NCBI RefSeq assembly: GCF_019455445.1
Contig: NZ_JAHWUS010000005.1
Span: forward strand, 1 to 64,000
DNA: 64,000 nt
Direction of reading: 5' to 3'
Source: Pseudaquidulcibacter saccharophilus
GTDB lineage: Bacteria; Pseudomonadota; Alphaproteobacteria; Caulobacterales; Aquidulcibacteraceae
In this document: positions 1 through 64,000 of the stretch, piece after piece
Layout: every line of letters begins with the position of its first letter
Numbering within the stretch: the first letter of the stretch is position 1
Made by a program: the position numbers and the translations under genes
Notes under the pieces: generated by a model
Told to the model about the DNA's origin: nothing
Seen by the model: only the letters and a program-made list of their open reading frames with translations
Databases searched by the model: none

Positions 1-329
1 TGCCAATCACCAATATGGTTGAGAAACCAAAACAAGAAGAAGCGCCAAGCAATTTGAAAATTACTGGTCGTTATATCCTTCAGCCAGAAATATTTGAAAT
101 TTTGGAAACCCAAGAGCGCGGTGCCGGCGGTGAAATTCAGCTTACCGATGCGATGCACACCCTTCACCAAACCCAACCATTCTATGGCTTTGAGTTTGAA
201 GGAACTGATTTCGACTGCGGCTCACGCGCCGGTTATACCGAAGCCTTCTTGGCCTATGCTTTGCGTGATAAACAAATTGGCGGTGAAATCCGCGATACAG
301 TAAAGAGACTTTTGGATGAGCAAAATTAA
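1..329 (+). CDS. galU: UTP-glucose-1-phosphate uridylyltransferase, C-terminal part
   Basis: Open at the left edge: the reading frame (codons from base 3) runs in from outside, so only about the last 109 residues are present. They carry the GalU C-terminal pattern: MVEKP, then a GRYIL segment, then GAGGEIQLTDAM and a closing FDCGSRAGYTEAF stretch. GalU makes UDP-glucose from UTP and glucose-1-phosphate in the cytoplasm. The stop overlaps the start of galE by 14 bases, so the two are probably co-transcribed and supply UDP-glucose and UDP-galactose for envelope polysaccharide. The methionine at base 15 is internal to the protein, not a start. Confidence 0.9.
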   Translation, partial: PITNMVEKPKQEEAPSNLKITGRYILQPEIFEILETQERGAGGEIQLTDAMHTLHQTQPFYGFEFEGTDFDCGSRAGYTEAFLAYALRDKQIGGEIRDTVKRLLDEQN

Positions 330-1299
330 CGTATTGGTTGCTGGCGGTGCGGGCTATATTGGCGCGCATACATGTAAATTATTGGCGCAAGCAGGGTTCA
401 ATCCTATAACCCTTGATAATTTATCAACCGGATATGAAAAAGCGGTTATTTATGGCCCGTTTGTAAAAGGTGATTTGCGTGACCGCGCTTTAATACTTGA
501 AACCATTAAAAAGTATGACATCAAGGCGGCAATTCACTTTGCCGCATTTTCACTGGTTGGTGAAAGTGTGTCTAACCCAAAAAAATATTATGATAATAAC
601 GTTGGTGCGGCGTCTGAATTTGCCGATGCCTTGGTCGAAGGTGGCGTGAAGGCACTTGTCTTTTCGTCAACCGCTGCGGTTTATGGTAATCCTGTTACCG
701 AATTAATAGCGGAAACCCATCAAAAAGAGCCAATAAACCCATATGGCGCAACCAAACTTGCCTTTGAAGGCGCTTTAAAATGGTTTGATAATGCCTATGG
801 TTTGAAACATGTTGTATTGCGCTATTTCAATGCGGCGGGATCAGATTTTGATGTGGAAATTGGTGAAAGCCATAACCCAGAAACCCACCTTATTCCACTT
901 ATTTGCAAGGCAGCATTGGGCAAGTTTAAACCTTTGACGGTTTTTGGAACCGATTATGAAACCCCGGATGGCACGGCGGTTCGTGATTATATTCACGTTT
1001 ATGATTTGGCAAATGCGCATATTGAGGCCGTAAAATACCTACTGTCGGGTGGTGAAAGCGACGTCTTTAATGTTGGCACCGGCAAAGGTATTTCGGTTAA
1101 AGAAGCGATTGAGGCGGCAAATGCACATTTTGAAAATGGCGTTCCGCATTCTTATGGTCCACGCCGTGCGGGGGATCCAAAAATCTTGGTTGCTGATCCT
1201 ACAAAAATCCTAAGCAAATTTAATTGGAAGCCACAATATTCCGATATTGATACCATCATAAAATCGGCAAAAGCATGGCAAGATAACCCAAAATATTAA
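316..1299 (+). CDS. galE: UDP-glucose 4-epimerase
   Basis: 327-residue extended short-chain dehydrogenase/reductase. The N-terminal NAD-binding glycine motif GGAGYIG is at residues 10-16. The catalytic set is visible as SST at 117-119 and NPYGATK with Tyr143 and Lys147. Length and the C-terminal GAGDPK-like segment (RRAGDPKILVADPTK) fit GalE, which interconverts UDP-glucose and UDP-galactose. The start lies inside the end of galU (14-base overlap), which suggests translational coupling, and cysQ follows 9 bases downstream in the same direction. A UDP-GlcNAc or UDP-glucuronate epimerase is a less likely alternative. Confidence 0.93.
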   Translation: MSKINVLVAGGAGYIGAHTCKLLAQAGFNPITLDNLSTGYEKAVIYGPFVKGDLRDRALILETIKKYDIKAAIHFAAFSLVGESVSNPKKYYDNNVGAASEFADALVEGGVKALVFSSTAAVYGNPVTELIAETHQKEPINPYGATKLAFEGALKWFDNAYGLKHVVLRYFNAAGSDFDVEIGESHNPETHLIPLICKAALGKFKPLTVFGTDYETPDGTAVRDYIHVYDLANAHIEAVKYLLSGGESDVFNVGTGKGISVKEAIEAANAHFENGVPHSYGPRRAGDPKILVADPTKILSKFNWKPQYSDIDTIIKSAKAWQDNPKY

Positions 1300-1308
1300 T
1301 TCTATAAT

Positions 1309-2061
1309 ATGACAAATGCTTTGACAGATATCCAAATTGCCCGCCAAATTGCCAAGGAGGCGGGCAATATTCTTTTGTCTTTGCAAGCTGATAATAGCGT
1401 TGATAATAAGCAAAAAGGCAAAAATGGTGATTATGCCGCCAATCAGGCGATTATTAATTCCCTAAAAACCCTGCGCCCCGATGATGGAATTTTATCTGAA
1501 GAGGAAAAAGATAATTTTGATCGTCTTGAAAAAGAGCGCGTCTGGATTATCGACCCTCTCGATGGGACACGCGAATATTCAGAAAATCGAGATGATTGGG
1601 CGGTTCATATTGGCTTTTGCACCAATGGCATTCCAACAATGGGCGTTGTTGCGCTTCCGGGGCTTAAGAAAACCTATTCATCAAGCGATATTTGCGAATT
1701 AAAACCATTGGCGCGAAACCCAAAAATCCTAATCAGCCGCACCCGCCAGCCAAAATATGCCGCAGAATTAGCGGACTTTCTTGGTGCAGAGCTTTTACCA
1801 ATGGGATCGGCAGGCGCAAAAGCAATGGCCGTAATTAATGGTGATGCCGATATTTATTATCATATTGGTGGTCAACACGAATGGGACAATTGCGCACCGG
1901 TTGCGGTTTGTTTGGCGCATGGGCTTCATTGTTCTCGCCTAGACGGTTCGCCAATAACATATAATCAAAAAGATACATTCGTGCCCGACCTCTTGATTTG
2001 CCGCAAAGAATACGCCGATAAAATCCTTCACTTTCTTAGGCCAGTACTTGCTGGCGAATAA
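1309..2061 (+). CDS. cysQ: 3'(2'),5'-bisphosphate nucleotidase (inositol monophosphatase family)
   Basis: 250 residues, the size usual for CysQ. The metal-binding signature of the inositol-phosphatase fold is intact: acidic run EEE at 64-66, DPLDGT with Asp82 and Asp85, and the second motif WDNCAP with Asp193. CysQ removes the 3'-phosphate from PAP/PAPS made during sulfate assimilation. It follows galE by 9 bases and ends 5 bases before the convergent membrane-protein gene, so it is probably the last gene of the galU-galE-cysQ unit. Other members of the fold are possible, but the PLDGT-x-E spacing and length favour CysQ. Confidence 0.85.
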   Translation: MTNALTDIQIARQIAKEAGNILLSLQADNSVDNKQKGKNGDYAANQAIINSLKTLRPDDGILSEEEKDNFDRLEKERVWIIDPLDGTREYSENRDDWAVHIGFCTNGIPTMGVVALPGLKKTYSSSDICELKPLARNPKILISRTRQPKYAAELADFLGAELLPMGSAGAKAMAVINGDADIYYHIGGQHEWDNCAPVAVCLAHGLHCSRLDGSPITYNQKDTFVPDLLICRKEYADKILHFLRPVLAGE

Positions 2062-2066
2062 TTAAA

Positions 2067-3818
2067 TTATTCACCAACTCTTACACGTGTATCACCAATA
2101 ATAACATCATCCCAAAGAGGCTTTGCAAGCGTGTAGTCACCATTTTTAAGTTTTGCATATTCATCTTTGGATAATCTGTCACCATTCATGAAAAGCGGCG
2201 TCCAAACATTGTTTTTAAACACTAAAAGATAGGCTTGTTTGTTTTCAACAAATAGAATTTCATCAATATTATCGTGATTCAAATCTATTGTTTGGGCAAA
2301 GCATTTTTCATCATTTTGTTTTGCACTTTCTGGATTTCGCAGGCAATTAGGGACATTGTAAACATTGGTTTTGAATGCTTGTTTCCAGAAACTTTCCGGA
2401 AGCTGTTTTTTGCTTTTTGTGGTATCAATTAATTGTGGATTAGGCAGGTTTTGTACAATTTGCTCGTTGGATTTATTGCTAAACTTACTTTGATAAAACT
2501 CATCGCGATTAATGTTTTTAACCTCTGTTGCAATCGATGCAAACTTAGGATTTTTGGTAAGCTTATCAATTGCCGCAGCCCCGTATTTCCCACTTTTTAG
2601 CTTTAGATATTCCCAATCAAATTTATCGATTGTGGTTTTACCCGAAACAAGTCTTGAAATTTGTGAATTAACCCCAAGTCTGTCTGGTGCCGCAAGTGGC
2701 GTCATGAGGGCAACAAAAATCAAGCATTCAAAAATTGAAAGATATATATTTGCCATGGCAATTTTCGGCATAAAGCCATTTTTGCCAAAATTTGCAAAAG
2801 TGTATGAAACCCCAAAGGCAAGGGCAATTAATACGCCAACGACCGCAAAAACCCTATCCGAAGTTAGACCATATTGATTAATCCGTAAATAAATCCCGTA
2901 TGCCGCAATTGATGAAAGTATAAGAGTTAGAACCGATGCAATGCGAATTGAAATCTTAAGGGCTTTGTTAATAGATTTACCATCTTCTCCATCAATTTCG
3001 CCTTGCCCATATGCGGCATTGGTCAATAAAACCAAAAATACGCATGCTGCCAGCAGTGAGGCAGTTGCCGATTTTGTATCCCAAAGGGGTTTTAGACCGC
3101 TAAAGAACAGGCTTGAAACAAATATCACCCCAACTGCGGTAATTAAAATCAAAAGCCACGATAATATATTCAAAACCAAATTGCGCACATTCGCGAGTAA
3201 TTTGGGTTGCACATCACCCAAATGAACCGCAATCCCCATCGCAATCCCGCTTAGCGGTAGGTTGAACCATTTTTTATGGGTTAATTTATCAAGCCAATCA
3301 AAACCAATGACTTTTAATAATTCCGCACCCAGAAAAATAATAATCCACATTAATCCAGTGAATAATAGTGCAAGCCCAAGCTGCACCCCACGTTTCCAGG
3401 TTTCATCAAAATAAGTTTGGTATGGCGCAATTGGTTTATGTGCGATATCGGCGCACATAATTAATTCATTCATTATGAAAACAAGCGGGAAAAGCCAAAA
3501 TATCTTATCAATATAATAGCTGTTGGGGGCCAAATAGATATTGAAATTATGCCAAGCAATAATCCCAATTAAAATAAATGCTACGGCAAACCAAATGCCA
3601 AGGCTTATGGTGCGCATTGTTCCTGCTGCTGCCCAGATGATAAAGGCAGAAAAGAAAAGCCCAATATAGACAACATTATTCCATATATATGGCAAAAAGC
3701 TTTTATCTTCAGAATAAGCTGAGGGTTGTTTTAAGAATGATAAGATAAGACCAAATACAAGACCAACTAAAACCCGAAGAATAAAGACCTGACGATTTGA
3801 CAATGCATTATTTTGCAT
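2067..3818 (-). CDS. DUF4153 family integral membrane protein
   Basis: 583 residues. Roughly the first 370 form a run of about ten hydrophobic segments, starting near residue 13. The remaining 200 or so residues are hydrophilic and probably form one soluble domain, with FG-GAP-like wording near LNHDNIDEILFVENKQAYLLVF. The membrane part matches the DUF4153 pattern (including YFDETWKRGVQLGLALLFTG). No biochemical function is established for this family. It converges on cysQ and lies upstream of hemD-hemC in the opposite sense only by proximity; no operon is evident. Confidence 0.75.
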   Translation of the reverse strand: MQNNALSNRQVFILRVLVGLVFGLILSFLKQPSAYSEDKSFLPYIWNNVVYIGLFFSAFIIWAAAGTMRTISLGIWFAVAFILIGIIAWHNFNIYLAPNSYYIDKIFWLFPLVFIMNELIMCADIAHKPIAPYQTYFDETWKRGVQLGLALLFTGLMWIIIFLGAELLKVIGFDWLDKLTHKKWFNLPLSGIAMGIAVHLGDVQPKLLANVRNLVLNILSWLLILITAVGVIFVSSLFFSGLKPLWDTKSATASLLAACVFLVLLTNAAYGQGEIDGEDGKSINKALKISIRIASVLTLILSSIAAYGIYLRINQYGLTSDRVFAVVGVLIALAFGVSYTFANFGKNGFMPKIAMANIYLSIFECLIFVALMTPLAAPDRLGVNSQISRLVSGKTTIDKFDWEYLKLKSGKYGAAAIDKLTKNPKFASIATEVKNINRDEFYQSKFSNKSNEQIVQNLPNPQLIDTTKSKKQLPESFWKQAFKTNVYNVPNCLRNPESAKQNDEKCFAQTIDLNHDNIDEILFVENKQAYLLVFKNNVWTPLFMNGDRLSKDEYAKLKNGDYTLAKPLWDDVIIGDTRVRVGE

Positions 3819-3874
3819 AAACCATTCCCCTCAAATGTATTGCATTTTAATTATTACGATTAATTAATGGTGAA

Positions 3875-4582
3875 TTAGGGCGTAATGATGTCAAACATCG
3901 CATCTTCATTGGGGCGTGATGCAATACGGATTTCCTGAAAGCCTGCGGCAATAATTGGCTGGGCCGCCGCTTCTGAGATGCAGATTGCGCACCAATTTTG
4001 CAAATTATGTTCCGTAACTGCCGCGTTAAATCTTTCGGCCCCTTTGGGCGAATGAAACATAATATACCCGCTATTTTCCTGCATTGTTGGGTTTATTTTT
4101 GCAATGAATTCAGGGTTTGCGACGGTTGCATAGCAAACCGCATTTAAAACCTCAAAACCACAGGCACGCAAAAGACCGCCGACATCCCCCGCAACATCAT
4201 CGCCGCGTAAATGCATTAATTTGCCATCTTCAGGGTTTAGGCGATCGGCAATCAAAACCGCAAGCGCGCTTGCATCACCGCCGGCAGAAATCACTTGTGT
4301 AAAGCCGCGTGTGATACATGCTTCCATGGTTGCATCACCTACGGCATAAATTGGAATTGATAATAAATGCTCATCAAAATTTGCAAGTTGTGGGGCATTT
4401 GAAGATGTTACTAATAATGCTTGCACCCCTTCGATATCGACATCAAAATCTTTGGCGATAACTTCTGCGGCGGGTATGATAATGGGGATTAGCCCCATTT
4501 TTTCGGCGCGCAAAGCCGTCTTGACCGCCCCTGGTTTTGTGCGGGTTATAATTATGTGTTTTGGCGTCTCATTAATGCTCAA
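3875..4582 (-). CDS. hemD: uroporphyrinogen-III synthase
   Basis: Closes linear hydroxymethylbilane to uroporphyrinogen III in haem and corrin synthesis. The sequence is divergent, as usual for HemD, but has the N-terminal ITRTKPGA motif, two Rossmann-like halves, and the C-terminal MFHSPKGAERF and CISEAAA segments. I chose TTG at 4582 as start: it follows the hemC stop by 2 bases, has a GGTGGA ribosome site about 8 bases upstream, and puts ITRT about 10 residues from the N-terminus as in homologues. An in-frame ATG at 4624 would add 14 residues and overlap hemC by 40 bases. The hemC-hemD pairing supports the call. Confidence 0.85.
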   Translation of the reverse strand: MSINETPKHIIITRTKPGAVKTALRAEKMGLIPIIIPAAEVIAKDFDVDIEGVQALLVTSSNAPQLANFDEHLLSIPIYAVGDATMEACITRGFTQVISAGGDASALAVLIADRLNPEDGKLMHLRGDDVAGDVGGLLRACGFEVLNAVCYATVANPEFIAKINPTMQENSGYIMFHSPKGAERFNAAVTEHNLQNWCAICISEAAAQPIIAAGFQEIRIASRPNEDAMFDIITP

Positions 4583-4584
4583 AA

Positions 4585-5535
4585 CTATTTTCCACCAACT
4601 TCCAACAGAATAGATTGCGCACAATCATAACCCAATTGTCCTGCTTTTTCCATATTAGGTTTTGCAAGACTTGTAACTTTTCTTATAGCTGTGCCGTCAT
4701 CTTTAAAATATTCGCCAACAAAGTGCATCACATCGCCTTCAAAATAGCAATAAGCGGCAATTGGTGTGCGACAAGAGCCATCAAGCGCACGTAAAAACGC
4801 GCGTTCTGCATGGACCTCCAGGCTAGTATTTTGGCATTCAATAAGTTTGAACGCGTTTATAATGGCATTGTCACCAGTGCGTGCGGTAATTGCCAATGCG
4901 CCTTGTCCAATTGCAGGCGGCATTTTCATAGGGTCAATCAATGTGTGTTTCACATCTGCCTTGCCCAGACGCTTCAAGCCAGCAATTGCCAAAATGGTTG
5001 CATCAAAACTACCGTCTTCAATTTTACCGAGACGAGTTCCAACATTTCCGCGCAAAAGCCCAATTTTCAAATCAGGGCGCTGTCCAAGAAATTGTGATGA
5101 ACGGCGCAATGAAGCCGTCCCTAAGCTCGCGCCATTTGGCAAAGCGTCAAATTCAATACCGTCTTTGGTAATCAGTGCGTCACGGCGATCTTCACGTGGC
5201 GGGCTTCCCAATAATGTAATGCCTTCAGGTAGTATAGTTGGCACGTCTTTCATCGAATGGATGGCGCAATCAACACGATTATCAAGCAATGCATCATCAA
5301 GCTCACGGGTGAAAAGCCCTTTGCCACCAGCCTCTAAAAGTGCGCGGTCTTGGATTTTGTCGCCTTGGGTAGTGATTGGGATTATTGGCAGTTTTTCCTC
5401 AATATCCGCATCATTTATACCAAGCTTTTTGGCAAGTTCACCGCGCAACCATTTGGTTTGGGCAATAGATAATGGGGAGCCACGCGCACCAATACGAAGT
5501 GGTAATTTAAGATCTTGTAATGCAATATTTTCCAT
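4585..5535 (-). CDS. hemC: hydroxymethylbilane synthase (porphobilinogen deaminase)
   Basis: 316 residues, normal family length. N-terminal RIGARGSPLSIAQT, the AIHSMKDVPT segment near residue 91, RRDALI near 117, and the cofactor-anchoring LDGSCRTP with Cys255, which holds the dipyrromethane cofactor, are all present. It polymerises four porphobilinogens into hydroxymethylbilane. It lies directly upstream of hemD in one transcription unit and is divergent from sbcD across about 200 bases. Confidence 0.95.
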   Translation of the reverse strand: MENIALQDLKLPLRIGARGSPLSIAQTKWLRGELAKKLGINDADIEEKLPIIPITTQGDKIQDRALLEAGGKGLFTRELDDALLDNRVDCAIHSMKDVPTILPEGITLLGSPPREDRRDALITKDGIEFDALPNGASLGTASLRRSSQFLGQRPDLKIGLLRGNVGTRLGKIEDGSFDATILAIAGLKRLGKADVKHTLIDPMKMPPAIGQGALAITARTGDNAIINAFKLIECQNTSLEVHAERAFLRALDGSCRTPIAAYCYFEGDVMHFVGEYFKDDGTAIRKVTSLAKPNMEKAGQLGYDCAQSILLEVGGK

Positions 5536-5735
5536 AGCCCTAATCAGCCCATAAATGCCAAAAAATCAAGTTATTGAAACATCAGATATAGAATAGATTC
5601 CTGTATTTGCGTATAGTTTATTTATGGCGGGGTGATATGCCGCATGTTATAGGTTGATTATATTGCGATGCAGTCGGCATTCTTCATATGTCCGAAATTG
5701 TCATTAGATGATGTTATGGGGTCTTGGGGCTTAAT

Positions 5736-6977
5736 ATGAGAATTTTACACACATCTGATTGGCATTTGGGGCGTTCATTGATTGGCCGCCGCCGTTATGA
5801 GGAATTTGACGCATTTTTATCATGGCTAACAGAAACAATTGCGGTCGAAAAAATCGACATTTTAATCGTTGCAGGCGATATTTTTGATTCAAGCCTTCCA
5901 AGCAATCGTGCGCAAGAACAATATTATAATTTCCTCACCAATCTTGCTACAAATGGTGTGTGCAAAAATATTATTCTTGTTGGCGGCAACCACGATTCCC
6001 CGAGTTTTTTAAAGGCGCCATCAGCACTTTTAAAAGCATTGAATATTTTTATGGTTGGTTCAATTTCGGAAAACATGGGTGATGATGTTATCGTTTTGAA
6101 GAATGGTGAAAAGCCACTGGCAATAATTTGCGCCGTACCATATTTGCGCGATCGTGATATTAGGCAGGTTGAAACCGGCGAAAGTTTTGAACAAAAAGAC
6201 GCCAAACTAATTGACGGCATCCGCCGTCATTATGCAGAAATTTGCAATATTGCCAAACAAAAGCGTGACGAATTGGGTGGCAATATACCGATTGTTACCA
6301 CTGGTCACTTGTTTGCATCTGGTGGGCAGACTATTGATGGAGATGGCGTAAGAGAACTTTATATCGGCTCACTTGCCGGAATTGGCGCAGATATATTTCC
6401 AGAATTTGTGGATTATGTGGCCTTGGGGCATTTACACGTTCCACAAAAGGTCGGTGGGTTTGATAAAATCCGTTATTCAGGCAGCCCGCTTGCAATGGGT
6501 TTTGGTGAAGCCGGACAACAGAAACAGGTAATAATCATTGATTTTGAAGCGGGTGATAATGGTATAAAAACCCAAATCCGTGAAATTAATATCCCGCAGT
6601 TTCAGGCACTAAAAAGCATCAAGGGTGATATTAAAAAAATCACTGATGAGATTAATGAACTAATCAAGCAAAAGAAAAACATTTGGCTTGAAATTGAATA
6701 TATTGGCGATGAAATTTTCAATGATTTAAACCAAATCATTGGGGATCTTGTTGCCGAAACAGAATTGGAAATTTTGCGCATTAAAAATCAGCGGGCGTTC
6801 AATAATATTATTACCCAATATGATTTTTCGGCCAATCTTGATGAGCTTAATGAATTAGAGGTTTTTGATAAATTCCTCGAAATAAATAATATTGCGGCGG
6901 CCGATAATGAAACGCTAAAGACAGCATATCAACAAATCCTTCACAATTTAAAAGAAACAGATTTGAACGAGCAATAA
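5736..6977 (+). CDS. sbcD: exonuclease SbcCD, nuclease subunit SbcD
   Basis: Mre11-type metallophosphoesterase that, with SbcC, cleaves hairpins and protein-blocked double-strand ends. Phosphoesterase motifs are in order: HTSDWHLG at 5-12, VAGDIFD, VGGNHDSP, TTGHLFASG and ALGHLHVP. I start at ATG 5736 because HTSDWHLG then sits at the canonical distance from the N-terminus; a TTG 12 bases upstream is in frame but sits in the GGGG ribosome site. About 413 residues, typical. Its stop abuts the sbcC start with no gap. Confidence 0.95.
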   Translation: MRILHTSDWHLGRSLIGRRRYEEFDAFLSWLTETIAVEKIDILIVAGDIFDSSLPSNRAQEQYYNFLTNLATNGVCKNIILVGGNHDSPSFLKAPSALLKALNIFMVGSISENMGDDVIVLKNGEKPLAIICAVPYLRDRDIRQVETGESFEQKDAKLIDGIRRHYAEICNIAKQKRDELGGNIPIVTTGHLFASGGQTIDGDGVRELYIGSLAGIGADIFPEFVDYVALGHLHVPQKVGGFDKIRYSGSPLAMGFGEAGQQKQVIIIDFEAGDNGIKTQIREINIPQFQALKSIKGDIKKITDEINELIKQKKNIWLEIEYIGDEIFNDLNQIIGDLVAETELEILRIKNQRAFNNIITQYDFSANLDELNELEVFDKFLEINNIAAADNETLKTAYQQILHNLKETDLNEQ

Positions 6978-9900
6978 ATGAAAATAATATCTCTCCGTTT
7001 TAAAAATCTGAACTCGCTTTATGGTGAATGGGCGATCGATTTTACGTCTGATGAATTTGTTGCAAATGGAATTTTTGCAATTACTGGGCAAACTGGTGCA
7101 GGTAAATCGACAATTTTGGACGCGCTTTGTTTGGCACTTTATGGCGAGACCCCACGATTGGGCAAAATTGCCGGCGATGTTAATAACCTCATGTCACGTC
7201 ATACAAGTGAATGCTCGTCTGAGGTGGTTTTTGAAACCGCAAAAGGGCAATTCATTGCCACTTGGTCACAACGCCGCGCCCGTAATAGTATTGATGGAAA
7301 ATTACAAGATTATAAGCACGAAGTCGCCTATTTGCATGGCGAATTGATTGAAAATAAACGTTCGTTGGTGATTGATAAAATAATTGAAATTACCGGCATG
7401 GATTTCGCCCGTTTTACACAATCAATGTTATTGGCACAGGGCGGGTTTGATAAATTCTTAAAAGCGCCAACCGAAGAAAAATCAGAAATCCTTGAACAAA
7501 TTACTGGCACAGATATTTATTCTAAGATTTCAAAACAGGTTTTTGAAACAGCAAAATTTGAAAATCAAAAACTTGATAAGTTAAATTCTGAAATTCAAGG
7601 GATTGATACTTTACAGCCTGATGAAGAAGATACCCTTCGCAAACAAATCAATGAATTTGAAATACAAAAACAAGCAATTGATACAGAGATTAAGGCACAG
7701 CGCGAAATAAAAAATTGGTTTGCGCGAATTGCCATTCTGCAAAACGATAAAATAAATGCCGAACTTGAATTGGAAAATATTGCGCAAAAAAAACAAGAAT
7801 TTGCGCCAAAGATGGAATTACTAAGGCAAGCAAATTTGGCGCAAGAATTTGAAGGGGAGTTTGTTGGTTTAAATACTATGCGCATTAAATTTGCCGAAAT
7901 TAATACGCAATTATCGGATTTGAACGCAAAAATTGCCAACCTTGCCAAAACGGAATTAAATTTGCGTGCCGAAGCCGCTAATGCACAAGAAAATTTTGAA
8001 AAAACAGAACAATATCAAGCGACCATTGCCCCCAAAATCCACAAAACTATTGAAATTGATGCCACAATTTTACACCAAGAAGAAAGTTTGCAACAATTAC
8101 AAAGCAATTTGTCGTCAATTGAAAGCGATAGAGACGCTAATATAATTAATAAAAAAAATCTTGAAGACGCAATTAAAGAACAAAACAAAAAATATGAGGA
8201 ATTAAGCCTATATTTAAAAACCCATGATGCAGACGCAAAAATTGGTGAAAAACTCGTTGTGTTAGAGGGCAAGGGTACGAGCATAAAAACCGCTCGTAAT
8301 AAAATAGATGAACAACAAAAGGCGTTAGCGGGTCTGCAAGTTACGGTTTTAAACGAAAAAAATAACCTTGATGATTTAAAGCAAAATCACACCAAGCATG
8401 TTGATGATGAAACTGAAGTTAATAACAAAATTGCGCATTATTCAGGAAAAATATTTGTATTGCTTGATGGTAGAACGCGTAAAGAAATAGAACTTGAAAA
8501 AGAACTTGTCACCGAAAAGAAAACCAATGCCCAAATCATAGCGACATTGGAACAACACCGTGCAAAACTTGAAGATGGCAAGCCATGTGTGCTGTGTGGT
8601 GCAACCGACCATCCATATGCCAATGGAAACATCCCAAAAACTGATGGGCTTGATGATGAAATAAAATTTTTATCAACCTTGCTTGAGAAGATTAACGAAG
8701 CTGAGGGCGAATTAAAGAAGCTAAATGATACAAAAACTTCTTTAACCATTGCCTTGCAAAAACTTGATTCCGAAATATTGTTGAAAACATCAATAATTTC
8801 TGGATTTGAGAAATCCATTACACAATTAATTCATGAAATCGATTTGGAACAATCAAGTTTGCAGAAACTTGAAAGCGAGTTTTCGGAAATCATTGCCGGA
8901 TTTAAATTAGGTGTTTCTGAAAATGTTGTTGAACAACTACGAGAGCGGTTTAATGTTTTTGAGGCAACACAACAAAAATTTAAAGATTGTCAAATTGATT
9001 TGAACTCTATGCAAATTAGGTTTGAAACCTTGGTCAATGAATTTGAAAAGCAAAATCAAGCTTTTGAAAATGAAAAAACCAAACTTGTTGAATTTGTTAA
9101 AAACTTAGATGAAATCAAGCGGCAACGTAAAGAACTTTTTGGCGATAAAAATCCAATAATAGAAAGCCAAAATATAAATAAATCACTTGAAGGAGCCCGC
9201 GAAAAAAATACAAAATCAATTGCACAGCTTAACGAAACCTTGCAAGCAATCACACATTATGAAGACGAAAACAAACGTCTAAAAGTCATTTTGATTGATC
9301 AAGAAGAACAATTGAAACAGACAGAAAGCGGCTTTGTCCTCGCCCTTGAAACCAAAGGCTTTGGCAGTGAAGAAGAATATAAAAATGCCGTTTTGGATAA
9401 ATCAAAACGAACTGAACTTGCAAAATATTCTCGTGAACTTGAAGCGATAGAAATCAAAACCCAATCATTATTGCAAGATGCACTAAAAAAACTTGAAAAA
9501 GAAATCGCTCTTTCACTATGTGATGGAACCCAAGTTGAAGTGGAACATAAGCTTGCCATGCTTGATGCCAATTTCATGGAAATTGCCGAAAAAATAATAA
9601 CGATAAGAACAAGGCTTGAAGCCAATGAAAAATCCAAACTTGCTTTAAAAGATAAATATACGGCAATCGAAAAACAAAAAAATGAATGCGCAAAATGGCA
9701 AATGCTAAATAATTTAATTGGTTCGGCGGATGGTAAAAAATTCCGTAATTTTGCCCAAGGTTTAACTTTTGACATAATGGTTGCCCATGCCAACCAAGAA
9801 TTAATGAAAATGAACGAACGCTATTTGTTGGCACGTGATGTAAATGACAAAAGCAAACCGCTTGAACTAAATGTGATTGATAATTTTCAAGCGGGGCAGT

Positions 9901-10214
9901 TGCGGCCGGTTAAAAACCTTTCGGGTGGCGAAAGCTTCCTTATTAGTCTTGCTTTGGCGCTTGGCTTATCAAAAATGGCAAGTTCAAAAGTGCGGGTTGA
10001 TTCTTTATTCCTTGACGAAGGGTTTGGCACATTGGATGAAGAAACTTTGGAAACCGCGCTTGAAACCCTGTCACGCCTGCATCAAAACGGTAAATTAATC
10101 GGGGTTATTTCCCACGTTTCCGCTTTGAAAGAAAAAATCACGACTCAAATAAAAGTCACCCCAATTTCTGGCGGCAAAAGTAAATTAAGTGGCGCCGGGG
10201 TAAGTGCGATATAA
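6978..10214 (+). CDS. sbcC: exonuclease SbcCD, SMC-like ATPase subunit SbcC
   Basis: 1078 residues with the Rad50/SbcC layout. Walker A GQTGAGKST is at 37-45 and QSMLLAQGGFDKFLKA near 150. Two long charged coiled-coil arms are joined by a zinc hook CVLC with Cys537 and Cys540. The C-terminal lobe has the signature LSGGESFLISLALAL and Walker B SLFLDEGFGTLD. It bridges DNA ends and drives SbcD nuclease activity. It is contiguous with sbcD, and its stop lies 13 bases before the start chosen for the following kinase gene, so a three-gene transcript is possible. Confidence 0.96.
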   Translation: MKIISLRFKNLNSLYGEWAIDFTSDEFVANGIFAITGQTGAGKSTILDALCLALYGETPRLGKIAGDVNNLMSRHTSECSSEVVFETAKGQFIATWSQRRARNSIDGKLQDYKHEVAYLHGELIENKRSLVIDKIIEITGMDFARFTQSMLLAQGGFDKFLKAPTEEKSEILEQITGTDIYSKISKQVFETAKFENQKLDKLNSEIQGIDTLQPDEEDTLRKQINEFEIQKQAIDTEIKAQREIKNWFARIAILQNDKINAELELENIAQKKQEFAPKMELLRQANLAQEFEGEFVGLNTMRIKFAEINTQLSDLNAKIANLAKTELNLRAEAANAQENFEKTEQYQATIAPKIHKTIEIDATILHQEESLQQLQSNLSSIESDRDANIINKKNLEDAIKEQNKKYEELSLYLKTHDADAKIGEKLVVLEGKGTSIKTARNKIDEQQKALAGLQVTVLNEKNNLDDLKQNHTKHVDDETEVNNKIAHYSGKIFVLLDGRTRKEIELEKELVTEKKTNAQIIATLEQHRAKLEDGKPCVLCGATDHPYANGNIPKTDGLDDEIKFLSTLLEKINEAEGELKKLNDTKTSLTIALQKLDSEILLKTSIISGFEKSITQLIHEIDLEQSSLQKLESEFSEIIAGFKLGVSENVVEQLRERFNVFEATQQKFKDCQIDLNSMQIRFETLVNEFEKQNQAFENEKTKLVEFVKNLDEIKRQRKELFGDKNPIIESQNINKSLEGAREKNTKSIAQLNETLQAITHYEDENKRLKVILIDQEEQLKQTESGFVLALETKGFGSEEEYKNAVLDKSKRTELAKYSRELEAIEIKTQSLLQDALKKLEKEIALSLCDGTQVEVEHKLAMLDANFMEIAEKIITIRTRLEANEKSKLALKDKYTAIEKQKNECAKWQMLNNLIGSADGKKFRNFAQGLTFDIMVAHANQELMKMNERYLLARDVNDKSKPLELNVIDNFQAGQLRPVKNLSGGESFLISLALALGLSKMASSKVRVDSLFLDEGFGTLDEETLETALETLSRLHQNGKLIGVISHVSALKEKITTQIKVTPISGGKSKLSGAGVSAI

Positions 10215-10227
10215 ATCAGGGAAAATA

Positions 10228-11115
10228 ATGGCTTCAGATATTAAATATTTTATCGGAATTGATGGCGGTGGCACAAAATGCCATGCCGCAATTTTTGATG
10301 ACAATAATATTATTTTGGGTGAAGGAATTGGCGGCGAAGCGAATGTCCGCCTTGGACTTGATTTGGTTGTCAAAAGCATCAATTCCGCAATTGATATTGC
10401 CTTTGAAAATGCGGGGCTAAACAAACAAATCGCAAAATCCTGCGCTTTGGGCATTGGTCTTGCGGGGCTTGCAAACCAAAATGATGCGGACGCAATTATC
10501 AATATATTTTCGGACTTTGGTTTTGTTAATGTGGCATCTGACGCGCATATCGCCTGTCTAGGGGCATATGACGGAAAAGATGGCGCGATTTTAATTAGTG
10601 GCACTGGCAGTATTGGATATGCCATTGTTGGTGGCAAAAGCCACAAAATCGGCGGCTGGGGTTTTGAAATTAGTGACGATGGTTCAGGCGCAATAATCGG
10701 GCGCGAAGCATTACATGAGACCTTATTATGTTATGATGGCATCCGTCCACACACTGCCCTTAGTAAAGAAATCCTTGCAAAATTTGACGGTAACCCACGA
10801 AATATTGTGAAATTTGTAACCGGCGCAAAGCCAAAAGATTTTGGTACATTTGCGCCGCTTGTGACCCAATTTGCGCAATACGGCGATATTATTGCCACCG
10901 AGATTATGCAAAAGGCGGCGCATACAATCGGGCTTTATATATTGCGTCTTAATGAAATTGGTGCGCCAAAAATTTGTATGTTGGGTGGTATGGCGGCGGC
11001 ATTGCGCCCTTGGTTACCTGATGATGTTAGGCAATTTATTGCTGAACCCATCAAAGATGCCATCGGTGGTGCTTTATTGCTGGCACGCGGGGCAAATAAT
11101 GGTTTTGCTTTATAA
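10228..11115 (+). CDS. BadF/BadG/BcrA/BcrD-family sugar kinase, probable N-acetylglucosamine or glucosamine kinase
   Basis: About 295 residues with the ASKHA fold: N-terminal phosphate loop IGIDGGGTKCHAAIFD, second phosphate motif ISGTGSIGYA, and a C-terminal adenosine-type motif CMLGGMAAALRPWL. Proteobacterial members of this family phosphorylate cytoplasmic GlcNAc or glucosamine. With the nag island 11 kb away that is the likeliest role, perhaps for sugar released inside the cell by wall recycling. Start at ATG 10228 is set by the AGGGAAAATA ribosome site; an upstream ATG at 10204 overlaps sbcC. It converges on hypC with a 6-base overlap. Confidence 0.75.
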   Translation: MASDIKYFIGIDGGGTKCHAAIFDDNNIILGEGIGGEANVRLGLDLVVKSINSAIDIAFENAGLNKQIAKSCALGIGLAGLANQNDADAIINIFSDFGFVNVASDAHIACLGAYDGKDGAILISGTGSIGYAIVGGKSHKIGGWGFEISDDGSGAIIGREALHETLLCYDGIRPHTALSKEILAKFDGNPRNIVKFVTGAKPKDFGTFAPLVTQFAQYGDIIATEIMQKAAHTIGLYILRLNEIGAPKICMLGGMAAALRPWLPDDVRQFIAEPIKDAIGGALLLARGANNGFAL

Positions 11116-11358
11116 TGATTGATTAATGGCATCAAGTTCTTTGAATGCGGCAAGGGTTTCTCTTGCCTCATCCTCATCAATTAAATCCATCGCAAAACCT
11201 AGGTGAATTAATACCCATTGCCCTATTAATTTATCAAGATTATCATCGGCCACACAGGTCAAATCAATTTCCCGTAATTCACCCGAAAATTCGACAATGG
11301 CAATTGATTTGGCATGGTCCTTTATTGATTTTATTTGCCCGGGAATGCCAACACACAT
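11110..11358 (-). CDS. hypC: [NiFe]-hydrogenase assembly chaperone HypC/HupF
   Basis: 82 residues beginning MCVGIPGQI. The N-terminal Met-Cys is the hallmark of HypC, whose Cys2 helps carry the Fe(CN)2CO unit to the large-subunit precursor. It is the last gene of the hox operon; the hypA stop abuts its start. The HypD, HypE, HypF and HypB partners are not encoded in this window. Confidence 0.93.
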   Translation of the reverse strand: MCVGIPGQIKSIKDHAKSIAIVEFSGELREIDLTCVADDNLDKLIGQWVLIHLGFAMDLIDEDEARETLAAFKELDAINQSL

Positions 11359-11700
11359 TTAAACAACCTCAAGATTTTTTATTCTTAATGCATCGCCTCC
11401 ATTTACCATTATTCGGCCGCTTCCGCATTTGGGGCATAGTGATAATCTATCATTAGTTTCAAAATTTTCCGAACATTCAAAACAAGTGGCACTCCCGCAT
11501 TGATCCATTATCTCAAGCGTTGCGCCTTCGGCAGTTGTGCCATTGCTTATGGCATCAAAACAAAAATGCAGGGCGTCGTTTTCGACGCCCGCAAAACAGC
11601 CGATTTCAAGAATTACTTTTTTTACCTTGGTGGCATTTTCACGTTTGCAAATCGCCTCGATATGCTCAAGAACAGATTCGCATATCGACATTTCATGCAT
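11359..11700 (-). CDS. hypA: hydrogenase nickel insertion protein HypA
   Basis: 113 residues. MHEMSI at the N-terminus supplies His2, the nickel ligand. A zinc domain follows with two Cys pairs (CFEC and CPKC, residues about 72-93), the standard HypA layout. It delivers nickel into the HoxH active site together with HypB, which is not seen here. It is placed between hupE and hypC with no gaps, so it is translated as part of the hydrogenase operon. Confidence 0.94.
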   Translation of the reverse strand: MHEMSICESVLEHIEAICKRENATKVKKVILEIGCFAGVENDALHFCFDAISNGTTAEGATLEIMDQCGSATCFECSENFETNDRLSLCPKCGSGRIMVNGGDALRIKNLEVV

Positions 11701-11701
11701 A

Positions 11702-12265
11702 TTACGATGCCAACATCAACAATCCGGCAACCCCCATAAAGCCACCAAAATATGGTGCAGCATCACGAAGTGCTTTGAACTTCAAGCCAGCAAAGCCGCC
11801 AATTGCATGCATAAAAATGGTTGAAATCATAAAGCCTGCAACATATGAAACCGCAATATTGCTTGCCTCGGCACCGTGGGCAAAACCGTGGAATGTGCCG
11901 GCAATTAGTGCAAGTGATGCGGCGGCATAAACCGGAACTTTGTCTTTAAATGCCAATGCCAAACCAATTATAATCACACTTAGGGCAATGATATTTTCAA
12001 CCATTGGCAGGGCAATACCAGTAAAAGCAAAAGTAACCCCAAGCAACATGCCGCTTACAAACCCAACTGGAAGCAATAGCCCCTTAAGGTCCTTATAAAA
12101 TGATGCCCAAAGACCAATGCCGACCATTGCCAAAATATGATCAAGACCTGCGGCTGGGTGTTCCAAACCTTCGGAAAAGGTAAAGATTGCACCATGCCCA
12201 GGGTGCGCCATTGCCGCAGTGCCGATTAAAGAAGCAAGCAATGCGATTGATATTGATTTTTTCAT
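11702..12265 (-). CDS. hupE: HupE/UreJ-family nickel permease
   Basis: 187 residues with an N-terminal signal-like segment, then the family motif HPGHG followed by the HPxxGxDH-type motif (EHPAAGLDHILAMVGIGLWA). About six hydrophobic segments follow. HupE/UreJ proteins carry out energy-independent nickel uptake for hydrogenase or urease. The gene overlaps the upstream protease gene by 4 bases and precedes hypA, so its role here is nickel supply for HoxH. Confidence 0.9.
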   Translation of the reverse strand: MKKSISIALLASLIGTAAMAHPGHGAIFTFSEGLEHPAAGLDHILAMVGIGLWASFYKDLKGLLLPVGFVSGMLLGVTFAFTGIALPMVENIIALSVIIIGLALAFKDKVPVYAAASLALIAGTFHGFAHGAEASNIAVSYVAGFMISTIFMHAIGGFAGLKFKALRDAAPYFGGFMGVAGLLMLAS

Positions 12266-12756
12266 AATACTTCCTCTTCTGTTGGCTTAGCTTGCGCCTT
12301 TTCTCGCCAATTATCAACATTAGAATTCGCTAAAATGGTGTGTAAAAATGTCCATGCTGCTTCTAAATTTTTTGTGCCAATTTCGCTTATGTCTTCACCC
12401 AAGCCAAAGGATTTTCCCTTTACGCATAATATGAATGATGGCGGCGGTGCCTTCCCATTAATTTTAACAAAGACATCAAGCACGGTTTGCGGCGACAAGG
12501 CATGGCTTGTATGGCTTAATTCCCCTGTCGGTTCGATTTCATAAAATGCGAATGGTGCAGGTGTATCAATTCCGGCATCAATGAATAATGCCAAATCTTG
12601 TTCGTTTAAATCGAGTGCATGATCGATTTGTAACTGAAAATCTTCAATGCAGGTGATATTGGCATGGTTCTCTTCATCAATTCGGCCCAATAAAAATGGC
12701 CCAATTGCATCATCGCCGCGCGAAGGGTTGCCATATCCGAATACCACCACATTCAT
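12262..12756 (-). CDS. hoxW: hydrogenase maturation protease (HoxW/HyaD family)
   Basis: 164 residues. The N-terminal FGYGNPSRGDDAIGP motif carries the conserved Asp of the maturation peptidases, and LALFIDAGID holds the second Asp region. These enzymes clip the C-terminal extension of the large subunit once nickel is in place. It sits 3 bases downstream of hoxH, whose C-terminal tail is its expected substrate, and overlaps hupE by 4 bases. Confidence 0.9.
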   Translation of the reverse strand: MNVVVFGYGNPSRGDDAIGPFLLGRIDEENHANITCIEDFQLQIDHALDLNEQDLALFIDAGIDTPAPFAFYEIEPTGELSHTSHALSPQTVLDVFVKINGKAPPPSFILCVKGKSFGLGEDISEIGTKNLEAAWTFLHTILANSNVDNWREKAQAKPTEEEVL

Positions 12757-12759
12757 TGA

Positions 12760-14235
12760 CTACATACCATTCATGTTTTTAAAGCGTGTATCAATTACTT
12801 TGCCGTTTAGGTCGGTCAAACTAACTTCAAGCGGCATTTTACCAATCGCATGTGTTGCACAAGACAAGCACGGGTCATAGGCACGTATCGCCACTTCAAG
12901 ATGGTTCATAAGCCCTTCGGTAACTTCCCGACCATTTAAAAACCGTGTTGCCACAGAGCGGATTGCCTCATTCATTGCCTGATTATTGTTTGTGGTTGAA
13001 ACAATAAGGTTACAGAATGTAACAACATCATCCTCATTAACGCGGTAATGGTGGAATAATGTGCCGCGTGGCGCCTCGATAACGCCAACCGCTTCTTCTT
13101 TCCTTGCGCCCTTATCGGCAATTAAATCAGTGCCGAGAATATCAGGGTCATTCAATAAATCTCGAATAACCTCAACCCCGTGAAGTGCCTCAATCATCCT
13201 TGCCCAATGGAACAACAATGCACCGTGACTAGGGCGGCCATTGCCAATTGCCAATAAGTCTTGGCGCTCTTTTTCGGCAAGTGGGGTCGGAATAAAGTCA
13301 CAAACTTGTACACGCGCCAATGGACCAACTTTGTACCAGCCATTTTCAGGACCAAGCGAGCGAATGAACGGAAACTTCATATATGACCAAGGCTTCACTT
13401 CTTCGTCAAAAACGCTTTCATAATTTGCATAATCGACATGGTCAAAAATGTTTTTGCCATTCGCATCATTGGCGCGCAAGCCGCCATGATATAAATCAAG
13501 CGCACCATCACCGCGCACCATGCCCATCATGTTTGAATCAAACTCCCCGAATTTATTATAAAAATCAGGGTCGCTTTCATGCAACTTCTTAAGCATATGG
13601 ATTGCGGCGGTTGACCATGCAATCATATCATCAACCTTGGCCAACATGGCATCACGTTCAGCGATTGTAAGCGCCTTGTTCATACCGCCCGGGATTGCGC
13701 CTGTGCCGTGTACTTTTTTACCCGCAACATGTTGAATAACTTCTTGACCAAATTTACGAAGTAAAACGCCTTGGGTTGCGATTTCTGGGTGTGCGGCAAC
13801 AACACCAATAATATTGCGCTTTGCAACATCGCTTTCAAAACCCAATAATAAATCAGGTGATGCGAGGTGGAAGAAATGCACGGCATGTGATTGCACAATT
13901 TGCCCATAATGCATAAGGCGGCGCAGTTTTTCTGCGGTTGGGGTAATTGCGCCATATCCAGCAATGATATCCATTGCCTTCACTGCAGCCAATTGGTGGC
14001 TTACGGGGCAAATACCGCAAAGTCTTTGCACCGAAACCGGCACTTCCCAATAAGGGCGACCTTCAATAAATTTTTCAAACCCACGAAATTCAACAATGTG
14101 CAAACGCACTTGATGAATTTTATTATCGTCATCCAAAAGGATAGTAACTTTTCCATGCCCTTCAACACGGCTAACAGGATCGATGACGAGGCGGCGAAGT
14201 TTTTCCGGACTTTCGGCGGTTTCCAAATAGGACAT
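12760..14235 (-). CDS. hoxH: NAD-linked [NiFe]-hydrogenase large subunit HoxH
   Basis: Holds the Ni-Fe active site. The L1 motif RLCGICPVSH supplies Cys73 and Cys76. The L2 motif DPCLSCATH near the C-terminus supplies the other two cysteines and ends at the His after which HoxW should cleave, leaving a tail of about 29 residues in the precursor. The IDPVSRVEGHGKV opening and the 491-residue length fit group 3d large subunits. ATG 14235 is chosen because an AGAGGAAAC ribosome site precedes it; the frame also opens at a TTG 18 bases upstream that overlaps the hoxY stop. Confidence 0.96.
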   Translation of the reverse strand: MSYLETAESPEKLRRLVIDPVSRVEGHGKVTILLDDDNKIHQVRLHIVEFRGFEKFIEGRPYWEVPVSVQRLCGICPVSHQLAAVKAMDIIAGYGAITPTAEKLRRLMHYGQIVQSHAVHFFHLASPDLLLGFESDVAKRNIIGVVAAHPEIATQGVLLRKFGQEVIQHVAGKKVHGTGAIPGGMNKALTIAERDAMLAKVDDMIAWSTAAIHMLKKLHESDPDFYNKFGEFDSNMMGMVRGDGALDLYHGGLRANDANGKNIFDHVDYANYESVFDEEVKPWSYMKFPFIRSLGPENGWYKVGPLARVQVCDFIPTPLAEKERQDLLAIGNGRPSHGALLFHWARMIEALHGVEVIRDLLNDPDILGTDLIADKGARKEEAVGVIEAPRGTLFHHYRVNEDDVVTFCNLIVSTTNNNQAMNEAIRSVATRFLNGREVTEGLMNHLEVAIRAYDPCLSCATHAIGKMPLEVSLTDLNGKVIDTRFKNMNGM

Positions 14236-14249
14236 CTTATTGTTTCCTC

Positions 14250-14822
14250 TCAATCGAATTTTAGTAATGGATGCTCAAGACGTGGCATATGTCCGGCAAT
14301 TAAATCTGTAACGAATTTCCAGATTGTGTCGCCAGATGGTGGGCAACCGGGAATGAAATAGTCAACCCGTACCACCTCATTAATCGGATGCACTTTGTCG
14401 AGTAACAATGGCAATTCGCGGTCATTTGGGATTTGTTTGCCAAGGCCAGTACGGTCGCAATAAACTTCACGCAATGCATCACCAATATCAAGGTGGTTAC
14501 GTTGCGCCGGTAAACCACCGGCCACCGCGCATGCGCCAAAGGCAATCAGCACGTTGCAATTATCGCGAAATTCACGAAGCACGTGAACATTTTCGGAATT
14601 GCAAACACTGCCTTCAATCAGGCCAATATCACATGGGCCGCAATGTTTAATGTCGGTAATTGGGGAACGGTCAAATTCAACAACTTCGATTAATTGTAAA
14701 ATCCGCTCATCAATATCAAGCAATGACATATGGCAACCAAAGCAACCGCTTAAAGAAGTTGTCGCCACGCGGATTTTGCGTTTTGCAACTTTTTGTGGTT
14801 GGGAAGAAACCTGTGTATCCAT
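14250..14822 (-). CDS. hoxY: NAD-linked [NiFe]-hydrogenase small subunit HoxY
   Basis: 190 residues, short like group 3d small subunits and lacking a Tat signal, so cytoplasmic. Cysteine ligands of the proximal [4Fe-4S] cluster are visible in SGCFGCHMSLLD, HCGPCDIGLIEG, FGACAVAGG and PGCPPSG. It pairs with HoxH to pass electrons toward HoxU and HoxF. The gap to hoxU is 2 bases. Confidence 0.95.
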   Translation of the reverse strand: MDTQVSSQPQKVAKRKIRVATTSLSGCFGCHMSLLDIDERILQLIEVVEFDRSPITDIKHCGPCDIGLIEGSVCNSENVHVLREFRDNCNVLIAFGACAVAGGLPAQRNHLDIGDALREVYCDRTGLGKQIPNDRELPLLLDKVHPINEVVRVDYFIPGCPPSGDTIWKFVTDLIAGHMPRLEHPLLKFD

Positions 14823-14824
14823 GA

Positions 14825-15547
14825 TTATAATCCCCCCTCTGCATCCGCTGCGATTTGTTCACGGATGGTTTGTTCATCATATTTACGTTCACCAATTGGT
14901 TTCGCGTAACCGACACGTTTTTCCAAAATTGCACCAACGGGGCAAACATGTGCCGCTTTATCGGTTAATGCGAAATCGGTATCGCCCAATTTGCCAGATG
15001 GCGAATTAATAACGAGGTGTGATTTCATCCCCCGTCCCGCCAAAGCAAAGATATTTTTGCCATCGACATCGCGGCTTGTTTGCACGCATTGTTCGCAAAG
15101 GATGCAGCGGTTGAAATCAATCATTACATCAGGGTGCGAGGCATCAATCGGACGCTCTGGAAAGAAATGCGGGAAGTGTGGGTTTAGCATTTCAAGGTCG
15201 TATGCGACCGCCTGTAATTTACAATTTCCGCTTTTTTCGCATCCGGGGCAGAAGTGGTTGCCTTCGACAAAAATCATTTGCAATTGCAATCTGCGTCTGC
15301 CGTCTAATTCTGGTGTGCTGCTTTGTACTTCTTGGCCGGGCATTGCCTTTATGGTGCAGGCAGAGCCAGAACGACCATTAACAATGACGGTGCATAATTT
15401 ACAGCTACCATGTGGTTTTAACTCAGGATTAAAACAAAGGTGTGGGATATAAAGACCGGCATCAAGTGCGGCCTCTAAAATTGTTTGCCCTGGCGTAAAT
15501 TGAACAATCTGACCGTCAAGGGTGAATGTATTTGCAATCTCGCTCAT
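14825..15547 (-). CDS. hoxU: hydrogenase diaphorase subunit HoxU (NuoG N-terminal-like)
   Basis: 240 residues with three iron-sulfur segments. There is a [2Fe-2S] ferredoxin-type set CFNPELKPHGSCKLC closed by a later Cys near 67, a His/Cys set HFCPGCEKSGNC, and a [4Fe-4S] set CILCEQC with a distal Cys at HVCPVG. This is the N-terminal part of complex I NuoG and the usual HoxU. It relays electrons between HoxY and HoxF. It overlaps the hoxF stop by 1 base. Confidence 0.95.
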   Translation of the reverse strand: MSEIANTFTLDGQIVQFTPGQTILEAALDAGLYIPHLCFNPELKPHGSCKLCTVIVNGRSGSACTIKAMPGQEVQSSTPELDGRRRLQLQMIFVEGNHFCPGCEKSGNCKLQAVAYDLEMLNPHFPHFFPERPIDASHPDVMIDFNRCILCEQCVQTSRDVDGKNIFALAGRGMKSHLVINSPSGKLGDTDFALTDKAAHVCPVGAILEKRVGYAKPIGERKYDEQTIREQIAADAEGGL

Positions 15548-17343
15548 TATTTTGCTCCAAGATGTGCATCGGCATCGTCACGGTGCGTTACCTCGCGGGA
15601 ACGGGCAAGTGATAATTCCAAATCAAAGGCTGGTAAGAAATCGCGGCTAGAAAGATGTTTATCAAATGCCGGACGGAATTTAGTAATACAGTCGCAAATG
15701 GCATTGCCCGCCGTTTGCCCCAGACCGCAATGGGCGAAATTCTTCATTTGATCGCGTAGGCGCTGAATTTCGTTGATTTCGTATTTTGTTCCACGTCCTA
15801 CGGCAATTTTTTGCATCATGTCTTTGACCAATGAAGTGCCAATCCGACATGGTGAACAGAAACCGCAACTTTCATGGGCAAAAAACTCGGCAAAATTTAG
15901 TGCCACTTCAAACATATCGCGGTCTTTGCCAAATATCATGAATGAGCCAGCGGTTGGCACATCTTCAAAGGCAATGCGGCGGTGGAATTCGTGGGGTGCT
16001 AGGCATACACCCGCCGCACCACTTATCTGCACCGCAATAACATCTTTTGCGCCGCATTCTTCAAGGACGTCGGAAATTCTAACCCCAAATGGGAATTCAT
16101 AAATTCCCGGACGGGCGCAATCACCAGAAACCGACAATAGTTTTGTACCGGTTGATTGGCGTGTGCCGCGACCCTCATACCACGCACCGCCACGTCTTGC
16201 GATTTCTGTAACTTTACAAAGGGTTTCAACGTTATTGACCACGGTTGGTTTGTTTTTATAACCACAAGTCACGGGGAATGGTGGGCGAATTCTTGGGCGC
16301 CCTGCTTTCCCCTCCAAGGATTCAATAAGTGCGGTTTCTTCGCCGCATACATATGCGCCGGCGCCAAGGTGGATTTCAATGTCAAAATCAAAACCATCTA
16401 TTCCAAGAATGTTCTGCCCCAAAAACCCTGCTGCGCGCATATTTTCTAGGAATATTTGCAAAGATTTTACAAGATATTTGTATTCGGCGCGCAAATAAAC
16501 AAACCCTTGTTTTGCACCTGTGGTAAATCCGGCAATTGTCATGCCTTCAAACACGTGACCCGCAAATGATTGTAGCAATACACGGTCTTTAAATGTGCCA
16601 GGTTCACCTTCATCGGCGTTGCAAACAATAAATCGTTCATCACTTTGTGAATTACGGCATAATTCCCATTTGACACCTGTTGTGAAACCTGCACCACCGC
16701 GACCACGAAGGTTTGAACGCTTCATTTCATCAAGCATTCCTTGTGCGCCTTTGGCAACTGCGGCCTTGATGGCATCGCCCATATTATATGCGGTTGCCAA
16801 TAATTCATCGGCACGGCGAATATTATTATCGACTTTGAAATAATGTGATGGCCAGTTTGAAACAGGAAGTCCGCTTTTTACAAGGTCACATATTTCGTCA
16901 ATACGGCGCGGTGTAAGATGGGTAATCGGCATATTGTTAATCAAAAGCGCGGGGCCTTGATCGCACATACCGGTGCATGATGTCATACCAACACTTACAA
17001 GGCCATCTTCAGAAACTGTATCTGGCTCAAGGTGGAGGCGGTTAAGCATATGGTCAAACAAGTCCTTATTGCCCAGCATGCGGTCGGTAATATTATCGGA
17101 AAATAGAATGCGGAATTTTCCATTCGGCTTTGCATGGAAAAATGAATAAAATTCAACAACACTTTGGACCCTGGTTATTGGAATTTCTAATTTATTCGCA
17201 AGATATTCCATGGTTTCAGGTGAAATATAGTCTAATTCATCCTGTATATCGTGCAATATTTGTAATAATCTTGTCGGGTCATTGTGGTGACGGTCAAGAA
17301 TCGGGGTAGCAATTTCAACAAGCGACAATGTGAGGTGCGTCAA
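15547..17343 (-). CDS. hoxF: hydrogenase diaphorase subunit HoxF with fused HoxE/NuoE-like N-terminal domain
   Basis: 598 residues. Residues about 1-150 are NuoE/HoxE-like; the rest is NuoF-like with the NADH/FMN region RGRGGAGFTTGVKWE, ADEGEPGTFKDR and GAGAYVCGEETALIESLEG, and the [4Fe-4S] motif SCGFCSPCRIGT. It exchanges electrons with NAD(H). In the N-terminal domain only the second cysteine pair (TSCTGMC) is visible; the first pair expected near residue 90 is absent. Start is TTG at 17343, preceded by a strong AGGAGGAAG ribosome site. First gene of the hox operon. Confidence 0.95.
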   Translation of the reverse strand: MTHLTLSLVEIATPILDRHHNDPTRLLQILHDIQDELDYISPETMEYLANKLEIPITRVQSVVEFYSFFHAKPNGKFRILFSDNITDRMLGNKDLFDHMLNRLHLEPDTVSEDGLVSVGMTSCTGMCDQGPALLINNMPITHLTPRRIDEICDLVKSGLPVSNWPSHYFKVDNNIRRADELLATAYNMGDAIKAAVAKGAQGMLDEMKRSNLRGRGGAGFTTGVKWELCRNSQSDERFIVCNADEGEPGTFKDRVLLQSFAGHVFEGMTIAGFTTGAKQGFVYLRAEYKYLVKSLQIFLENMRAAGFLGQNILGIDGFDFDIEIHLGAGAYVCGEETALIESLEGKAGRPRIRPPFPVTCGYKNKPTVVNNVETLCKVTEIARRGGAWYEGRGTRQSTGTKLLSVSGDCARPGIYEFPFGVRISDVLEECGAKDVIAVQISGAAGVCLAPHEFHRRIAFEDVPTAGSFMIFGKDRDMFEVALNFAEFFAHESCGFCSPCRIGTSLVKDMMQKIAVGRGTKYEINEIQRLRDQMKNFAHCGLGQTAGNAICDCITKFRPAFDKHLSSRDFLPAFDLELSLARSREVTHRDDADAHLGAK

Positions 17344-17879
17344 GACTTCCTCCTAATATAGAGGGCATCTTTTGGCCCCCTTAAATTTTGCGCGATTATG
17401 CAAAGAAAGATTTGTTTAGCAAACGCTATGCACATTGATTTTCTTTTATAATAATATTAGAAAAAACTTATGCATAATCAAGAATTTAGCCGTGCTGAAT
17501 TCGCATAACTCATTGAATGCAATGCGAAATATTTGACAATTTCCATTATTTTTATATGGAAATTTTTCGTTTTAAATTTTTCCAATTTCTTATCTGCGAC
17601 TATCGGTCTCAGCTGTCTTGTCCCGAGATTGAGATTGAAAAACTGTTGATTTTATAAAAATAAATGCTAGCGTTTAGCAATAACAATTAAATTTTGAATT
17701 TTGCCTAGCAAAAAAGCTGATTGCCACCAAAAGAATCATTATTTTAAAACCATGTAAAAATTACATATTTTTCGTATGCAGCAATATTTACTTGCGCATT
17801 TTTTGAATCCATGACAGAAAACTAACATTATAATTAATTTGTTGATTATTTTGCTTTTGCGTTTCGTGGAAGGTGTGAA
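17344..17879. promoter_or_regulatory. divergent intergenic region between hoxF and the D-aminoacylase gene
   Basis: 536 AT-rich bases without a credible gene. It must hold the hox promoter (minus) and the promoter of the deacylase operon (plus). Visible structures are a 10-base palindrome TTATGCATAA at 17468-17477 and an inverted repeat TTCGCAT/ATGCGAA with a 15-base spacer at 17500-17528. Either could be an operator. I saw no clear FNR box or sigma54 promoter. The ribosome site for the plus gene is GGAAGGTG just before 17880. Confidence 0.4.
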
Positions 17880-19388
17880 ATGCGTATTTCTGCTAGTTTA
17901 ATAAGTATGGCAATAGTGCTTTCTTGTGGCTCTTTTGCAATGGCGCAAAACGCGACATCAATTGTAAATGCAAGCATTGTTGATGGCACGGGCGCAAAAG
18001 CGCGGGTTGGCAATGTGCGCATTGATAATGGTCATATTATCTGCGTTGGCAAATGCACCCCGAACAAAGATGATATTATAATTAATGGCAAGGGCTTAAC
18101 ACTTGCCCCTGGCTTTATAGATACTCATAGCCACCACGATCGACACGTTGATAAACGACCTGATGCGCTTGCCGCAATTAATCAGGGTGTAACAACCGTT
18201 GTGGTTGGTGAAGATGGCGATAGCGCGCTTCCTTTAAGTACATTTTTTGATGCCCGCAAAACCAATCCCTCAACTATCAATTTTGCAAGTTATGTTGGGC
18301 ATGGCACTGTGCGCGGTGCTGTTATGGGTGCTGATTATAAACGTGCGGCAACCCCAGAAGAGATTACAAAGATGGAAGCGCTTGTCGAAGGCGCAATGAA
18401 AGAAGGGGCATTGGGGATTTCAACTGGTCTTGAATATGATCCCGGAATTTATTCCACCCATGAAGAGGTTATCGCATTGGCAAAAGTTGCCGCCAAATAT
18501 GGTGGTCGTTACATAAGCCACATGCGCAGTGAAGATGTCGAGCTTGACGCAGCAATTGACGAAGTAATTGAAATTGGTCGTCAGGCAAAATTACCCGTGC
18601 AAATTTCCCACCTAAAGATTGCTATGGTCGATAAATGGGGACAGGCCGATAAAGTTATCGCTAAATTAAACAAGGCGCGTGCCGAAGGCATTGATATAAC
18701 CGCCGATGTTTACCCATATACTTATTGGCAATCTAGCCTTGATGTATTGTTGCCACAGCGCGACTTTACAGATCGCAAGGCCGCAGAATTTGCATTAACT
18801 CACCTTGCTAAACCAGACGGTTTAATCATCACCAATTTCCCACCAGACCAATCCTATATCGGTAAATCTGTTGCCGATATTGCTAAATTGCGTGGCAAAG
18901 ATGATGTTACAACTTTCCTTGATTTGAATATTGAGGCGGCTGCAATGGGCAAAGGCTCTGGCGTAATGGGGCGCGCCATGAGTGATGATGACGTGGCAAA
19001 ACTTATTGGTTGGAAATATTCAAATATTTGTTCCGACGGTCGTATTGTTGATATGCACCCACGTGGTTCAGGGTCTTTTGCGCGCGTAATTGCATGGCTC
19101 GTAAGAGATAGAAAGCAAATGAGCCTAGAGACAGCAGTGTATAAAATGACTGGTCTTGCGGCGGCTCATATGGGTTTTACAGATAGGGGTAAAATCGCAA
19201 AAGGTATGGTCGCTGATTTAGTTTTATTTGATGCAAAGAAAATTAAAGACAACGCAACCTTTCAAAATCCTGCGGCAATTGCCGATGGTGTGAATGAGGT
19301 TTGGGTTTACGGCACACCCGTTTTCAAAGACGGCAAACCAACAGGCGAAAGACCGGGGCAAATTATTCGTCGTGTTGGAACAAAATAA
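17880..19388 (+). CDS. exported N-acyl-D-amino-acid deacylase (amidohydrolase family)
   Basis: 502 residues. A cleavable signal peptide is visible (residues 1-22, ending AMA before QN), so the enzyme should act in the periplasm. The metal site begins with DTHSHHDRHVD, later ISHLKIA and SDGRIVDMHPRG match D-aminoacylase and N-acyl-D-glutamate deacylase. It hydrolyses N-acyl-D-amino acids to free D-amino acids. It leads a run of four same-strand genes with DgcN- and DgcA-like proteins, so N-acyl-D-glutamate or D-aspartate from wall or humic peptides is a plausible substrate; the exact specificity is inferred. Confidence 0.85.
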   Translation: MRISASLISMAIVLSCGSFAMAQNATSIVNASIVDGTGAKARVGNVRIDNGHIICVGKCTPNKDDIIINGKGLTLAPGFIDTHSHHDRHVDKRPDALAAINQGVTTVVVGEDGDSALPLSTFFDARKTNPSTINFASYVGHGTVRGAVMGADYKRAATPEEITKMEALVEGAMKEGALGISTGLEYDPGIYSTHEEVIALAKVAAKYGGRYISHMRSEDVELDAAIDEVIEIGRQAKLPVQISHLKIAMVDKWGQADKVIAKLNKARAEGIDITADVYPYTYWQSSLDVLLPQRDFTDRKAAEFALTHLAKPDGLIITNFPPDQSYIGKSVADIAKLRGKDDVTTFLDLNIEAAAMGKGSGVMGRAMSDDDVAKLIGWKYSNICSDGRIVDMHPRGSGSFARVIAWLVRDRKQMSLETAVYKMTGLAAAHMGFTDRGKIAKGMVADLVLFDAKKIKDNATFQNPAAIADGVNEVWVYGTPVFKDGKPTGERPGQIIRRVGTK

Positions 19389-19417
19389 TTTAAATACTAA
19401 ATAAATCGGGGGATTTT

Positions 19418-20422
19418 ATGGAAGCACCATATATTTTATTTTTAGGTGATGCACCTGATATAAGCTGGGCGAAAACTGCATCTGGGCTTGCTGAATGGCG
19501 CGCAAAAGATTGCGCCGGTCAATACCGCCTTGAAAATTGCGGCGTTGATTTAGGACTACCAAATCTTGGCTTTGATGAGGCGGTGGCAAAAGGAATTAAA
19601 ACTATGGTTATTGGCATTGCCAATGATGGTGGTTTTATCGCCGAAAAATGGATACCCCATATTATTGCGGCTTTAAAAGCTGGTTTAAATGTTGCTGCTG
19701 GTCTGCACGAACGTCTTGCCGATAATGAAGAAATCGCAGGCCAAGCAAAATTAAGCGGCGTAACGCTTTATGATTTGCGTCGCCCTAATATCAAATTCAG
19801 CCCTGGTACAGGCGTTAAACGAAGCGGTAAACGCCTGCTTACTGTCGGAACTGATTGTGCGGTCGGTAAAAAATACACTGCTCTAAGCATTGAAAAAGAA
19901 ATGACTGCACGTGGCTTGAACGCCACATTCTGCCCAACGGGACAAACCGGTATTATGATAACGGGACGGGGTATAGCAATCGATTCAGTGGTCGCGGACT
20001 TTATCTCAGGTGCAGCCGAGTGGTTGTCACCGGCGGCAAGTGATGACCATTGGCACATAATCGAGGGGCAGGGTGCATTGCTGCACCCTGCCTATGCTGG
20101 CGTAACTTTGGGCTTGGTTCATGGCTCACAGCCAGATGCAATCGTAGTTTGTCATGAAGAGGGTCGCAAAGAATTGGTGGGTTATGAGGGGGATTTTGCA
20201 TGCCCATCATTGACCGATGCCTTAGCAGTGCATGTTAATGCGGCGCGTCTTACCAATCCTGCAGCGCGCGGCGTTGGCGTAAGTTTGAATACTTCATTGC
20301 TTGATGAAAATGCGGCTCGTGATGCACTAAAACGTGCCGAAGATGAGGCTGGGCTTCCGGCATGCGATCCCCTACGCTTTGGCGCGGGGGCGATTGTGGA
20401 CTATCTCGAAAAATATCTGTAA
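19418..20422 (+). CDS. dgcN: DUF1611 family protein, DgcN-like D-glutamate N-acetyltransferase
   Basis: 334 residues. An N-terminal Rossmann-like part is followed by a P-loop NTPase-like part with GTDCAVGKKYTAL (about 144-156) and EGQGALLHPAYAGVTLGL. This is the DUF1611 family, some members of which are described as DgcN, acetylating D-glutamate in a D-Glu to L-Glu route with the racemase DgcA. The dgcA-like gene is two genes downstream, which strongly supports that role. It starts 30 bases after the deacylase gene with a GGGGG ribosome site. Confidence 0.78.
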   Translation: MEAPYILFLGDAPDISWAKTASGLAEWRAKDCAGQYRLENCGVDLGLPNLGFDEAVAKGIKTMVIGIANDGGFIAEKWIPHIIAALKAGLNVAAGLHERLADNEEIAGQAKLSGVTLYDLRRPNIKFSPGTGVKRSGKRLLTVGTDCAVGKKYTALSIEKEMTARGLNATFCPTGQTGIMITGRGIAIDSVVADFISGAAEWLSPAASDDHWHIIEGQGALLHPAYAGVTLGLVHGSQPDAIVVCHEEGRKELVGYEGDFACPSLTDALAVHVNAARLTNPAARGVGVSLNTSLLDENAARDALKRAEDEAGLPACDPLRFGAGAIVDYLEKYL

Positions 20423-20457
20423 ATTAACCGCATATTTCTTTTATAAGGGAATTAAAT

Positions 20458-21333
20458 ATGGTTGATTTATTAAAGCGATTAGAAGAAGAATTAGACGAAT
20501 ACACGCATTCCGAACGGCAAATTGCTTTATTTTTGCTAAATAATCGCGAAATGATACCATTTGAAACCGCCACCTCTATCGCGGCACGTTTGGATGTAAG
20601 TTCGGTTACGGTTGGTCGTTTTTGCCGAATGCTTGGATTTAGGCATTTTCGCGATTTAAAAGAACATTTACGTGGTTCGGCAAATTTACCATGGTTGGCG
20701 GGCGATGATTTTCAAGAATTTCTCAAAGGTTTTACCGATAGTGATAAACGTCGTAAAACCCTTGAACGCGAAATTGAATTACTTGTAAGCGTTTATGAAC
20801 GTTCGCAAAATGCGGTTTGGCGTGATGCAATCGCACAGATCGCATCAAGTAAAAGGGTGCAAATTATTGGTTTTCAAACCGAACGCGGTATTGCGACCTT
20901 GCTTGCCCATCAATTACAATATGTGCGCCCTGGTGTAGAATTGGTTGAGGGGGCATCAGGCAATTACGTTGATATATTGCTTGAAGATACTGAAAATCGC
21001 TGCCTTATAATTATTGATATTCGCCGTTATTCACGCAAATCACAAGCCCTAGCAAAAAAGGCAAAACAGGCCGGTTTGCCGTTAATTATTATCACTGACA
21101 CATTATGCGATTGGGCGTCACATTATACAAAACACGTTCTAACCGCAGACGCCGATGGTTATTTATTCTGGCACTCTGCTGTGCCGATGGTTGGCTTGGT
21201 TAATTTGTTGGTGAATGACGTTGTTGGCCATAGCGGTGGACGTGATGTTGAAAAACGCCTCGAAGATGTTAGCCAACTTTATGAAGAATTCACGGGTTTC
21301 GTGCGTACGCCGCGCAATAAAAACGGCGAATAA
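20458..21333 (+). CDS. RpiR-family transcriptional regulator
   Basis: 291 residues: an N-terminal HTH_6 helix-turn-helix (about 1-75, including AARLDVSSVTVGRFCRMLGF) and a C-terminal SIS sugar/ligand domain (about 130-260). RpiR proteins usually sense phosphosugars or amino-acid-derived ligands. Encoded between the DgcN-like and DgcA-like genes on the same strand, it is the natural candidate regulator of this D-amino-acid operon; ligand unknown. Confidence 0.87.
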   Translation: MVDLLKRLEEELDEYTHSERQIALFLLNNREMIPFETATSIAARLDVSSVTVGRFCRMLGFRHFRDLKEHLRGSANLPWLAGDDFQEFLKGFTDSDKRRKTLEREIELLVSVYERSQNAVWRDAIAQIASSKRVQIIGFQTERGIATLLAHQLQYVRPGVELVEGASGNYVDILLEDTENRCLIIIDIRRYSRKSQALAKKAKQAGLPLIIITDTLCDWASHYTKHVLTADADGYLFWHSAVPMVGLVNLLVNDVVGHSGGRDVEKRLEDVSQLYEEFTGFVRTPRNKNGE

Positions 21334-21344
21334 AGGGAGAAGGT

Positions 21345-22343
21345 ATGAACGGTTCAATAAAAGTAAAAGCTTATGCCGAACGCTATTTGCTAGAAGAACC
21401 GTTTCGAATTTCCCGCCATTGTTTTACCCATAGCCAAATGATGGTGGTTGAATTGTCATCTGATGGTTTTGTTGGACGCGGTGAATCAGAACCCCATGAA
21501 TATGATGAAGGTGAATTAAACAAGGCGGTTGAATATGCCCAAAGCCTTGCACCGCATTTCACCAATGGCATGACACGTGTCGAATTAAATAAATTATTGC
21601 CATCAGGCCCAATTCGTAATGCTTTTGATTGCGCACTGTGGGATTTGCTCGCAAAAAAGGCCGGTAAAAGGGTGTGGGAAATTGCGGGGCTTGCGACACC
21701 AAAACCACTACCGACAGTTTTTACCCTAAGCATAGAAACACCCGAATATATGGCGCAAAAAGCGACGCGCCTAAATGACTGGTCACGCTTTAAAATTAAA
21801 TTGGGCGGTATCGAGGCCGACCTTGATATTGAACGAGTTCGCGCAATTCGCGCTGCGCGCCCTGATGCTGAATTGATTGTGGATGCCAATGGCGGTTGGG
21901 ATTTGGAATTGCTTCGGAAAATGACCGATAAATTATCTGAACTTGATGTAATGCTTATTGAGCAACCGTTGTTATTTGGCGCGGATAAGGAATTATTGGG
22001 TTTCAAAAGTCCGGTTCCATTATGTGCCGATGAAACCTGTCTTGATTGTTCGTCATTGGAATATGTTTTGGGGCGCTATCAATATATAAACATCAAACTT
22101 GATAAAACCGGCGGCCTTACCGAAGCATTGGCGCTTGTTAATGCCGCAAAGGATGCCGGGCTTGGGATTATGGTTGGCTGTATGGCGGCAACCTCACTTG
22201 CGATGGCGCCGGCCCATTTAATTGCGCAATATGCCCGCTTTGTCGATCTTGATGGGCCAATGCTTCTGGCAAAGGATAGAGATTTTGGCATGGTTTATAA
22301 AGATGGAATGGTATATCCACCAATTGCCGAATTATGGGGATAA
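21345..22343 (+). CDS. dgcA: enolase-superfamily racemase/epimerase, DgcA-like (N-acetyl-D-glutamate racemase or dipeptide epimerase)
   Basis: 332 residues. Muconate-lactonising subgroup motifs are in order: catalytic lysine pair in FKIKLGG (near 145), metal ligands in DANGGW, EQPL and ADETC, and the second catalytic lysine in NIKLDKTGG. The family was long annotated as L-Ala-D/L-Glu epimerase; in dgc clusters it racemises N-acetyl-D-glutamate. Context with DgcN and a D-aminoacylase favours the dgc role, but muropeptide-derived L-Ala-D-Glu epimerisation cannot be excluded. Ribosome site GGGAGAAGG precedes the ATG. Confidence 0.82.
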   Translation: MNGSIKVKAYAERYLLEEPFRISRHCFTHSQMMVVELSSDGFVGRGESEPHEYDEGELNKAVEYAQSLAPHFTNGMTRVELNKLLPSGPIRNAFDCALWDLLAKKAGKRVWEIAGLATPKPLPTVFTLSIETPEYMAQKATRLNDWSRFKIKLGGIEADLDIERVRAIRAARPDAELIVDANGGWDLELLRKMTDKLSELDVMLIEQPLLFGADKELLGFKSPVPLCADETCLDCSSLEYVLGRYQYINIKLDKTGGLTEALALVNAAKDAGLGIMVGCMAATSLAMAPAHLIAQYARFVDLDGPMLLAKDRDFGMVYKDGMVYPPIAELWG

Positions 22344-22499
22344 AATTAATTAAAAATCTTTTGATATGCTAAGCGAAATTGCCAAAACGCATTTTGCGGT
22401 ATTGCCGCTTGGGGTTTTGCTTGAAAATTTTGCGCACTCTTATGGCAGGTATGACATTTCTGAATGTTCGTCAGTTGTGTCTCTAAACCGCAATATAAA

Positions 22500-23618
22500 T
22501 TATATTTTGATATAGATTTTCTTTTTATCAAGCCAATATGCGATAAACCAACACAATTGCATGAACATCAGCGAAAACAGTAGCGATGCAATTTTAATCG
22601 GCGCAACTTTGGCAAATATATCATTATAAATAACCATCATTAATTCTGTGCCATTGATTTGAATTGTCCATAAGATGGACATCAAAATTTCGGCGAAAAT
22701 ATAAATGAATAAAGTATTTTTTCCAAATACTTCGAAATAATATGTTCCTTTTTTTAGGTCGCATATATCAATAAAATATACCAAAAGCCCCAATACCAAA
22801 CAATCAATCCCAATGGTTAAGCAAACATAGGATGATGTCCATAGCTTTTTAGATATTGGGAAAAATTGTGCCCATATATTACCAATTATAATTAAAAATA
22901 TTCCCAAAGTAATTATTTTGAAATTGGCATTTTTTTTGTCACTGGCGTTGCGCAGGAAATTAACCACCAAATAGCCCGATAATAGATTTGCCAATGACGG
23001 GATTATTCCCAAAAGTCCTTCTGGATCAAATGGGATGCCTTCACCCTTATAAAGATGGCTTGCGCCAAAGATTGCCAAATCTAATTTTAATGCCGCATTA
23101 TGTTCAAGGCTGTAATCGCCAAATTGCGATATCAAAAACCAATAAACTGGTAGCGATAATATCGAATAAATCAACGCGCCCTTTTTGCCCGTAAAATGAA
23201 TGATTAAAGTGGCAAGGGCAAAACAAATACCAATTCTTTGCAAAACCCCAAGAAAACGCAAATTGTCAAAACTTTGGAGTATAATTTCACCATTTTTCAA
23301 ATGAAAAAATGGAAAATTGGAAACAATAAAACCGAACAGAAAAATTAAAAATGCCCGCTTAATTGTTTTTATAAAAAGCTCATTCCCGTTGCCATTTTCG
23401 TAGCGTGGCATAGTAAATGCCATTGATGAGCCAACAACAAATAAAAAAGTCGGAAAGATTGCATCGGTTAATGTAAAGCCAAACCATGTGGCGTGAAGAA
23501 GTTGTGAATATGACAATTGGCTTGAAATCGACATATTGACCACAATCATCAATGCCACAGTCATGCCACGCATAACATCAATCGCCAAATAGCGATTTTG
23601 TAATTGGTTTTTGCTCAT
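22500..23618 (-). CDS. nagX: HGSNAT-like membrane protein, NagX
   Basis: 372 residues, about ten membrane segments. The N-terminal RYLAIDVMRGMTVALMIVVN and later ATWFGFTLTDAIFPTFLFVVG match the heparan-alpha-glucosaminide N-acetyltransferase-like (COG4299) family. The bacterial members, called NagX, recur in GlcNAc/chitin gene clusters and are thought to transport or acetylate amino sugars at the inner membrane; this has not been proved. It follows the GH20 gene by 3 bases and is surely co-transcribed with it. Confidence 0.82.
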   Translation of the reverse strand: MSKNQLQNRYLAIDVMRGMTVALMIVVNMSISSQLSYSQLLHATWFGFTLTDAIFPTFLFVVGSSMAFTMPRYENGNGNELFIKTIKRAFLIFLFGFIVSNFPFFHLKNGEIILQSFDNLRFLGVLQRIGICFALATLIIHFTGKKGALIYSILSLPVYWFLISQFGDYSLEHNAALKLDLAIFGASHLYKGEGIPFDPEGLLGIIPSLANLLSGYLVVNFLRNASDKKNANFKIITLGIFLIIIGNIWAQFFPISKKLWTSSYVCLTIGIDCLVLGLLVYFIDICDLKKGTYYFEVFGKNTLFIYIFAEILMSILWTIQINGTELMMVIYNDIFAKVAPIKIASLLFSLMFMQLCWFIAYWLDKKKIYIKI

Positions 23619-23621
23619 AAT

Positions 23622-26063
23622 TTACCTGTTATCTATTGTACTGGTTCGGCTTTTTCTGCCGATTTTATTGAATGCACATACATTAATTATGGCACGATCG
23701 GTAATTGGGCCTTTTACAATCTGGCTATTGATTGTTGGCTCGGTGCCATCGGTAGTATAGCGCAATTCAAAACCCGGTAATTGGTAGTTTACCGATACAA
23801 TATTGTTTTCGGCCATAAGACCCGGTGGGGCAATGCGGTAATAAAAATCCGGTAATTGCGCGTCAATTTGTGGTAAAATGTTTTTACCCAATTGATTTGC
23901 GAAGACTGACCATTTTTTAGCATCACTATTGTCGTGTCTTGCCCATGCGTTTTGCGACAATGCAAATATGCGCGGCGCCATCATATAATCAATCCGTGCA
24001 GGGTCGCGCATGGTTTCAGAAAACATCATAGCCTCGATACCGACAATGTTTGCTTTGGCATTATCGTTTAATTTGACTTTGTTTTCTTTGTCAGTTCCCT
24101 GAAGGGCATAGGGGTTAAAGGCATATGCCTTTTCTAAATCAATATAGCCGCCCCAATTATGCCCCGGCTCTAGGACGTCTTCATTATAGGCCATGTCAAA
24201 ATAGAAATTGCTTACTGGTCCCAAAACTATTTTATATCCAGCATTTGCAAGACGGTATGCAAGATCTTCGGATCCTTCAAGATTATTCCATACATATAGG
24301 GTTGGTTTACGCTCTAAAAATTTGGGGTTTATTGGATATGTATTTTCGCGTTTAACCCCTAATTCTTCCCATGCCCCAATTTTGAAACCATTTTTGATAA
24401 GTGATTTCGTTACCTTGTCATAAAAATAGTCCCATAATTCATTGGTTGAATTAAGTTTTAATTCCTTCATTTTATTGATGGCAATTGGTGATTTTTCCCA
24501 TGCGCCACCCGCAAGTTCGTCGGCCCCAATATGAAGAATATTCTGTTTTACACCCGCTTTTTTATAAAGCCCCGCAATCTCGCTAATCACCGTATCTATA
24601 AAGACATATGTTGAATCAAGCCCAGGGTTCATCACGTCATCGGTATAGTTTTGGGCGGTATGATATTGTGATTTGTCGTCTGGATCGCTCAATAAAAACT
24701 TAGAAGCATCTTTTGATTTTTTTTGCTTAAGTAAAAAGGCGCGTGCTTCCATTGATTTAACGGCGGCACGTGAATGCCCCGGCATTTCAATTTCGGGAAT
24801 GATTTCAACGTGATTTTTTGCCCCATATTGCAAGATTTCAATAAAATCTTTTTGGGTGTAAAAACCGCTGCCATGTGGGTCGTTGATATCGGGGCCAGAG
24901 CCATAAGCAGACGGCAGGTTTTTATACCACAAACCTTCGCCACGTTTTGCACCAATTTGGGTTAATTCCGGGATTTGTTTTATTTCGAGGCGCCAACCTT
25001 CGTCATCAACAAGATGTAGGTGCAACTTGTTTAGTTTTAGGCGCGCCATAATATCAATGGTTCGCAGAATTTGTTCTTTGGGTTGAAAATTGCGTGCCAC
25101 ATCAACCAAAAGCCCGCGATATTCAAAATCTGGCGCATCAATAATTTTTAGCGCAGGGAGGGTATATTGGGCGGTTTGGCTATTTGGCAATAGTTGGCGT
25201 AGTGACTGTAAGCCGTAATAAACCCCGCTTGGGCTGTTACCAATTATTTTAATTCCACTTTTGGGATCGATATCCAATTCATAAGCATCGGGTGAATTTT
25301 GGTTGGCTAGTTTTGCAATCTCAAGCTTGATGAATTGTGTCTTCTCATCCTTATTAAATGAAGATTTGAGAATTTTTGACGCAAACGCCGCCTCAGTCTT
25401 TAATTTTGGGGATGCAATAATTGTGGGTGCGCCATTAAGCCTTAACTCACCGTCATATGTTTCACTTTCCTTTGGCGATGGAAAGATTGCTGGTAATTCT
25501 GATTTGGGAATATCGATGATATTTTGGTTTTTTATGTAAATATCTTGCGGTGTAAAAATGGTTGATGTGCCAATTGCTGCACCTTCAATTTGTTTGGTGC
25601 GCACTATGGGGGCGGTTTTATAATCGTGAATTTTAATCCCATTATTGGGCGCATTATCAAAAACAATATAGGGCGCAACGGGTGCTTTTTCGATTTTGGT
25701 AACTGTTTCTGTATGCTCAAACCGCATGGTCTGCGATGCGCCCACGGGGATTTGCATTGAAGAATTTACAAAGCGGGCGCAATATAATGGGCCGGCAACG
25801 GGTTCAATAATTATATCCGAATTCGCGAGGGTTTTCGCGCCGATAATTGATGAAAAGCAAAGTTTCCAATCATTCGTATTAATCGGGAGTTTGCCCTTAT
25901 TGGTAATTATAAAGGCCGCCTCTGTGTAATGGTGATTATTTTCGGTTACGTATTTTTGCGCCTGCCATTCGACACCAATGTTAATATCTTGTGCCAATGA
26001 CATTGTAGGGATTATGGCAAGCGGCGAAATTATCGCGGTTGTGATTAATAAACGTCTTACCAT
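23622..26063 (-). CDS. exported beta-N-acetylhexosaminidase, GH20 (chitobiase type)
   Basis: About 813 residues. A signal peptide (MVRRLLITTAI to SLAQ) is followed by an N-terminal chitobiase carbohydrate-binding-like domain (about 25-170), the GH20b domain, the GH20 barrel and a small C-terminal CHB_HEX_C-like domain with YTTDGTEP. The catalytic Asp-Glu pair is in HIGADELAGG. It splits chito-oligosaccharides to GlcNAc in the periplasm. Start ATG 26063 is chosen because AAGGGA lies at proper distance; ATG 26069 would be too close to that site. Upstream is the TonB receptor, downstream nagX. Confidence 0.93.
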   Translation of the reverse strand: MVRRLLITTAIISPLAIIPTMSLAQDINIGVEWQAQKYVTENNHHYTEAAFIITNKGKLPINTNDWKLCFSSIIGAKTLANSDIIIEPVAGPLYCARFVNSSMQIPVGASQTMRFEHTETVTKIEKAPVAPYIVFDNAPNNGIKIHDYKTAPIVRTKQIEGAAIGTSTIFTPQDIYIKNQNIIDIPKSELPAIFPSPKESETYDGELRLNGAPTIIASPKLKTEAAFASKILKSSFNKDEKTQFIKLEIAKLANQNSPDAYELDIDPKSGIKIIGNSPSGVYYGLQSLRQLLPNSQTAQYTLPALKIIDAPDFEYRGLLVDVARNFQPKEQILRTIDIMARLKLNKLHLHLVDDEGWRLEIKQIPELTQIGAKRGEGLWYKNLPSAYGSGPDINDPHGSGFYTQKDFIEILQYGAKNHVEIIPEIEMPGHSRAAVKSMEARAFLLKQKKSKDASKFLLSDPDDKSQYHTAQNYTDDVMNPGLDSTYVFIDTVISEIAGLYKKAGVKQNILHIGADELAGGAWEKSPIAINKMKELKLNSTNELWDYFYDKVTKSLIKNGFKIGAWEELGVKRENTYPINPKFLERKPTLYVWNNLEGSEDLAYRLANAGYKIVLGPVSNFYFDMAYNEDVLEPGHNWGGYIDLEKAYAFNPYALQGTDKENKVKLNDNAKANIVGIEAMMFSETMRDPARIDYMMAPRIFALSQNAWARHDNSDAKKWSVFANQLGKNILPQIDAQLPDFYYRIAPPGLMAENNIVSVNYQLPGFELRYTTDGTEPTINSQIVKGPITDRAIINVCAFNKIGRKSRTSTIDNR

Positions 26064-26090
26064 TGCCATTCCCTTCTGTTTTATAATTAT

Positions 26091-26122
26091 ATTAACGCCT
26101 GCCATGAAAGACAGGCGTTAAT
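26091..26122 (-). other. intercistronic hairpin between TonB receptor and GH20 genes
   Basis: A perfect 11-base stem, ATTAACGCCTG with CAGGCGTTAAT, and a 10-base loop, between the TonB-receptor stop and the GH20 ribosome site. There is no U-tract after it, so it is more likely an mRNA stability or partial-termination element separating a highly expressed receptor from its downstream genes than a full terminator. Confidence 0.55.
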
Positions 26123-26139
26123 TATATAGTTTAAAGCAG

Positions 26140-28917
26140 CTAGAATTTATAGCTTACGCCCAACAAATATTGACGTCCAAATTTATGATACTCTTTTAAT
26201 GCCTCAACGCCTTCAGCAGTTTGTGAAGTAACATAAGCGGCATCTGTAAGGTTATTGATTTGGAATAGGATATTCAAATCCTGAAGTGGACCACTTTGGA
26301 ATGTATATCCGGCTTGTAATTCAACAAGATTTTCAGGGCGAATAGTATCAATTACGGCATGGAATGAATTGCGACGTGTTGCCGAGAATTCTGAACGATA
26401 CCTGTCACTAACGCGGAATTGCCAACCATTGTTTTCGTAATAAACACTCAAAGAGGCAACTTGACCAGACAAACCATCAAGTGGTTGATTGGTTGGTTTA
26501 CCATCAATATCCGTACCCGGAACATTTGATTTTGTATTTGAGAAGCTTCCAAGAACGCCAAAGCCGTCAAATGCCTTATCGATTATGCTAAGTTCCATTG
26601 CACCACTAAATTCAACACCTTGAATATAGCCACCTTTCACATTTGCTGGTGCGGTCAAAAGCCCGATATTGCTGATTGGCGTAATGGAGGTTGGGTTGTT
26701 AAAGCCGCTGAAATCAAATTCAATAGTGTTTTCCAAGACAGCAGTTGTTAGGTCTTTTCTAAAGCCTGCAATTGCCAAATATGTTCCTTTGGTGAAATAT
26801 TTTTCCAATGAAATGTCATAGGCATTTGCGCGCCATGGCTCCAAAGTTGGGTTGCCACCAGAACCGCTCCACTTTTTAGTGGTATTATCAACACCAGCAG
26901 AGAAGTTGGCACGCATCATTTCCAATTGCGGTCTGGCTTGAACTTTTGCTGCCGCAAGTTTTAGATAAAGACCATTACCCAAATCACCTGTTAGGTTAAG
27001 GCTTGGAAGATAATTGGTATAATCTGTCTTAACGCTTACTAGTGATTTTGTGCCATCGCCATTGTCATTGGTTCCAATTGAACTTTGCTCTGTATGAATT
27101 GCTTGAAGGCCAATGTTTCCAGTGAATGGAATTACAGCATCAAATTCAAGGCCAAATTTTACAAAGGCGGTGGTGATTTTTTCGTTGATATTATAGTTCC
27201 AGTACGGGTTTTTATTTTGTTCCGTACTCGCAATAAATTCAGAACCGCTTAAGGCATCAGATGCATCGAAGCTTATTAGATTTGGAATGCCAGAGAAACC
27301 AAGGTTAACCGGCGACTGAACTATGCTTGCAGGAATTGCCATACAACCATCAGAGCTTCCACCATAATAATGGATACAACCATCTTGGGTTGGGTTTGTT
27401 AGCAACATCGTAGTGCCAACATAATCAACCTTCTTTGTTCTGTCGGAATAAATTATGCCGCCTTCGAAATCTTTGAAAATGCCATAGTGGAAATCATGCT
27501 TTGCAGAAAATCTGGCATTTTTCATTTCGTCATTAATAAGGGCGTCTTGAATATATCCGCCGCCGCCGCCCCACCAATATGAGGCATAATTATAATTTGC
27601 GATATTACCGAAATCAAAGCTAGAAGAAAGTTGACCAAAACCATCAAAACCAGAATTAATATCCGCAGTCATAGTTATTGGATCTTTGGTTGCCGCATAT
27701 ACTTCATAGGTTTTTTGTTTGCGTGTTGCTTTTGAATACGCTAAATCACCCTGCAATTTCCAACCGCCAACATAATATTCATTGGTCCAGCTAATGGCAT
27801 CTAAATCATCTTTGCGATGATCTTCACGCATTGTAACCGCTGCGGCAACGTTTTGAACGGTAAGGCCAGCTGCACCATTGTTTTGCGTGACGCTAGTGGG
27901 AACATTACCAAGACCCCAATCACCCAAAACGCCCGCTAATTCACGGCCATTCATATCCTGTTTGAATTGTGAATGGAAAATATTTAGCTTGCTTTTGAAA
28001 TTGTCGGTTGGTTTAAATTCAAAAACCCCCATCATGCTATCACGAACGCCATCCCATGCCATGACGCCGGTTTCAAAACCATCATAAACCAATTGATCTT
28101 CTGGAACACCAACCACAGGCCACCATCCAGCAGGACCAAAATCCCATGGGTTAAAATATTTCTTTAAGGTTGGCGAATCTAGGCGTGTGTAACCAAGTGC
28201 AACGCCAAATGTGCCGTCTTCATTCTTATCAATATATGATGCAGAAAAACGTGAACCAGTGTTCTTTGTGCCAGGGATAAGTTTATCATATGAGTTAAGC
28301 TCGGCACGTGCGCTTACGTTAAATTTCTTGCCACTTGTCAAAAGCGGGTCAATCGTTGAAATATCAACTGTTCCGGCAAGACCTTGTGTGCCTAATGCGG
28401 CATCTGGGGTTTTATACACCGTTAATTGAGTTGTTAATTCGCCTGGGAATTGGTCATATTCAAATGAGCGGTCATCACCCGTTGATACCATTTCCATGCC
28501 GTTCAATAGGGTAACACCAAATGTTGGCCCCATACCACGGATTGAAATTGATTGTGAGCGCCCATCAACACGCTGAACGGCAACGCCAGGAAGTCGTGAA
28601 AGGGTTTCTGCAATTGAAATGCCGGGAAGTTTGCCGATGTCTTCAGCGGTGGCAACTTCAACAACTGAAAGGTTAGCGCGTTTTAAAGAAATTGCTTTTC
28701 TAAGGCTTTTACGAATACCAACGACAACGACTGTATCGTCTTTTGTGGTATCGCCTTTTACGGCTTCGGTTTTTGTGTCTTTGGTTGCATCTTGTGCAAG
28801 TGCCAGATTTGGTGCGCCAACTAATGCCGCAGAAAGCGACAATGCGAGAATTGAGGTTGCGTTAATTAAAGCATTTGATCTGCTTTGTTTGTTTGTGATT
28901 AGATTATACTTTCTCAT
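26140..28917 (-). CDS. TonB-dependent receptor, probable chito-oligosaccharide/GlcNAc uptake
   Basis: About 925 residues. A long N-terminal export signal (to ALAQ) is followed by a plug domain with VVVGIRKSLRKAISLKR, VEVATAEDIGKLPGISIAETLSRLPGV and SIRGMG, and a beta-barrel ending in the aromatic C-terminus GVSYKF. This is the large sugar-type receptor subfamily seen in alphaproteobacterial nag regulons. Position before GH20 and nagX, and a NagQ-like operator upstream, point to chitin oligomers as substrate. ATG 28917 has a GGGGGAAAGAAG ribosome site; the frame also opens 39 bases further up. Confidence 0.88.
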   Translation of the reverse strand: MRKYNLITNKQSRSNALINATSILALSLSAALVGAPNLALAQDATKDTKTEAVKGDTTKDDTVVVVGIRKSLRKAISLKRANLSVVEVATAEDIGKLPGISIAETLSRLPGVAVQRVDGRSQSISIRGMGPTFGVTLLNGMEMVSTGDDRSFEYDQFPGELTTQLTVYKTPDAALGTQGLAGTVDISTIDPLLTSGKKFNVSARAELNSYDKLIPGTKNTGSRFSASYIDKNEDGTFGVALGYTRLDSPTLKKYFNPWDFGPAGWWPVVGVPEDQLVYDGFETGVMAWDGVRDSMMGVFEFKPTDNFKSKLNIFHSQFKQDMNGRELAGVLGDWGLGNVPTSVTQNNGAAGLTVQNVAAAVTMREDHRKDDLDAISWTNEYYVGGWKLQGDLAYSKATRKQKTYEVYAATKDPITMTADINSGFDGFGQLSSSFDFGNIANYNYASYWWGGGGGYIQDALINDEMKNARFSAKHDFHYGIFKDFEGGIIYSDRTKKVDYVGTTMLLTNPTQDGCIHYYGGSSDGCMAIPASIVQSPVNLGFSGIPNLISFDASDALSGSEFIASTEQNKNPYWNYNINEKITTAFVKFGLEFDAVIPFTGNIGLQAIHTEQSSIGTNDNGDGTKSLVSVKTDYTNYLPSLNLTGDLGNGLYLKLAAAKVQARPQLEMMRANFSAGVDNTTKKWSGSGGNPTLEPWRANAYDISLEKYFTKGTYLAIAGFRKDLTTAVLENTIEFDFSGFNNPTSITPISNIGLLTAPANVKGGYIQGVEFSGAMELSIIDKAFDGFGVLGSFSNTKSNVPGTDIDGKPTNQPLDGLSGQVASLSVYYENNGWQFRVSDRYRSEFSATRRNSFHAVIDTIRPENLVELQAGYTFQSGPLQDLNILFQINNLTDAAYVTSQTAEGVEALKEYHKFGRQYLLGVSYKF

Positions 28918-29552
28918 CTTCTTTCCCCCGACGACATAGCGAATAAGACCATTCAACTCGTCATTCTTTGAATTTATAAAGAATGATTGATGCTAACATG
29001 ATAAAACCAAAATCGTCAAGATTTAAAACCATTACAATACCAATTTTTTTTGCATTTTTTCGAAATATTCAACAATATTGAAATAGTTTGACAGGCAGTA
29101 ATTTTAAAAATGTTAATAAAAACAAAGCCTTTACCTACTTCACCATTTGGATAAAATGATAAATTCACGATTGCCTAAAAATTAATTGGTATTGCCACTT
29201 TTTTATGCCAAACATCCGCCCCGATTTCTCCAAAATCAATCAATGGTGGTAATGGGAATATAATACCAATTTATAGCATTTTTCGAACTGCGCAGATTTG
29301 ACGTTGCAATAAAATTAACACTCTAAAAATCAGTGCCTTTAATTCTCAAATTTAACCAGTGTAGTGATTTGATATAAGCACCCAGATGCACCAATAATTT
29401 ATTGTTTTATAACAATATTTATAAATGGAAACGTGAGGACACTATAAATACCATCACAAAACCCAAAGAATTAATATGGTTTTGCACTTAACCATACTAT
29501 CGCAGACACTATAAAATCGACAAATTTTGCAATAATACCAATCGCTGGAACT
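28918..29552. promoter_or_regulatory. regulatory region upstream of the TonB receptor with repeated ATTGGTATT half-sites
   Basis: 635 bases with no credible gene. It lies between the receptor (starting leftwards) and the 3' end of the phosphodiesterase gene. Besides the full operator at 29025-29044 it holds four more copies of the half-site ATTGGTATT or a shortened form: 29186-29195 (plus), 29262-29270, 29447-29453 (shortened) and 29534-29542 (minus). A second repeat, GACACTATAAA, occurs at 29438 and 29505. Confidence 0.5.
29025..29044 (-). promoter_or_regulatory. putative GntR (NagQ-like) operator of the TonB receptor gene
   Basis: On the minus strand it reads ATTGGTATTGTAATGGTTTT, matching the site before nagF (32371-32390) at 16 of 20 positions. 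The shape is a direct repeat TGGTAT-N5-TGGTwT. It lies about 110 bases upstream of the receptor start. Binding by the GntR protein encoded at 31447-32193 is inferred from the shared site and shared pathway. Confidence 0.6.
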
Positions 29553-30392
29553 TTAATCGATTTTCAAATTTACAACGATTGGGAAATGGTCAGACGGGTA
29601 TAGCCCATTAAAGTTTTTGGTAATTATTTTAAAACCATTTTCCTGCGCATCAAAATTTGTGAAAATATGATCTATTGCAAACCCTTTTTTGGCATCTTTA
29701 CCAAATCCGTTAAAGGTGTAATCGTCTGGTGCATAATTTGTAATCGGGTGCAAGGTGCTGGAAAGGGTTAAATATGCATCAGAGCCGGCAACATCATTCA
29801 AATCACCCATTAAGATTATTGGTTCTGGCGCGCGAATTTTTGCTTGTTCAATAATTATTTTTGCGCCTTCAACTCTGGCAATTTTACCTTCATTATCAAG
29901 GTGGGCATCAAATACCCAAAATGTCGTTTTTGTTTTTATATCTTGGAACTCAATCATGGTTAGTGTGCGAACCCAATCCGCATCCCACCCAAGTTTAAAT
30001 TTATCGCCATTTGGGTTTAACCAAATAGTTTGGGTCTTTAATGCCGTGAAGCGTTTGGGGTTCCATAATATTGCATTTCTTTCCCCCTTTTCGCCCTCTT
30101 CACGTCCAATGCCATAATGTGAAAAATTGGCAAATTTTGCCATATCTTCCGCTTGGTAGTCTTCGGCTTCTTGGGTTGCAATAATATCTGGTTTTTCTTC
30201 ATCAAGAATTTTGGCAACCAAAAACTTGCGCTTTGACCAGTTATTGGGGTCGTTTGCGTCCTCACATACCCCGCATCTGATATTAAACGACATAATTTTT
30301 ATATATTCTTTAGGGCTTGGCACGCTAGCGCAACCACAAGCAAAGGCTAATAATACCAATGAAAATGCACTATGAATTGGTTTAATAGCCAT
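29553..30392 (-). CDS. lipoprotein of the endonuclease/exonuclease/phosphatase family
   Basis: 279 residues. An N-terminal lipoprotein signal has a cysteine-containing box (AFACGC, residues 16-21), then the EEP fold: MSFNIRCG, QEAEDYQ, GMGDLN-type LMGDLNDVAGS, and a closing DHIFTNFDA with YPSDHFPIVVNLK. These are the Asn, Glu, Asp and His active-site positions of the DNase I/sphingomyelinase/inositol phosphatase fold. The substrate is unknown; in sugar-uptake clusters such proteins are often phosphodiesterases on glycans or lipids. It sits 18 bases downstream of nagB-II in the same direction. Confidence 0.82.
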   Translation of the reverse strand: MAIKPIHSAFSLVLLAFACGCASVPSPKEYIKIMSFNIRCGVCEDANDPNNWSKRKFLVAKILDEEKPDIIATQEAEDYQAEDMAKFANFSHYGIGREEGEKGERNAILWNPKRFTALKTQTIWLNPNGDKFKLGWDADWVRTLTMIEFQDIKTKTTFWVFDAHLDNEGKIARVEGAKIIIEQAKIRAPEPIILMGDLNDVAGSDAYLTLSSTLHPITNYAPDDYTFNGFGKDAKKGFAIDHIFTNFDAQENGFKIITKNFNGLYPSDHFPIVVNLKID

Positions 30393-30410
30393 GCCACAAA
30401 TCCTAATAAT

Positions 30411-31454
30411 TTATATCGTTTCGGTAACTTTCTTTAGGCTTACTGGTCGATCGGGATCATAACCACGGGCAATAGAAAGTGAATTAATCATTTTATAAAG
30501 TGATTGAATTTGCAAAATTGGTGTAATCAGTGGCGATGATTTAATTGAAGGCAAAGTATGCGTGCCTTCGATTTCTGTACCAATGACAAAGATTTTTTTG
30601 CTATATTTTGCAAGTTCAATAATGCTTTCTTTAACGCTTGGCGCGCTTTCATCATCTTGGTAGAAAACAATAACTGGAAAGTCTTCTTTCACCAAAGCCA
30701 TTGGACCGTGACGCACTTCTGCAGAGCTGTACGCCTGCGCATGTAGGCCACATGTTTCTTGGAATTTTAATGCCGCCTCATTGGCAATCCCTAATGCTGG
30801 CCCCCTACCAATTGTATAAAGACCCTCGGCATCTTTTAAGGCTTCTAATAAAGGCGTCCAATCGCATTCAAAACTTTGCTTTAATAATGCAGGTATTGAT
30901 GCGATGTCAGTGTCTTTAAACGCATCTGGGTTCAATGCCTGACCAATTTCCAAAACCCCGGTAAGTGATGCGATAAAGCTTTTGGTCGCAGCAACGCTTT
31001 TTTCAGGGCCGGCACAAAGCGGGAATGTATCGTCACAAAGGCTTGCAAGTGGGGAGGTAGTATCATTAACCAGCGCCAGCGTTGCCAACCCCTGCTCTTT
31101 CGATGAATTCATAACCGATAATAAATCAGGGCTTTTGCCAGATTGCGATATTGCAATGCAAAGCGCGTTTTTAATGCTTAGCTCTTTTTTATAAATTGAT
31201 GAAACTGATGGCGCTAATGAAGATGTCAAAATCCCCAATCTGGTTTCAAAAACATATTTACCAAATGTTGCCGCATGATCAGAACTGCCGCGCGCACATG
31301 TAACAATTAATTCAGGCAAATTATTTGAATATTTTTGCGCAATTTGTTTTACAATTTCTTTGTTGTTGGCAATTTGGTGCGCAACAGCTTGGTTTGCCTC
31401 TTCGGCCTCTTTAAACATTAATGTTGTGTTTGGATTGATTGTTTTTTTATGCAT
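30411..31454 (-). CDS. nagB-II: SIS-domain glucosamine-6-phosphate deaminase, NagB-II type
   Basis: 347 residues with two SIS domains and no glutamine amidotransferase domain, so not GlmS. Landmarks are TCARGSSDHAATFGKYVFE (about 52-70), SQSGKSPDLL, GPEKSVAATKSF and the late GRGPALGIANEAALKFQETCGL with SSAEVRHGPMAL. NagB-II converts glucosamine-6-phosphate to fructose-6-phosphate and ammonia. It overlaps the regulator gene by 8 bases, and nagA and the PTS genes are divergent on the other side, completing GlcNAc breakdown. Confidence 0.9.
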   Translation of the reverse strand: MHKKTINPNTTLMFKEAEEANQAVAHQIANNKEIVKQIAQKYSNNLPELIVTCARGSSDHAATFGKYVFETRLGILTSSLAPSVSSIYKKELSIKNALCIAISQSGKSPDLLSVMNSSKEQGLATLALVNDTTSPLASLCDDTFPLCAGPEKSVAATKSFIASLTGVLEIGQALNPDAFKDTDIASIPALLKQSFECDWTPLLEALKDAEGLYTIGRGPALGIANEAALKFQETCGLHAQAYSSAEVRHGPMALVKEDFPVIVFYQDDESAPSVKESIIELAKYSKKIFVIGTEIEGTHTLPSIKSSPLITPILQIQSLYKMINSLSIARGYDPDRPVSLKKVTETI

Positions 31455-32193
31455 TTAGTTCCGCCACAAAGTCATAGGAATCACCACGATACCAGCTTTT
31501 TGAGATTTCAATCGTTGAGCCATTGGAATCATAGCCATGACGCTCAACGAAAAGACCTGCTGCGCCTGGTTCGGTTTCCAAAAGCTCGGCTTGGTCTTTG
31601 TTTAAATGTAATGCGCGCAGTCTTTGTAACGCGCGCACGGGGCGATGCCCGCTTGCTTCAAGTGCCTTATAAAGTGAATCGACAACGTCAAGTTCGCTTT
31701 GTAATGCGTCCGCAGAAATAAGCGAATGTTCAATTGACATTGGGCTACCATCAGCAAGGCGCAACCTATTGAAACGATAAACTTGCGCACCAAGGCGAAG
31801 CCCCATCAAAAGCGCTTCATCTGGTGTAACTGGGCCTTTGGTTTTTAATAGCCACTTGCTGTCGGCAACAAGGCCGCGCCCTGCCATATCTTCGGTAAAT
31901 GAGGAAAGAAGGGCAAATTGCTTTTCCACTCGGCTCGATACAAAGGTTCCATTACCCTGTTTGCGCGCTAAAAGGCCATCTTTTACAAGGCCGCTTATGG
32001 CATTGCGAACAGTAATACGAGAAATACCAAGCTCTTCGGCAAGGTCGCGCTCCGGAGGAAGAGCTTCACGTGGCAAAAGGGTCTTGTCATTAATTGCCGT
32101 CCTAATGGCTTCTTGTAATTGCAAATATAATGGCGCTTTGCCTTTAATTATTTGCTTGCCAATGGTTTGTGAGAAATTCATTTTGCTTGCCAT
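31447..32193 (-). CDS. nagQ: GntR-family regulator of GlcNAc use (NagQ/NagR-like)
   Basis: 248 residues: an N-terminal winged helix (PLYLQLQEAIRTAI to RKQGNGTFV, with ELGISRITVRNAISGL as recognition region) and a C-terminal UTRA ligand domain from about residue 85. This HutC-subfamily layout fits the GntR regulators of alphaproteobacterial nag regulons, which respond to GlcN-6-P or GlcNAc-6-P. It is divergent from nagF and co-transcribed with nagB-II. Two matching direct-repeat sites lie before nagF and before the TonB receptor. Confidence 0.88.
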   Translation of the reverse strand: MASKMNFSQTIGKQIIKGKAPLYLQLQEAIRTAINDKTLLPREALPPERDLAEELGISRITVRNAISGLVKDGLLARKQGNGTFVSSRVEKQFALLSSFTEDMAGRGLVADSKWLLKTKGPVTPDEALLMGLRLGAQVYRFNRLRLADGSPMSIEHSLISADALQSELDVVDSLYKALEASGHRPVRALQRLRALHLNKDQAELLETEPGAAGLFVERHGYDSNGSTIEISKSWYRGDSYDFVAELNA

Positions 32194-32370
32194 TGTTAAT
32201 CCGTTACTATCGTGATTTGCATACTATAACCAATAAATAACCAATTTCAAGTGCATGGCGGTTAATTATTTTCTGTGCAGCACATATAGCACCGATATTC
32301 ATACATAATAACATTCTTATTGATTATGTTTTAAAAATATTTTCCCTAAAACTGTATTTAATTAAATCAA

Positions 32371-32406
32371 AATGGTATTGCAATGGTATGAAATTATGTT
32401 TATAGT
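32371..32406 (+). promoter_or_regulatory. nagF promoter with overlapping GntR operator
   Basis: Operator AATGGTATTGCAATGGTATG at 32371-32390. A sigma70-like promoter overlaps it: -35 TTGCAA at 32379-32384, 16-base spacer, -10 TATAGT at 32401-32406. The repressor site thus covers the -35 box, consistent with repression of the nag PTS operon when amino sugar is absent. Confidence 0.65.
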
Positions 32407-32475
32407 TTTATAACATACATTAAAGTGTATCTCGTTAAACAATCCGGCTCGATAAAAAATATAAGGAATAGTGAT

Positions 32476-34989
32476 TTGATAATTAAATCGCCATTTAAAG
32501 GGTGGGTAAGGCCATTAAGTGAAACTTCGGATGCCGCCTTTGCGCAAGAATTAATGGGCAAAGGTGTCGCTATTGAGCCGCTAGACAATGAATTATACGC
32601 GCCGTGTGATGGTGTGATTACAAATGTCGCGCCAACAGGTCATTCAATAATTTTAAAAACCCAAACCGGCGATGAAATATTAATTCACATCGGGATTGAT
32701 ACTGTTGGGTTAAAAGGTGCTGGGTTCAATACCCATGTGGCAATTGGCGATAATGTTAAAACTGGCGAAAAACTAATTACCTTTGATATGGATTTTGTTG
32801 GCGAAAATGCGCCTAGCCTTATTACGCCAATAATCGTTATGGATCCGCAGGCAAAACTAAAAAACATAAAAACAAATTGCCAAATTGCGGCAGGTGACGC
32901 CTTGTTTGAGTTTGAAGATTCAACAAGTGAAAATACCACCGGCGAAAAGATATTAAATCAAGATAATGCCGTAAGCGAGAAGGTGGTTCTGTCTTTGCCG
33001 CATGGTATTCATGCACGACCAGCGGGCACAATCGCGCAATTGGCGCGCCAGTTTAAATCTGAAATCACAATTCAAGCTAACCAAAAAGCGGCACGCGCCA
33101 ATAGTATTGTTGCACTTATCTCATTGAATGCAAAAAATGGTGACGAGATTGAAATTATTGCCAATGGCGCGGATTCCCCAAAAGCCCTCTCGGCAATGAT
33201 TGAACTAATTAAACATGGCATCACAGAAGATAGCGAAGAAATACAACACGCATCACGTCAAGAAAAACCCGAAAATCAAAACCCTAATTTTTTATATGGC
33301 GTAAGCGCTGCAAGCGGCTATGCAATTGGTGAGGCGTTTGTTTTTGGCGAAGCCGAAAATGTATTTGATGAAAATGGTAAAGGTTATCAGACTGAGCGTG
33401 ATAATTTAACTAGCGCAATTAATACGGTTATTAATCAACTTGAAGCCAATGTAAAATCATACAAAGGGCCGGCGAAAACAATCGCTTTGGCGCATATTGA
33501 AATTCTTCAAGATCCAGAACTTAATGAAACTGCCGATAAATATTTAAATAATGGTTTGAGTGCGCCTGAGGCATGGCGCAAATCATCACGCCTACAAGAA
33601 GATGCCTTCAAAGCATCAGAATCGCAAAAAGTGCGTGAACGGGCATCAGACTTACGAGATTTGGAACATCAAATCATTCATGCACTTTGTGGCGAAACCA
33701 CAAAAGCTGCAAAAATCCCTGATGACAAAGAAATTATCCTGATTGCCGATGATTTATTGCCATCACAATTCTTGGGCTTAAACCATAAAAATATCAAAGC
33801 AATTTGCACTAAATTCGGCGGCCCAACCGCCCATGTTGGAATTTTATCAGCCTCATTCGGCATTCCAATGCTGGTGGCAATTGGCGATAAATTATCCAAT
33901 ATCGCTAATTCGCAATTGATTATTGTTAATACAGATGAAGGTTTTTTAAACCCAAGCCCAACAAAAGATGAAATCAAATCTGCCCGCAAAATAATTGCTG
34001 AATTAGAAGCAAATGCCGAACTAGAGGCAAAGAACGCGAAAATTGATTGCGTAATGGCAGACGGCACAAGGATTGAAGTTTTTGCCAATCTTGCGTCAAC
34101 TGAAGAAGCCACCAAAGCAGTTGAAAATGGCGCGGAAGGCTGCGGGCTATTGCGTACCGAATTTCTATTCATGGAACGCGATACCGCACCAAATGAATCC
34201 GAACAAATGGCGGCATTATCGGCAATTGCAAAATCATTGGATAATCGCCCATTAATCGTACGCACTCTTGATATTGGTGGCGATAAGCCAATTCCATATT
34301 TGCCATTCCCAATTGAGGAAAACCCAGCATTAGGAATGCGCGGAATTCGCTATCAGCTTGAAAATGTCGAATTATTCAAAACCCAAATTCGCGCCATCAT
34401 TAAATCTGTACCTTCCACACAATGTCGTATCATGTTGCCAATGATTATTGATGTTTTTGAATTCCGTGCCGCGCGAAAAATTATTGACGAAGTGGCATTG
34501 GAATGCGGCATTCAATCAAAAATATCGGTTGGCATTATGGTTGAAACCCCATCCGCTGCGGTTATGGCGTCAAATTTGGCAATAGAAGCTGATTTCTTAT
34601 CGGTCGGGAGTAATGATCTTACGCAATATACATTGGCGATTGATAGGGGAAATCCACAATTGGCATCGCGTGCGGATAGCCTTCATCCGGCGGTATTAAA
34701 TCTAATTGCGCTTGCCGCACAGGGGGCAAAAGCAAATAATAAATGGATTGGGGTTTGCGGCGGCGTGGCATCCATACCTTTGGCAATTCCCATATTGATT
34801 GGGCTTGGTATAACTGAATTATCAGTGCCAATTTCAATGATAAGACAAATAAAGAAGCGGGTAAGAGAGTTGAAGATGCCTGAATGCGTTGCAATCGCAC
34901 AAAGGGCATTAAAAGCAACCACCGCAGACGAGGTTAGACAAGTTTTGGCAAAAGGAAATTTAGGTGAGGTAAATCATGAAAATATTTAG
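32476..34989 (+). CDS. nagF: PTS multiphosphoryl transfer protein EIIA-HPr-EI (GlcNAc), NagF
   Basis: About 837 residues with three phosphotransfer modules in one chain. EIIA of the glucose type is residues about 1-140, with ILIHIGIDTVGL. HPr is about 160-250, with LPHGIHARPAG. Enzyme I is about 270-830, with GGPTAHVGIL as phospho-His site, LRTEFLFM, and GSNDLTQYTLAIDR. It feeds phosphate from PEP to NagE. I prefer TTG 32476 because AAGGAA lies 7 bases before it and the EIIA domain starts at once; GTG 32425 is in frame and would add 17 residues. Confidence 0.9.
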   Translation: MIIKSPFKGWVRPLSETSDAAFAQELMGKGVAIEPLDNELYAPCDGVITNVAPTGHSIILKTQTGDEILIHIGIDTVGLKGAGFNTHVAIGDNVKTGEKLITFDMDFVGENAPSLITPIIVMDPQAKLKNIKTNCQIAAGDALFEFEDSTSENTTGEKILNQDNAVSEKVVLSLPHGIHARPAGTIAQLARQFKSEITIQANQKAARANSIVALISLNAKNGDEIEIIANGADSPKALSAMIELIKHGITEDSEEIQHASRQEKPENQNPNFLYGVSAASGYAIGEAFVFGEAENVFDENGKGYQTERDNLTSAINTVINQLEANVKSYKGPAKTIALAHIEILQDPELNETADKYLNNGLSAPEAWRKSSRLQEDAFKASESQKVRERASDLRDLEHQIIHALCGETTKAAKIPDDKEIILIADDLLPSQFLGLNHKNIKAICTKFGGPTAHVGILSASFGIPMLVAIGDKLSNIANSQLIIVNTDEGFLNPSPTKDEIKSARKIIAELEANAELEAKNAKIDCVMADGTRIEVFANLASTEEATKAVENGAEGCGLLRTEFLFMERDTAPNESEQMAALSAIAKSLDNRPLIVRTLDIGGDKPIPYLPFPIEENPALGMRGIRYQLENVELFKTQIRAIIKSVPSTQCRIMLPMIIDVFEFRAARKIIDEVALECGIQSKISVGIMVETPSAAVMASNLAIEADFLSVGSNDLTQYTLAIDRGNPQLASRADSLHPAVLNLIALAAQGAKANNKWIGVCGGVASIPLAIPILIGLGITELSVPISMIRQIKKRVRELKMPECVAIAQRALKATTADEVRQVLAKGNLGEVNHENI

Positions 34990-36694
34990 TAATTTACTCG
35001 CCAATTTCCAATCAATTGGTCGCGCACTTATGCTTCCGATTGCAGTTTTGCCAGTGGCAGGTCTATTGTTACGCCTTGGACAGGCTGATTTATTAAATAT
35101 CCCATTCATTGCCGCCGCAGGCAATGCGATTTTTAGTCATTTGGGGTTATTGTTCGCGATTGGGGTCGGGGTTGGAATTGCCAAGGAAAATAACGGTGCA
35201 GCAGGTCTTGCAGGTGCGGTTGCTTTTGTTGTGCTTACCGAGGGGGCAAAAACCCTTCTGTCAGCACCAGCAGATGTTACCAAACTTGCAACCAGTCCCG
35301 ATATATCCAAGGCATTAATAGAGGCGTGGAAAAATAAAGAGATTGCAAAACTCTCTGTTCCCGCCGGTATTTTATCAGGCTTAACAGCCGGATTTTTATA
35401 TAATCGTTATTATAATATCAAAGTTCCTGAATATCTGGCATTCTTTGGTGGCAGAAGGTTTGTCCCGATTGCGGCAGGTTTTGCCGGAATTTTGGGTGCG
35501 ATGCTATTTGGCTTTGGCTTTGAATATCTTGAAAAATTCATTGATGCTTTAAGCGAGTGGGTCGTAAAAGCGGGGCCAGTTGGTCTTTTTGCCTATGGTG
35601 TTTTAAATCGCCTACTTATTGTTACGGGATTACACCATGTTTTAAATAATTTGGCATGGTTTATTATTGGCGACTATAATGGCGTTACCGGTGATTTGAA
35701 CCGCTTTTTTGCCGGTGATCCGACCGCCGGAAAATTCATGTCAGGCTTTTTCCCGGTTATGATGTTTGGTCTGCCCGCGGCGTGCCTTGCCATGTATCGT
35801 GCGGCATTGCCAGAAAAAAGGCGCGGTCTTGCGGGTATGTTTATATCACTTGCGCTAACCTCATTTTTAACTGGTGTTACTGAACCAATTGAATTTACCT
35901 TTATGTTTTTGGCGCCGGCATTATATGCTGTTCACGCGGGGCTTACTGGTATTTCAATGGCGATAATGGATATATTGGGGGTTCGCCTTGGCTTTGGCTT
36001 TTCGGCGGGGCTATTTGATTATGTCCTAAACTTTAAACTAGCAACCAAGCCATTGATGCTAATTCCAATCGGTTTGGCTTATTCGGTAATTTATTATTTC
36101 AGTTTCAGTTTCTTTATTAGAAAATTCAATCTTATGACCCCAGGGCGCGAGATTGACAGTAATGATGGTGAAAATACACAAGTAAAATCGCATGATGATT
36201 CATCTATCGCCGAGAGCTATGTTGCGGCTTTGGGCGGTGCAAAGAACCTTGTAACAGTTGACGCCTGCACAACGCGCCTACGGCTAAAAGTAAATGATAA
36301 TGCCGATGTAAACGACAAAGCGTTAAAAGAAATCGGTGCGATTGCGGTTATGCGGCTTGATAAAAATACGGTTCAAGTTGTTATTGGCCCAAAAGCGGAT
36401 GCAATTGCGGGTGAAATTCGCGCATCTTTGCAAGGTAAATTGGGGCAATTAAATGCGCCGGCAACCTCAAAAGAAGTTGAGCCAAATAAAAACCAGTTCA
36501 AAATAGATGACGCCATACTTGCGGCATTCGGTGGCAAACAAAACCTTGCACCAATAATTTATCGCGAAGGCCGTATTATTTTACAACCAATCGACAATGG
36601 ATTGGTAAAAACTGCGGATATTGATAAGGTTGCAAAGAATAAGTGGGTGGTTTCTCAAAACGGTAAATATCATTTGCTAATTGATAAAGCCTAA
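34976..36694 (+). CDS. nagE: PTS GlcNAc-specific EIICB component, NagE
   Basis: 572 residues: an EIIC membrane domain (about 1-385, opening FQSIGRALMLPIAVLPVAGLLLRLGQ and including LTGVTEPIEFTFMFLAP), then an EIIB domain with the phosphorylated cysteine in VDACTTRLRL (near 425). A second short EIIB-like stretch follows at about 505-572. It imports GlcNAc across the inner membrane as GlcNAc-6-phosphate. It overlaps nagF by 14 bases, so synthesis is coupled to the EIIA-HPr-EI partner. Confidence 0.93.
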   Translation: MKIFSNLLANFQSIGRALMLPIAVLPVAGLLLRLGQADLLNIPFIAAAGNAIFSHLGLLFAIGVGVGIAKENNGAAGLAGAVAFVVLTEGAKTLLSAPADVTKLATSPDISKALIEAWKNKEIAKLSVPAGILSGLTAGFLYNRYYNIKVPEYLAFFGGRRFVPIAAGFAGILGAMLFGFGFEYLEKFIDALSEWVVKAGPVGLFAYGVLNRLLIVTGLHHVLNNLAWFIIGDYNGVTGDLNRFFAGDPTAGKFMSGFFPVMMFGLPAACLAMYRAALPEKRRGLAGMFISLALTSFLTGVTEPIEFTFMFLAPALYAVHAGLTGISMAIMDILGVRLGFGFSAGLFDYVLNFKLATKPLMLIPIGLAYSVIYYFSFSFFIRKFNLMTPGREIDSNDGENTQVKSHDDSSIAESYVAALGGAKNLVTVDACTTRLRLKVNDNADVNDKALKEIGAIAVMRLDKNTVQVVIGPKADAIAGEIRASLQGKLGQLNAPATSKEVEPNKNQFKIDDAILAAFGGKQNLAPIIYREGRIILQPIDNGLVKTADIDKVAKNKWVVSQNGKYHLLIDKA

Positions 36695-36724
36695 TAATCC
36701 CAATTTAAAAAGAAGATATGAATT

Positions 36725-37876
36725 ATGAATGAGACAATATTAAATTTTACCAATGGCAAAATATTAGTTGGCGATACGTTTACAAATTCGGCATCGTTCA
36801 AAATTCAAAATGGGGTTTTTACCGCAATTGAAACCAATATAGCAGATAATACAAATTCGATTGACCTTATGGGTGGTTATTTAATTCCTGGTCTTATTGA
36901 TACACAGGTTAATGGCGGCGGCGGTGTTTTATTTAATGATGACATTAGCATTGACGCGCTTAACAAGATTGCCAAGGCCCATTTGCAATATGGCACAACT
37001 TCACTATTGCCAACCCTTATTAGTTCTGATGTGCCTGTAATTGAAAAAGCAATCGCGGTAGTTGATGATGCGATTGCCAATAAAACAAATGGTATTATTG
37101 GCATTCATATCGAAGGTCCGTTCATCTCGAAAACCAAAAAAGGCATTCATGATGAAAGCGTGTTCCAATCAATCAATAATGCTGCCAAGGCAGTTTTAAA
37201 GTCGTTTAAAAATGGCAAAATGCTTTTGACACTTGCGCCCGAAGAAAATCAAATTGCCGACATTTCTGAATTGGACGCTGCGGGCATAATCATAAGTGCG
37301 GGTCATTCAAATGCCAATTATGAGCAGGCAAAGGCTGGGTTTAATGCCGGCATAAAGGGTGTAACCCACCTCTATAATGCCATGTCACCATTAATGCACC
37401 GTGACCCCGGTCTGGTTGGGGCGGCACTGGAAAATAAAGATATTTATATCGGTATTATTTTAGATGGGCATCATGTCCATGAAACTGCGGCGAAAATTGC
37501 AATACGCGCCCATGGTACAGAAAATTTCATGCTTGTTACCGATGCAATGCCAAGTGTTGGGTCGGCGAATAAGGAATTTGAACTTTGTGGCAAACATATA
37601 AAGGTCGTAAACGGCGTTTGCATGGATGATAATGGTACGCTTGCTGGTTCTGATCTTGATATGGCGGCGGGATTAAAGTTTGCGATTAAGACCCTTGGGG
37701 TTGATGAAATAGAGGCCGTTAAAATGGCAACTTATTACCCCGCAAGATTCCTTGGTCTTGAAAATGAAATTGGGCAATTAAAATTAAATAGCAAAGCCGA
37801 TTTTATTATCATGAGTGATGATTTTGATGTTGCTGCGGCCTATATCGCGGGCGAAAAAGCTTATAGCAAAACATAA
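36725..37876 (+). CDS. nagA: N-acetylglucosamine-6-phosphate deacetylase
   Basis: 383 residues. Amidohydrolase motifs of NagA are in order: PGLIDTQVNGGGG (metal site variant, His replaced by Gln as in many NagA proteins), HIEGPFIS, SAGHSNANYEQA, VTHLYNAMSPL, DGHHVH and LVTDAMPSVG with the catalytic Asp. It removes the acetyl group from GlcNAc-6-P, giving the NagB-II substrate. It is the third gene of the nagF-nagE-nagA operon and is followed by a terminator-like hairpin. Confidence 0.94.
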   Translation: MNETILNFTNGKILVGDTFTNSASFKIQNGVFTAIETNIADNTNSIDLMGGYLIPGLIDTQVNGGGGVLFNDDISIDALNKIAKAHLQYGTTSLLPTLISSDVPVIEKAIAVVDDAIANKTNGIIGIHIEGPFISKTKKGIHDESVFQSINNAAKAVLKSFKNGKMLLTLAPEENQIADISELDAAGIIISAGHSNANYEQAKAGFNAGIKGVTHLYNAMSPLMHRDPGLVGAALENKDIYIGIILDGHHVHETAAKIAIRAHGTENFMLVTDAMPSVGSANKEFELCGKHIKVVNGVCMDDNGTLAGSDLDMAAGLKFAIKTLGVDEIEAVKMATYYPARFLGLENEIGQLKLNSKADFIIMSDDFDVAAAYIAGEKAYSKT

Positions 37877-37913
37877 CCAACTGTTTTTAAATTATAATTT
37901 AATCATATAAAAC

Positions 37914-37947
37914 AAATACCAGTCTTTTAAAAGGCGGGTATTTTAAT
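37914..37947 (+). terminator. terminator-like hairpin after nagA
   Basis: AAATACC and GTCTTTT pair with AAAAGGC and GGTATTT, giving a stem of about 15 pairs with one mismatch around a tight TTAA turn, followed by TAATATT. The U-tract is imperfect, but the position, 38 bases past the nagA stop and before the monooxygenase operon, fits transcription termination. Confidence 0.55.
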
Positions 37948-38143
37948 ATTAAGCATTGCGTCATTTTTGGTATTGTTCGCGCATGCATCATGCAAAAAAC
38001 GTATCGAGTTTGCGTTCAAATAGTATTGGAAGCTATAAAAATACCAACGTATAAATTTTTCAACGCAAACAAAAAACAAAACTTCAAAAATTTAAAACAA
38101 GGGTTTCGGTGAATAATTCATCGAATTACAAGCGGAGAGAAAT

Positions 38144-39574
38144 ATGGCTGTGCTTAATCGCATGGACTGGTATGATTTAGCCAGATCCACAAACTGGACA
38201 CCGAATTACGTTACCGAAGATGAACTATTCCCGCCGGATTTGTCAGGTGGTTTTGGTTTACCACAAGAGGCATGGGAAAATTATGATGAGCCTTATAAAC
38301 AGACCTATCCCGAATATGTAAAGGTTCAGCGTGAAAAGGATGCGGGTGCATATTCTGTCAAAGCAGCGCTAGAGCGTAGCCGGATTTTCGAAAATGCCGA
38401 TCCGGGTTGGAAGTCAGTTATGAAGGCGCATTACGGTGCAATTGCCCGCGGTGAATATGCCGCCGCAAGTGCCGAAGCGCGCATGATGCGCTTTTCCAAA
38501 GCCCCAGGTATGCGCAATATGTCAACACTTGGCTGTATGGATGAAATCCGCCACGGACAGATGCAATTATATTTCCCACATGAGCACGTTTCAAAAGACC
38601 GCCAAATGGATTGGGCTTTCAAGGCTTATGACACGAATGAATGGGCAATGATTGCGGCACGTCACTTCTTTGACGATATTATGATGACGCGCGATGCGAT
38701 TTCGGTTTCGATCATGCTTACCTTTAGCTTTGAAACTGGCTTTACCAATATGCAATTTTTGGGGCTTGCCGCCGATGCCGCAGAAGCAGGGGATCACACC
38801 TTTGCCAACCTTATTTCAAGCATTCAAACCGATGAATCGCGCCATGCACAAATTGGTGGTCCGGCATTAAAAGTTCTTATTGAAAATGGGAAAAAGGAAG
38901 AGGCACAGAAGCGGGTTGATGTTGCGCTTTGGGGTGCATGGAAACTATTCTCGGTGCTTACTGGTCCGATTATGGATTATTACACCCCACTTGAGCACCG
39001 CAAACAATCATTCAAAGAATTTATGGAAGAATGGATTGTGGCACAGTTTGAACGTGCACTTACCGATATGGGGCTTGATTTGCCTTGGTATTGGGACATT
39101 TTCCTAGAAGATTTAAAAGATACGCATCATGGTATGCACCTTGGTTCTTATTATTGGCGCCCAACCGTATGGTGGAACCCTGCGGCAGGGATAACTCCAG
39201 AAGAACGTGACTGGTTAGAAGAAAAATATCCGGGTTGGAACGATACATGGGGTCAATGTTGGGACGTTTTCATCGACAATGTCGTTGATGGCAAAATGGA
39301 ACTTGCATATCCTGAAACCTTGCCAATGGTTTGCAATATGTGCCAACTTCCGATTTTGGGCGTGCCGGGTAAAAAGTGGAATGTAAAAGACTACCCGCTT
39401 GAATATAATGGTCGCCTTTATCACTTTGGTTCAGAAGTTGACCGTTGGTGCTTTGAACAAGATCCAGAGCGCTACGCCGGACACCTAAGCATTGTTGATC
39501 GTTTCCTTGCAGGGATGATACAACCAATGAACCTAGAAGGTGCGCTAAAATATATGAATATTGCACCTGGCTAA
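38144..39574 (+). CDS. tmoA: soluble diiron monooxygenase, hydroxylase alpha subunit (TmoA-like)
   Basis: 476 residues. The diiron ligands fall at Glu104, Glu134, His137, Glu197, Glu231 and His234, exactly the numbering of toluene-4-monooxygenase TmoA, with two ExxH motifs (DEIRHGQ and DESRHAQ). Active-site positions known from TmoA are also present: Ile100, Gly103, Ala107, Gln141, Phe176, Leu192, Phe196, Thr201, Phe205; residue 180 is Met rather than Ile. It inserts oxygen into aromatics or alkenes. Isoprene and alkene monooxygenases share this operon type, so substrate is not settled. Ribosome site GGAGAG. Confidence 0.92.
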   Translation: MAVLNRMDWYDLARSTNWTPNYVTEDELFPPDLSGGFGLPQEAWENYDEPYKQTYPEYVKVQREKDAGAYSVKAALERSRIFENADPGWKSVMKAHYGAIARGEYAAASAEARMMRFSKAPGMRNMSTLGCMDEIRHGQMQLYFPHEHVSKDRQMDWAFKAYDTNEWAMIAARHFFDDIMMTRDAISVSIMLTFSFETGFTNMQFLGLAADAAEAGDHTFANLISSIQTDESRHAQIGGPALKVLIENGKKEEAQKRVDVALWGAWKLFSVLTGPIMDYYTPLEHRKQSFKEFMEEWIVAQFERALTDMGLDLPWYWDIFLEDLKDTHHGMHLGSYYWRPTVWWNPAAGITPEERDWLEEKYPGWNDTWGQCWDVFIDNVVDGKMELAYPETLPMVCNMCQLPILGVPGKKWNVKDYPLEYNGRLYHFGSEVDRWCFEQDPERYAGHLSIVDRFLAGMIQPMNLEGALKYMNIAPG

Positions 39575-39585
39575 TGTGGTGATGA

Positions 39586-39673
39586 TGCCCATAATTACGC
39601 ATGGGCAGAGGTTTATCGCGCCCTAAGAGCAAACAAAAAAGCAGGTTAGTAAATTGCGGCATAAGTGCCGCAA
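39586..39673 (+). other. two tandem hairpins between tmoA and tmoB
   Basis: First hairpin: TGCCCAT (39586-39592) with ATGGGCA (39601-39607). Second: TTGCGGC (39654-39660) with GCCGCAA (39667-39673) and a 6-base loop. Neither has a U-tract. They sit in the 135-base gap after the alpha-subunit gene, an arrangement suited to mRNA processing or stabilisation that sets subunit ratios. Confidence 0.45.
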
Positions 39674-39709
39674 GCCTTCCTTTAAATTTTTCAAAAAACG
39701 AGAATTAAA

Positions 39710-39973
39710 ATGGCTTTATTTCCTTTAGGTTCAAATTTTGAGGGCGATTTTGTTTTGCAACTAATCGCAATCGACACAGAAAATACAATGGATGAAGTTG
39801 CCGCCGCTGCCGCAATTCATTCAGTTAACCGCCGCGTAAGACCGCGCCCCGACTGCATTATGCGCGTAAGAAAACAGGGCGCAACCGAGTTTTTTCCACG
39901 CGATATGAAGGTTGCGGATTCTGGGCTTATGCCAACTGAAACCATTGAAATAATATGGGAAAAAACCACGTAA
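39710..39973 (+). CDS. tmoB: monooxygenase hydroxylase gamma subunit (TmoB-like)
   Basis: 87 residues, close to the 84 of TmoB. It has a ubiquitin-like beta-grasp look: ALFPLGSNFEGDFVLQLIAIDTENTMDEVA and a C-terminal GLMPTETIEIIW. It is the small structural subunit of the (alpha-beta-gamma)2 hydroxylase. Second in the tmoABCDEF order, which is the main support for so short a protein. Confidence 0.88.
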   Translation: MALFPLGSNFEGDFVLQLIAIDTENTMDEVAAAAAIHSVNRRVRPRPDCIMRVRKQGATEFFPRDMKVADSGLMPTETIEIIWEKTT

Positions 39974-40027
39974 ATTAAAAAAGATTTGCAACAATTTGCA
40001 ACAAGTTGCCATGAATAGGAGAACAGA

Positions 40028-40363
40028 ATGGCATTCCAAAAAGTATGTACGCTAGATGATGTTTGGGAAGGCGAAATGGAGGCATTTACCGTTGATGGGC
40101 ATGAAATATTGCTGGTATGTGCCGATGGCGGCGCAGTCAAGGCGTTTCAAGGCGTATGTCCACACCAAGATATTCCATTAGTCGAAGGTAAATTCGATGG
40201 CGAAAAAGTAATTTGCCGTGCCCATTCGTGGCAATTTGATGCCTGCACAGGAAAAGGAATAAATCCCGATGATTGTGCCTTGGCCGAATATCCGGTGAAG
40301 GTAGATGGCGAAGATATCTATGTCGATACTGCAGGCGTTGTACCGCTTTTCGCACATAGCTAA
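40028..40363 (+). CDS. tmoC: Rieske [2Fe-2S] ferredoxin of the monooxygenase (TmoC-like)
   Basis: 111 residues. Rieske ligands are visible as CPHQ (about 46-48) and CRAHSWQFD (about 66-69), the Cys-x-His and Cys-x2-His pairs. It shuttles electrons from the TmoF reductase to the diiron hydroxylase. Length and place between gamma subunit and effector match TmoC. Ribosome site AGGAGAA directly upstream. Confidence 0.93.
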   Translation: MAFQKVCTLDDVWEGEMEAFTVDGHEILLVCADGGAVKAFQGVCPHQDIPLVEGKFDGEKVICRAHSWQFDACTGKGINPDDCALAEYPVKVDGEDIYVDTAGVVPLFAHS

Positions 40364-40394
40364 GCGCAAAAATATATTAAACAAGGAGAGCGAA

Positions 40395-40709
40395 ATGAAC
40401 GCAGTAAATTCAGGGCAGGCATATCATAACAATATGGTTGGGCCCGTTATGCGTTCGGGTGATTTGGCACTTGCCATCATCGAAGCGGCACGAATTGATA
40501 ATCCAGAAAAAGAAGTTTTTGTCGATGACAAGCGTGCCTATATTCGAATTCACACTGAACACGAAATGATACTAAACCGCGAAACTATCGAGGCGGAATT
40601 AGGTCGTCCATTTAAAATGAATGACCTTGAAGTCGATCTAAGTTCATTTGCGGGACAAATTGAGACCCGTAACGATTCAATCCGTTTTTATTTCAAAACC
40701 AAAGTTTAA
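40395..40709 (+). CDS. tmoD: monooxygenase effector/coupling protein (TmoD-like)
   Basis: 104 residues, against about 103 for TmoD. MmoB/DmpM-family features are NMVGPVMRSGDLALAIIEAARIDNP and the ending DSIRFYFKT. The effector binds the hydroxylase and tunes oxygen activation and regiospecificity; it has no cofactor. ATG 40395 is chosen for the AAGGAGAG ribosome site; the open frame extends 90 bases upstream into tmoC without one. Confidence 0.9.
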   Translation: MNAVNSGQAYHNNMVGPVMRSGDLALAIIEAARIDNPEKEVFVDDKRAYIRIHTEHEMILNRETIEAELGRPFKMNDLEVDLSSFAGQIETRNDSIRFYFKTKV

Positions 40710-40748
40710 AATAGCGCCACAAAGAGCCGCAAACAAAGGGAGACTTTA

Positions 40749-41735
40749 ATGTCCGAAACACAAGTTTTACAGCCACAAAAAACATGGACGCACCTTGCGG
40801 CGCGCCGTCGTCGGCCAAGTGAATATGAAATTGTAAGCGTGAATTTGCATTACAATAATCGTGATGCCAACGCGCCTTACGAATTGTCACCAAATATGTT
40901 CATGAATGAATGGTACAAAAAGAATACTTTTGGCACCGAATTAAAGCATCCCGATTGGAACGCTTTCCGCGATCCTGATGAAGTGGTTTACCGCACATAC
41001 AACCTTATGCAAGATGGGCAAGAAACCTATGTTTATAGTCTGCTCGACCAATTTAATGAGCGCGAACACGACAAAGCATTGGATGCGCGTTGGGCGGGAA
41101 CATTGGCACGCTTTTATGCACCTTTGCGCTATTTATTCCATACGCTTCAAATGGCGGGCGCATATATCGGGCAAGTTTCCCCAGCAAGTACGATTACCAA
41201 TTGCAATTATTTCCAAATGGCGGATTCGATGCGTTGGCTAAGCCATACCGCATATCGCACAAAAGAACTGTCACTAACGTTCCCTGACAAAGGTTTTGGT
41301 ACAGATGAACGCGAATATTGGGAACAAGATGCCATTTGGCAGGGTTATCGCGAATTAATGGAAAAGGCCTTAACCGTTTGGGATTGGGGCGAAGCAATGG
41401 TTGTCGTCAACCTCATTGCCAAACCTGCAATTGACGAAGTTGTTATGCGCAAATTGGGTGAAGCGGCACGTCACAATGGTGATACTCTGCTTGGGTTATT
41501 AACGGATGCCCAATTGATTGATGTTTCGCGTCATCGTCGTTGGCAGGCGGCATGGGTAAAAATGGCATTGGAAACCGAAGGCAATCTTGAACTTATCAAA
41601 AAATGGATTGCGAAATGGGAACCACTTGCTGATAAAGCAATTGATGATTACGCATCAAAATTGCCGGACGTTCCTGATGCGGCAGCCAAGGCAAAACAAG
41701 CAACGCGCGATTTCCGTGCTTCGCTTGGTTTGTAA
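40749..41735 (+). CDS. tmoE: monooxygenase hydroxylase beta subunit (TmoE-like)
   Basis: 328 residues, against 327 for TmoE. The ferritin-like beta subunit carries no iron ligands; characteristic stretches are PSEYEIVSVNLHYN near 28, RDPDEVVYRTYNLMQDGQE and the C-terminal AKQATRDFRASLGL. It forms the hydroxylase core with TmoA and TmoB. Ribosome site GGGAGA. It lies 40 bases downstream of tmoD. Confidence 0.92.
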   Translation: MSETQVLQPQKTWTHLAARRRRPSEYEIVSVNLHYNNRDANAPYELSPNMFMNEWYKKNTFGTELKHPDWNAFRDPDEVVYRTYNLMQDGQETYVYSLLDQFNEREHDKALDARWAGTLARFYAPLRYLFHTLQMAGAYIGQVSPASTITNCNYFQMADSMRWLSHTAYRTKELSLTFPDKGFGTDEREYWEQDAIWQGYRELMEKALTVWDWGEAMVVVNLIAKPAIDEVVMRKLGEAARHNGDTLLGLLTDAQLIDVSRHRRWQAAWVKMALETEGNLELIKKWIAKWEPLADKAIDDYASKLPDVPDAAAKAKQATRDFRASLGL

Positions 41736-41817
41736 TTAAACTCACAATTTGTATATAATCTTCCTGTCCGTAAGGCATTGAATATTGCGGACAGGACTTA
41801 TAGGGCATGTTAAAGAC

Positions 41818-42876
41818 ATGGGTGAAATTCTCGTTCACAAACTACAAGATGGAAGAACCATCATCGATACTGCGGCTGTAATTCACAATCTGAAAGATGG
41901 TGGTGAGTGCGTTCAAAATGACGAAGATACAATTCTTCGTGCTGCTTTACGATCTGGTATTGGATATTCATATGAATGCAATTCCGGCGGATGTGGCGGC
42001 TGCAAATTCGAACTTGTGGAAGGCGAAATTGAGAACCTTTGGGAAGATGCGCCCGGCCTAACCGCACGTGACCGTGCGCGTGGCCGGCACCTTGCCTGCC
42101 AATGTCGGGCGCGCGGCGATATAAAAATAAAAGCGACAACAAGCCCTGAATATAAGCCCATAATTCCGCCAATTCGCCAGAAAGCCCGCCTTATTGGTGT
42201 AAAAGATATTACCAAAGATATTCGCGAATTTCGCTTTAAGTCAGAGGGCAGCGCAAATTTCCTTCCTGGGCAGTTTGCCATGCTTGAACTTCCGGGGGTT
42301 GGCTCATCGCGTGCATATTCAATGTCCAACATTGGTAATGATGAAAATGAATGGCACTTCCAGATACGTTATGTCGAAAATGGGCGTGGGACATCATACC
42401 TTTTCAATACGCTTAAAATTGGTGGTGAGATTGAAATTGATGGCCCGTATGGTTTGGCATGGCTACGAGAAGATACACAACGCGATATTATTTGCATTGC
42501 CGGAGGTTCAGGCCTTGCACCAATGGTTTCAATTGCGCGTGGTGCGGCAAATTCCGGTATTTTGAAAAACCGTAAACTATATTTCTTTTATGGTGCGCGC
42601 ACCCCAGACGATGTGTGCGGTGAAGAATTATTACGTGAATTGGAAATGGGTGACGCGATAAAATATATTCCGATTGTTTCTGTCCCCGGTGTTGGTGATT
42701 GGGATGGTGAAACTGGTTTTGCCCATGACGCGGTTCGAAAACTTATCGAAGATGATTTTAAAAATTATGATTTCTATTTTGCTGGCCCAACATTAATGTT
42801 GCAGGCAATTCAGGAATTATTGATGATTGAAAAACGTGTTCCGTATAATCAGGTTCATTACGACAGGTTCTTTTAA
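41818..42876 (+). CDS. tmoF: monooxygenase NADH oxidoreductase, ferredoxin-FAD type (TmoF-like)
   Basis: 352 residues. An N-terminal plant-type [2Fe-2S] domain has Cys54, Cys59, Cys62 and Cys94 (CNSGGCGGC and HLACQC), then an FAD domain with RAYSMSN, then an NAD domain with IAGGSGLAP and FYFAGPT. It passes electrons from NADH to the Rieske protein. The domain order is that of TmoF. Start is uncertain: ATG 41818 has no strong ribosome site, and the frame also opens at TTG 41785. The gene ends 1 base before the convergent LysR gene. Confidence 0.9.
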   Translation: MGEILVHKLQDGRTIIDTAAVIHNLKDGGECVQNDEDTILRAALRSGIGYSYECNSGGCGGCKFELVEGEIENLWEDAPGLTARDRARGRHLACQCRARGDIKIKATTSPEYKPIIPPIRQKARLIGVKDITKDIREFRFKSEGSANFLPGQFAMLELPGVGSSRAYSMSNIGNDENEWHFQIRYVENGRGTSYLFNTLKIGGEIEIDGPYGLAWLREDTQRDIICIAGGSGLAPMVSIARGAANSGILKNRKLYFFYGARTPDDVCGEELLRELEMGDAIKYIPIVSVPGVGDWDGETGFAHDAVRKLIEDDFKNYDFYFAGPTLMLQAIQELLMIEKRVPYNQVHYDRFF

Positions 42877-42877
42877 T

Positions 42878-43786
42878 CTATTTTTTTGCCGCCAGCCCAA
42901 CTTCTTGACGGAAATTATCAAGTGTCCCCAAAAACACTTTTAAAATTGGGGATCTGTCATCTTTTAGATACATACAACTAATGTCAATTGTAATTGGCGG
43001 AGAGCCTTTTAACGCAACATATTTTACATCAGATGCCGCATAGCGGGTTGCTGATTCCGGCGCAAAACAAATCCCAAAACCCGATGAAACCAGCGCAATT
43101 GCGGTTGCCGCATCGCCGACAACTTGTGCAACATTGGGGTTAAGCCCGAATTGATGAAAAAGCCCGGTAATAAAATCCGCAAAATTCGGGCGTGCTGCAT
43201 CGGGGAATAAAATCACTGGCTCTGTAACCAAATCCTGAAACGTAAGGACATTACGCCTTGATAATGGGTTAGAAGTATGAAGTCCAACCACCACCCTTTC
43301 GGTCGCAACAGTTTTGGTAAGGATGTCATTATGTTGCGGTATAAGGCGGTTAAAACCAATGCTAATACGTTTTTGGCGTAATGCTTCGATTTGTTCGCTT
43401 TTATTCATGGTGTGCAGGATAATTTGCACATTAGGGAAAGCAAAACGAAATCTTTGCAACATTCGGGGTGCAACTTCAAAAATGCCAGAGCCAAATATTC
43501 CGATATCAAGGCGACCGACAATTCCTTCTGCCGCACTTTTGGCACGCGCGGTTGCATCTTCTGCTAAGGATAGGATTTTTACCGCATCGGCATACAATGA
43601 TTTACCGGCATCGGTTAATTCAACCCCTTTGGCAGTTCTTTTAAAAAGCTGCAGCCCGAGGTCTTGTTCAAGTTGTTGCATTTGACGGGTCAATGGCGGC
43701 TGCGAGATGTTCAATATCTGTGCGGCCCGCCCGATATTTCCTTCATCTGCAATTGTAACAAAATGTTTTAGTTGTTTTATTTCCAT
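42878..43786 (-). CDS. LysR-family transcriptional regulator
   Basis: 302 residues: an N-terminal winged helix (MEIKQLKHFVTIADEGNIGRA onwards, with ISQPPLTRQMQQLE as recognition helix) and a type 2 periplasmic-binding-like effector domain from about 90. It is transcribed away from eutB across 218 bases and converges on tmoF, so by the usual LysR geometry it is likelier to control eutBC than the monooxygenase operon; control of both is possible. Its wording resembles CatR/CbnR-type regulators of aromatic metabolism, which leaves the assignment open. Confidence 0.88.
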   Translation of the reverse strand: MEIKQLKHFVTIADEGNIGRAAQILNISQPPLTRQMQQLEQDLGLQLFKRTAKGVELTDAGKSLYADAVKILSLAEDATARAKSAAEGIVGRLDIGIFGSGIFEVAPRMLQRFRFAFPNVQIILHTMNKSEQIEALRQKRISIGFNRLIPQHNDILTKTVATERVVVGLHTSNPLSRRNVLTFQDLVTEPVILFPDAARPNFADFITGLFHQFGLNPNVAQVVGDAATAIALVSSGFGICFAPESATRYAASDVKYVALKGSPPITIDISCMYLKDDRSPILKVFLGTLDNFRQEVGLAAKK

Positions 43787-44004
43787 TTCCTACCCCAAAT
43801 CAAAACCTATCAGGCAATTTGGAATTAGTAAATAAACCATCGAAAAATAAACGGAATAATCGGGTATAAGCATGAAAGATTTGGATAAATTTTATTGTGC
43901 AATCTCGTGCAATAATGCCTAATAAAGTGAATTTACTAGGGCGTTTGCGCGATAATTTTTATAAATCACTTTTATTATACCAATATTTTTATTATTCTTT
44001 GGGA

Positions 44005-45393
44005 ATGGGAAAATATCGCGCGCAAATTGGCAATGAAACATATGGTTTTTCATCACTTAAACAGGTGTTGGCGTATGCGTCACCACTTCGTTCTGGTGAC
44101 CAGCTTTCGGGCGTTGCCGCACCCAATGCCGCACATAGAGTTGCCGCGCGTTATGCCTTGGCTGATATAGAATTAAAAGATTTTCTAAGCGAAGATTTTG
44201 CCCCATATGAAACCGATGAAGTTACACGGCTTATTTTTGATAGCCATGATAAAGATGCGTTTAAACCTATTTCATCCTTTACAATTGGTGAGTTTCGGGA
44301 ATGGCTGCTTGATTGGGAAACTGATGGTGCAATGATTAGTGCGGCAGCACCGGGAATTACGCCCGAAATGGCGGCGGCAGTTTCAAAAATATGTAGCAAT
44401 GGCGATTTAATTCAAATCGCATCAAAAATTCGGGTTGTTACAAAATTTCGCACAACAATTGGGCTTGCGGGGCGGCTTTCGGCACGTTTACAACCCAACC
44501 ACCCAACCGATGACCCAAAGGCAATCGCGGCGGCAACATTGGATGGTTTGTTATATGGTATTGGTGATGCGGTAATTGGAATTAATCCTGCTACCGATAA
44601 TGTTGATGCCTGTATAACGCTTTTGACCATGCTTGATGCTTTGCGTGAAAAATTCGCAATCCCAACGCAATCATGCGTATTATCCCATGTAACAACATCA
44701 ATTGAGGCTATAAATCGTGGTGCACCACTCGATTTAGTATTTCAATCAATTGCGGGAACGCAAAAGGCCAATGATGGCTTTGGGGTTTCATTATCCGTAT
44801 TGAAAGAAGCACAAGAAGCTGCACTCACACTGAAACGTGGCACAATTGGGCAAAATGTGATGTATTTTGAAACTGGACAGGGTGCAGCACTTTCATCTGA
44901 TGGGCATCACGATATGGATTTGCAAACGGTTGAGGCGCGCGCCTATGCGGTTGCCCGTGCGTTTGATCCCTTGTTGGTAAACACGGTTGTTGGTTTTATT
45001 GGCCCTGAATATCTATATGATTCAAAGGAAATTATACGCGCCGGTTTAGAAGACCACTTTTGTGGCAAGCTGCTTGGGCTGCCGATGGGGTGCGATGTCT
45101 GTTATACAAATCATGCCGAGGCGGATCAGGATGATATGGACAACCTTGGCATTCTTCTTTGTGCCGCCGGCGTTAACTTCATGATTGCGGTTCCGGGTGC
45201 GGACGACATCATGCTTCATTACCAAAGCCTTTCAAACCACGACATATTACGGATGCGGCATTTATTGGGATTACGTGCCGCACCAGAGTTTGAGGAGTGG
45301 TTGATTAAAATGCGCCTCGCCGATGAAAAGGGTAAGGTTCCACCACTACAATTCAATAATTATGCCGTAAAACAGCTATTATCAGAGGGGTGA
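44005..45393 (+). CDS. eutB: ethanolamine ammonia-lyase large subunit
   Basis: 462 residues, against about 453 in E. coli. Near-identical blocks are LRSGDQLSGVAA, KICSNGDLIQIASKI, TTIGLAGRLSARLQPN, GDAVIGINP, YFETGQGAALS, VGFIGPEYLYDSKEIIRAGLEDHF and MGCDVCYTNHAEADQ. It is the B12-dependent enzyme that splits ethanolamine to acetaldehyde and ammonia. I start at ATG 44005, where homologues begin; the frame runs 36 codons further up to a weak ATG at 43897. The stop is 2 bases before the eutC start. Confidence 0.95.
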   Translation: MGKYRAQIGNETYGFSSLKQVLAYASPLRSGDQLSGVAAPNAAHRVAARYALADIELKDFLSEDFAPYETDEVTRLIFDSHDKDAFKPISSFTIGEFREWLLDWETDGAMISAAAPGITPEMAAAVSKICSNGDLIQIASKIRVVTKFRTTIGLAGRLSARLQPNHPTDDPKAIAAATLDGLLYGIGDAVIGINPATDNVDACITLLTMLDALREKFAIPTQSCVLSHVTTSIEAINRGAPLDLVFQSIAGTQKANDGFGVSLSVLKEAQEAALTLKRGTIGQNVMYFETGQGAALSSDGHHDMDLQTVEARAYAVARAFDPLLVNTVVGFIGPEYLYDSKEIIRAGLEDHFCGKLLGLPMGCDVCYTNHAEADQDDMDNLGILLCAAGVNFMIAVPGADDIMLHYQSLSNHDILRMRHLLGLRAAPEFEEWLIKMRLADEKGKVPPLQFNNYAVKQLLSEG

Positions 45394-45395
45394 TT

Positions 45396-46148
45396 ATGGA
45401 AAAAACAGACCCCTTCACTACCCTTCGCAATAATACGCGCGCGCGGGTTGCACTTGGGCGGGTTGGTGATGCCATTCCAACCAAGGCTATGTTGGAATTG
45501 CAAATGGCGCACGCAATGGCAAAAGATGCCGTGCATGGGCGCGTTAATTTTAATGATGTTGCCAATGACTTGATTGATATAGATGCAATTGAATTAAAAA
45601 GTGCCGCCATTGATCGGGGTGTTTATCTTCGGCGACCAGATTTGGGAAGGCGTCTTTCCGAAGGCGAAGCAAACAAGCTAGAATTTGGTGAATATGACGT
45701 TGCATTTGTGATTGCCGATGGGCTTTCAGCCTTTGCAGTGCAGAAGTATTCGGCCAATGTTGTTAATGAAACTATCCCTCTTTTAAATGGGCTAAAGATT
45801 GCGCCTGTGGTTTTGGTTAATCAGGGGCGGGTGGCGATTGGTGACGAGATTGCACAAGGCCTTGGCGCAAAAATTGTAATTATTTTGATTGGTGAAAGAC
45901 CTGGGCTTTCATCGGCGGAATCACTTGGCGCCTATATTACTTATGGTGCATCGGTGGGAACACCGGATTCGGCACGCAATTGCATTTCCAACATTCATAA
46001 TCACGGCTTGTTACCAATAGATGCGGCAAAGAAAATTGCTTGGATTGTTAATGAGGCATTGAAAATCGGTCTCACAGGTATTGGCCTTAAAGAGGCATAT
46101 CCAACAAATTATATTGATAGTGATGCAGACACAATCCAAATAAAATAA
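45396..46148 (+). CDS. eutC: ethanolamine ammonia-lyase small subunit
   Basis: About 250 residues. EutC landmarks are present: TRARVALGRVGDAIPTKAMLELQMAHA, YLRRPDLGRRL, VIADGLSA, LIGERPGLSSAESLGAY and ARNCISNIH. The subunit completes the adenosylcobalamin-binding lyase. ATG 45396 follows GAGGGG at good spacing; a GTG two codons earlier is possible. A strong terminator directly follows the stop. Confidence 0.95.
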   Translation: MEKTDPFTTLRNNTRARVALGRVGDAIPTKAMLELQMAHAMAKDAVHGRVNFNDVANDLIDIDAIELKSAAIDRGVYLRRPDLGRRLSEGEANKLEFGEYDVAFVIADGLSAFAVQKYSANVVNETIPLLNGLKIAPVVLVNQGRVAIGDEIAQGLGAKIVIILIGERPGLSSAESLGAYITYGASVGTPDSARNCISNIHNHGLLPIDAAKKIAWIVNEALKIGLTGIGLKEAYPTNYIDSDADTIQIK

Positions 46149-46178
46149 ACGCCGCAATTTTCATGCGGCGTCTTTTTT
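46149..46178 (+). terminator. intrinsic terminator after eutC
   Basis: Stem ACGCCGCA (46149-46156) with TGCGGCGT (46164-46171), then CTTTTTTAT. Begins one base after the eutC stop and lies between the convergent eutC and permease genes; the U-tract is on the plus strand, so it ends the eutBC transcript. Confidence 0.85.
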
Positions 46179-46195
46179 ATGTTTTGCTTTAAAAT

Positions 46196-47746
46196 TTAAT
46201 CTAATGCGACATGAATTGCATGTTCTGCCTCTGCGATGGCTTTTGCGCGCGCCTCAATATCTGCGCCAACTGGTGGCCCTTGGAAGCGTTTACGTTCAAT
46301 ACCAAACCAAACAGCAATTGTTACGGCAATGATTACCGCCATGAACAATAAAGCCTTGTCATTTGGTGGTTGTACGCCAATGAAGAAAATAACCGCCGCA
46401 ATCGCAATACAAAACATTGCAACAATCGGGAATTTTGCACCAATGTTCCATGGCCCAAAGGTTTTCCAGCTTTTGTTAAATGCCAACATACCAGCCGCAA
46501 TAGGCATGCAATAAGACAAATAAAGCGTGATTGATGTTACCGCAACCGCAACCGAATATGCATCCGCCCACGCCACGAATATAACCGCAAGGCCAGCACC
46601 AACCCAGGTTGCCGCAACCGGCGTGCGCCATTTTGGGCTAACTTTTGATAATATTTCAGAGAATGGCAAACCTTTGTCACGCGCAAATGCAAATATCATG
46701 CGTGAAATAGAGGTGACGGTTGCCAAGCCGCAAATGTATTGCGCAACAAAAATCAAACCATAAATAAAGAATTTCAAGCCCGCTGGAACTTGTGCATCCA
46801 TAACGTAAAAGAAGACATTCCAACCTTGCTTTGCGGCCTCATCCATATTTGGAATGGCAACAACAAACGAACAAGAGAATATGAATGCAAACAAGCTTGC
46901 CCAAAATACAGAATGAACAATCCCGCGTGGAACGCGTCTTGCGGCATCCACTGTTTCTTCTGACGTATGTGCCGATGCGTCATAGCCAGTTAAGGTGTAA
47001 ATCGGCAACAAAAGTCCAAGACCAAATACCATCAAAATGCTTTTGCTTTCAGGCCAAACATCGCCACCCACAGCACCAGAATAGTTTTTAAAAGTCCAAA
47101 GGCGTGAAAAATCACGAACTTCACCAGGATCATTTCCGGCAAACCAAAACAACGTTCCCGCCAATAATACTGCGCCACCCAAAATTAAATATCCCGATAA
47201 ATCAGTTAATTTGGTGGTTAGTTTAATACCAAGGTGATTGATAAGGGCGTGGGTTGCCGTCATTATTGCCACGAACCAAAACTGTGGTGTTTCAAAAAAT
47301 AATGCACCATCTTTGGGAGTAGGAATGTGAAGCATCGCACCAAAGGCACCATTAAAGAAGCCAAATGTGCCGACGTTTATCGCAGCAAGAACCGTAATTA
47401 GACCGATAAGATTGAACCATGCGGTTGCCCAACCCCAACCACGTCCACCAAGAATTGATGACCAGTGATAAAGGCCGCCTGCCGTAGGAAATGCGGACGC
47501 GATTTGTGCCATGCCCATAGAAAATAATAATGCGCACGCGCCGCCAACGATCCAACCAATTGATAATGCCGCACCACCGACACCGGATGTCCCTTGTGCC
47601 AATGAGTTGATACCACCTGATAAAATACAAATAATTGAAAATGAAATGGCAAAGTTTGAAAATTGCCCCATTGTTCTTGCAAGTTCTTGTGCATACCCCA
47701 TTGAATGCAGGGTTTTCACATCATCATTTATTTCTGCCTCAGCCAT
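46196..47746 (-). CDS. APC-superfamily permease, probable ethanolamine importer
   Basis: 516 residues, about twelve membrane segments. The opening LHSMGYAQELARTMGQFSNFAISFSIICILSGG is typical of the GABA/ethanolamine/choline-type APC transporters. Being convergent with eutBC and the only transporter nearby, it most plausibly imports ethanolamine; GABA or another amine is a fair alternative. It has its own promoter, so it is not in the eutBC transcript. Confidence 0.8.
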   Translation of the reverse strand: MAEAEINDDVKTLHSMGYAQELARTMGQFSNFAISFSIICILSGGINSLAQGTSGVGGAALSIGWIVGGACALLFSMGMAQIASAFPTAGGLYHWSSILGGRGWGWATAWFNLIGLITVLAAINVGTFGFFNGAFGAMLHIPTPKDGALFFETPQFWFVAIMTATHALINHLGIKLTTKLTDLSGYLILGGAVLLAGTLFWFAGNDPGEVRDFSRLWTFKNYSGAVGGDVWPESKSILMVFGLGLLLPIYTLTGYDASAHTSEETVDAARRVPRGIVHSVFWASLFAFIFSCSFVVAIPNMDEAAKQGWNVFFYVMDAQVPAGLKFFIYGLIFVAQYICGLATVTSISRMIFAFARDKGLPFSEILSKVSPKWRTPVAATWVGAGLAVIFVAWADAYSVAVAVTSITLYLSYCMPIAAGMLAFNKSWKTFGPWNIGAKFPIVAMFCIAIAAVIFFIGVQPPNDKALLFMAVIIAVTIAVWFGIERKRFQGPPVGADIEARAKAIAEAEHAIHVALD

Positions 47747-48194
47747 AATGCCCCCGATTGGTTTAAATTGGGCATGGGTAAAAAATTTTCACCACCCAAT
47801 TCTTTGAGGCTATATTCAATGCTATGGCGGTCAAATAAAATTTAAATGTTATAACGAAAAATTCGCTTTCAAATAAAAATTAACCAATTCAACAAGTAGT
47901 ATGATTAAATTGTTTGCAAAAATATATGACAAATATGTTACAAAGCTTGAGACTGAGGATGAAATATGGGGGCTATTGCGGGTAAACTTTGAACCAATCC
48001 CTTGTAAGCAATGCAAACAATAAAGAAAAATTGCAAAAATGCTCCGTCGAAACGCAAAGGCAAATTGCATGGCATTCGTCCGCCTACGCCTTTGGCTTTG
48101 GCGCGACAGCCTTCAATTTATATATTAATCGTGTAGGGTAATATTTAGTTTGTGCCTTTGTGGCTTGCCGAGCCGTAGCCCGTAGGGCGAAGGC
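47747..48194. other. intergenic region between permease and integrated element
   Basis: 448 bases without a credible gene. The first part should carry the permease promoter. From about 48066 to 48194 the base composition changes to a GC-rich stretch holding CGCCTACGCCTTTGGC and later GTAGCCCGTAGGGCGAAGG, with CAGCCTTC and GAAGGCTG as inverted ends. It resembles a dispersed intergenic repeat and directly abuts the left att copy. Confidence 0.4.
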
Positions 48195-48246
48195 TGGTGG
48201 GCGCAGCAGGGATTGAACCTGCGACCCCTACAATGTCAATGTAGTG
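48195..48246 (-). repeat. left attachment repeat: 3' fragment of tRNA-Val
   Basis: 52 bases identical to 53444-53495, the 3' two thirds of the tRNA-Val(GAC) gene from CCA back through the anticodon stem. The remaining 5' part (D arm, acceptor 5' strand) is absent and identity stops sharply after GTAGTG, so this is not a working tRNA. It is the copy left by site-specific integration. Confidence 0.92.
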
Positions 48247-48371
48247 GTTAAGTTGTTTTTCCTTATATTTCAAACACTTAACTTGTTTCGCATTGTTTCG
48301 CTAAAGTTACTGTTTTTAATACGTTTTTAGCGGTTTTTGTTTCTTTTTGCTTTACTTTGTTTCTGTTTTGT

Positions 48372-48421
48372 GGTGTCTATTTAGTGTCGGAGATTTTAGC
48401 GTCCGACACCATATAGACACC
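48372..48421. promoter_or_regulatory. inverted pair of 20-base arm-type sites upstream of the integrase gene
   Basis: Two 20-base copies, GGTGTCTATTTAGTGTCGGA at 48372-48391 and its near-reverse complement at 48402-48421 (two mismatches), separated by 10 bases and ending 13 bases before the integrase ATG. A third copy is at 53358-53377 near the other end. They fit integrase arm-binding sites, and as an inverted pair over the integrase leader they could also autoregulate it. Confidence 0.65.
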
Positions 48422-48434
48422 TAATAGGGCAAAA

Positions 48435-49748
48435 ATGATTACTACCACCGCGAAAATCACAAAGAAGAATGTTGACGCTTTGATTTGCCCAAATGGTGAA
48501 AATGAAGCACGGATTTTTGACACCGAACTAAAGGGCTTTTGCGTGCGTGCATATCCCACAGGACGAAAGGTCTATATTGTAAGATACAAATTCGGAAAAA
48601 CCCAAAGAACGTTTACCATAGGCGCGCATGGCACTTTCACACCCGAAACAGCAAGGGAAGCCGCAAAGGAAATATTATCCAAGGCAACCCTAGGCACAGA
48701 CACCGCACTTGAAAAGCACAAAATAAAAACCGCAATCACTATTCAAGATTTGGCAGACCAATATTTCACACAAGGCAGAATTACACAAAAGAACAAACGT
48801 GAAAGCACTTGGATAGGTGATGAAAGACGCATTGCCGTGCATATCTTGCCCCAAATCGGCAGAATGCGAATTGATGATATTACAAAGGTTCTTGCGCACA
48901 AAACAATCAATGCAATCACGGAGGGGAAAACCAAAAGACGCGAAGCAGGGCAAAAACCGCGCGGGCTTTCAATCGTAACGGGGGGCGAAGGCACGGCACG
49001 CAGAACACTTGCAACGGTGAACGCAATGTTTAATTGGGGCAAGGAATATTTGGACGTAAAAGCAAACCCGTTCACTTCAATTAAATTTACTGAAAAACAA
49101 TCCAAGGAACGCTTTTTAAGCCCCACAGAGGCAAATCAGCTTGTCGAGGCAATCAACACGCTTGAGAACCAAAAAATGCTTTCAAGCCCCTTTGCAGACG
49201 CTTTTAGAATCCTTTTGCTAACGGGGGCGCGCAAAAGTGAAATCGCAAACTTGCAATGGCATGAAGTGGACTTTGAAAACCGCATTCTAAGACTACCACC
49301 CGAACGCAGCAAATCGGGAAATAAAACGGGGGAAAGAAACATTGTCCTAATGCCAGCCGCATTAGAGATTTTAAGCAAGCGTTTCGATGACCACCGCGAA
49401 GCAAAATTAAAAGCCCCCGAAACCTCAAACTATGTTTTCAAAAGCACGCGCACAGGACAGGCAATAATCGGGCTAAGGAAGGCATTTAACCGCGTTCTTG
49501 AACAAGCGGGGATCGATGGCTTGCGCATTCACGATTTACGCCACAGTTTCGCAAGTTTCGCCATTGCAGACGGTGCAAGCCTTTTCCTTGTGTCAAAACT
49601 ATTGGGGCATTCAAACACCCGCGTAACAGAACGCTATGCACACCTATCAAACGACCCCTTGCAAAGTGCCGTTGAGAAAATCGGCAAACGATTTGCGGTA
49701 ACAAATGGTAAGGTTGAAGGCGGTGAGAAAGTAGTTAAGCTGACTTGA
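48435..49748 (+). CDS. site-specific tyrosine recombinase (integrase)
   Basis: 437 residues. An N-terminal DUF4102-type arm-binding domain (about 1-90, GFCVRAYPTGRKVYIVRY) is followed by a core-binding region and the catalytic domain with Arg in LLTGARKSEIANLQW, HDLRHSFAS and LLGHSNTRVTERYAHL giving the Arg, His-x-x-Arg, His and Tyr set. P4-type integrases of this kind target tRNA 3' ends, which matches the tRNA-Val repeats. It lies next to the truncated tRNA copy, not the intact one. Intact, so the element may still move. Confidence 0.95.
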   Translation: MITTTAKITKKNVDALICPNGENEARIFDTELKGFCVRAYPTGRKVYIVRYKFGKTQRTFTIGAHGTFTPETAREAAKEILSKATLGTDTALEKHKIKTAITIQDLADQYFTQGRITQKNKRESTWIGDERRIAVHILPQIGRMRIDDITKVLAHKTINAITEGKTKRREAGQKPRGLSIVTGGEGTARRTLATVNAMFNWGKEYLDVKANPFTSIKFTEKQSKERFLSPTEANQLVEAINTLENQKMLSSPFADAFRILLLTGARKSEIANLQWHEVDFENRILRLPPERSKSGNKTGERNIVLMPAALEILSKRFDDHREAKLKAPETSNYVFKSTRTGQAIIGLRKAFNRVLEQAGIDGLRIHDLRHSFASFAIADGASLFLVSKLLGHSNTRVTERYAHLSNDPLQSAVEKIGKRFAVTNGKVEGGEKVVKLT

Positions 49749-49762
49749 GAGAATATTGAATA

Positions 49763-50731
49763 ATGGGGATATTAACAAAAATTGATGAATATGAAGTTGA
49801 ATTGTTTTTCGATGAAGCAGATAAATTGTTCTACGGATTTTTATATTGGGAGGAATATCCCAAAGGCATTTGCTTTTATGGCTCAAACTTTTCAGAATTA
49901 GCTAATTGCTTTTCTAAAGGCGTTGAACTTTATGAAAAGTGGTTAAGAGAAAGTGGGAGAGAGAAGCGGTTTAGGCACTGCGCGCCTTTCGGACTTTCAT
50001 ACAATGTGTTTCTCGAAAGACTGGAAGAACAATCAAGAAACTTTTACGAACAATCGAACAGAATTATACGCGGCTATGGTTTCCCTTTATCTGGTGAACT
50101 TTACCGACTTATGCTGAAAAACCGCAAGCGATATAAATCGCAATCATTCGGTGCGGGCGCTATTGATATTATTTTGAAACGACGCCTTACTCAAATTTGC
50201 TCATTAAGTGAATCTATCCAGAAAATTAAAGACGACAACATAGAATACTTAGCTTATTTATTAAGAGAATTTGTTAATAACTACGAGAGAATTGGTTTTG
50301 GAATTGACCCGCTTTGGCTCGTAAATACAAGTTCTGAACAATTCGATAAGTTCAACGAATTGAATATATCTTATACTGAATTGCTCGAAGATTTTATTTA
50401 CGATTGGACTTTTGACGCTAGTCGAGCTTATCGAAGCCAATCGAATATTTCAGATGCGCGACAAAATTTTATTCCATTGTGGGAGCAATCAATAGGGCTA
50501 GAGTTTCAAAAGTTTTGTAATGAAAACCCTAACCTGAGCAACGAAGAACTTTGCGACGAATTGGAAAGTCGTTTAAACATTTGGAACAACTGCTTCAATC
50601 AAAAACGCAAAACAAAACTACAGTTTCCAAAGACATTTGAAGCTCTTTTATATAACATTAGAAAATGGCGACAAATGGGATTGATACCGATTAAGCCAAA
50701 CGGTAGACCAAAAACATATAAACAAACCTAG
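49763..50731 (+). CDS. HicB-like N-terminal domain fused to an unrecognised helical domain
   Basis: 322 residues. Residues about 8-60 (YEVELFFDEADKLFYGFLYW, then FYGSNFSELANCFSKGVELYEKWL) follow the HicB antitoxin-like fold: strand, acidic turn, strand, G-S-ELxxxF helix, then Y-x-x-W. The remaining 260 residues are charged, helix-rich and not recognised. HicB proteins usually pair with a small HicA toxin; none is seen next to it. It starts 14 bases after the integrase stop, so it may be co-transcribed. Possible roles are regulation or host interaction; function unknown. Confidence 0.55.
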   Translation: MGILTKIDEYEVELFFDEADKLFYGFLYWEEYPKGICFYGSNFSELANCFSKGVELYEKWLRESGREKRFRHCAPFGLSYNVFLERLEEQSRNFYEQSNRIIRGYGFPLSGELYRLMLKNRKRYKSQSFGAGAIDIILKRRLTQICSLSESIQKIKDDNIEYLAYLLREFVNNYERIGFGIDPLWLVNTSSEQFDKFNELNISYTELLEDFIYDWTFDASRAYRSQSNISDARQNFIPLWEQSIGLEFQKFCNENPNLSNEELCDELESRLNIWNNCFNQKRKTKLQFPKTFEALLYNIRKWRQMGLIPIKPNGRPKTYKQT

Positions 50732-50828
50732 TTTACATTTTTTCACGTTTTTTATCGCATTATCTAGTTTTCCAAGGCGCAGTTAAGCACCGAATCGTTC
50801 GGGCTTGTGTCTTTGGAGAACTGCAAAC

Positions 50829-51032
50829 ATGGCAGAAATTGAAAAACTACTTACGGGGCGAGAAGCCGCCGAAATCTTGAAACTAAGCGAGCAAACTTTA
50901 CGCATTCAACGCATAAAAGGCAGTGGGGCAAAATATGTTAAGGTGGGGCGTTTAGTGCGTTACCGTCAATCAGACCTTGAAGCCTATCTTGACGCGCGCA
51001 CTTTTGAAAACACTTCACAAATGGGGGCGTAA
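50829..51032 (+). CDS. AlpA/excisionase-like helix-turn-helix protein
   Basis: 67 residues with a MerR-like HTH_17 domain: LLTGREAAEILKLSEQTLRIQRIKGSG followed by YVKVGRLVRYRQSDLEAYL. Such proteins act as excisionase or integrase activator in integrative elements. ATG 50829 is chosen for the GGAGAA ribosome site; the frame opens 24 bases earlier without one. The stop abuts the next gene. Confidence 0.85.
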   Translation: MAEIEKLLTGREAAEILKLSEQTLRIQRIKGSGAKYVKVGRLVRYRQSDLEAYLDARTFENTSQMGA

Positions 51033-51407
51033 ATGGAACGCAATTTAACGCCCCAGAATGAAAACGCCCCCCGTTGCAGCGAGGGGCAGACTTCAAAAGC
51101 CACCGCCTATAAATCACGTCCTTATGTAATTATCAAGCGAAAAGATGAAAGCCTAAAGACAATTTATGACCGCCCCGCCCAAACCTTAACATTTCTTAAC
51201 AAGGTTGGCGCACGCGGCGCGACCCGCCTTGAATTTACACGCGCAGGGTGGGCGCGCAGCGTCCCTAGTTATATTCATGACCTAAGACGCATGGGGCTTA
51301 ATATAAGCAGCCCCCTAGAGCCTACAAACGATGGGGCGCACGTTTCAAGATACAGACTAGAAGAACCCATTGAAATCATTGAAACCAATATCGGGGGCAT
51401 AAAATGA
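51033..51407 (+). CDS. winged-helix DNA-binding protein of the element
   Basis: 124 residues. The C-terminal half (TLTFLNKVGARGATRLEFTR to RMGLNISSPLE) looks like the HTH_39-type winged helix common in alphaproteobacterial prophages and plasmids. The N-terminal 40 residues are basic and probably disordered. It starts at the stop of the AlpA-like gene and overlaps the PC4-like gene by 4 bases, making a three-gene translationally coupled block. Role is likely regulatory; the target is unknown. Confidence 0.6.
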   Translation: MERNLTPQNENAPRCSEGQTSKATAYKSRPYVIIKRKDESLKTIYDRPAQTLTFLNKVGARGATRLEFTRAGWARSVPSYIHDLRRMGLNISSPLEPTNDGAHVSRYRLEEPIEIIETNIGGIK

Positions 51408-51634
51408 CTGGTTCTATTTTAATCGGCGAAACGTCAAAAAATGCCCGCGAAATATACAGGTTTCAATTAACTGAATATCAGGGGCATAGGCTCTTTGATT
51501 TGCGCATTTATGCCAAGAATAAAAATGGCGAATATGTTGCAACACCAAAGGGCATATCGATCCAAGCGGATAGAATTGAACTGGTTGGCGAATTAATCTT
51601 GCAGGGTAAAAAATTATTACCCCTTGAAAATTGA
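51404..51634 (+). CDS. PC4/p15-like single-strand DNA-binding protein
   Basis: 76 residues. The central stretch YRFQLTEYQGHRLFDLRIYA, then TPKGISIQ, matches the PC4 core pattern (strand, F/Y-x-G, DIR-type strand, P-x-KGIS). PC4-fold proteins bind single-stranded DNA, and phage T5 encodes one for replication. In a 5-kb element with iteron-like repeats this fits a replication or recombination accessory role. Overlaps the preceding gene by 4 bases. Family call made by eye. Confidence 0.6.
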   Translation: MTGSILIGETSKNAREIYRFQLTEYQGHRLFDLRIYAKNKNGEYVATPKGISIQADRIELVGELILQGKKLLPLEN

Positions 51635-51755
51635 TTGATGTTCGGGGGTTTAAAGCCCCCGAATATACCCGTCAAAAACTGTTCATTTCCGTGCATTTTT
51701 TTTGCTAACTTTTCCTAACATTTTAAGGGCGCGTGAAAAACGCGAATGATGACCC

Positions 51756-52196
51756 ATGTCTAAGAAAAAGATATATAAAAACGGACGTAACAAGGACTTT
51801 AAAGGCACTTTTACAATGTTGCGTCACGACATTACAAAGTCAGAAGCATGGCTTGCATTAAGAGCCACCGAAAAAGCAATTCTAATTCAAATTTGGCTTA
51901 GGCTTAACATTGATGAAAGTAACAATGGAAAGATATTGGCAAGCCATAGAGAACTTGCCAAAGAATGCCATATAAGCCGCCCCACAGTCTCAAAAACAAT
52001 AGAAAGACTTGAACAAATCGGATTTATCGAAGTCATAAGCAAAGGCACGTTTAATTGTAAACAACGCCTTGCCTCTGAATTTAGGCTTACATTTTTCAAA
52101 TGCCATGCAACGGGTAAATTACCAACAAACGATTGGCGACTTTATGACCCCAAAAAGGTTTTTGATGATGATTTAAACCAATATCAAGACGAATAA
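51756..52196 (+). CDS. winged-helix protein, possible replication initiator or repressor
   Basis: 146 residues. A MarR/GntR-like winged helix is clear at about 62-100 (LASHRELAKECHISRPTVSKTIERLEQIGFIEV), preceded by a helix-rich segment. Similar small proteins are found near origins of plasmids and satellites. Immediately downstream lie a palindrome and four iteron-like hairpins, which it may bind. The end YDPKKVFDDDLNQYQDE is acidic. I cannot tell initiator from repressor. Confidence 0.6.
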   Translation: MSKKKIYKNGRNKDFKGTFTMLRHDITKSEAWLALRATEKAILIQIWLRLNIDESNNGKILASHRELAKECHISRPTVSKTIERLEQIGFIEVISKGTFNCKQRLASEFRLTFFKCHATGKLPTNDWRLYDPKKVFDDDLNQYQDE

Positions 52197-52228
52197 TAAA
52201 CCTTACCTATATGGTAATATATAATAGT

Positions 52229-52379
52229 GGTATCTATTCTTTACCCGTGACCTTCCATAATTGGCGTTTACGGGTATCTATTTTTTACCCGTGACCCCAT
52301 ATTTTGCCATTTTTAAATTTGCACTGGTTCTATTTTTTACCCGTTGTGGCATTTACGGGTATCTATTCTTTACCCGTGA
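52229..52379 (+). repeat. four iteron-like copies, each able to fold as a hairpin
   Basis: Core GGTATCTATTCTTTACCCGT. Copies start at 52229, 52273, 52326 (shortened, GGTTCTA) and 52358; copies 2 and 4 also have ACG in front, so ACGGGTA pairs with TACCCGT. Start-to-start distances are 44, 53 and 32 bases, close to 4, 5 and 3 helical turns, which would place the copies on one face of the DNA. They follow the winged-helix gene ending at 52196. Confidence 0.6.
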
Positions 52380-52621
52380 AATAAATTTTGCGGTGGAAAT
52401 GTTGTCATTTGTTGTCTTTTTAGGGACTCGCAAAACGCAAGGTTTTTCACTCGCATTTTGTTATAAATTCCATCTTTTTCCATCATACGCGAAACAAGAA
52501 ACCTTTAGCTTGTTTATTGTTCAGGGAATAATAAACCACAGCTTAAAGCGAATAACTTTATTACACACGCGCGCGTATTGTTCGGTTTTTGAGTAACAAC
52601 ATTTAACAACTGGAGGCTATT

Positions 52622-52757
52622 CACGCGCGCATGTTAGGTGACCTTGACGTCACTTGACAACCGTGAGGCGTTATTAAACGCGCACGCGCGCATGTTAGGT
52701 GACCTTATCGTTACTTATCAAGCGTGAGGCGTTATTAAACGCGCACGCGCGCACGTT
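52622..52757 (+). repeat. 61-base tandem repeat, 2.2 copies
   Basis: Unit 1 is 52622-52682, unit 2 is 52683-52743, and a third begins at 52744 and decays after about 14 bases. Units open with CACGCGCGCATGTTAGGTGA and close with GTGAGGCGTTATTAAACGCG. The only differences between units 1 and 2 lie in the middle, where CTTGACGTCACTTGAC in unit 1 is CTTATCGTTACTTATC in unit 2. Confidence 0.85.
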
Positions 52758-52814
52758 AAGGGCTTTTATAATTAAGAAAACTGTTTTCAATGCACGGCAA
52801 AATACAAAATTAAT

Positions 52815-52844
52815 TTGACTCTTTTTTAATAATGTTCTTGTTAT
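52815..52844 (+). promoter_or_regulatory. sigma70-like promoter before the small unknown gene
   Basis: -35 TTGACT (52815-52820) and -10 TGTTAT (52839-52844) with an 18-base spacer, 29 bases upstream of the ATG at 52873, which has a GGGTGAAAC ribosome site. Confidence 0.45.
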
Positions 52845-52872
52845 GTTCTATTGGGGCTGCAATGGGTGAAAC

Positions 52873-53079
52873 ATGAATAATTATGACTATTGTGTGCTAT
52901 GGGGCTTGATAAAATCAATTGAACGCATGGGGGCTTTGGAAACAGCCCGCATTTACCAGAATGAACTTGAGCAACATCAAAGCGGGTTCATGCCCCGTCC
53001 AATATCGCTTTTCCGAATAGAATTATATTCAATCCGTCATGAAATGTTAAACAGCCATGAAACCCGCCTTGCAAGTTGA
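52873..53079 (+). CDS. small hypothetical protein of the element
   Basis: 68 residues, mostly helical, no recognised domain (MNNYDYCVLWGLIKSIERMG at the start). It has a promoter and a GGGTGAAAC ribosome site upstream, and overlaps the next gene by 23 bases. No function can be given. Confidence 0.5.
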   Translation: MNNYDYCVLWGLIKSIERMGALETARIYQNELEQHQSGFMPRPISLFRIELYSIRHEMLNSHETRLAS

Positions 53080-53338
53080 ACATGAGCGGTTTCGATGTAA
53101 TCTGGTTCAAATTTGCGGTGGATTCAAAGAGGCAGTGGAAAATAATTCAGATGTCGCGCTAAAATTTTTCTACCCTAATGAACTTTTTGCGACACAGAAC
53201 ATTGAAATCCTTGTTGGTAAAATTGACAAAAACTCAAGGTTTAAACTTGCTGAATTAGGGTGGATGGTTTTCCCTAATTACATGACATGGCAAATCTACA
53301 ACTTGTTAAACTTAATCCTAAAACAAAGCCCAGATTAG
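53057..53338 (+). CDS. small hypothetical protein of the element
   Basis: 93 residues, overlapping the previous gene by 23 bases in another frame. No family recognised; a mixed charged sequence with two aromatic-rich stretches (LKFFYPNELF and WMVFPNYMTWQIYNLLNLIL). It ends 19 bases before the third arm-type site. Possibly translated by coupling; there is no clear ribosome site of its own. Confidence 0.4.
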   Translation: MKPALQVEHERFRCNLVQICGGFKEAVENNSDVALKFFYPNELFATQNIEILVGKIDKNSRFKLAELGWMVFPNYMTWQIYNLLNLILKQSPD

Positions 53339-53357
53339 GCTCTAATTTTAATCTCAA

Positions 53358-53377
53358 GGTGTCTATTTGGTGTCGGA
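53358..53377. promoter_or_regulatory. third 20-base arm-type site, right end of element
   Basis: GGTGTCTATTTGGTGTCGGA, one mismatch to the copy at 48372-48391 and one to the inverted copy at 48402-48421. Lies 66 bases inside the right att repeat, so arm-type sites are present at both ends of the element, as expected for a tyrosine recombinase complex. Confidence 0.65.
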
Positions 53378-53443
53378 AATTATTTGAAGTTTTTGCAGCT
53401 AAATGCAAACACACCATAATTACTTGTTTTTATTGAGGAAAAA

Positions 53444-53518
53444 TGGTGGGCGCAGCAGGGATTGAACCTGCGACCCCTACAATGTCAATGTAGTGCTCTC
53501 CCGCTGAGCTATGCGCCC
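53444..53518 (-). tRNA. tRNA-Val (anticodon GAC)
   Basis: 75 bases including encoded CCA (TGG at 53444-53446 on the plus strand). Acceptor GGGCGCA pairs with TGCGCCC; the D stem is GCTC/GAGC. The anticodon stem CTACA/TGTAG encloses TTGACAT, giving anticodon GAC; the T stem is GCAGG/CCTGC. All arms are intact, so this is the functional copy reconstituted after integration; its last 52 bases form the right att repeat of the element. Confidence 0.97.
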
Positions 53519-53591
53519 GTTCAGCGTGGAATGCGTTTATTGAATTATATTTGACATTGCAAGCATTCAAAACATAGAATAATGAAATCAA

Positions 53592-53981
53592 ATGCTTTCA
53601 CTTTCGCTTTTCCAAATTTCAATTATTGTCGATGATTATGACAAGGCCATTGCCTTTTATCGTGATGTTATGGGCTTTACGCTGCTTGAAGATACAATGA
53701 TTAGCGATACAAAGCGTTGGGTTGCGTTAAGACCCGGCGAAATTGGCGCTCAGATTATTCTCGCAAAAGCATCTGATGAAATGCAAAAAGCAGCAATTGG
53801 CAATCAATTCGGCGGGCGGGTTGGATTATTCCTTAAAACCGATGATTTTGATGCCACATATCAAAAACTTTTGTCTGGCAATGTAAAATTTCACGAAGCT
53901 CCAAGAAATGAAAAATATGGCAAGGTAGTGGTATTCGAGGATATTTACGGCAATAAATGGGACTTGATTGAACCAAAATGA
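53592..53981 (+). CDS. VOC-family (glyoxalase/bleomycin-resistance fold) protein
   Basis: 129 residues. One vicinal-oxygen-chelate unit pair: FQISIIVDDYDKAIAFYRDVMGFTLLED at the start, FLKTDDFDATYQKLL in the middle, VVFEDIYGNKWDLIEP at the end, with acidic metal-ligand position near the C-terminus. The substrate cannot be read from sequence. It overlaps the next gene by 4 bases (ATGA), so the two are coupled. First chromosomal gene beyond the tRNA. Confidence 0.85.
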   Translation: MLSLSLFQISIIVDDYDKAIAFYRDVMGFTLLEDTMISDTKRWVALRPGEIGAQIILAKASDEMQKAAIGNQFGGRVGLFLKTDDFDATYQKLLSGNVKFHEAPRNEKYGKVVVFEDIYGNKWDLIEPK

Positions 53982-54493
53982 CTAATTTCATCATAAGAGA
54001 TGCCAATATTGGCGACATTGCACAAATCCATGCAATTTATTCCCAATCGGTTATCGAAGATACCGCAAGCTGGGAATATGATCCGCCGACATTGCAAGAA
54101 ATGCAAAGACGTTATGACGCTTTATTATCAGAAAATTTTCCATATCTTGTCGCGGTAAAGGGTGACGAGGTTTTAGGCTATGCCTATGCTGGGCATTATC
54201 GCCCGCGCATTGGGTACAGATTCTGCGTTGAGAATAGCATATATGTCAGCAAAACAAATCAAGGCATTGGGGTTGGCAAAGCACTTTTGAAATCATTAGT
54301 CAATGAATGTGAAACCCGCGGCTTTACCGAGATTATTGCGGTTATTGGTGACAGCGCAAATACGGCATCAATTGCGCTTCATAAATCTTGTGGTTTTTAC
54401 CATGTTGGCCTTTTGCCCAAGGTAGGTTTCAAGTTTAACAAATGGCTAGATAGCGTGTTAATGCAATGCAGCATTGCAAAAGCGAATAAATAA
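53978..54493 (+). CDS. GNAT-family N-acetyltransferase (phosphinothricin acetyltransferase-like)
   Basis: 171 residues. The sequence follows the Pat/MddA-like subfamily: IRDANIGDIAQIHAIYSQSV, then VLGYAYAGHYRPRIGYRFCVENSIYV, the acetyl-CoA loop NQGIGVGKALL, and ALHKSCGFYHVGLLPKVGFKF. Members acetylate phosphinothricin, methionine sulfone or sulfoximine, or related amino groups. Start codon overlaps the VOC gene stop. Confidence 0.87.
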   Translation: MTNFIIRDANIGDIAQIHAIYSQSVIEDTASWEYDPPTLQEMQRRYDALLSENFPYLVAVKGDEVLGYAYAGHYRPRIGYRFCVENSIYVSKTNQGIGVGKALLKSLVNECETRGFTEIIAVIGDSANTASIALHKSCGFYHVGLLPKVGFKFNKWLDSVLMQCSIAKANK

Positions 54494-54619
54494 AACCGCT
54501 CATTTTTGTTGCGGCGCACAATGAATATCTATATGAGACTTTAGTATAAATAAGAATCTCAGGTAAAAATTGTCTCAAGTGAAAAAATTTTCCGCGCGAC
54601 AAAGTCTTTAGGGTTTAAA

Positions 54620-54718
54620 ATGACGTACAAAACCAGTCTTTCACGCAAGAGCATTGTTGCAGCCGCATTTTTCACATTTTTGATGGCAATTGTCGCCTTT
54701 AGCGCCAGTATTCATTAA
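54620..54718 (+). CDS. possible 32-residue single-span membrane protein
   Basis: ATG at 54620, stop TAA at 54716-54718, with an AGGG ribosome site 6 bases ahead. The product has a basic start (MTYKTSLSRKS) and one hydrophobic span (IVAAAFFTFLMAIVAFSA). A rho-independent terminator follows 51 bases downstream on the same strand, supporting a small transcription unit. No family known to me. Confidence 0.4.
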   Translation: MTYKTSLSRKSIVAAAFFTFLMAIVAFSASIH

Positions 54719-54769
54719 TTTTATTCATTAATTTCGGCATACAATAAGTTTCTGATTTTAAAGCTTTAC

Positions 54770-54799
54770 GCCGCCTCGCCTTATGGTTCGGCGGCTTTT
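54770..54799 (+). terminator. rho-independent terminator
   Basis: GCCGCC (54770-54775) pairs with GGCGGC (54790-54795), followed by TTTT on the plus strand. It serves the small gene at 54620-54718 and, less well, the convergent rhodanese gene. Confidence 0.65.
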
Positions 54800-54801
54800 A
54801 T

Positions 54802-55206
54802 CTATTTGGGCATTCCCGCACCTTGCCACGCGGTAATACCGCCGGCAACATTATAAACATCTTTAAAGCCCAATTGTTTGAACGCATCCATTGATAAACC
54901 ACTTCTGTGCCCCGTGCGGCAATAAACAATATATGGTTTCTCTTTTGGCAAGCGTTTCAGATTTTGGGCAAACTCCGGCGATTTAAAATCAATATTTACC
55001 GCATTCGGAACATGCCCACCCGCAAACTCTTCGGGGGTTCTTACATCAATGATCGTAACTTTTGCATTATTGGCAATAAGCGTATTTGCGCTTGCGGCAT
55101 CAATTGTTTTTATGCTTTGTGCTTGCACCATTTCTTGCGGCGCGCATGACGACAACAAAGGCGCACCAATCAGCGCAGCGGCAATAAAAAGATTTTTGAT
55201 TTGCAT
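54802..55206 (-). CDS. rhodanese-domain lipoprotein
   Basis: 134 residues. A lipoprotein signal has the box LLSSC with Cys21, then one rhodanese domain: VTIIDVRTPEEFAGGHVPNAVNID and active-site loop YCRTGHRS with the catalytic Cys, ending GGITAWQGAGMP. It is anchored in the envelope, with probable sulfur-transfer or redox role; donor and acceptor unknown. Its 3' end abuts the bidirectional hairpin region. Confidence 0.88.
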   Translation of the reverse strand: MQIKNLFIAAALIGAPLLSSCAPQEMVQAQSIKTIDAASANTLIANNAKVTIIDVRTPEEFAGGHVPNAVNIDFKSPEFAQNLKRLPKEKPYIVYCRTGHRSGLSMDAFKQLGFKDVYNVAGGITAWQGAGMPK

Positions 55207-55283
55207 AAATGCCTCTCTAACACATTCAATAATTAGAAAATACTAATTATCAATATCACTTAGCGCAAGCAGAGTTTGTGAGA

Positions 55284-55643
55284 TTAAGCAGCCATAACCT
55301 TTTCAACTTCGTTTACAAGATCACGAAGGTGGAATGGTTTTGATAAAACTTTTGCTTGTTGCGGTGCCTGATTAGCAGGGTTTAATGCAACGGCCGCAAA
55401 ACCGGTAATGAACACGATTTTGATATTATTATTTATCTCATTGGCCTTGCGTGCAAGCTCGACACCATCAATACCTGGCATTACAATATCCGTTAGCAAT
55501 AAATCATAATTTACCGCTTGAAGCGCATCAAACGCCTGATCGCCATCGGGATAGTCGCTAACATCATGCCCAGCTTTTACCAAAGCATTTGCAAGAAAGG
55601 TGCGAAGGCTGTCATCATCTTCTGCCAATAATATTTTTGCCAC
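55284..55643 (-). CDS. cpdR: single-domain response regulator CpdR
   Basis: 119 residues, only a receiver domain. Asp pocket AEDDD, phospho-Asp in LLLTDIVMPG (near residue 52), and the C-terminal AKVLSKPFHLRDLVNEVEKV are nearly the same as Caulobacter CpdR, including the signature FITGFAAVALNP. In Caulobacter unphosphorylated CpdR brings ClpXP to the pole to degrade CtrA and other targets. This is the best taxonomic clue to the alphaproteobacterial origin of the window. Confidence 0.92.
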   Translation of the reverse strand: MAKILLAEDDDSLRTFLANALVKAGHDVSDYPDGDQAFDALQAVNYDLLLTDIVMPGIDGVELARKANEINNNIKIVFITGFAAVALNPANQAPQQAKVLSKPFHLRDLVNEVEKVMAA

Positions 55644-55756
55644 TTATATCCCCTGAAATAAAACCTAGTGCGCGCTATATAGCACGGCTAAAGTTGACAA
55701 ATTCTAAAAAACCAATTTCAAAAACAATTAAAGCAAGAGCAAATTACATTATAAAC

Positions 55757-56593
55757 ATGAACACAAGTGAATATTTAGATAGTCAACCGCCGTTTTTGTG
55801 CCATTTTCCGGCACAATTAACGATGCCGCTTTTGCTTTCAAGCCCGCATTCGGGTCATTTTTATCCACGAGAATTTACAGAACAATCGCAATATGACACT
55901 GAAATATTGCAGAATTTTGAAGATCCATTCGTTGATGAAATATATTCATTTGCAGATAAAACTGGAATTTCATACATAAATGCAAACTATGCGCGGGCAT
56001 ATGTTGATTTAAACCGCGCACCCGATTCTTTTGATAATTTGTTGTTCAAAGATAATTTAAACCTTAACCCATGCTTGAACACTAAAAACGGTTATGGTGT
56101 TATTCCGCGCCTTATTGCCGCCGACATGCCAATTTATAAGGAAAAACTACACATTGCCGAAGCGCGCAATAGAATCAATTCTGTTTACAAGCCTTATCAC
56201 GAGGCAATATCTAATGAATTGGCGCGAATAAAAGCAAAATTTGGCAAGGCAATTCTTATCGATTGCCATTCAATGCCACAAAAAGCCTTGGGCAAAGATG
56301 ATATTGATATAATTATCGGTGATTGCTTTGGCGCATCCATAAGCCCACTTTTAAGTGACACTCTTGTACGTCATTTTACCAAACAAGGGCTAAAAGTTCG
56401 CAAAAATCATATTTATTCTGGCGGCTACATTACCAAAACCTATGGAAAGCCAAAAGACAATATTCAGGCCGTGCAAATTGAGATTAATCGCAAATTATAC
56501 ATGCTGCCTGATAAATATGCGAAATCGCCCCAATTTGATAGCGTTTCTGCCCTTATAGCCAAGGCAATAATTTCATTCATGCAAGAAATTTAA
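55757..56593 (+). CDS. N-formylglutamate amidohydrolase family protein
   Basis: 278 residues from ATG 55757. Family motifs are LLLSSPHSGHFYPREF near the start, NANYARAYVDLNR, ILIDCHSMP with the metal-site His, and NHIYSGGYITKTYGKP near the C-terminus. It hydrolyses N-formyl-glutamate or similar formamides; no hut genes are nearby, so histidine breakdown is not assured. The frame is open up to 55589 but overlaps cpdR there, so the later start is preferred. Confidence 0.87.
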   Translation: MNTSEYLDSQPPFLCHFPAQLTMPLLLSSPHSGHFYPREFTEQSQYDTEILQNFEDPFVDEIYSFADKTGISYINANYARAYVDLNRAPDSFDNLLFKDNLNLNPCLNTKNGYGVIPRLIAADMPIYKEKLHIAEARNRINSVYKPYHEAISNELARIKAKFGKAILIDCHSMPQKALGKDDIDIIIGDCFGASISPLLSDTLVRHFTKQGLKVRKNHIYSGGYITKTYGKPKDNIQAVQIEINRKLYMLPDKYAKSPQFDSVSALIAKAIISFMQEI

Positions 56594-56595
56594 GC

Positions 56596-56679
56596 AAAAA
56601 AAGCCCCGCATGATAGCGGGGCAAATAAAGTTACAAGGGAGGAAACGCCCGAAAAGGGCTAAAGACGCCGAAGCGTCAT
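56596..56679 (-). ncRNA. putative intergenic small RNA with anti-Shine-Dalgarno linker
   Basis: About 84 nt on the minus strand, inferred from promoter and terminator. From 5': hairpin GACGC-UUCG-GCGUC (56677-56664), hairpin GCCC-UUUUC-GGGC (56659-56647), an unpaired linker with UUUCCUCCCUU complementary to ribosome sites, and a terminator GCCCCGC/GCGGGGC (56622-56603) followed by seven U (56602-56596). No gene on this strand lies near enough upstream for the terminator to serve it. CU-rich loops of this kind are typical of alphaproteobacterial regulatory RNAs; I do not assign a named family. Confidence 0.72.
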
Positions 56680-56685
56680 GACCTA

Positions 56686-56714
56686 TATATACTTCGCAGG
56701 CGCAAAATAAGCAA
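56686..56714 (-). promoter_or_regulatory. sigma70-like promoter of the small RNA
   Basis: On the minus strand: -35 TTGCTT (56714-56709), 17-base spacer, -10 TATATA (56691-56686), putting the start near 56679, just ahead of the first hairpin. Confidence 0.65.
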
Positions 56715-56954
56715 ATGATTTTTTGCAAGTGCAGCATCCAAAAACGCAATACAAGGCTGTTTTTAATCTATTTGCACAATACAGACCCCTAAATGACGAA
56801 TTTTTGTGCAAATATACATCGATATTTGGAAATATTATCCTTTTTGGCTATTTTTTGTGACTGCAATTTACTGCAATTAAAATATATCTGCACTCGTTTT
56901 TATTACATTTTAAGGGTATCAGATGGCTTCTATCTATAAAACTCGGGGAAAAAC

Positions 56955-57674
56955 ATGCCAAAACTTGCATTAATTCGTCATGGACAATCACAATGGAATC
57001 TTGAAAACCGCTTCACAGGTTGGGTTGATGTCAACCTTACTGAAGAAGGTGAAAAACAAGCAACTAAATCAGGCGAACTTTTGAAAGCAACTGGCATAGA
57101 ATTTTCACAAGCCTTTACATCATTCCAAACCCGCGCAATTCGCACACTTTGGCTTGCATTAACGGCAATGGGCAGATGCTATTTACCGGAAACCAAATCT
57201 TGGCGCCTTAATGAGCGTCACTATGGTGGTCTTACTGGCCTTGATAAAACCGAAACCGCAAAAAAACATGGCGATGAACAGGTTCGCATTTGGCGCCGCT
57301 CATATGATATTGCGCCGCCACCGCTTGCAAAAGATGATCCAAACCACCCATCACAAGACTTACGTTATAAAGATGTTCCTGCAAATGAGCTTCCAGATAC
57401 CGAAAGCCTTAAAACAACATTGGAACGTGTAACCCCGTTTTGGGAATCAGATATCGCACCGGCGCTTAAAGGAGGTAACGTTGTAATTGCGGCGCATGGC
57501 AACAGCCTGCGGGCAATTGTTAAAAACCTTTTTGGTCTTGATGAAGAAGAAATCATGAAGGTGGAAATTCCAACCGGCAACCCGCTTTTGATTGATTTGG
57601 ACGATAATTTAAAACCAATCAGCGCGAAATATCTTGATGAAGCGCGTGCAAACCCATTACCAGCAATTAAATAG
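56955..57674 (+). CDS. gpmA: 2,3-bisphosphoglycerate-dependent phosphoglycerate mutase
   Basis: 239 residues. The catalytic phospho-His is in LIRHGQSQWN (residues 6-15), followed by FTGWVDVNLTEEG, LNERHYGGLTGL and AAHGNSLRAIVK with the second His, all as in GpmA. It interconverts 3- and 2-phosphoglycerate. It starts after a CGGGGAAAAAC ribosome site and is followed 7 bases later by the deaminase gene. About 275 bases of AT-rich DNA between the small-RNA promoter and gpmA hold its promoter and nothing else I can identify. Confidence 0.94.
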   Translation: MPKLALIRHGQSQWNLENRFTGWVDVNLTEEGEKQATKSGELLKATGIEFSQAFTSFQTRAIRTLWLALTAMGRCYLPETKSWRLNERHYGGLTGLDKTETAKKHGDEQVRIWRRSYDIAPPPLAKDDPNHPSQDLRYKDVPANELPDTESLKTTLERVTPFWESDIAPALKGGNVVIAAHGNSLRAIVKNLFGLDEEEIMKVEIPTGNPLLIDLDDNLKPISAKYLDEARANPLPAIK

Positions 57675-57681
57675 GTGAAAA

Positions 57682-58140
57682 ATGGCGCATATAATGGATG
57701 AATTTTATATGCGTCTCGCCCTTGGGGTTGCCAAAGACGGCGCTGGGCTAACTGGCCCCAACCCCAATGTTGGTTGCGTGATTGTTTTAGACGGCAAAAT
57801 TATTGCCTGCGAAAGAACCGCAGACAGCGGGCGACCACATGCGGAATATAAGGCGGTCGAAACCGCATTTGAAAGCTTTGATGGTATCGAAGGGTGTGAT
57901 GTCTATGTCACGCTTGAACCCTGCGCCCATATTTCCGAACGTGGTCCAAATTGTTCGGATGTAATGCTTGATATCAAACCCGCGCGTGTAATCATTGCCA
58001 TGCAAGACCCCGACCCCCGCACCGCCGGCAATGGCATCAAAAAAATGCAAGATGCGGGTATTATTGTCGAAGTTGGTCTTTTGGGCAATGAGGCCGCAGA
58101 ACTAATCAAAGACTTTACCGCCCGCTTTGACAAAGCCTAA
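57682..58140 (+). CDS. stand-alone RibD-type pyrimidine deaminase domain
   Basis: 152 residues. Zinc deaminase motifs are HAEYKAV with the catalytic Glu and EPCAHISERGPNC with the two Cys ligands, in the RibD style (GPNPNVGCVIV, GRPHAE). Normal RibD carries a C-terminal reductase domain of about 200 residues; here the protein stops after the deaminase, and the next gene is convergent, overlapping by 4 bases. It may perform only the deamination step of riboflavin synthesis or act on another pyrimidine or guanine-like base. Confidence 0.82.
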   Translation: MAHIMDEFYMRLALGVAKDGAGLTGPNPNVGCVIVLDGKIIACERTADSGRPHAEYKAVETAFESFDGIEGCDVYVTLEPCAHISERGPNCSDVMLDIKPARVIIAMQDPDPRTAGNGIKKMQDAGIIVEVGLLGNEAAELIKDFTARFDKA

Positions 58141-60689
58141 TATTTCCACCTAATTGTTGCGCCGTACATTCTTGGCTCTGCTGGGAAACCATCAATTTGC
58201 GATGTAATCGCCCGCACCGTGCCGCTTTTTGACATTAACGGGCTTGCACCTTGCAATGGGCCATCAAAATATATTTGCGCGTAATGCTCATCAGATAGAT
58301 TATTACCCCAAAGCATCAAATCCAACCCACTGCGAAGCGTTAAAGTTATACTCGCATTATATAAATCAAGTTCACGAGTTACTTTGCGACCATCAAGGTT
58401 TGAACCACCATTGAATGAAGACGTGTGGCGATGATTGAAATTGATGCGGTAATCATGCCCTGCAATCACATTTTCATAGGTAACATTATTTGTCGCCGTC
58501 CATTTTGGTGAAGCTGTCAATTGCTGCCCGGCAATCAAATAAAGATTGAGGTTTTGCCCAAGAAAAGTCGAGAAATCAGCAGGGTTCCCTAAATTATCCA
58601 TATATTTGGTGTCATAATAGGCAAGCCCGCCATCATAACGCAAACCCTTGATTGGGGTTTTATAGCCGATTTCAAACTCCGCACCCTTTGAATAAACCTT
58701 TGGTACAGAGGCAACAATTTGCGAAATACCGTTATAGGTATTTAATTGGAAGTCGGAATAATCGGCCTTGAAAATCGCCAAGGCGGTTTTTAAATTGCCG
58801 CCAAGCCAATTATTTTTCATGCCAATTTCATAATTATCAACCACTTCGGCAGGGAATGAAGTATCAGGCGCGCGAATTGTCTGCGCACCCACCGCCCCCG
58901 AAACAATCGATCCCTTATTATCAGACATCACACGATCAAGGTTAAAGCCACCGGCCTTGTGACCATGGGCATAGGTGGCATAGACAAAAACCTTTTCATT
59001 CGGGCGGTAATCAATACTAAGAACGCCTGAAAACTGGTCATCATTGAATTTTTGTTTATGATCTAAGCCATCAAGTGCTGAACGCGCCCACGGCACACAA
59101 ACAGTCCCAACCACACCCGCAAGATTTGCCGGCGCAATTGCCGATGGGTCAAAACCGTAAACTTGTTCGATTGCCTTACATCCCGCCGACCCCGTGGTTT
59201 CATATTTGGCGGAAAAATCTTTTTCAAGGTGATTATAACGCAAACCAAGGGTTAGGTTAACTTCATCATTAATTGCATAGATATTATGGCTATAAAGCGC
59301 AAGCGCATCGGCATTTTGTTCAAAATAATCCGACCAACCGCCGCCCAATGTCATGGCTTGGGAATTGGCATTAAACACACCACCCGTTGCCGAAGATATA
59401 ATATTACGAAGGTTTTGCGCAAAGCCAGAAACCGGATTAGTTAAAGCACCCGCCCCCGAAAACAATGCGCCAATATAGGTTTCATAATCCTTGCCATAAC
59501 GGAAAACATTGTGCGAATTGGTTTGTTCATGGCTATAAAACGCGCCAACTTTCCAATTTAATTTGCCATTTTCGCCATCAAGAGAAACTTCTTGGGTAAA
59601 TTCTTTTATTTTATTGCCAGGGCGTTCTGACAAATCACGATACAAAATATCCGCCCCCGACCATTCACCATCTTGGGCATAGGCAAATTGGAAATAGCGA
59701 TATGATGAAACGGATTTAAGGTGCTTGCCGGCAAAATTATAATCAATATCAAGGCTTATACCACGGTCATGCACAATCTGGTCAAAATAGCGATCCGCAC
59801 TGGCGCTATATTCATTTTGCGTATTATTTGGTGATAAGGCATTGGCCGCAATTCGGTTTAGAATGGTGGTTGTGTTAACCGGTGCCCGACTATCGGGGAC
59901 GTAAACAAAGGCATTACAACATGCCTCATTACGTTCAGATATATCGAAAATAAGGCGTGCTTTCAAAGCATCATTTGGTTTGTAAACCGCCTGCGAACGC
60001 AAAAGCCAATAATTAACATCATTATCCTTGCGTTCATTGAGTTGCCCCGCATTTACCGTGAAATATCCATCGCGGTTACGCACCACACCAAACAAACTCG
60101 CGGCAATATTTTCGCTTATGCCGCCCGAAATGCCCGCTTGAAGCCCAGTGGCATTATAATTACCCTTTGTAAACTCACCCCAAGTTTCTGTGGTCTGGGT
60201 TGGTTCTTTGGTTTTTATGGCAATAAGACCCGTTGTGGTATTGCGTCCGGTAATCGTGCTTTGTGGACCACGCAGGATTTCGACCCGTTCTAATTCGCCC
60301 AAATCACCAAACGCCACCGAAGTGCGCGCACGCGATACATTGTCAATCATAACGCCTACGCTTGGCTCTAGGCCAACATTCGTCCCCTGTGTGCCGATAC
60401 CACGTATGCGGGCGGTTACTGATGACGCCGATTCAGATTGCGGTAATTGCAAAAACGGTGTGATTTGTACCAATTCTGAAAGATGATGTATGCTATTATC
60501 TTCAAGTTTTTGTTGATTATAGACCGAAACGGCAAGTGGCATTTTTTCGGATTTGCCTTTGCCTATAACAATGATTTGCTCATCAACATTTAAAACATCA
60601 TCGGCATATGCGTGGCTCGCAACCGCAAACACCGCCAAAGCAATAGTGCATGATAAAAAATTGCGATAATTTGGATGATGTTTTTTCAT
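58137..60689 (-). CDS. TonB-dependent receptor
   Basis: 850 residues. A signal peptide (to SHAYAD) is followed by a TonB-box-like DEQIIVIG, plug domain (MPLAVSVYNQQKLEDNSIHHLSEL, then RIRGIGTQGTNVGLEPSVGVMIDNV and VEILRGPQSTITGRNTTTGLI), and a barrel ending in GATIRWKY. This is the broad siderophore/small-molecule type common in sphingomonads and Caulobacterales; ligand unknown. It is divergent from an HxlR regulator and an FAH-family hydrolase gene, so uptake of an aromatic or keto-acid compound is conceivable. Confidence 0.9.
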   Translation of the reverse strand: MKKHHPNYRNFLSCTIALAVFAVASHAYADDVLNVDEQIIVIGKGKSEKMPLAVSVYNQQKLEDNSIHHLSELVQITPFLQLPQSESASSVTARIRGIGTQGTNVGLEPSVGVMIDNVSRARTSVAFGDLGELERVEILRGPQSTITGRNTTTGLIAIKTKEPTQTTETWGEFTKGNYNATGLQAGISGGISENIAASLFGVVRNRDGYFTVNAGQLNERKDNDVNYWLLRSQAVYKPNDALKARLIFDISERNEACCNAFVYVPDSRAPVNTTTILNRIAANALSPNNTQNEYSASADRYFDQIVHDRGISLDIDYNFAGKHLKSVSSYRYFQFAYAQDGEWSGADILYRDLSERPGNKIKEFTQEVSLDGENGKLNWKVGAFYSHEQTNSHNVFRYGKDYETYIGALFSGAGALTNPVSGFAQNLRNIISSATGGVFNANSQAMTLGGGWSDYFEQNADALALYSHNIYAINDEVNLTLGLRYNHLEKDFSAKYETTGSAGCKAIEQVYGFDPSAIAPANLAGVVGTVCVPWARSALDGLDHKQKFNDDQFSGVLSIDYRPNEKVFVYATYAHGHKAGGFNLDRVMSDNKGSIVSGAVGAQTIRAPDTSFPAEVVDNYEIGMKNNWLGGNLKTALAIFKADYSDFQLNTYNGISQIVASVPKVYSKGAEFEIGYKTPIKGLRYDGGLAYYDTKYMDNLGNPADFSTFLGQNLNLYLIAGQQLTASPKWTATNNVTYENVIAGHDYRINFNHRHTSSFNGGSNLDGRKVTRELDLYNASITLTLRSGLDLMLWGNNLSDEHYAQIYFDGPLQGASPLMSKSGTVRAITSQIDGFPAEPRMYGATIRWKY

Positions 60690-60837
60690 TTTTATCCCCG
60701 ATTTTAGTTTTATCAGAATTCGCGCTTTAAAACCATGATACCTTCGTTACAATAGAATAATTTTCTTAAATCGCTATATTTTGCTATTTTTTACAAAAAT
60801 ATTGACAATTATCTGGTATTTTGGCAGCTAGGTTCGT

Positions 60838-61314
60838 ATGATAAACTCAGATGGTACAAATGTTAGGCGTCGTGCAAGGGTTGATTATAACCAATGTGGC
60901 ATTGGCCTTGCCGCAGAAATTTTGGGCGATAAATGGATATTGCTTATCTTGCGTGAAGCGCTTTTTAACGTCATCCGCTTTGAAGATTTGCGTCAAGATT
61001 TACAAATCCCCAAATCCGTACTTTCAAAACGTCTCACACTTTTAGTTGATAATAATATAATGGAAAAACGCCCATATCGTGAATTAAACACGCGGGTACG
61101 ATATTCATACCACCTAACAAAAAAGGGGCGCGGCCTATTCAAGGCATTTTTGGCATTGATGGAATGGGGCAATGAATTTATGTTGGACAAGCAGGCAAAA
61201 TATATATTTATTGATAAGCATACAAATCTTCCGATTAAACTCGGCCTTATCGATACATCTGGGCAACAAGTTCCACAAAAAGCGGTAAGCATGATTATGA
61301 CCAAAAGGATTTAA
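60838..61314 (+). CDS. HxlR-family transcriptional regulator
   Basis: 158 residues. A winged helix of HxlR/DUF24 type: CGIGLAAEILGDKWILLILREAL, FEDLRQDLQIPKSVLSKRLTLLVDNNIMEKRPYRE and YHLTKKGRGLFKAFLALMEWGNE. It lies between the divergent TonB receptor and the FAH-family gene that starts 5 bases after its stop, so it probably controls one or both. Confidence 0.88.
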   Translation: MINSDGTNVRRRARVDYNQCGIGLAAEILGDKWILLILREALFNVIRFEDLRQDLQIPKSVLSKRLTLLVDNNIMEKRPYRELNTRVRYSYHLTKKGRGLFKAFLALMEWGNEFMLDKQAKYIFIDKHTNLPIKLGLIDTSGQQVPQKAVSMIMTKRI

Positions 61315-61319
61315 GCATA

Positions 61320-62156
61320 ATGGCAAAAATTAGCGTTTTTGAATTTGAAAACAAAAAATATGTTGGCGTTATTGATGGCGACAATGTCAAAATAACAAGC
61401 GAATATATTGATTTTTCATCAATTGAATATGCCGCAAAAGCAAAAGAATTCACGAAAACCCTTGCCATTGCGGACGTTAAAATCCTTGCCCCCATTCCCA
61501 ACCCACCACGTGTATTTGGTATGGGAAAAAATTATGCCGAGCATGCCAAAGAAATGGCTTCGGACGTGCCAACCACCCAGATCTGGTTTGCCAAACAACC
61601 AACATCTATCAATTCACCATATGGCAATGTTAATAAGCCAGTGGTTTCGGACATGCTGGATTATGAGGTTGAGTTGGTGGTTATTATCGGCAAAACCTGT
61701 AAACATGTTCCAAAAGAGCGGGCGCAGGAGGTTGTGTTTGGCTATATGGTTGGCTGTGACTTTTCGGTGCGCGATTGGCAAAAGGCTTCGCAAACGTGGA
61801 ATATGGGCAAAGGTTTTGATACCCATGCACCAATTGGCCCATATGTTTTAACCCCAGATGAAGTAAATGATTTGGACGCGCTTGGGCTACGTTGTTTTGT
61901 AAATGGTCAAAAGATGCAGGATGGCAAAATCAAAGATATGGTCTTTAAAATCCCTGATATGATTGAACATTTAACCAAGGCAATGACCTTGTTGCCAGGG
62001 GATTTATTATTCACTGGCACACCATCGGGCGTGGGAATGGGGCGTAACCCGCCGTTTTACCTAAAAGCAGGCGATGTTGTTCGCTGCGAAATTGATGAAA
62101 TGGGCTTTATTGAAAATGAAATCGTGCCCGAAGTGGTCGAGACGGTGATTAAATAG
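61320..62156 (+). CDS. fumarylacetoacetate hydrolase family protein
   Basis: 278 residues. FAH-fold motifs are PRVFGMGKNYAEHAKEM (about 63-79), the metal ligands in DYEVELVVIIGK, GCDFSVRDWQ, and TGTPSGVGMG near 237-246. Members cleave or decarboxylate acylpyruvates, oxaloacetate or 2-keto-hept-3-ene-dioates. No aromatic ring-cleavage genes lie beside it, so the substrate is open. Likely co-transcribed with the HxlR regulator. Confidence 0.88.
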   Translation: MAKISVFEFENKKYVGVIDGDNVKITSEYIDFSSIEYAAKAKEFTKTLAIADVKILAPIPNPPRVFGMGKNYAEHAKEMASDVPTTQIWFAKQPTSINSPYGNVNKPVVSDMLDYEVELVVIIGKTCKHVPKERAQEVVFGYMVGCDFSVRDWQKASQTWNMGKGFDTHAPIGPYVLTPDEVNDLDALGLRCFVNGQKMQDGKIKDMVFKIPDMIEHLTKAMTLLPGDLLFTGTPSGVGMGRNPPFYLKAGDVVRCEIDEMGFIENEIVPEVVETVIK

Positions 62157-62574
62157 CGGATTTTTCGCGCTAATAAATATTATGCAAGCAGCCCCCTTCC
62201 GTACGCTTCGCGTCCCTTCCCCAATATTGGGGAAGGAGATGGGCGCAATGCTTGCGGTCTTATCCCCGCGTTAATAAACGGCATTAATATTCATGACGTT
62301 TTTGGTGAGTGCGGCTTTGTGATGTCAGGAAATGTCAGGTTTTTTGGCGGCTGTTCATTTGATTTCAGCATGTCAACAAATGTCAACATTTTTTGGATTC
62401 TTACAAAAAGCACCATAAAAAAATGCACAAGCAATTGATTTATAATTGTTTTATAGCCCAAACCAATTGTTACAAATTGCAAAAACATTGACAAATATTA
62501 TCTAAATGGGAACAAAAACAGCATGAAAGACAAACCACTTCACAGCCTTGCAAGAATATTCTAAAAGCCAAATC
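62157..62574. other. intergenic region with a 22-base palindrome and paired TGTCA repeats
   Basis: 418 bases without a credible gene. A perfect 22-base palindrome centred on CCCCAATATTGGGG occupies 62215-62236, in a GC-richer patch that looks like a dispersed repeat. Further on, TGTCAGGAAATGTCAGG (62323) and TGTCAACAAATGTCAAC (62371) are two copies of one pattern 48 bases apart, each followed by a T-run. The fmt promoter should lie here; no peptide deformylase gene precedes fmt. Confidence 0.5.
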
Positions 62575-63486
62575 ATGAAAATTGCGTTTTTAGGTTCACC
62601 CGATTTTGCCATTCCCGCGCTCAAGGCATTAATTGCATCAGAGCATGAAGTGGTTTGTGTCTATTCCCAGCCGCCGCGCCCAAAGGGACGCGGGCAAAAG
62701 CTACAACCGACCCTTGTCCATGCTTTGGCAGAAGAAAATGGCATTGAGGTGCGCACACCCAAAAGCCTCAAAAGCGAAGAAGAACAACAAAAATTCCGTG
62801 ATCTAAACCTCGATATTGCTATTGTGGTTGCATATGGTCTTTTATTACCAAAAGAAATCCTTGTGGCGCCAAAATATGGTTGTTTGAACATTCACCCTTC
62901 ACTTTTGCCACGTTGGCGTGGGGCCGCCCCGTTGCAGCGCACGATTGAGGCGGGCGACAAGGTAACAAGCGTGCAAATTATGGCGATGGATGAAGGGCTT
63001 GATACCGGCGCAATCTATATGCGCCAGGATTTTGAAATCCCAGACACCGAAACCTATGGCAGCTTATCTGAAAAATGTTCGCAAATCGGTGCGGAATTGG
63101 TTTTAAAAACGCTTGTAGAAATTCCAAACGGCTTACAGCCAATTGCGCAACCGGAAGACGGCGTAACCTATGCCAAAAAGATTACCAAGGAAGAAGCACA
63201 AATTGATTGGTCAAAACCCGCCCATGAAATTGATTGTAAAATCCGTGGTTTCAGCCCCCTTCCCGCAGCATGGACAATGGTGGACGGGGTGCGCTTTAAA
63301 ATTCTTGACAGTGAAGTTGCCACTGGTAACGGCAATGCCGGCGAGGTTTTGGATGACAATTTAACCATTGCCTGTGGCGATGGTGCAATAAAAATCAAAC
63401 GCCTGCAACGCGAAGGCAAACCCGCACAATCCGCCACGGATTTCCAAAAAAGCCAAGCTATAAACAGGGGCACACGCTTTGACTAA
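62575..63486 (+). CDS. fmt: methionyl-tRNA formyltransferase
   Basis: 303 residues from ATG 62575, where MKIAFLGSPDFAIPAL gives the canonical N-terminus (the frame is open 27 bases further up). Formyl-transfer motifs are visible: QPPRPKGRGQKLQPT, NIHPSLLPRWRGAAPLQ with the catalytic Asn-His, and MDEGLDTGAIY. The C-terminal domain begins near 205. It formylates initiator tRNA. The gene overlaps truA by 8 bases, the usual fmt-truA pairing. Confidence 0.96.
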   Translation: MKIAFLGSPDFAIPALKALIASEHEVVCVYSQPPRPKGRGQKLQPTLVHALAEENGIEVRTPKSLKSEEEQQKFRDLNLDIAIVVAYGLLLPKEILVAPKYGCLNIHPSLLPRWRGAAPLQRTIEAGDKVTSVQIMAMDEGLDTGAIYMRQDFEIPDTETYGSLSEKCSQIGAELVLKTLVEIPNGLQPIAQPEDGVTYAKKITKEEAQIDWSKPAHEIDCKIRGFSPLPAAWTMVDGVRFKILDSEVATGNGNAGEVLDDNLTIACGDGAIKIKRLQREGKPAQSATDFQKSQAINRGTRFD

Positions 63487-64000
63487 GTGGAAATTAACCC
63501 TTGAATATAATGGTGGCGGTTTTTGCGGCTGGCAATCGCAGCCCGAAAAATGCGGGGTGCAGGATGCACTTGAAACCGCAATTTTCAAAATTGATGGGGT
63601 TGAAACCCGCGTTTCCGTTGCCGGTCGCACCGATGCGGGGGTTCATGCACTTGGACAAGTTGCATCGTTCAATGCCCAAAAAGATTGGGTTGATTTTAGG
63701 CTGCTTGAGGCATTAAACGCGCACCTTCGGAATTTGGGCGCGGTATCCGTTACCAAAGCCGAAACTATGCCCGATGATTTTGACGCACGGTTTAGCGCAA
63801 AATCACGCGAATATATTTATATAATCCAAAATCGCCGTGCATTTTTGACGGTTAATAAGGGGTTGGCATGGCGCGTTCCAATGCCGCTTGATGTTGAAAA
63901 AATGCACAAAGGCGCGCAATTGCTTGTTGGCAATCATGATTTCAGCACTTTTCGGGATGCCGAATGTCAGGCCAAAAGCCCGATTAAAACCCTTGATATT
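63479..64000 (+). CDS. truA: tRNA pseudouridine(38-40) synthase TruA, N-terminal part
   Basis: Runs off the right edge; 174 residues seen. The start is TTG at 63479, overlapping the fmt stop, giving MTKWKLTLEYNGGGFCGWQSQ, the standard TruA opening. The catalytic Asp lies in VAGRTDAGVHALGQVASF, and RFSAKSREYIYII and NHDFSTFRDAECQAKSP follow as expected. It modifies the anticodon arm of several tRNAs. Confidence 0.93.
   Translation, partial: MTKWKLTLEYNGGGFCGWQSQPEKCGVQDALETAIFKIDGVETRVSVAGRTDAGVHALGQVASFNAQKDWVDFRLLEALNAHLRNLGAVSVTKAETMPDDFDARFSAKSREYIYIIQNRRAFLTVNKGLAWRVPMPLDVEKMHKGAQLLVGNHDFSTFRDAECQAKSPIKTLDI

Follow-up and report, generated by a model that had tools for sequence, protein, structure and literature searches.

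A chromosomal αR8 small RNA gene of Pseudaquidulcibacter saccharophilus with paired PhaR-like promoter sites, and αR8 copies in viral contigs

The bacterial small RNA family now called αR8, whose studied members are MmgR of Sinorhizobium meliloti and SisA-D of Caulobacter crescentus (PMC12559287, PMC7143759), was set out in a 2005 paper, which regarded it as a separate RNA of antisense type, equipped with a promoter and a terminator, and not as a leader (PMC1273637). Association with Hfq and repression of mRNAs are both known from αR8 relatives (PMC12559287, PMC7143759). In Caulobacter, seed-dependent repression of an mRNA reporter by SisA has been established by experiment; the targets of SisA include TonB receptors, a second RNA, CrfA, competes for SisA, and the gene for N-formylglutamate amidohydrolase (FGase) is the usual neighbour of αR8 (PMC12559287). 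Work on S. meliloti adds a transcriptional layer. There, the mmgR promoter is bound by PhaR in electrophoretic mobility shift assays (EMSA), and the shifts are abolished when the palindromes are excluded or point-mutated. PhaR recognises the consensus WNWD2NYGCRNYGCRNH2WNW, its site in mmgR is listed 13 nt from the transcription start, and the phaP1 and phaP2 promoters have two PhaR sites flanking the -35 element (PMC12542648). The word PhaR does not occur in the main text of the SisA study (PMC12559287).

The window analysed here is a 64-kb stretch of the chromosome of P. saccharophilus. An initial annotation had proposed that its minus strand encodes a complete small RNA gene, and every element of that proposal can be located between 56714 and 56596: a -35 element TTGCTT (56709..56714), 17 bases, a -10 element TATATA (56686..56691), a UUCG-capped hairpin, a second hairpin, the stretch UUUCCUCCCUU, and an all-GC terminator stem of 7 bp followed by seven U. 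The transcription start probably lies near 56679, a 5' end deduced from the promoter, which gives an RNA of about 84 nt (56596..56679). The 5' hairpin, GACGC-UUCG-GCGUC, occupies 56664..56677; a clamp hairpin, GCCC-UUUUC-GGGC (56647..56659), stands immediately before the single-stranded anti-Shine-Dalgarno seed UUUCCUCCCU (56636..56645), and the Rho-independent terminator spans 56596..56622. The 84-nt RNA folds at -32 kcal/mol, compared with -18.1 +/- 2.9 kcal/mol for 200 shuffles, none of which folds as low (z = -4.8); the minimum fold has three hairpins and leaves the CU stretch wholly unpaired. Over positions 56400-57000 a terminator scanner returned this terminator alone, with 0.5 expected. 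A sigma-70 promoter scanner run over the same positions did not list the TTGCTT/TATATA promoter, because TTGCTT agrees with TTGACA at only 3 of 6 positions. TATATA or TATATT is retained at the -10 place in same-genus loci, and in the window an alternative TATATA register (56684-56689) would give a 19-base spacer.

The Rfam model RF00519 (suhB/MmgR/αR8) is matched over its full length, 1-77, at 56588-56666 on the minus strand, with 48.5 bits against a gathering cut-off of 41; a score above that cut-off makes a chance origin very unlikely. The RNA is almost certainly a member of this family. The gene is thus not of a new kind, as the initial annotation might have had it, but the chromosomal, FGase-linked copy of a family described since 2005 (PMC1273637). 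The 5' hairpin lies almost entirely 5' of position 1 of the Rfam model. In its seed, the RNA is identical to SisA over ten bases, and it shares with SisA the hairpin just 5' of the seed, the terminator and the FGase neighbour (PMC12559287). It also resembles MmgR, a single-copy RNA of about 77 nt with three stem-loops and a PhaR-type site near its transcription start. Whereas Caulobacter has four SisA siblings, the 2.84-Mb genome containing the window has one RF00519 match over the cut-off, the gene in the window. The next-best match, at C4:469949 (26.9 bits), was rejected as a second copy, being a terminator-like hairpin with no seed nearby, and a weaker match at C4:235611 was not counted either. 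This latter locus (L085, G000:C4, about 235611-235682, minus strand) consists of a 5' hairpin, TTTCCTCCCG and a GC hairpin with no T run after it, and is possibly a decayed or variant second αR8. Matches below the cut-off to RyhB, Betaproteobacteria toxic sRNA, Hrs1, GcvB and anti-hemB overlap the terminator and were dismissed.

Another family has some claim on an RNA of this kind. The AbcR (αr15) RNAs are partly homologous to the suhB model and likewise carry CU-rich motifs (PMC7143759). AbcR RNAs are, however, 114-120 nt long and require two CU-rich anti-Shine-Dalgarno motifs, whereas the RNA described here has about 84 nt and a single such motif, a second being absent from its sequence. No lsrB gene is found among the annotated neighbours, where FGase and cpdR-like genes stand instead, and the match to RF00519 runs the full length of the model. 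Membership of the AbcR family is accordingly very improbable, and assignment to αR8 is preferred.

The genomic address points to the same family. The FGase gene (PF05013, E 4.6e-67; 55589..56593, plus strand, from the start listed for the reading frame, the true start possibly being further in) is convergent with the RNA, and a single-domain response regulator (PF00072), which we take to be CpdR-like, is encoded at 55284..55643 on the minus strand. This is the usual address of the family. A gpmA-like gene lies upstream of the RNA and is divergent from it. In each of the five loci from the genus (L001, L037, L039, L040, L041), the RNA is flanked by FGase, cpdR and gpmA. One of these loci, L041, falls within contig JAPUEP010000040.1 of a Hyphomonadaceae metagenome-assembled genome, which marks the organism as a Hyphomonadaceae-like alphaproteobacterium. 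Further afield, among the best 80 of at least 586 confirmed matches from a search with the cpdR protein (hereafter the named loci), FGase is present in 79 and the TTTCCTCCC seed with a T run in 63; in 61 loci the distance from seed to FGase is below 900 bp. Two named Maricaulis loci (L346, L347) keep the cpdR-FGase arrangement and have no αR8 seed.

Two bases separate the FGase stop codon from the last U of the RNA, and this close fit of a gene on the opposite strand raises the question whether the hairpins are a mere terminator region of the plus-strand FGase, or the leader of a nearby gene, with no independent RNA at all. Against this stand the T run, found on the minus strand only, the divergent orientation of the upstream gpmA-like gene, and the conservation, with covariation, of the 5' hairpin, clamp and seed; the 2005 description of the family had likewise concluded in favour of an independent RNA (PMC1273637). 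We consider such an origin of the hairpins scarcely credible, and the independent αR8 gene is retained as the reading.

Covariation across homologues strongly supports the proposed structure; absence of compensatory changes in the stems had been named beforehand as a possible refutation. A set of 71 loci (L001 and L009-L078) was studied. Eight of these served, together with the structure of the window RNA, to build a covariance model (R1), which matches 68 of the 71 at E 0.01 or better, as well as 63 of the 80 named loci, though neither of the Maricaulis loci. In the resulting alignment of 68 copies (65 distinct rows), changes on both sides were found in 15 of 16 base pairs, which none of 500 shuffles reached. 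Among the distinct rows, 94.6% of cells are paired compared to 71.9% when shuffled, and the covariation score is 0.527 against 0.139 +/- 0.012 for shuffled alignments and 0.028-0.150 for slid controls. Fitting the alignment to the structure biases these counts towards the structure; the effect is large even so. All five pairs of the 5' hairpin (93.9% of cells paired) and all seven of the terminator stem have changed on both sides; in the clamp hairpin 100% of cells are paired, three of four pairs have changed on both sides and one is invariant. A MAFFT alignment was discarded in favour of the R1 alignment, as variable loop lengths left it with no useful structure (3 invariant pairs).

TTTCCTCCC is invariant in 50 sequences, which were themselves selected by that very motif. 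When single sequences were folded with the 42 nt upstream of the seed included (n = 62, leaving out L062, which has no T run, and the loci without TTTCCTCCC), the 5' hairpin was recovered in 58, the clamp in 54 and the terminator in 58; an open seed, with at least 9 of its 10 bases unpaired in the minimum-energy fold, was seen in 39, and all features jointly in 35. Of 61 genomes (the organism's own and 60 relatives), 56 have an RF00519 match at E 0.001 or better, and all 56 have one over the cut-off. A plasmid search with the window RNA as query gave no match at E 0.01.

The region upstream of the RNA holds two PhaR-type palindromes of the form YGCR-NN-YGCR that flank the -35 element. The proximal one, TTTGCGCCTGCGAA (56693..56706), fills most of the spacer between the -35 and -10 elements; the distal one, TGCACTTGCA (56724..56733), lies upstream of the -35, its centre 29 bp from that of the proximal site. 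Such a two-site arrangement around the -35 is like that of S. meliloti phaP1 and phaP2, while S. meliloti mmgR has one listed site, and the centre of each palindrome comprises two bases here compared to one in the S. meliloti consensus (YGCR-N-YGCR) (PMC12542648). Under a strict pattern, TTYGCR-N1/2-YGCRAA, TTTGCGCCTGCGAA is the sole site within the window and is among 17 sites with a two-base centre in the whole genome, where the reversed pattern occurs 3 times. Recurrence of the palindrome in homologues is pronounced. Between positions -95 and -35 relative to the seed, 58 of the 63 upstream regions of αR8 in loci L001-L078 (window and second copies included) hold it. Shuffled controls have a mean of 11.2 and a maximum of 20, and elsewhere in these loci the counts are 5, 20, 12 and 5 of 62. 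Five regions lack it: three from G054, a genome with many copies (L011, L074, L076), the second copy of G053 at L078, and L057 from G010. In the named loci the palindrome precedes the seed in 49 of 62, against 4, 12, 21 and 6 of 62 in other stretches.

The genome encodes both the polyhydroxybutyrate (PHB) sensor PhaR, also named AniA (PF07879, E 1.6e-30), and PhaC (E 6.5e-70). Across 192 genomes of the class, αR8 (E 1e-5) and PhaR (E 1e-3) occur together in 88, αR8 alone in 10, PhaR alone in 28 and neither in 66; the corresponding odds ratio, 21, overstates the association, since both shared ancestry and small genomes with neither raise it. In one family of the order, four of six sampled members (G039, G051, G055, G059) have neither an αR8 nor a PhaR match, and the sensor and the RNA were possibly lost together there. 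In G026 and G027, αR8 is present with no PhaR match.

Elsewhere in the genome the strict sites show no concentration at PHB genes. About 10 of the 17 sites with a two-base centre lie inside reading frames, by the analysis's own calls. The strict one-base form occurs at 9 sites and its reversed pattern at 1; in the 8 loci examined it is mostly within reading frames. One strict palindrome (L117:1501-1514, G000:C4:1156365) stands about 70 bp upstream of what appears by eye to be a malyl-CoA lyase gene. The region upstream of phaR itself has a relaxed one-base site, and in the phaR-phaA and phaC stretches no strict site of either centre length is found, which reduces confidence in PhaR control. 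We considered a lineage-wide switch in which the PhaR operator would have gone from one central base to two, and rejected it, as one-base sites occur upstream of phaR within the genus, and two-base ones upstream of phaR in certain genomes outside it. Both spacings have been reported for PhaR elsewhere.

It is therefore worth asking whether the RNA is indeed αR8 and its promoter palindromes serve another regulator, such as a nitrogen-status factor. S. meliloti mmgR is also induced through NtrC (PMC7143759). The window palindromes have a centre that exceeds the S. meliloti consensus by one base, and phaR and phaC of this genome are without a strict site, both of which would suit a regulator other than PhaR. 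Nitrogen control in S. meliloti requires the heptamer TTGTGCA between the -35 and -10 elements, where it would overlap the PhaR site; the heptamer is absent from the window promoter. In favour of PhaR, motif and position agree with the EMSA-tested mmgR site (PMC12542648), and αR8 and PhaR co-occur across the class, though to a degree inflated by shared ancestry. Another regulator is a serious but rather unlikely candidate, and control of αR8 transcription by PhaR in this organism is, judging from the promoter sequence, moderately probable. According to this model, PhaR would occupy two operators flanking the -35 and repress αR8 transcription, which would be released when polyhydroxybutyrate draws PhaR off. 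The initial annotation had raised a possible link to stress or growth in general; a likelier input is the status of carbon and nitrogen storage sensed via PhaR, given that PhaR-type sites overlap the promoter and that PhaR binds the S. meliloti mmgR promoter (PMC12542648).

That the RNA represses translation in trans had also been proposed, and this agrees with the accepted view of the family, for which the experimental support comes from SisA (PMC12559287); for the present RNA it is an extension from its relatives. By that analogy, the open UUUCCUCCCU seed would pair, with Hfq, to the Shine-Dalgarno region of target mRNAs and block their translation, and the targets may be mRNAs for carbon uptake and storage functions. 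We hold seed pairing with Shine-Dalgarno regions and the ensuing repression to be very probable. The 10-mer antisense to the seed, AGGGAGGAAA, has three exact sites in the genome besides the gene itself, each 2-3 nt ahead of a possible start codon. The genes that follow encode a protein without a Pfam match, an AMP-binding enzyme of the acyl-CoA synthetase type (PF00501) with a TTG start, and a GAF/Fis-type regulator, for which a longer ATG reading would place the site inside the gene. The site at the AMP-binding gene is kept in one of three genomes searched (G003) and absent from the other two (G001, G002). The reversed pattern of the 10-mer is rarer in these genomes. Antisense sites before start codons are nonetheless weak evidence, because they are AG-rich like any strong Shine-Dalgarno sequence.

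Another genome of the same order, G037, has 11 exact antisense sites, one of which is its own αR8 gene; 8 of them are followed, 2-8 nt further on, by a reading frame with 77 aa or more. Exact sites in G037 precede two TonB receptors, two P450s and one short-chain dehydrogenase (L308, L313, L315, L316, L317); those before TonB receptors fit the Caulobacter picture, a resemblance that is suggestive only. In the window genome, no exact seed match precedes the TonB receptor gene near the RNA, which starts at 60689 on the minus strand. Unlike Caulobacter, where SisA has the sponge CrfA, no sponge was recognised among the three exact antisense sites. MmgR acts on phasins in S. meliloti, whereas a protein search of the window genome found no Phasin_2 match, so that this effect may not apply here. 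Among the 48 ATG reading frames in the window with 150 aa or more, the computed duplex energy was best at 21345(+) (-27.8 kcal/mol; median -12); a set of that size is too small for a target claim, and the ranking was set aside.

Copies of αR8 also occur in viral contigs. A phage search with the window RNA as query gave 36 weak matches, with E up to 10, none covering 80% of the RNA. A scan of viral contigs with a 14-mer of the RNA core found at least 120 stretches, 80 loci of which were kept. R1 has 57 matches in 55 of these 80, a count favoured by the choice of loci for that very 14-mer. A terminator-like hairpin follows the 14-mer in only 38 of the 80, compared to 13 of 80 with shuffled downstream letters, so not every such site is a gene. 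A second scan, with the 24-mer GCCCTYCTTGGGCGTTTCCTCCCT, found at least 76 unique loci. The RF00519 cut-off is passed by 39 of 41 viral loci (15/15, 12/13 and 12/13; the misses are L128 and L127), which were picked by R1 score, or by the 24-mer together with packaging genes, and are not a random sample. The viral loci considered are L125-L204, further ones from the 24-mer scan (L205-L243 in part, L409-L451), and the named phages L407 and L408.

Named records over the cut-off are Bradyrhizobium phage ppBeUSDA76-1 (L407:3998-4078) and Microcystis phage Mwe-JY08 (L408:3995-4078), with no RNA annotated in the stretches inspected of either. In ppBeUSDA76-1, the prophage of Bradyrhizobium elkanii USDA 76, the αR8 RNA lies at about 16066-16146 of OP596613.1. 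An HNH endonuclease gene comes immediately after it, then two small genes, terminase and portal. More generally, 50 viral loci extend more than 2.5 kb beyond the RNA; in 19 of these a gene follows on the same strand that encodes either a terminase large subunit, at no more than 2.5 kb, or an HNH protein, at no more than 0.9 kb. The proteins were checked for L204, L142 and L407. The Mwe-JY08 copy (PP395640.1, about 42319-42402) comes from a phage recorded from the cyanobacterium Microcystis. Since the copy exceeds the Rfam cut-off, an alphaproteobacterium associated with Microcystis may be the phage's true host.

Phage rather than host origin of the viral contigs was checked solely by searching for host neighbours and counting palindromes. 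Searches by tblastn (E 1e-5) with FGase, CpdR, GpmA and three other neighbours from the window gave no match in the 76 unique 24-mer loci. There, PhaR-type palindromes do not rise above background (11 of 74, against a shuffled mean of 9.2 and maximum of 14). With host neighbours absent and palindromes at background, the viral copies retain the seed and scaffold, not the host operator. Among the matches listed by full-text literature searches, with the 2016 family survey outside their scope, no title or abstract concerned phage-borne αR8. Tentatively, αR8 may exist in two modes: a chromosomal copy wired to the PHB sensor PhaR, and copies in temperate alphaproteobacterial phages which, with the same seed, could enforce the carbon-economy programme of the host, in lysogeny or infection, irrespective of the cell's storage state.

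Taken together, the best overall explanation is an αR8 RNA that very probably acts by seed repression and, with moderate probability, is gated by PhaR. What is new lies in the operator evidence, that is, the paired PhaR-like sites at the promoter, and in the αR8 copies found in many viral contigs; the latter, as candidates from sequence, are the most novel lead. An anonymous small RNA is hereby settled as an FGase-linked αR8 gene, and control by PhaR, which the papers cited here show directly only in S. meliloti, is suggested as general for FGase-linked αR8 copies. If true, PHB sensing in much of the class would have αR8 as its post-transcriptional arm. The phage copies would give viruses a way into that network as well.
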